Below are positions 1-13,772 of a stretch of DNA of 13,772 bases, piece after piece (positions within the stretch are counted from its first letter, which is position 1; each line of letters opens with the position of its first letter). The position numbers and the translations under genes were made by a program. The notes under the pieces were generated by a model. That model had not been told where the DNA came from, searched no databases, and saw only the letters and a program-made list of their open reading frames with translations. Source of the stretch: Candidatus Eiseniibacteriota bacterium (GTDB lineage: Bacteria > Arandabacterota > Arandabacteria > JAGLYR01); assembly GCA_023132135.1 (NCBI GenBank), contig JAGLYR010000079.1, positions 1 through 13,772 on the forward strand. The letters are read 5' to 3'.

Positions 1-1
1 C

Positions 2-40
2 GGCCCCTCGCGACGAAACCTGGTGAGAAACACAGGCTAA
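2..40 (+). CDS. C-terminal end of a possible upstream gene (partial)
   Basis: The window opens inside a reading frame that runs from position 2 to a TAA at 38-40 and ends in the residues LVRNTG. Only 12 codons are visible, so no function can be given. The reason to list it is that the last seven codons, including the stop, coincide with a copy of the dispersed repeat that also encodes the LVRNAG tail of the glucokinase at the other end of the window. The frame could be chance; the matching tail in a proven gene makes a real gene end somewhat more likely. Confidence 0.3.
   Translation, partial: GPSRRNLVRNTG
19..40 (+). repeat. Dispersed 22-bp motif, copy 1
   Basis: This copy reads CCTGGTGAGAAACACAGG followed by CTAA. 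It matches copy 3 (11966-11987, minus strand) at 18 of 22 positions. Read in frame it encodes LVRNTG and a TAA stop. The short arms CCTG and CAGG are complementary and flank a ten-base spacer. Confidence 0.65.
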
Positions 41-50
41 ATGGGACGAT

Positions 51-69
51 GCTCTGACCGGCTCAGAGC
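51..69. terminator. Perfect 7-bp hairpin after the upstream ORF, terminator-like
   Basis: GCTCTGA (51-57) and TCAGAGC (63-69) are perfect complements around the five-base loop CCGGC. The hairpin starts 11 bases after the TAA at 38-40, where a terminator of the upstream gene would sit. No T-run follows, so intrinsic termination is doubtful; it could also be a transcript-end protector. The rest of 41-163 shows nothing I can name apart from the two repeat copies. Confidence 0.3.
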
Positions 70-152
70 CGACACAGTGGCCATGCCGCGGGGCCCCCAA
101 TACCATGGACAACGCTTGCTGCCCGGATCACTTGTGGTCTCCGCTGACTCAG

Positions 153-174
153 GCTGGTGAGAAATGCAGGCTAG
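153..174 (+). repeat. Dispersed 22-bp motif, copy 2 (contains the start codon of the next gene)
   Basis: This copy reads GCTGGTGAGAAATGCAGG followed by CTAG. It matches copy 3 at 20 of 22 positions. The ATG at 164-166 inside the motif is the first possible start of the protease/barrel gene, because an in-frame TGA lies at 158-160, also inside the motif. The motif also supplies the only nearby purine-rich stretch (GGTGAG, 156-161). The LVRNAG-stop frame seen in copy 3 is preserved here (154-174) but has a stop just upstream at 145-147, so it is not coding in this copy. Confidence 0.75.
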
Positions 175-2950
175 GAGCCATTGGCTGTACGTGATCGGAG
201 TCACAGGGTTCCTGGCCTGTGCGGGGGCTGGAGACCTTGCGCACGCTCAGATCACGGCTTTCGGCAAGAACAAGGTCCAGTACGCTCACCTCGACTGGCA
301 GGTGATGGAGAGCGAGCACTTTCGTCTCCACTTCTACCCCGAGGAGCAGCAACTGGCGGAGATGGCCCTCGCTCTGGCGGAGTCCAGCTACACGTTTCTG
401 GCCGTTAAATTCCGCCACGAGATCCTCGAGCCCGTCCCCCTGGTGATCTACAGCGCCCACGCGTACTTCGAGCAGACGAACATCATTCCGCAGTTTCTGC
501 CGGAGGGCGTCGGTGGATTCACCGACTTCATGCGGTCCCGCGTCGCTCTGCCCTTCAGCGGCAGCCGCGCCGACTTCCGGAGAATTCTGCAGCATGAGTT
601 GGTCCACGCATTCCAGTTCTCCTACCTGGACCGGGTCTACCGGCTTCACCCAAAGGGCAGCTACCTGATTCCTCCTCTCTGGTTCATGGAGGGATTGGCG
701 GAGTACTGGTCCCGTTCGTGGGACTCGGAAGGCGACATGATCCTCGCCGATCTTCTCCTGAATGGGGAACTTCCCGATATCCCCGATCTCTGGCAGCTGG
801 GTTTGTCCTTCGCGTCGTACAAGGCAGGCCAGTCGCTGGTGGGCTTCATCGCCGAGAACTACGGCGAAAACAAACCAGCGCTTCTTCTGGAACTGATCTG
901 GACTGCCGGGACATTCGAGGATTTATTGGAGACGGTGTGCGGCGTTCCCGTTGAGGAGATCAACCGCAGGTGGAAGGACCAGCTCCGGCGGACGTACTAT
1001 CCCACTGTTCGCAGTCGTCAGGCACTGGAGGAGTTCTCGACACCGGTGACCGAGGGCTCGGTTGACCTCAAGCCTACGCACGTGCCGGGAGAAGAGGAGG
1101 CCTTTCTCTACTTGTCATACCACCTCGGATCCCCGGCGATCCTTGTCGGAGACATGGATAGTGGAGACACCCGCGTCTTTCTCAAGGCGGGGAGTTCCAG
1201 CCGGCTGGAATCCCTGCACATCTTCGGTAGCCGGGTTGATGTCTCGACAGATCGCCGGGTGGCCTTCGTGTCCAGAGCAGGGGGGCGTGACGCCCTGCAA
1301 ATCTACGATGTGGCGACCGGGAAGAGTGAGAGATGGCGGAAATTCCCGGGACTGATCTCCCTGAGTTCTCCGACTTGGTCGCCGGACGGGCGGCAGTTGA
1401 TTTTCTCCGCGCTGACAGAAAGCGGTTACTCGGATCTCTTCCTCTGGGACACGTCAACCGACGAGTTGAGGAGGCTGACCCGCGACCGGTTCCTGGATCA
1501 GGACCCGGACTGGTCTCCCGACGGGCGCTGGGTTGTGTTCAAGTCGGACCGGACCGCGTACGGTGAGCAGGGGCACACGAATCTGTTTCTACTCGATCTC
1601 CAGTCGGACCGGATTCTGTACCTCACCGCCGGGGCATGGACCGATCAGGCACCCCGCTGGGATCCCGAGGGAGCACGGGTCGCGTTTTCTTCTGATCGGC
1701 ACGGTCGGTACGACCTCTACGTGGTCGACCGGCAAGGAAACGGTTGCCGGCTGACGCGCGCTCAGACCAAGGCCACCGATCCCGAGTGGATACCGGGTGG
1801 GGGTTGGCTCTTCTCCGGGTTCGAGAAGAACCGGTTCCGCGTGTTCCGCCTGGACGACGCTCCGGATTCGGCCGAAACGGTGGCACTGAGTCTCCCGCGT
1901 TGTCGTCAGGCATGGGTGTGGTCGAAGGGTACGTTGCCTGATGGAGTAGAAATCCGGCCCTATCGTCCGGATTTCTCCCTTGAGATCGCTCAGGGAGGAG
2001 TAACATTCGGGCCCTACCAGACGGTTGGCCAGGGTTTTCAGGCAGCGCTGGGTGATCTTCTGGGCGATCGTCTCCTTTTCTTTCAGCTGACCAACGCGGC
2101 CCACACAGCTTCCGACTTCCTGTCCCGTTTCAACGTTGGCGTCGCCTACATGAACCTCTCGGGGAGGACCAACTGGGGCGTCAGCGCGTTCCACACATCG
2201 GGCGACTTCCTCAATGAAATCGGAACCCCGTTCTTCAAGAGCGAAAGCGGGGTCGGACTGCTCCTGAACTTCCCGTTCTCCCGGTTTGCTCGTCTGGAGT
2301 CCGGAGTCACAGCTATGTACGGTGAAAGGGAGAACCTTGGTCCGAGCCGGTCCAGCGGATTCATGGTGGCCAACTACCTGGCCTGGGTCTACGACACGTC
2401 GGTATGGATTCCCACCGGCCCCATGGACGGCTGGCGCTTACGCATGGGAGGCGGATTCACCATGAACACGCGGGTTGCGGAGGCCGAGAACGGTTTCGTG
2501 GAGGCAGACCTCCGGCGCTATCTTCGATTGTCGCTCCGGAGCGCTCTGGCCTTCCGGGTTGTTGGGCGGGCCGCGGTCGGACGCAACCCGGTGCGGTCGG
2601 TTCTGGGGGGTCCGCTTTCCCTTCGCGGGTACGATTGGCGTTCCATTTTCGGGACCCGGTCGCTGCTCCTCAGTGGAGAGATTCGGTTCCCCTTTGTAAA
2701 GAGGTTCGTGATGGATTTCCCAATCGGCAACCTGGAGTTCCCCGGAATCCAGGGTGTGGCCTTTGTGGATGCCGGGAATGCCTGGGAGAAAGACGAGGAT
2801 GTGCCGAGACCGGTGGGATCCGTGGGCGTAGGACTTCGGATGGCCCTGGGGATGTTCATGGTACTGCGCCTGGACTTTGCGCGGAGGACCGATTTTCGCG
2901 AGATTGAGGATCGGACCGACACGCAGTTCTTCGTAGGCTGGAACTACTAG
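164..2950 (+). CDS. Exported HExxH metalloprotease-like / TolB propeller / outer-membrane barrel protein
   Basis: A 928-residue protein that probably sits in the outer membrane. Residues 1-28 form a signal peptide ending in AHA. Residues about 40-280 are a peptidase-MA-like (gluzincin) domain with HELVH at 144-148 and FMEGLAEY at 174-181. E176 is the likely third zinc ligand by analogy with WLNEGFA of M1 peptidases, so the key residues look intact. Residues about 300-600 hold TolB-type propeller repeats, with WSPDGR at 405 and 450 and WDPEGA at 499. Residues about 640-928 resemble an Omp85/BamA surface-antigen barrel, with LRGY at 820-823 and an aromatic C-terminus (GWNY). The start is forced: an in-frame TGA lies at 158-160, and later GTG/CTG starts would lose the charged n-region. 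The Shine-Dalgarno is poor (GGTGAG only two bases from ATG). The next gene follows after 45 bases, so cotranscription is likely. Domain calls are firm; the substrate, and whether it cuts protein at all, is unknown. Confidence 0.88.
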   Translation: MQARSHWLYVIGVTGFLACAGAGDLAHAQITAFGKNKVQYAHLDWQVMESEHFRLHFYPEEQQLAEMALALAESSYTFLAVKFRHEILEPVPLVIYSAHAYFEQTNIIPQFLPEGVGGFTDFMRSRVALPFSGSRADFRRILQHELVHAFQFSYLDRVYRLHPKGSYLIPPLWFMEGLAEYWSRSWDSEGDMILADLLLNGELPDIPDLWQLGLSFASYKAGQSLVGFIAENYGENKPALLLELIWTAGTFEDLLETVCGVPVEEINRRWKDQLRRTYYPTVRSRQALEEFSTPVTEGSVDLKPTHVPGEEEAFLYLSYHLGSPAILVGDMDSGDTRVFLKAGSSSRLESLHIFGSRVDVSTDRRVAFVSRAGGRDALQIYDVATGKSERWRKFPGLISLSSPTWSPDGRQLIFSALTESGYSDLFLWDTSTDELRRLTRDRFLDQDPDWSPDGRWVVFKSDRTAYGEQGHTNLFLLDLQSDRILYLTAGAWTDQAPRWDPEGARVAFSSDRHGRYDLYVVDRQGNGCRLTRAQTKATDPEWIPGGGWLFSGFEKNRFRVFRLDDAPDSAETVALSLPRCRQAWVWSKGTLPDGVEIRPYRPDFSLEIAQGGVTFGPYQTVGQGFQAALGDLLGDRLLFFQLTNAAHTASDFLSRFNVGVAYMNLSGRTNWGVSAFHTSGDFLNEIGTPFFKSESGVGLLLNFPFSRFARLESGVTAMYGERENLGPSRSSGFMVANYLAWVYDTSVWIPTGPMDGWRLRMGGGFTMNTRVAEAENGFVEADLRRYLRLSLRSALAFRVVGRAAVGRNPVRSVLGGPLSLRGYDWRSIFGTRSLLLSGEIRFPFVKRFVMDFPIGNLEFPGIQGVAFVDAGNAWEKDEDVPRPVGSVGVGLRMALGMFMVLRLDFARRTDFREIEDRTDTQFFVGWNY

Positions 2951-2995
2951 CTCTGACGCGGAAAACGAGACACTCCGGGACTTGCGGGGCAATCC

Positions 2996-4039
2996 ATGAT
3001 ATGGAATCTCGCGATTGCAGTAGGGACCGCGGCGATCCTGGTTGCGAGTGCGCATCCGGGCAGCGCGGTGGAAATCCCCGCTGTTCAGTGGCACGAGGAT
3101 CTGGGGCGCGGGATTGTGGCGGCTCCCTGTGTGGACGGGGACATCTGCATTGTCCCCGTCGTGGATGGGAAGATCGTGGCCGTCGATATTGCGCAGGGTC
3201 GGATCCGGTGGAAGCGGAAGCCGGTGCGATCGCTCGTCATGTCCCCGGTTCTGGTGGGCGAAGGGATCTACGCGGCCGGTGCCCACGGGAGGGACGGGGT
3301 TTTCCGGATGGATCGTTCCTCGGGAAGAGTGCTGTGGCGGGTGAGTCGGGAAGGAGCGTTTTCCGGACTCTGTGCGGTCGGGAAAGCGGTGATCGCCGTC
3401 CAGACGGGTGGAGTGATCATTTGCCTGGAGCAGGAGACGGGAGACCTGCGATGGAGCCGGTCCGCGAGTTCGCTGATCCTGAGTTCGCCGGTCGCGCTGG
3501 AATCCCGTGTGTTGATTCCAACGATCGGAGACTCCCTCTATTGCTTCGCTGTCAAGGACGGTGGCATGGTCTGGGGAGTTGAGATCCGCGGGGGTGTTGC
3601 GGGGTCTCCGGTGGTGGTGGAAGACACCCTGTTTGTGGTCGGCCAGGCGGGCGGCATCTCTGCTCTGTCCGTGGAGGACGGGACGACTCTCTGGCATCGC
3701 GAGACAGGGGATCATTTCGTCGCGGGGCCTGTTTGTGGATCTCCCGGTCTGTTTCTTGTCAGTGTCGAGGGACGGATCCGGCGTCTTGACTCATCCGGAG
3801 GGGATACTGTCTGGTGCAGGAATCTGGGAACAGTTCTTCGAGCCCCACCGGCGTTGGCATCGGGGGAGGTCGTTGCAGGAACTGTGGCGGGGGATCTTGT
3901 GGCCCTGGACGAGGGCACGGGCGAGATCCGCTGGGAAATGTCCCTCCACGGAGGGATCGAGGCCCCGGTAGTGGAGGTGGGCGGGTGGGTGGTGGTGGGC
4001 ACGGACCGCGGCGATCTTTATGCAGTATCCGCACACTGA
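2996..4039 (+). CDS. Periplasmic BamB-like PQQ-type beta-propeller protein
   Basis: A 347-residue exported protein. Residues 1-24 are a signal peptide (hydrophobic NLAIAVGTAAILVASA, likely cut after GSA) with no lipobox cysteine. The rest is eight repeats of about 40 residues, each with a strand containing G-x-x-x-W (for example GRIRW, GRVLW, GDLRW, GGMVW, GTTLW, GDTVW, GEIRW) followed by a small-residue turn and a hydrophobic strand. This is the PQQ-repeat / BamB fold, and eight blades fits BamB. BamB is a scaffold of the outer-membrane assembly machine, but it is usually a lipoprotein of about 390 residues. Here the protein is shorter and apparently soluble, so a role as partner of the barrel protein just upstream is inference. 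It could instead be any PQQ-like propeller without cofactor. GGGG at 2986-2989 precedes the ATG by six bases. Confidence 0.8.
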   Translation: MIWNLAIAVGTAAILVASAHPGSAVEIPAVQWHEDLGRGIVAAPCVDGDICIVPVVDGKIVAVDIAQGRIRWKRKPVRSLVMSPVLVGEGIYAAGAHGRDGVFRMDRSSGRVLWRVSREGAFSGLCAVGKAVIAVQTGGVIICLEQETGDLRWSRSASSLILSSPVALESRVLIPTIGDSLYCFAVKDGGMVWGVEIRGGVAGSPVVVEDTLFVVGQAGGISALSVEDGTTLWHRETGDHFVAGPVCGSPGLFLVSVEGRIRRLDSSGGDTVWCRNLGTVLRAPPALASGEVVAGTVAGDLVALDEGTGEIRWEMSLHGGIEAPVVEVGGWVVVGTDRGDLYAVSAH

Positions 4040-4083
4040 CTGCGTGCATGGCACAAGTTGAAAACGGAAGGGTGAGGCGGCGC

Positions 4084-4659
4084 GTGAGCGGCATGACAGC
4101 AGGACAAACGGGCAAGCAGGCGATGTTGATTGTGTTGCTTCTCGGAGTTGTTGTTGGGGGGGGCGCGAGCGGCGCGTTTGGCTCTTCGCAGCCCGATCCA
4201 CCACCGGCGGCCGTCAAGTTGCCGGGGGAGAGGATATGGTTGCCGGCGGGAGCAGACACGTCCACCTTGACCCACCCCGGCTTCCTGCAGGCGACGGGGG
4301 CGCCGGAGGTCCCGGGCCGGGATGTCCTGGAAGTTCGTACCCGCCGGACCACGCTTCGGTGCGGATTGCTCCTGCTGGGCGCGGGGTCGGCCGCCTTGGG
4401 GGTCCACTACAAGGGTCGGGCCGACCAGGCGTACGATGCATACCTGCACACCGGGAACCTCCGCAAGATGAGAGATGCCTTTGGCGACGCCGAGCGGTAC
4501 GATCACTATGCCCTCGGATGCTGGGTGGTTGCGGAGGTGTCACTCATGGGTTTCCTGTATCTGCTGATGCGAACGCAAGAACCTGAGAGATGGAGTTTCC
4601 GGACCACGGTGGAAGAAGCCGATGGCCACTCCGGAGTTCAGGTGGAGGTGCGATTCTAG
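4084..4659 (+). CDS. Small exported or membrane protein with two C-terminal hydrophobic helices
   Basis: No named family is recognised with confidence. From the GTG at 4084 it has 191 residues. There is a signal peptide or first helix (AMLIVLLLGVVVGGGASGAF, about 13-32), a proline-rich linker, a helix at about 91-109, a charged segment with YDAYLHTGNLRKMRDAF and DAERYDHY, then a helix at about 144-162 and a short polar tail. Similar small proteins with a YD-x-Y / helix-YD pattern between two helices are common in FCB-group genomes beside exported propeller proteins (recollection, not checked). The frame stays open upstream into the previous gene, so the start is a choice. GGTGAGG at 4071-4077 lies six bases before GTG 4084, which I prefer. 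ATG 4093 and ATG 4048 are alternatives. The stop TAG overlaps the next start by one base (TAGTG), which indicates translational coupling. Confidence 0.65.
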   Translation: MSGMTAGQTGKQAMLIVLLLGVVVGGGASGAFGSSQPDPPPAAVKLPGERIWLPAGADTSTLTHPGFLQATGAPEVPGRDVLEVRTRRTTLRCGLLLLGAGSAALGVHYKGRADQAYDAYLHTGNLRKMRDAFGDAERYDHYALGCWVVAEVSLMGFLYLLMRTQEPERWSFRTTVEEADGHSGVQVEVRF

Positions 4660-5894
4660 TGCGGAGCCGGACGGCAACCATACTGGCGGCTCTTCTGGTC
4701 CTTGTGGGGGTGGATGGGGGCTGCGGCACCCGCTCCCGCGACAACCCCCTGGATCCCGACAATCCCGGGACAGGGGGCACGGCTCCCAATTTCAACGCCA
4801 TCGCCGGCGACGGGGAGGTCTCGGTGAACTGGTCGGCGATGGGAATCGATGATCTGGAACAGGTGGCCGTGATCCGGCGGGTGTGCGGGGGTGTGGCGGA
4901 GACCCTGAGCACCCAGCCGGGGCAGGCCTCCGGCTGGGTCGACACCTCTGCGGTCAACGGGATCACGTATGAGTATTGGGCGCGATACACCATACTGGAG
5001 GATCCCGCGGTTCACCTCTCCAATGTGGACCTGGCCACTCCGGGGGCTGGACGCGTCTGGGTAGTGGATGAGAGTTGGGGCGGGTTGCGGCGGGTGGCGC
5101 CTGATGCACGGGATCTGGTGTGGAAGTTGCCCTACAGCGGCTATTTCCGTTCCTTGGCCGTCGATCACAGGCGCGGCCGCGCGTGGTCGGTTGCCTGGTC
5201 CCGGAACGAGGTTGTGGGTGTGGATTCCCTGGGACACATTGTCGCGACCGTCCCTACGGAGTCCCCTCGGACGGTTGCGGTGTACGAGGAAGACGGAAGC
5301 ATCTGGGTGGCGGCGCAGTGGGGCGTGGGTTGCTTCACCTCCTCCGGAGATCTGCTGTTTGCGGACAGCACCGTGACGGAGCCCAAGGATATTGCCGTAG
5401 ATCCGGCGAGGGGAACCTGCTGGGTGGCGGAAGGAACGGGTAGCATCTGGATCAGACATGCCGATGGTACCACGGGGCGAGTGTTCAATTTCGACTATCC
5501 CTTCGCGATCTCCATTGCAGAGTCCGACGGAGGGGCGTGGGTTGTCGATGCCGGATCGCGGCAGGTGTACCGCCTGGCAGGCGGTGCGGGGGAGATTGTG
5601 GGGCAGGTGGCGGGGTTCGCTCAGCCCGTGGATGTCGCAGCGTCTCCATCCGGGGGAGCCTGGGTTGCGGACTGGGGCGCGGGGGCTGTGGTCTGGGTCA
5701 GTGACGTTGCGGAAAGAGGCCCAGCGATCGGGGGATTTGATCATCCCCGCGGAATCGCCGTGGGCGACTCGGGGAACACTGTGTGGGTCGTGGAGGCCCT
5801 CGCGGGCCGGGTTACGAAGGTGAGCACCGACGCCGATCTCCGGGTGAGCATCGGCGGCCTGGATTTCCCGAAAGATATTGCAATTGCCCGGTAG
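4659..5894 (+). CDS. Lipoprotein with FN3 domain and Vgb/NHL-like beta-propeller
   Basis: A 411-residue protein from the GTG at 4659, which overlaps the previous TAG by one base and has GGTGGAGG (4641-4648) ten bases upstream. This start gives a clean lipoprotein signal: RSR, a hydrophobic stretch, then VDGGC with C22 as the lipidation site. The lipobox is atypical (D at -3). After it comes RDNPLDPDNP, a motif I associate with surface or periplasmic lipoproteins of FCB-type bacteria. Residues about 43-130 look like a fibronectin type III domain (VSVNWSAM, YEYWARY). Residues about 131-411 are repeats of about 45 residues with strands such as RVWVVDE, SIWVAAQW, TCWVAEG, AWVVDAG, AWVADWG and TVWVVEA, resembling Vgb/NHL propellers. 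It probably binds protein or glycan at the envelope; no catalytic residues are evident. A start at 4590 would bury the lipobox and is rejected. Confidence 0.72.
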   Translation: MRSRTATILAALLVLVGVDGGCGTRSRDNPLDPDNPGTGGTAPNFNAIAGDGEVSVNWSAMGIDDLEQVAVIRRVCGGVAETLSTQPGQASGWVDTSAVNGITYEYWARYTILEDPAVHLSNVDLATPGAGRVWVVDESWGGLRRVAPDARDLVWKLPYSGYFRSLAVDHRRGRAWSVAWSRNEVVGVDSLGHIVATVPTESPRTVAVYEEDGSIWVAAQWGVGCFTSSGDLLFADSTVTEPKDIAVDPARGTCWVAEGTGSIWIRHADGTTGRVFNFDYPFAISIAESDGGAWVVDAGSRQVYRLAGGAGEIVGQVAGFAQPVDVAASPSGGAWVADWGAGAVVWVSDVAERGPAIGGFDHPRGIAVGDSGNTVWVVEALAGRVTKVSTDADLRVSIGGLDFPKDIAIAR

Positions 5895-5913
5895 CGCGGC
5901 AGCGCGTAGTTTG

Positions 5914-5942
5914 TTGACAAGCAAGGGGTGCTGCGCGATACT
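5914..5942 (+). promoter_or_regulatory. Sigma70-type promoter upstream of rpoZ
   Basis: A perfect -35 box TTGACA (5914-5919), a 17-base spacer and a -10 box GATACT (5937-5942; 4 of 6, with the key A at position 2 and T at position 6) make this the best promoter in the window. Transcription would start near 5949, giving a leader of about 117 nt before rpoZ. It probably drives the rpoZ-archease-rtcB-lon-CorC run of genes. In the leader I see no convincing riboswitch or long stem. A weak CGCG/CGCG hairpin at 5895-5906 followed by a short T-rich stretch could end the upstream cluster, but it is poor. Confidence 0.7.
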
Positions 5943-6065
5943 GGCTTGGCTCAGAGGCTCCGACCGGATTCGCATTCCTTTGGGCCGGATGAAGGGGTAT
6001 GCCTTTTCCCGCCCGGCAATGTGGAGTTCGGCTGTTCAGGCTTGCTACCCACAGAGTTAGGACGC

Positions 6066-6347
6066 ATGACACCGAAGAAACACAGGAAGGTAACCGAACC
6101 CAGGAAGCAGGAAGCGGCTTCTACTGAACCAGTCACCAGCGAGAGTGCTCCCTTGCGAAAGCTCCCCACCCTCTTTGACAACCTGTACGAGTTGGTTGTA
6201 GCTGCGGCCACCCGTGCGCGCCAGATCAATGCCGGCTCGCCCACTCCTCTGGAGGAGAAAGACGACCGACCACTCAACATTGCCCTCAGGGAAATCGCCG
6301 CCGGGAAGACCAAGTACAAGCTCGGGGACGACAGCGCGGAAGAGTAG
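6066..6347 (+). CDS. rpoZ: DNA-directed RNA polymerase omega subunit
   Basis: A 93-residue protein. Residues 40-85 match the omega/Rpb6 core: LYELVVAAATRARQIN, then DRPLNIALREIAAGKTKYK. Omega clamps the beta-prime C-terminus and aids assembly and stability of RNA polymerase. Residues 1-33 are a basic, probably disordered extension (KKHRK, PRKQE), longer than in many omegas. The frame is open back to 5928, but an ATG there would lie inside the predicted promoter. ATG 6066, with TTAGGA ending three bases before it, is therefore the start. Archease begins four bases after the stop. Omega genes are often next to gmk, spoT or coaBC; here the downstream neighbours are RNA-repair genes instead. Confidence 0.85.
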   Translation: MTPKKHRKVTEPRKQEAASTEPVTSESAPLRKLPTLFDNLYELVVAAATRARQINAGSPTPLEEKDDRPLNIALREIAAGKTKYKLGDDSAEE

Positions 6348-6351
6348 GCGG

Positions 6352-6765
6352 ATGGCATACAAGCTCCTGGATCACGGTGCCGATCTGGGTATCGAGATCC
6401 GGGCGCCTTCTCAGAAGGGGCTCTTTGTCGAAGGCGCGCGGGCGCTGTTTGACGTGATCGGGACTCTCGGGTCGACCAGGTCCCTTGTGGAAGAAGCCGT
6501 CGAGATCGAAGGTGAAGATGTCGAGGAGCTGCTGCGCGGGTGGCTGTCGGAAATCCTGTTTCGCTGTGTCGCGCGGAAACGGGTGTTCTGCGATTTCGAA
6601 ATCCTCGAGCTGAATCGGCACCGGCTCCGGGCTCTGGCCAGGGGAGAAGCTTTCGACGCGGCAAGGCACCCCTTTGAACGGGAAATCAAGGCTGTGACCT
6701 TCCACGGGCTGGAAGTGATCCGGGAAGCACACGGGTGGCGGGCCACGGTGATCTTTGATGTGTAG
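6352..6765 (+). CDS. Archease, activator of the RtcB RNA ligase
   Basis: A 137-residue protein of the archease family. The N-terminus YKLLDHGADLGIEI matches the usual DHTADIGIE block, which includes metal-ligand acidic residues; D7 and D11 are present and T is replaced by G in HGAD. The C-terminus EIKAVTFHGLEV followed by WRATVIFDV is also typical. Archease stimulates guanylylation and turnover of RtcB, and its position six bases before rtcB supports the assignment strongly. ATG 6352 lies four bases after the rpoZ stop, with GGAAGAG (6338-6344) seven bases upstream inside the rpoZ end, so translation is probably coupled. The open frame upstream (from 6214) overlaps rpoZ and is not used. Confidence 0.9.
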   Translation: MAYKLLDHGADLGIEIRAPSQKGLFVEGARALFDVIGTLGSTRSLVEEAVEIEGEDVEELLRGWLSEILFRCVARKRVFCDFEILELNRHRLRALARGEAFDAARHPFEREIKAVTFHGLEVIREAHGWRATVIFDV

Positions 6766-6771
6766 GGGTGG

Positions 6772-8223
6772 ATGATGAAGACGGGTGAGATCACTCTGGA
6801 AAAGATCGACGATTGCCGCTGGCGGATCCCGGCCACGGGCCAGATGCGGGTTCCCGGTCTCATTTTTGCCACCGAGGCGCTCCTCCCCAAGATCCAGCAA
6901 GACCAATCAGCCCGGCAGGTTGCCAACGTTGCCCACCTTCCCGGGATCCTCACGGCTTCCATGGCTATGCCCGACGTGCACTGGGGCTACGGTTTTCCGA
7001 TCGGCGGGGTTGCAGCGACATCCGTCGACGATGGAGTAATTTCACCCGGTGGCGTGGGCTACGACATCAATTGCGGTTGCCGTTTGATGAGGACGAACCT
7101 CAGGAGTCGCGATGTTGAATCCAGGATGGCGGACCTGGTGGAATCCCTGTTCCGGAATATCCCCTGTGGGGTCGGTGGCGCGGGAACCATCCACCTCTCT
7201 GAGAAGAAGCAGAAACAGGTTCTGACCTTGGGCGCCCGCTGGGCGGTGGAAAACGGGTTTGGGGAATCAAGCGATCTGGAACGAACGGAGAACAACGGGT
7301 GCATGCACGACGCGGATCCGGACGCCGTGAGTCCCCGGGCTTTGGAACGCGGACGGGACCAGCTGGGGACCCTGGGTTCAGGAAATCACTTCGTCGAAGT
7401 GCAGGTGGTGGAAGAAATCTACGACGCCCAGGCTGCCCGGGCCTTCGGTCTGGAAACGGACCAGGTCACCGTGATGATCCACTCCGGTTCCCGCGGGCTG
7501 GGATACCAGGTCTGCGATGACTACCTCAAGGTCATGAACCGGGCCGTGAGGAAATACGGGATTGTTCTCCCCGATCGGCAGCTGGCCTGCGCACCCTTCC
7601 AGTCTGAGGAAGGGCAAAGGTACATGATGGCAATGTCGTGCGCGGCAAACTATGCTTGGGCAAACCGGCAGTGTCTGATGCACTGGACCCGGAAAACCTT
7701 GGAGAAAGTGCTGAGGATAGGACCGAGAGACCTGGGTATGCATCTCGTCTACGACGTGTGTCACAACATCGCCAAGGTGGAAGAACACGTCGCGGACGGT
7801 CGTCGTCAGAAGGTCTGCGTCCACCGCAAGGGAGCGACCCGCGCTTTCCCGGCGGGCCACCCGGACATACCGTGGGTGTACAGAAAAGTGGGACAGCCGG
7901 TTTTCATCCCCGGGGACATGGGTACCAGCTCTCACGTTCTGGTGGGCACGGAAGGTGCGATGGCGGAGACCTTTGGGAGCACGTGCCATGGAGCAGGCCG
8001 GGTCAAGTCCCGGGGAGAGGCGAGCCGGACCTTCCGCGCGGAGGATCTTCTGAAATCCCTTGCCGAGCGGGGTGTCTGTGTCATGGCCAAGCGCAGGAAG
8101 ACTCTCGTAGAAGAAGCTCCGGATGCATACAAGGATGTCGATCAAGTCGTCGATGTGGTAGCTCGTGCGGGAATTTGCCGGAAAGTAGCAAAGCTGAGAC
8201 CACTCGGCGTGATCAAGGGATAG
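6772..8223 (+). CDS. rtcB: RNA-splicing ligase RtcB (3'-phosphate/5'-OH RNA ligase)
   Basis: A 483-residue RtcB, the full family length. It joins RNA 2',3'-cyclic phosphate or 3'-phosphate ends to 5'-hydroxyl ends using GTP and Mn2+. All catalytic blocks are visible: MPDVHWGYG (66-74), GYDINCGCR (96-104) with metal-ligand C101, GSGNHFVEV (202-210) with N205/H206, IHSGSRGLG (236-244) with H237, DVCHNIAKVE (328-337) with H331, HRKGATRAF (351-359), and STCHGAGR (403-410) with H406, the residue that takes GMP by comparison with H404 of Pyrococcus RtcB. No intein interrupts it. The start is ATG 6772; ATG 6775 follows at once and would serve as well. GGGGTGG immediately upstream is the ribosome site. 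No rtcA or rtcR is nearby. The enzyme should be active, with archease beside it. Confidence 0.97.
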   Translation: MMKTGEITLEKIDDCRWRIPATGQMRVPGLIFATEALLPKIQQDQSARQVANVAHLPGILTASMAMPDVHWGYGFPIGGVAATSVDDGVISPGGVGYDINCGCRLMRTNLRSRDVESRMADLVESLFRNIPCGVGGAGTIHLSEKKQKQVLTLGARWAVENGFGESSDLERTENNGCMHDADPDAVSPRALERGRDQLGTLGSGNHFVEVQVVEEIYDAQAARAFGLETDQVTVMIHSGSRGLGYQVCDDYLKVMNRAVRKYGIVLPDRQLACAPFQSEEGQRYMMAMSCAANYAWANRQCLMHWTRKTLEKVLRIGPRDLGMHLVYDVCHNIAKVEEHVADGRRQKVCVHRKGATRAFPAGHPDIPWVYRKVGQPVFIPGDMGTSSHVLVGTEGAMAETFGSTCHGAGRVKSRGEASRTFRAEDLLKSLAERGVCVMAKRRKTLVEEAPDAYKDVDQVVDVVARAGICRKVAKLRPLGVIKG

Positions 8224-8277
8224 TGCGAGTCTGCCGATCAGGTGAAGAAGACCGCCCCGGTGAACGAAGGATAGCGA

Positions 8278-10683
8278 ATGGACAGTGACTCATCCGGCGA
8301 GGATTTCGAGCAAGTCCTGGCTCAGCCCGAAGAGATCAGCGTCCCCGGCGAGATTGGAATCATTCCTCTCCGGGATGCGGTGATCTTTCCTCATCTGGTT
8401 GCTCCGCTTGTCATCGGACGGCCCAAGTCCCTGGCCGTGGTGGATGAAGCCATTGCCGGCGACCGTATTGTCGGTCTGGTAGTTCAGCGCAACGAGAAGG
8501 AAGATCCCTCCGTCGACGACCTCTACCCCGTGGGAACGGCGGTTCTCATCCTCAAGATGCTGAGGTTCCCCGATGACACCACGCGCCTGCTGGTCCAGGG
8601 AGTCGCGCGTGTCCGGGTCTCGGAGTTCCTCCAGACCGAACCCTACTTCAAGGCCCGCGTGATCCCCGTGACCTCCAAACGGGAGCCGACCGTTAAAGTC
8701 AGGGCGCTGACGAGAAGCGCGACCGGGTTGTTCAACAAGATCGTTTCCCTGACGCCTCATCTCCCGGAAGAACTGGCTGTGGCAGTCATGAACCTGGGAG
8801 ATCCTTCCCGCACGGCCGACCTGATCGCATCCTCGATCAACCTGAGCGTTCATGAGAGGCAGGGCATTCTCGATCTGGCTGATGTGAAAAAGCGGCTGGA
8901 GAAGGTGTACGAGTACCTTGGCCGGGAGGAGCAAGTCCTGGAACTGGGCAGTGAGATCCAGGCGCAGGTCAAGGAGGAGATGGACAAGTCGCAACGCGAG
9001 TACTACCTCCGCCAGCAGCTGAAGGCCATCCGGAAGGAGCTTGGCGAAGAGGACGAGATGGAAGCGGAGGTGCGGGAGATCCGCTCCAGAATCGAGGCTG
9101 TCGGGATGCCCGAGGAGGCCAGGAAACAGGCGGAGACCGATCTGGAGCGCCTCTCCAGGATGGTTCCCATGGCGGCCGAGTACTCTGTGGTCCGGACGTA
9201 CCTGGACTGGTTGATGGAATTGCCCTGGTCCAAGACCACGGAGGACCGGTTGGACGTTCGCCATGCCCAGAGGATCCTGGATCACGACCACTACGACCTG
9301 GAGCAGGTGAAAGAACGGATTCTCGAGTACCTGGCGGTCCGGCAGCTGAAGGAAGACCAGCGCGGCTCGGTGCTCTGTTTCGTTGGACCGCCCGGCGTGG
9401 GCAAGACATCCCTGGGCCGTTCGATTGCACGGGCCCTGGGTCGGAAATTCATAGGAGTCTCTCTAGGCGGAATCCGGGACGAGGCCGAAATCCGCGGACA
9501 CCGCCGGACCTACGTTGGTGCACTCCCGGGTCGGATCATCCAGGGAATCCGCAGCGCGGGGACAAGCAACCCGCTGTTCATGCTGGATGAGATTGACAAG
9601 ATGGGGTTTGACATCCGGGGAGACCCCACGGCAGCGCTCCTGGAAGTCTTGGATATGGAGCAGAACCACCGCTTCAGCGACCACTACCTGGAGGTCCCTT
9701 TTGACCTGTCCCGCGTGATCTTCATCGCGACAGCCAATGCACTGGACACTGTGCCGCCCGCCCTTCGGGATCGGATGGAAATCATGGAGCTTCCCGGGTA
9801 CGCGGAAGAGGAGAAACTGAAGATTGCCAGGAGGTTCCTCGTGAAGCGGGAGCTGCGAGCGCACGGACTCAAGCCCAAACAGCTCCAATTCACGGACGCC
9901 GCGCTCGGGGCTGCCATCGGTGAGTACACGCGGGAAGCAGGCGTTCGTGCTCTGGAACGTCGGATCGCAACAGTCTGCCGGAAGGTGGCCAGGCAAGTGG
10001 TCGGGGGGAAGAAGAGACCTGTCCGCGTTGGAGTCAAAAACCTCTCCAAGTACCTGGGTCGCTCCAGATATTTCCGCGAGGTGGCCAGCCACAGGAATAT
10101 CTCGGGAGTGGCGGTTGCGCTGGCCTGGACTGAGGCCGGCGGGGAGATCATGTTCATTGAGTCCAATATCGTACGGGGCGATGGCCGCGTCCAGCTCACG
10201 GGTCAGCTGGGAGAGGTGATGAGGGAGTCCGCTCAGGCGGCCCTGACCTTCATCCGGTCCCGGGCGGAGGATCTGAATATCGACGATACGGTTCTGCAAC
10301 AGTGCGATCTGCACATTCATGTGCCGGCGGGAGCCATTGCGAAGGACGGGCCTTCGGCCGGAATTACGATTGCCGCAAGCGTGGCGTCTCTTCTTACGAA
10401 CACACCCATCGATCCCGAGACGGCCATGACGGGGGAAATCACTCTCAAGGGGAGAGTGTTGCCCGTCGGCGGCGTGAGGGAAAAAGTTCTGGGGGCTCGG
10501 CGGGCGGGAATCAGGAGAATCATCCTTCCGGAGCACAACCGGGAAGATATCGAGGAAATCCCCCGGGAGTACCGGAAGGGAATGACGTTCGTCTTTGCCG
10601 ATTCCGTGGCGGACGCCCTCAGTGCAGTGCTCGGCCCCAAAGGGAAGCGCGGCAAACGCAAGGTCAAACGAAAGCAACGGTAG
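8278..10683 (+). CDS. lon: ATP-dependent protease Lon (LonA type)
   Basis: An 801-residue soluble LonA protease that degrades misfolded and regulatory proteins in the cytoplasm. Residues about 20-210 are the substrate-binding LON domain (IGIIPLRDAVIFPHLVAPL). About 215-320 is a coiled-coil helical region (EEMDKSQREYYLRQQLKAI). The AAA+ module follows, with Walker A GPPGVGKT at 370-377 and Walker B MLDEID with D437/E438. The peptidase domain has catalytic S693 in DGPSAG and K736 in REKVLGA; the 43-residue Ser-Lys spacing is the same as in E. coli Lon (S679/K722). The protein ends in a strongly basic tail (KGKRGKRKVKRKQR). AAGGA (8267-8271) is six bases before ATG. It is 54 bases after rtcB and 17 before the next gene, with no terminator seen, so it may share the rpoZ transcript. 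I see no HrcA/CIRCE or heat-shock promoter in the short upstream gap. Confidence 0.97.
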   Translation: MDSDSSGEDFEQVLAQPEEISVPGEIGIIPLRDAVIFPHLVAPLVIGRPKSLAVVDEAIAGDRIVGLVVQRNEKEDPSVDDLYPVGTAVLILKMLRFPDDTTRLLVQGVARVRVSEFLQTEPYFKARVIPVTSKREPTVKVRALTRSATGLFNKIVSLTPHLPEELAVAVMNLGDPSRTADLIASSINLSVHERQGILDLADVKKRLEKVYEYLGREEQVLELGSEIQAQVKEEMDKSQREYYLRQQLKAIRKELGEEDEMEAEVREIRSRIEAVGMPEEARKQAETDLERLSRMVPMAAEYSVVRTYLDWLMELPWSKTTEDRLDVRHAQRILDHDHYDLEQVKERILEYLAVRQLKEDQRGSVLCFVGPPGVGKTSLGRSIARALGRKFIGVSLGGIRDEAEIRGHRRTYVGALPGRIIQGIRSAGTSNPLFMLDEIDKMGFDIRGDPTAALLEVLDMEQNHRFSDHYLEVPFDLSRVIFIATANALDTVPPALRDRMEIMELPGYAEEEKLKIARRFLVKRELRAHGLKPKQLQFTDAALGAAIGEYTREAGVRALERRIATVCRKVARQVVGGKKRPVRVGVKNLSKYLGRSRYFREVASHRNISGVAVALAWTEAGGEIMFIESNIVRGDGRVQLTGQLGEVMRESAQAALTFIRSRAEDLNIDDTVLQQCDLHIHVPAGAIAKDGPSAGITIAASVASLLTNTPIDPETAMTGEITLKGRVLPVGGVREKVLGARRAGIRRIILPEHNREDIEEIPREYRKGMTFVFADSVADALSAVLGPKGKRGKRKVKRKQR

Positions 10684-10700
10684 GGGGTGGTACGGTAAAA

Positions 10701-11969
10701 ATGGACATCGTTGCCCTGGTAGTGCTTCTCCTGCTCAGCGGGTTCTTCTCGGGCTCTGAAGCGGCTTTCCTGTCGCTGGGCCGGCTCCAGATCCGCAATC
10801 GAGTTGAACAGGGGGAGAAAAAGGCTGTCCGTATTGCCCGGATGCTCGAGAACCTCGAGCGGTTTCTGGGGACTATCCTGGTGGGGAATACCCTGGTCAA
10901 CGTTGCCCTCTCGGCCATCGCCACCGGGATCGCCATTCGCCATTTCGGAACGACTCAGGGAATCACCATTGCCACCGTTGCAGTTACCATTGTTCTTCTT
11001 GTTGTCGGCGAGCTCACTCCCAAGACCCTCGCAACCGGCAAGCCTCGCGGTTTCGCCTACGCGGTCATCTACCCTCTGGAAGGTGTCACGGTCATCCTGC
11101 GGCCTTTCGTGGCCGTTGTGCGAGTTCTGGCCTGGCCGTTCATGCGGGCTGTGGGAGCCAGCGGGTCCGGGGTAGGTCCTCTGGTTACGGAAGAGGACCT
11201 CAAGATGATGTTCCACGTGGGGCAGGAGGAAGGAGTTCTGGAAGAGCACGAGAAGCGGATGCTCCGGTCCGTGATCGAATTTGAGGACACGACGGTGAAA
11301 GAGGTTATGGTCCCGCGCCTGGATATTGTCGGATTGCCGCAGGATGCGAGCTTCGACCAGGTTGTGGATCTGGCAGTGTCGAAGGGCTATTCCCGCATGC
11401 CCGTGTACGGCGAAAACCTGGATCATATCGTCGGAATCGCCCATGTGAAGGATCTTCTTACGCTGGTCAAGGACAGGCGAATCATCCGGCTACCCGACAT
11501 GGTCAGGAAGCCCTACTTTGTCCCCGAAACGAAGAAGATAGGCCGTCTGCTGAGGGAATTCCAGCTCGAGAAAACGCACATGGCCATCGTGGTGGACGAG
11601 TTTGGAGCGGTGGCGGGTCTGGTGACCCTGGAGGACCTCGTCGAGGAAATCGTCGGCGAAATCCAGGACGAGTACGACGAAGAGGAAAAGGCGGTTGTTT
11701 CCCTCCCGGATGGGACCATGCGGGTTCAGGCGCGAATGGACCTGGACGATTTCAATGATTTATTCGGTGTAACACTGCCGGAAGGGGACTACGACACAAT
11801 TGGGGGATTCGTAATTAGTTTGTGGGGTCGACTGCCGACAGTCGGCGAGGAGATTTCCTACGAGAACTTCAATTTCAGTGCTGCGGAGGTGGATGGCCCT
11901 CGCCTTCTGAAAATTCTGGTCACGCGGTATGGGCGAGAGGATGAGGAGGAATCTCAAGAGGACACCTAG
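10701..11969 (+). CDS. CNNM/CBS/CorC-type membrane protein (hemolysin-related, putative Mg2+/Co2+ transport)
   Basis: A 422-residue inner-membrane protein. Residues 1-185 are the CNNM (DUF21) domain, with the hallmark SGFFSGSEAAFLSL near the N-terminus, hydrophobic helices at about 1-17, 58-80, 86-105 and 118-150, and GELTPK after the third helix. A CBS pair follows (about 199-325; VKEVMVPR at 199-206, HMAIVVDEFGAVAGLVTLEDL later). The C-terminal CorC/HlyC domain lies at about 335-415 (DFNDLFG, GDYDTIGGF). Relatives export Mg2+ or regulate its transport; some were named haemolysins. The start is ATG 10701 behind GGGGGTGG (10683-10690); the frame extends upstream only inside lon. The stop TAG is the palindrome CTAG at 11966-11969, which also holds the stop of the convergent glucokinase gene, so there is no room for a terminator between them. 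Confidence 0.92.
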   Translation: MDIVALVVLLLLSGFFSGSEAAFLSLGRLQIRNRVEQGEKKAVRIARMLENLERFLGTILVGNTLVNVALSAIATGIAIRHFGTTQGITIATVAVTIVLLVVGELTPKTLATGKPRGFAYAVIYPLEGVTVILRPFVAVVRVLAWPFMRAVGASGSGVGPLVTEEDLKMMFHVGQEEGVLEEHEKRMLRSVIEFEDTTVKEVMVPRLDIVGLPQDASFDQVVDLAVSKGYSRMPVYGENLDHIVGIAHVKDLLTLVKDRRIIRLPDMVRKPYFVPETKKIGRLLREFQLEKTHMAIVVDEFGAVAGLVTLEDLVEEIVGEIQDEYDEEEKAVVSLPDGTMRVQARMDLDDFNDLFGVTLPEGDYDTIGGFVISLWGRLPTVGEEISYENFNFSAAEVDGPRLLKILVTRYGREDEEESQEDT

Positions 11970-11987
11970 CCAGCATTTCTCACCAGG
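11966..11987 (-). repeat. Dispersed 22-bp motif, copy 3 (end of glucokinase gene)
   Basis: On the minus strand this copy reads CCTGGTGAGAAATGCTGG followed by CTAG. It encodes the glucokinase C-terminus LVRNAG and the stop. Its terminal CTAG is a palindrome, so the plus-strand TAG of the CorC-like gene also comes from it. It matches copy 2 at 20 of 22 positions although the two lie almost 12 kb apart. Confidence 0.75.
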
Positions 11988-12913
11988 CTCGCCACTCCTA
12001 TGATACCCGCATCGTCTCCGAGCTCCGCACGAGTGATCTTGATTTTCCCGCGCGCCGCCGGGAACACCTGCTCATCCACGAATTTCCTGACCCTGGGAAG
12101 GAACAGGTCGACAGACTCCGAAACACCGCCGCCGATGGCCACCACTTCGGGATCGACGACATGGCAGAGGCTCACGATTCCAAGGCCCAGGAAGTGTGCC
12201 ATACGAGCCACAACCCGGCAGGCCAACTCATCGCTTCCACCGGCAGCTTCGAAGACCTCGCGAGCGGTCAAGGACTCCCTGCCCGCAAGAACACTGGGTT
12301 CTCCGGATTCCAGGGCCTCTTTCGCCATGCGGACCACCGCCGTGGCCGAGGCCCACTGCTCCAGACACCCGCGATTCCCGCACCCGCAGGGTGGGCCGTC
12401 TGCCGCCAGGATAATGTGGCCGAGCTCCCCGCCCACGCCGTGCGCGCCCCGCAGGATTTTCCCATCCAGAACGATTCCCCCTCCGACACCGGTTCCGAGG
12501 CCCAGGAAGATCAGACTGTGAGCGTCCCGGCCTGAGCCCTGCCGGAACTCACCGTAGGCTGCGGCGTTCGCGTCATTCTCAAGATGGACCCCGATTCCGA
12601 GAGTCTCCTCGACGAGACGTTTCAGGGGGAAGTTCGTGAAATCGGGGAAGTTGGGCGCCGAAGTGATGATTCCCCCTGTGACATCAAGGGGGCCCGGGAC
12701 TGCAATGCCGACCCCGGCCAGGTTCGAAACGCTGGTGCCTGCCTCATTGCACAGGGCTCGGACCAGAGCAACGAGGCGGTCCACCACAGCGTATCCACCT
12801 TCTTCCCGATGGGTCGGGCGCTTGAGTCTGTTTCGAACCTCGAGATTCTCGGAGAAAAGGGCGCCCCGGACGTTGGTACCACCCAGATCAACGCCGATCA
12901 CGTGGCGAGACAC
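11966..12913 (-). CDS. ROK-family glucokinase (sugar kinase)
   Basis: A 315-residue ROK kinase, the expected size. It probably phosphorylates glucose or a related hexose or amino sugar with ATP. Visible motifs are the phosphate-binding DLGGTNVR (9-16), AVPGPLD (71-77), LENDANAAAYGE with catalytic-base D114, GTGVGGG (141-147), GGELGH (E163, H166), the zinc site CGCGNRGCLE (C176, C178, C183, with H166) and E185, and IGGGVSES in the C-terminal half. The start is GTG at 12913-12911, with GGAGG (+strand 12919-12923) five bases upstream. The longer open frame to 13009 adds residues unlike the family and encoded partly by a dispersed repeat. The last six residues (LVRNAG) and stop are exactly a copy of the 22-bp repeat. 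Substrate within ROK (glucose, fructose, N-acetylmannosamine) cannot be settled by eye; E-x-x-G-H with the zinc motif favours glucokinase. Confidence 0.92.
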   Translation of the reverse strand: MSRHVIGVDLGGTNVRGALFSENLEVRNRLKRPTHREEGGYAVVDRLVALVRALCNEAGTSVSNLAGVGIAVPGPLDVTGGIITSAPNFPDFTNFPLKRLVEETLGIGVHLENDANAAAYGEFRQGSGRDAHSLIFLGLGTGVGGGIVLDGKILRGAHGVGGELGHIILAADGPPCGCGNRGCLEQWASATAVVRMAKEALESGEPSVLAGRESLTAREVFEAAGGSDELACRVVARMAHFLGLGIVSLCHVVDPEVVAIGGGVSESVDLFLPRVRKFVDEQVFPAARGKIKITRAELGDDAGIIGVASLVRNAG

Positions 12914-12918
12914 ATCGA

Positions 12919-12923
12919 CCTCC
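12919..12923 (-). promoter_or_regulatory. Ribosome binding site that decides the glucokinase start
   Basis: The minus strand reads GGAGG five bases before the GTG at 12913-12911. It is the only strong Shine-Dalgarno in the region, and the protein then begins VSRHVIGVDLGG, the normal ROK N-terminus. An ATG at 12915-12913 lies in another frame. Confidence 0.75.
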
Positions 12924-12960
12924 TGCCTTTCAGGACCCCACGCAGGGCCGGAATGTAATT

Positions 12961-12978
12961 CACAGATTACACGGATTG
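12961..12978 (+). repeat. Two degenerate 9-bp units (CACAGATTA / CACGGATTG)
   Basis: CACAGATTA is followed directly by CACGGATTG, seven of nine positions matching. The sequence resembles the A-C-A-G-A-T-T-A-C-A-C-G-G-A-T-T family of intergenic repeats that I recall from many environmental bacterial genomes; that identification is from memory. It lies between the divergent glucokinase and SEC-C genes and makes up part of the false N-terminal extension of the kinase frame. Confidence 0.45.
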
Positions 12979-13039
12979 CGCCGGTGGGAAAAGACGAAAC
13001 TGACCTCAATGTGTTGGACTGAGCAGTGCTCGAATCCGC

Positions 13040-13068
13040 TTTCCAAACATGCCCCGACGTGCTATACT
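13040..13068 (+). promoter_or_regulatory. Extended -10 sigma70 promoter for the SEC-C gene
   Basis: TTTCCA (13040-13045; 4 of 6 to TTGACA), a 17-base spacer and TATACT (13063-13068; 5 of 6 to TATAAT) preceded by TGC give an extended -10 promoter. Transcription should begin near 13075, about 72 nt before the SEC-C start codon. The region 12924-13039 holds only the 9-bp repeat units and nothing else I can name. Confidence 0.65.
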
Positions 13069-13090
13069 GTTTGTATGGGTTAGAAGTCGG

Positions 13091-13121
13091 GAAGGTTCCG
13101 GCGGATTTCGCCGGGACCTTC
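13091..13121 (+). ncRNA. Strong stem-loop in the 5' leader of the SEC-C gene
   Basis: GAAGGTTCCGGCG (13091-13103) pairs with CGCCGGGACCTTC (13109-13121) around the loop GATTT. The stem has 13 pairs, 12 Watson-Crick and one U-G. It lies between the predicted transcription start (about 13075) and the ribosome site AGGA (13135-13138). No T-run follows, so it is unlikely to be a plain terminator. It could be a leader regulatory element, an mRNA stabiliser or the core of a small RNA. Confidence 0.5.
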
Positions 13122-13146
13122 GGTCACCTTTATCAGGATCTGAGAC

Positions 13147-13311
13147 ATGAGTTTCCTCAAGAGATTCTTCCGCCGCGAGGGCCCGCCTGCGGACATCAGG
13201 AGAAACGATCCCTGCTGGTGTGGGAGCGGCAAGAAATACAAGAGATGCTGCCTGGAGTCGGACGTGAAGCGGGCCTCGTCTTCTCGTGCTGTCTGCGGCA
13301 AGGTCGGCTGA
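13147..13311 (+). CDS. SEC-C zinc-motif mini-protein (54 residues)
   Basis: A very short gene. The centre [17 protein letters not shown] (19-35) is a complete SEC-C motif, with C23, C25, C34 and C35 as zinc ligands. SEC-C motifs end SecA, where they bind SecB and ribosomes, and also occur in unrelated small proteins. The N-terminus is basic and aromatic ([11 protein letters not shown]), and a polar tail of about 18 residues follows the motif. The start is ATG 13147 with AGGA (13135-13138) eight bases upstream, behind a good promoter and a leader hairpin. It is not a broken secA, since no SecA sequence precedes it in any frame. The role is unknown; binding ribosomes, nucleic acid or another protein is plausible. 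Confidence 0.82.
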
Positions 13312-13321
13312 AGCGCACCCC

Positions 13322-13340
13322 GGGGGTAGGTCCTGCCCCC
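13322..13340. terminator. GC-rich hairpin after the SEC-C gene, terminator-like
   Basis: GGGGGTAG (13322-13329) pairs with CTGCCCCC (13333-13340) around GTC, eight pairs with one G-T wobble. It begins 10 bases after the SEC-C stop and lies between two converging genes, where a bidirectional terminator would be expected. No T-run follows on either strand, so it is a weak call. It could equally be part of a dispersed palindromic repeat. Confidence 0.35.
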
Positions 13341-13344
13341 CCCC

Positions 13345-13386
13345 ATTCCCCATTTACTATTCGCTATTTCCCATTCCCTGTTTCCC
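13345..13386 (-). repeat. Degenerate heptamer array A (six 7-bp units)
   Basis: On the plus strand six consecutive 7-base units read ATTCCCC, ATTTACT, ATTCGCT, ATTTCCC, ATTCCCT and GTTTCCC (consensus ATTYNCY; AGNGAAT-like on the minus strand). The last codons and the stop of the minus-strand membrane gene lie inside this array. Confidence 0.65.
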
Positions 13387-13693
13387 CCAGCCTTTTTCTT
13401 GCCATCACTGCCATCACGACTATGATAACAGGTAACACGACGTTGAGGATCCATAGCACCGGAATCCCCGCAGTTCCCACCAGATACTGATGCACCCGGA
13501 TCACCAGCACGGCCGCGCTCGCTCCGATGGCGCCCAGGAACGCTCCGGATCGTCTCCGGCCCGTCGAGTGCGTGACGAGGACGAAAAGGAGGGCGGCCAC
13601 CAGATCCACGTGCTCTCGCCGGGCAATGAAGCTCAGGGCGCATGTCACGGCCGCCGCTGCCAGAGCGATTCTCAGGTATAGCTGCTCACGCAT
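13364..13693 (-). CDS. Small four-helix membrane protein of unknown function
   Basis: A 109-residue protein that I do not recognise. Four hydrophobic segments are clear: about 7-24 (LRIALAAAAVTCALSFIA), 29-43 (VDLVAALLFVLVTH), 50-66 (GAFLGAIGASAAVLVIRV) and 75-97 (GIPVLWILNVVLPVIIVVMA). Basic loops lie after helices 1 and 2 (ARREH, GRRR) and a basic end follows helix 4 (ARKR), which should help fix its orientation. The minus strand has AAGGA (+strand 13703-13707) nine bases before the ATG, so the start is well supported. The last residues GETGNGK and the stop are encoded within heptamer array A, so the native C-terminus may have been replaced. It converges on the SEC-C gene. Transport or a holin-like role would be guesswork. 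Confidence 0.65.
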   Translation of the reverse strand: MREQLYLRIALAAAAVTCALSFIARREHVDLVAALLFVLVTHSTGRRRSGAFLGAIGASAAVLVIRVHQYLVGTAGIPVLWILNVVLPVIIVVMAVMARKRLGETGNGK

Positions 13694-13746
13694 GATTCAT
13701 CATCCTTAATGGGTATGCCCGCTATGTGCCAGTGCTTTGTCGGACA

Positions 13747-13772
13747 CGAAAATAGACAATAGAGAATAGACC
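13747..13772 (+). repeat. Degenerate heptamer array B (runs off the window)
   Basis: CGAAAAT, AGACAAT, AGAGAAT and AGACC form a 7-base periodic series (consensus AGNNAAT) cut by the window end. It is the same type of repeat as array A, but in the opposite orientation, so the two arrays flank the membrane protein gene as inverted repeats. Positions 13694-13746 hold only that gene's ribosome site and upstream sequence. Confidence 0.5.

Follow-up and report, generated by a model that had tools for sequence, protein, structure and literature searches.

Introduction

Bacterial MITEs are short, non-coding elements with inverted ends that occur in many copies, may be nested and have their ends in common with an insertion sequence (PMC10969869); the 2024 review of prokaryotic MITEs from which this description is taken makes no mention of IS1380. 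The IS1380 family (PF13701) includes IS1380A, ISEcp1 and ISPme1, and its elements from Pseudomonas, Stutzerimonas and Bradyrhizobium have the terminal repeat CCCGCATTTCTCACA and a flanking CTAG. One-ended mobilisation has been documented for two members of the family, ISPme1 and ISEcp1 (PMC9330008; PMC3281130), a 5-bp duplication is given for IS1247 (PMC3281130), and the IS1380 transposases form the outgroup for the piggyBac superfamily of eukaryotes (PMC10813416). REP/BIME sequences, in turn, are extragenic palindromes linked to a RAYT (Y1) transposase.

The elements described here resemble bacterial MITEs in each of the above respects, whereas their link between CTAG and stop codons is particular to this case. 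They have nearly the same terminal repeat and flanking CTAG as these three IS1380-family elements, but are only 40–355 bp long and contain no transposase gene, and their ends match IS1380 instead of REP/BIME. Both MITEs and IS1380 are already known, and these elements are of a known kind. A paper on IS1380-derived MITEs was not found in the open literature, which is weak evidence as subscription papers lay mostly outside the search, nor did the literature yield a paper for the exact 14-mer of the motif.

Results

Repeat copies in the window and in the genome

The window, that is, the whole stretch of 13 772 nt that was analysed, contains the three dispersed copies that the first-pass annotation had placed there: matches to CTGGTGAGAAATGCNGGCTA at ≤ 3 mismatches were found at 20–39 (+, two mismatches), 154–173 (+, none) and 11967–11986 (−, none), with a chance expectation of 0.00, as none of 200 dinucleotide-preserving shuffles gave any match at this threshold. 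The features concerned are listed below.

1..40, + strand: right end of a family-1 MITE (subterminal region 1–19, terminal repeat 20–36, flank CTAA 37–40), holding copy 1
40..174, + strand: right part of a family-2 element (terminal repeat 154–170, flank CTAG 171–174)
154..174, + strand: copy 2, terminal inverted repeat CTGGTGAGAAATGCAGG plus CTAG, holding an ATG at 164
164..2950, + strand: gene for a 928-aa protein with Peptidase_MA-like, PD40 and Omp85 domains, its called start inside copy 2
10701..11969, + strand: CNNM/CBS/CorC_HlyC-type gene, its TAG stop (11967–11969) within the CTAG beside copy 3
11966..11986, − strand: copy 3, a solitary terminal repeat (repeat 11970–11986, CTAG 11966–11969)
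11966..12901, − strand: ROK-family kinase gene (Pfam ROK, E 5.3e-72; the gene may begin further upstream, at 13009)

Scanning the 3.4-Mb genome at ≤ 3 mismatches with CTGGTGAGAAATGCNGGC, the pattern put forward in the first-pass annotation, returned 263 copies (133 forward and 130 reverse), compared with 8 (3 + 5) for the reversed pattern in the same genome. At ≤ 1 mismatch there were 165 copies and none for the controls, whilst the 20-mer at the same threshold was present 146 times. The 17-base core at ≤ 3 mismatches gave 94 copies, against one for the control, in a 982-kb sample composed of contigs C1–C100 (≤ 20 kb of each) and the window. The copies in the genome thus number well over 100, rather than only the three initially seen.

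Element structure and target sites

Among the matches listed, 74 of 103 neighbouring copies stood in −/+ order, with 13 in +/−, 8 in −/− and 8 in +/+ order. The paired repeats span 40–355 bp, and these lengths recur within each genome in MAGs of several phyla; the elements are therefore short, without a transposase gene and, with 263 ends in this genome, present in many copies. Such pairing, together with the recurring lengths, constitutes the anatomy of a MITE and gives the layout CTAG-CCYGCATTTCTCACCAG ... CTGGTGAGAAATGCRGG-CTAG, where the flank is CTAG or another YTAR site. Judged by this anatomy, the motif is the 17-bp terminal inverted repeat of MITEs, reading CCYGCATTTCTCACCAG inwards from the left flank and CTGGTGAGAAATGCRGG when taken outward.

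Of 75 pairs for which the flanks were compared, 58 had a TA at matching positions in the two flanks and 40 had identical 4-bp flanks (36 CTAG, 2 CTAA and 2 TTAA), and many of the remaining pairs differed at the outermost base alone (TTAG/CTAG, CTAG/CTAA). Next to the repeat, the left flank almost invariably had G and the right flank C, which would fit a duplicated TA with the element itself carrying the G...C; the CTAA and TTAA pairs would instead fit a 4-bp duplication. A target site duplication is thus present with a length of 2 or 4 bp, the counter-point being that it is sometimes not a perfect 4 bp. The piggyBac elements insert at TTAA and have ends that start with CCC, which in sequence resembles the YTAR-CCC junction here, but the main site in our case is CTAG as opposed to TTAA. 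In locus L092 a 166-bp element interrupts a 246-bp element, and as many intact 246-bp copies exist, these provide the uninterrupted counterpart of the nested site. Additionally, a tiny element at L199:7779–7826, consisting of two repeats around a 13-bp hairpin, lies within the TTAA that forms the middle of the palindrome AGGAGTGATTAATCACTCCT.

Nesting is also seen at the 5′ end of the window. Positions 1–39 agree with complete elements at L225, L197 and L175 (94.9 % over 39 nt); this family-1 MITE is 181 bp long and complete elsewhere in the genome, whilst the window copy is cut by the start of the contig. Positions 40–174 gave BLAST matches of 86–93 % in L149, L151, L203, L156 and L177, and because L149 shows the same nested family-1/family-2 order as the window, it is probable that family 1 inserted into family 2 and that the composite was then copied. 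A stretch similar to AATGGGACTATGCTCTGACC, located at 40–75 in the window, follows the family-1 ends at L225, L230, L149, L220 and L168, after which the sequences diverge; this may point to yet another dispersed repeat behind these ends. The outward repeat GGTGAGAAATG comprises an SD-like stretch with an ATG, from which the 928-aa gene is called (MQARSHWL...), and the transposon end may hence supply the start of this gene. A general function of the repeat as a translation start was considered and rejected, as a gene was called from the ATG in 2 of the 64 copies bearing it (in the window and in L176).

Complete elements fold into a full-length stem (z of −10.1, −9.8 and −12.0 in three genomes), as is to be expected from their inverted ends and internal symmetry. 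The role in RNA processing that had been proposed for the motif gains no direct support from these long stems, as a search for Rfam matches to the elements found none.

Relationship to IS1380-family elements

One strong match to an IS1380 transposase is present in the genome (PF13701, E 1.3e-155), and downstream of this gene lies its right end, GTGGTGAGAAATGCGGGCTA, in which 16 of 17 bases match the repeat. The 5′ side of this single gene and the left end have been lost, the lost side adjoining what looks like an IS3-type element, and the assembly contains no intact autonomous copy, which may be missing owing to its fragmentation. In 8-kb loci, no transposase was evident next to unpaired repeats. 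Searching plasmids by tblastn returned 673 records, several of them annotated as 'IS1380 family transposase', including IS1380A at 51 % identity. In three IS1380 elements, from P. putida (L273), Stutzerimonas (L278) and Bradyrhizobium (L276), each end lies next to a CTAG and reads CCCGCATTTCTCACA with at most one base changed; 14–15 of the 17 bases agree with the repeat at either end in L273 and L278, and 13 and 15 do so in L276. The elements thus have terminal inverted repeats in common with autonomous members of the IS1380 family. Furthermore, remnants of IS1380 genes with similar ends were found in MITE-bearing MAGs (L251 and L261); that at L261:142–853 has kept both ends and only a short N-terminal part of a partly deleted transposase gene, and is possibly a MITE being formed.

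As such, we consider it very probable that an IS1380-family transposase is what moves these MITEs and that the motif is their terminal inverted repeat; supplied in trans, the enzyme would carry them into CTAG and other YTAR sites.

Distribution in other genomes

At ≤ 1 mismatch, two of 40 comparison genomes (seven from the same class plus more distant ones) contained a single copy of the motif each and the rest had none, and the 20-mer was present in none of the seven other genomes of the phylum at this threshold. The amplification of the motif is particular to the lineage of this genome, and the burst of insertion would have been limited to it. Nevertheless, the exact 21-mer was found, among the matches listed and with one genome per species, in MAGs of Gammaproteobacteria, Deltaproteobacteria, Acidobacteria, Planctomycetia, Nitrospira, Verrucomicrobiia, Myxococcales and others, whilst no exact match to the motif was found in viral contigs. 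IS1380-type MITEs would thus explain a conspicuous repeat in MAGs of many phyla.

Position relative to genes

Outside the repeats, CTAG was observed 434 times in the sample, compared with 3639 expected from base composition, an approximately eightfold depletion. TAG was the commonest stop, ending 314 of the 609 called genes that do not touch a repeat (TGA, 253; TAA, 42); it is unusual for TAG to be the most frequent stop codon. With genes called by a home-made hexamer model (87 % coding), so that the gene-end numbers are approximate, 21 of 36 CTAG-flanked repeats (58 %) lay ≤ 3 bp from a stop, compared with 90 of 434 other CTAGs (21 %; p = 3e-6) and 0.6 % of random positions. No CTAG-flanked repeat (0/36) was located inside a gene, as opposed to 157 of the 434 other CTAGs (p = 3e-7). 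When in-gene sites were left out, the excess near stops shrank to 21/36 versus 88/277 (p = 0.003), all of these p values being optimistic as both ends of one element were counted separately.

The gene-end bias is real: the repeats lie nearer to gene ends than chance would place them, and far more often so than either random positions or other CTAG sites. From the shrinkage of the excess once in-gene sites are omitted, CTAG targeting and the loss of in-gene insertions explain most of it, and the residual excess may come from genes reading into the repeat or from selection. What the first-pass annotation had offered as a short mobile repeat settling at gene edges is in keeping with these findings, in that IS1380-type MITEs, which have inserted at CTAG/YTAR, carry the repeat as their inverted ends. 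With CTAG depleted and surviving mostly outside genes and at TAG stops, the targets would be found there, and target choice together with the loss of in-gene insertions would leave elements beside stops, often with the gene's own TAG within the target. Such targeting of gene ends is simple, as its target is rare, mostly extragenic and contains a stop codon on both strands; a CTAG-targeting transposon can occupy gene ends with little harm, sometimes rewriting the last codons of a protein.

Copy 3 illustrates this. Its CTAG doubles as the stop for the ROK gene and the convergent CNNM/CorC gene, and the last codons of the former (LVRNAG) and its TAG stop come from the repeat. ROK relatives align to residues 305–307 of 311, beyond which they have short variable tails, and the ROK family domain is therefore complete. 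A potential LVRN[AT]G-stop frame had been ascribed to all three copies; it is used by copy 3, but not by copies 1 and 2, neither of which forms the 3′ end of a gene, the former being the end of an element lying in another and the latter overlapping the start called for the first gene.

A partner repeat for copy 3 was looked for and not found. In a first count of the 94 sampled copies, 53 were solitary and 21 belonged to pairs, whilst contig ends truncated the other 20. That about half are solitary counts against the MITE reading, in which decay must account for them. Several solitary ends match a known element for 45–60 bp before diverging from it, and such ends, including copy 3, would fit both deletion remnants and products of one-ended transposition; at copy 3, the gene would now read into the repeat and stop at LVRNAG*. 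Moreover, for repeats ≤ 260 bp from a contig end in the sample, the interior of the element pointed toward the end in 23 and away from it in 4, as expected if the assembly breaks in MITEs, and the repeat also seems to break assemblies of MAGs.

The gene-end excess that persists in part without in-gene sites (p = 0.003) is a further point against the MITE reading. It would suit a situation in which the repeats originated as transposon ends, but many of the near-stop copies are now selected as a host 3′-end signal that ends transcription, protects the mRNA or stops translation. That in 24 of 55 solitary copies the CTAG coincides with the end of a gene points in the same direction, as does the strong folding of complete elements; however, inverted ends alone yield stem folds, and double-counted ends and genes reading into the repeat inflate the excess. 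Given also that the motif is absent from relatives, that the repeat is present at only a minority of genes and that no Rfam match was found, we regard selection as a host signal as unlikely. A signal dispersed over the chromosome, for instance for DNA uptake or for binding by a chromosome-organising protein, is hardly credible. Such roles had been suggested at the outset, and the high copy number, near-equal on the two strands, would suit them, but related genomes do not share the motif in large numbers (no copy in the seven relatives from the phylum, and at most one in any relative searched), and its copies match IS1380 ends, flank a duplicated target core and constitute, in unrelated phyla, the paired ends of discrete elements with a single pair order and fixed spacings.

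Central hairpin

Returning to the MITEs themselves, many elements across phyla contain a central hairpin, CTCRACGTAG...CTACGCCTYCG (control, a crude shuffle), as in Nitrospira (L086), Holophagae (L051), Gammaproteobacteria (L098) and this genome, whilst several are without it; a stem running over the full length is likewise common to elements of different phyla. None of the autonomous IS1380 elements examined showed the core, and a relaxed search for it was uninformative, as there were too many matches elsewhere. It is conceivable, albeit doubtful, that the MITEs are one widespread non-autonomous lineage, and not separate local decays of IS1380, in which case the core hairpin, possibly functional, would have travelled across phyla along with the ends.

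Elsewhere in the window, at 6352–8223, an archease gene is located immediately 5′ of an RtcB RNA ligase gene, the two being a usual functional pair.

Follow-up and report, generated by a model that had tools for sequence, protein, structure and literature searches.

A short stand-alone SEC-C gene

The window (the whole 13,772-nt stretch of Candidatus Eiseniibacteriota DNA analysed here) carries a confirmed short open reading frame at 13147–13311, which a sequence-only reading had described as a stand-alone SEC-C mini-gene encoding 54 residues, with an extended −10 promoter, a good ribosome-binding site and a strong leader hairpin. The features now assigned to this locus are collected in Table 1. 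Elsewhere in the window, an archease gene directly precedes the gene for the tRNA-splicing ligase RtcB, with Lon following (6214–8223); the pairing of archease with RtcB is a known one. The eight clear genes between 164 and 13009 end in TAG in seven cases and in TGA in one, a bias towards TAG that is unusual where G+C content is high, the count being that of this window. On the minus strand, a hydrophobic 109-residue open reading frame at 13364–13693 has no Pfam or NCBIfam match, and an Rfam scan of the window returned nothing.

Table 1. Features assigned to the SEC-C gene and its flanks
Feature	Position	Strand	Basis
Promoter-like site, TTTCCA–17 nt–TATACT, TG before the −10 element	13040–13068	+	Site scan; TATAC[TA] also upstream of the G001, G004, G042 and G492 homologues
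Leader hairpin, 13 pairs; specific to the window's genome among those compared	13091–13121	+	Folding (z −2.1); no counterpart in homologues
Ribosome-binding site, AGGA	13135–13138	+	Sequence inspection
Proposed complete coding sequence, 60 residues; UGA codon 55 as Sec, real stop TAG at 13327–13329	13147–13329	+	Comparison
SEC-C motif, residues 19–36; metal ligands CxC ... CC (CH in homologues)	13201–13254	+	Pfam PF02810; solved relatives 1sx0, 9l6b
Cys50, invariant, five residues before Sec (Cys-x4-Sec)	13294–13296	+	Homologue alignment
UGA proposed to encode selenocysteine, residue 55	13309–13311	+	TGA there in 16/16 genes
Candidate SECIS hairpin, GGGGGUA-GGUCC-UGCCCCC, starting 10 nt after the UGA, G-first loop	13322–13340	+	Published SECIS constraints; covariation

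The upstream signals bore out the earlier description. The promoter-like site has the TG of an extended −10 element, and such sites occurred three times in the scanned stretch compared with 0.4 times in shuffles, while the AGGA lies 12 nt before the ATG. TATAC[TA] was found upstream of five of the 14 family genes tested, the window's among them, against a background of 0.014 per 100 nt across those loci, and this enrichment supports the gene having its own promoter.

Pfam analysis confirmed the SEC-C assignment (45.4 bits, cut-off 20.4), and the window protein contains the CxCxSG...KxC[CH] pattern of PF02810, whose putative metal-ligand residues are conserved across the family alignment. Models for SecA, YchJ/YecA and methionine aminopeptidase matched through the motif alone, with approximately 16–35 bits against cut-offs of 68–267; no ATPase, NTF2-like or peptidase domain was matched, and the protein was not assigned to any of these families. 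One other SEC-C match occurs in the window's genome, where contig C55 ends in an incomplete copy of the motif. AlphaFold modelling of the window protein with one homologue gave a mean pLDDT of 62.9, which is too low to use. A membrane-binding N-terminal helix was considered and is not claimed, given hydrophobic moments of 0.3–0.7 that were rarely beyond those of shuffles.

Homologues and their genomic context

A protein search of related genomes recovered the gene from five other genomes of the window's class and from G042, which lies outside the window's phylum. Scanning named genomes brought in one metagenome-assembled genome of the Phycisphaerales (L049). Further members came from profile searches, namely in G293 and G379, twice in G227, and as four genes spread over three relatives of that Phycisphaerales genome. 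With the window's gene, the family therefore comprises 16 genes in 14 genomes. The 15 homologues come from 13 other genomes, which reach into five or more lineages beyond the window's phylum, and include genes that match in length and cysteines. Several also have the same type of promoter, so the view of this locus as a stand-alone SEC-C gene with its own promoter was right. All members share a short N-terminal stretch (MGhhxKhhR...), the knuckle CWCGSGxKYKxC[CH] and, in the tail, a single Cys that never varies. Those SEC-C matches of 40–65 bits from the wide searches that were inspected proved to be SecA C-termini, methionine aminopeptidases and other longer proteins, and a plasmid search gave nothing beyond the SEC-C parts of other proteins.

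No conserved operon partner was found within the window's phylum, where neighbours vary by genome, which indicates that the gene stands alone there. In three Planctomycete-related genomes of the Phycisphaerales group, the gene adjoins a Nitro_FeMo-Co gene and the same stretch encodes NUBPL/MinD-type iron–sulphur P-loop ATPases. Such neighbours are seen at loci L286, L287 and L292 in relatives of the Phycisphaerales genome, with a sigma-54 activator nearby in L286; the arrangement resembles the orange-protein operons of anaerobes. The G492 gene lies around 100 nt after a thioredoxin gene, and the second copy in G498 is near a gene for a pyridine nucleotide-disulphide oxidoreductase.

The leader hairpin is not conserved with the gene

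The 13-pair stem in the leader is real, although the folding energy of the leader is only modestly beyond chance (equally good in 5 of 200 shuffles). It was not found in any of the seven homologous leaders compared, and a blastn search of all loci examined matched the window itself and nothing else. The stem was therefore rejected as a conserved regulatory element, and the leader part of the sequence-only reading, which was to stand or fall with the occurrence of this hairpin beside the gene elsewhere, is refuted. The associated argument, that such investment in the control of a tiny protein points to a regulatory role, fails because the hairpin is confined to the window's genome among those compared. 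The element that is conserved with the gene is a different hairpin, located downstream of the UGA and outside the coordinates first assigned to the locus. The main feature, the UGA with its candidate SECIS, had been missed.

A conserved in-frame UGA precedes a covarying hairpin

An in-frame TGA occupies the same position in all 16 genes, five codons past the invariant Cys. The frame continues beyond it for one to six codons in every gene before reaching a second stop, which is itself TGA in 10 of the 16. UGA is thus not simply reassigned, and global reassignment was rejected on this count; the TGA second stops imply that UGA still terminates translation when no hairpin lies at the right distance. 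The length of 54 residues first given for the protein is probably wrong, as the comparative marks of a selenocysteine (Sec) codon are nearly all present at its terminal UGA. The main gap concerns homologues that encode Cys in place of Sec, which usually supply a second proof that a protein is a selenoprotein but are not strictly required; none was found among the loci examined or in domain-wide and Planctomycete-related samples of 386, 249 and 385 genomes, which overlap and together form a small sample.

The bacterial SECIS model calls for a stem of 4–16 bp, a loop of 3–9 nt with G in its first two positions, a UGA-to-loop distance of 16–37 nt and a folding energy of at most −7.5 kcal/mol (PMC13188914). 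Applied here to uninterrupted stems only, it was passed by 14 of the 16 genes, including all of the first eight examined, compared with 2–10% of same-flank shuffles per sequence and 5.5% of the TGA triplets in the window. The hairpins usually begin 10–13 nt after the TGA and most take the form RRGGUGA-GUY-UCACCYY. That of the window (−13.4 kcal/mol) was equalled in none of 400 shuffles, lies mostly beyond the proposed true stop codon and carries within its loop the GGUC core known from Escherichia coli fdhF.

Two genes did not pass. The second G498 copy falls just short, at −7.2 kcal/mol (0.3 kcal/mol off), while of the two G227 copies, that on C6 (L250) has a good SECIS and that on C24 (L256) has no hairpin acceptable to the model and is possibly a decaying duplicate. 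Across 14 hairpins, all 96 base-pair cells hold standard pairs and six of the seven base pairs show changes on both sides. Column shuffles gave a mean of 73, and none of 2000 reached 96; the sequences are related and the stem arms were placed by hand, so this count is not to be read as a probability, while the changes themselves span several lineages.

Selenocysteine machinery in the carrier genomes

Sec is used by about 21.5% of sequenced bacteria (PMC5029168). The window's genome encodes all four of tRNA-Sec (anticodon UCA), SelA (543 bits), SelB (356 bits) and SelD, the last with an in-frame TGA of its own (...SSGAGUACKMS...). SelA scored over the cut-off in 12 of the 14 carriers; it was not found in G005, which is 83% complete, and was represented in G492 by contig-edge fragments only. 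SelB is fragmentary in G002 and G005, and these two assemblies and that of G492 are fragmented. SelD exceeded the cut-off in 13 of the 14, each with a copy containing an in-frame TGA, and was not found over the cut-off in G379 (97% complete). A second SelD in the window's genome (L191, contig C44, 14710–15633) is probably a fusion, judging from its 765-residue frame without a UGA; similarly long frames occur in other carriers.

Discussion

Taken together, the unvarying UGA, a hairpin that covaries and keeps almost the same distance from it, and the Sec machinery of the same genomes argue that the product of the window gene is very probably a selenoprotein of 60 residues, with the UGA read as Sec, and that its family has not been described before. 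On comparative grounds, the most likely end of the protein is ...VCGKVGUSAPRG, with Sec55 directed by the downstream hairpin. Translation would reach the UGA, where SelB held by the hairpin would deliver Sec-tRNA-Sec; five residues would be added after Sec before termination at the TAG. The product would begin with a short basic and hydrophobic N-terminal segment, continue through the SEC-C metal knuckle and finish in a tail that bears the invariant Cys-x4-Sec.

A more conventional interpretation is that the UGA is an ordinary stop, that the proteins of this family are 54–59 residues long and that the hairpin downstream is a transcription terminator or a stem that stabilises the mRNA. UGA is common as a bacterial stop codon, and stop codons are often followed closely by a hairpin, but the flanks inspected have no T-run after the hairpin, a scan of the window gave no terminator-like site, and a terminator function was rejected for want of the T-run. 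A terminator would, moreover, require no UGA, which is present in all 16 genes, no G-first loop and no constant distance of 10–13 nt between codon and stem, and it explains neither the invariant Cys five codons before the UGA nor the occurrence of the gene in Sec-decoding genomes. We therefore regard an ordinary stop as quite improbable. The proposal with which the locus was first described, a regulatory SEC-C microprotein controlled by its leader hairpin and acting at the ribosome or in secretion, has in its favour the gene's own promoter, the binding of ribosomes and SecB by the SEC-C of SecA (PMC6620043) and the resemblance of the family to the SEC-C extension of some methionine aminopeptidases. 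It nevertheless leaves the conserved UGA and 3' hairpin unaccounted for, and the leader hairpin is missing from all homologues compared, so that as a whole it is very improbable indeed. The conflict is limited to leader control, as a location at the ribosome is compatible with a selenoprotein.

For the selenoprotein, the most likely function is that of a small redox or metal protein that would use Cys50 and Sec55 while docked to a partner through SEC-C. The two residues might be linked by a reversible selenenylsulfide or might hold a metal or metalloid, and the chance of a redox role appears to be about even. A non-catalytic role, in which Cys50 and Sec55 would bind a metal or metalloid or provide an extra ligand near SEC-C in a metal chaperone or sensor, is somewhat unlikely. 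In its support, iron may be the metal that the SEC-C knuckle binds physiologically (PMC6620043), the gene neighbours Nitro_FeMo-Co and NUBPL/MinD-type ATPase genes in the three Planctomycete-related genomes, and metal-ligand roles for Sec have been proposed for SaoB, SaoC and UXX-star proteins (PMC13188914). The thioredoxin and disulphide oxidoreductase neighbours in G492 and G498, however, fit redox use equally well. The neighbours of the homologues thus point to redox or metal handling, whereas those in the window are uninformative. By analogy, a role of the window protein at the ribosome or in secretion is possible because the SEC-C of SecA, a small metal knuckle, binds ribosomes as well as SecB (PMC6620043). 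A more specific model, which we consider rather unlikely in its entirety, is that a monocistronic SEC-C microprotein brings a selenol to a docking site at the ribosome exit, SecB or an iron–sulphur ATPase, where Cys50/Sec55 would act as a redox switch on the knuckle metal or on a client; this would be the first selenoprotein family built on SEC-C.

None of the 119 prokaryotic selenoprotein families inventoried in 2026 is built on SEC-C, and no C-x4-U motif is listed for them. A search of NCBIfam release 20 matched no family over its cut-off and no selenoprotein family for any of eight members. No paper joining selenoproteins with the SEC-C motif or domain was found in the full-text literature, and the case for novelty rests on the 2026 review and NCBIfam. 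Genes this short that appear to end at UGA slip past length filters, and they are probably also missed by selenoprotein searches that depend on longer homologues with Cys. At the window, a standard gene call would end the protein one residue before the likely active Sec, an annotation to be corrected, and the 60-residue protein is a clear target for testing. If the assignment is true, a widespread selenoprotein family on a ribosome- and SecB-binding knuckle would connect selenium biochemistry with protein biogenesis or with the handling of metals.

Known systems resemble parts of this family. The Sec-containing SelD of the window's genome and of 12 other carrier genomes likewise has an in-frame TGA, but is a selenophosphate-synthesis enzyme with a sequence unrelated to the mini-protein. 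UXX-star, KCU-star and SaoC proteins are likewise small and often metal-related; their Sec is close to the C-terminus, a position read from the family names, and a bacterial SECIS follows the UGA (PMC13188914), although their domain is unrelated to SEC-C. Methionine aminopeptidases with an N-terminal SEC-C (PRK12318) are the best curated match throughout the family (8 of 8 members, best 2.5e-9), a likeness that consists of the knuckle plus a CHxxxD run; in contrast to these enzymes, the family has no peptidase domain, and the window protein scores 27 bits, far under the model's cut-off of 267. The nearest solved relatives are the SEC-C of SecA (PF02810; 1sx0, 1tm6) and that of YchJ (9l6b), in which the knuckle has the same ligand spacing. 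Compared with these, the window family stands alone, with a short N-terminal segment and no ATPase or other domain, and is distinguished by a W in the CWCGSG loop and by an extra 20-residue tail with the putative Cys-x4-Sec.
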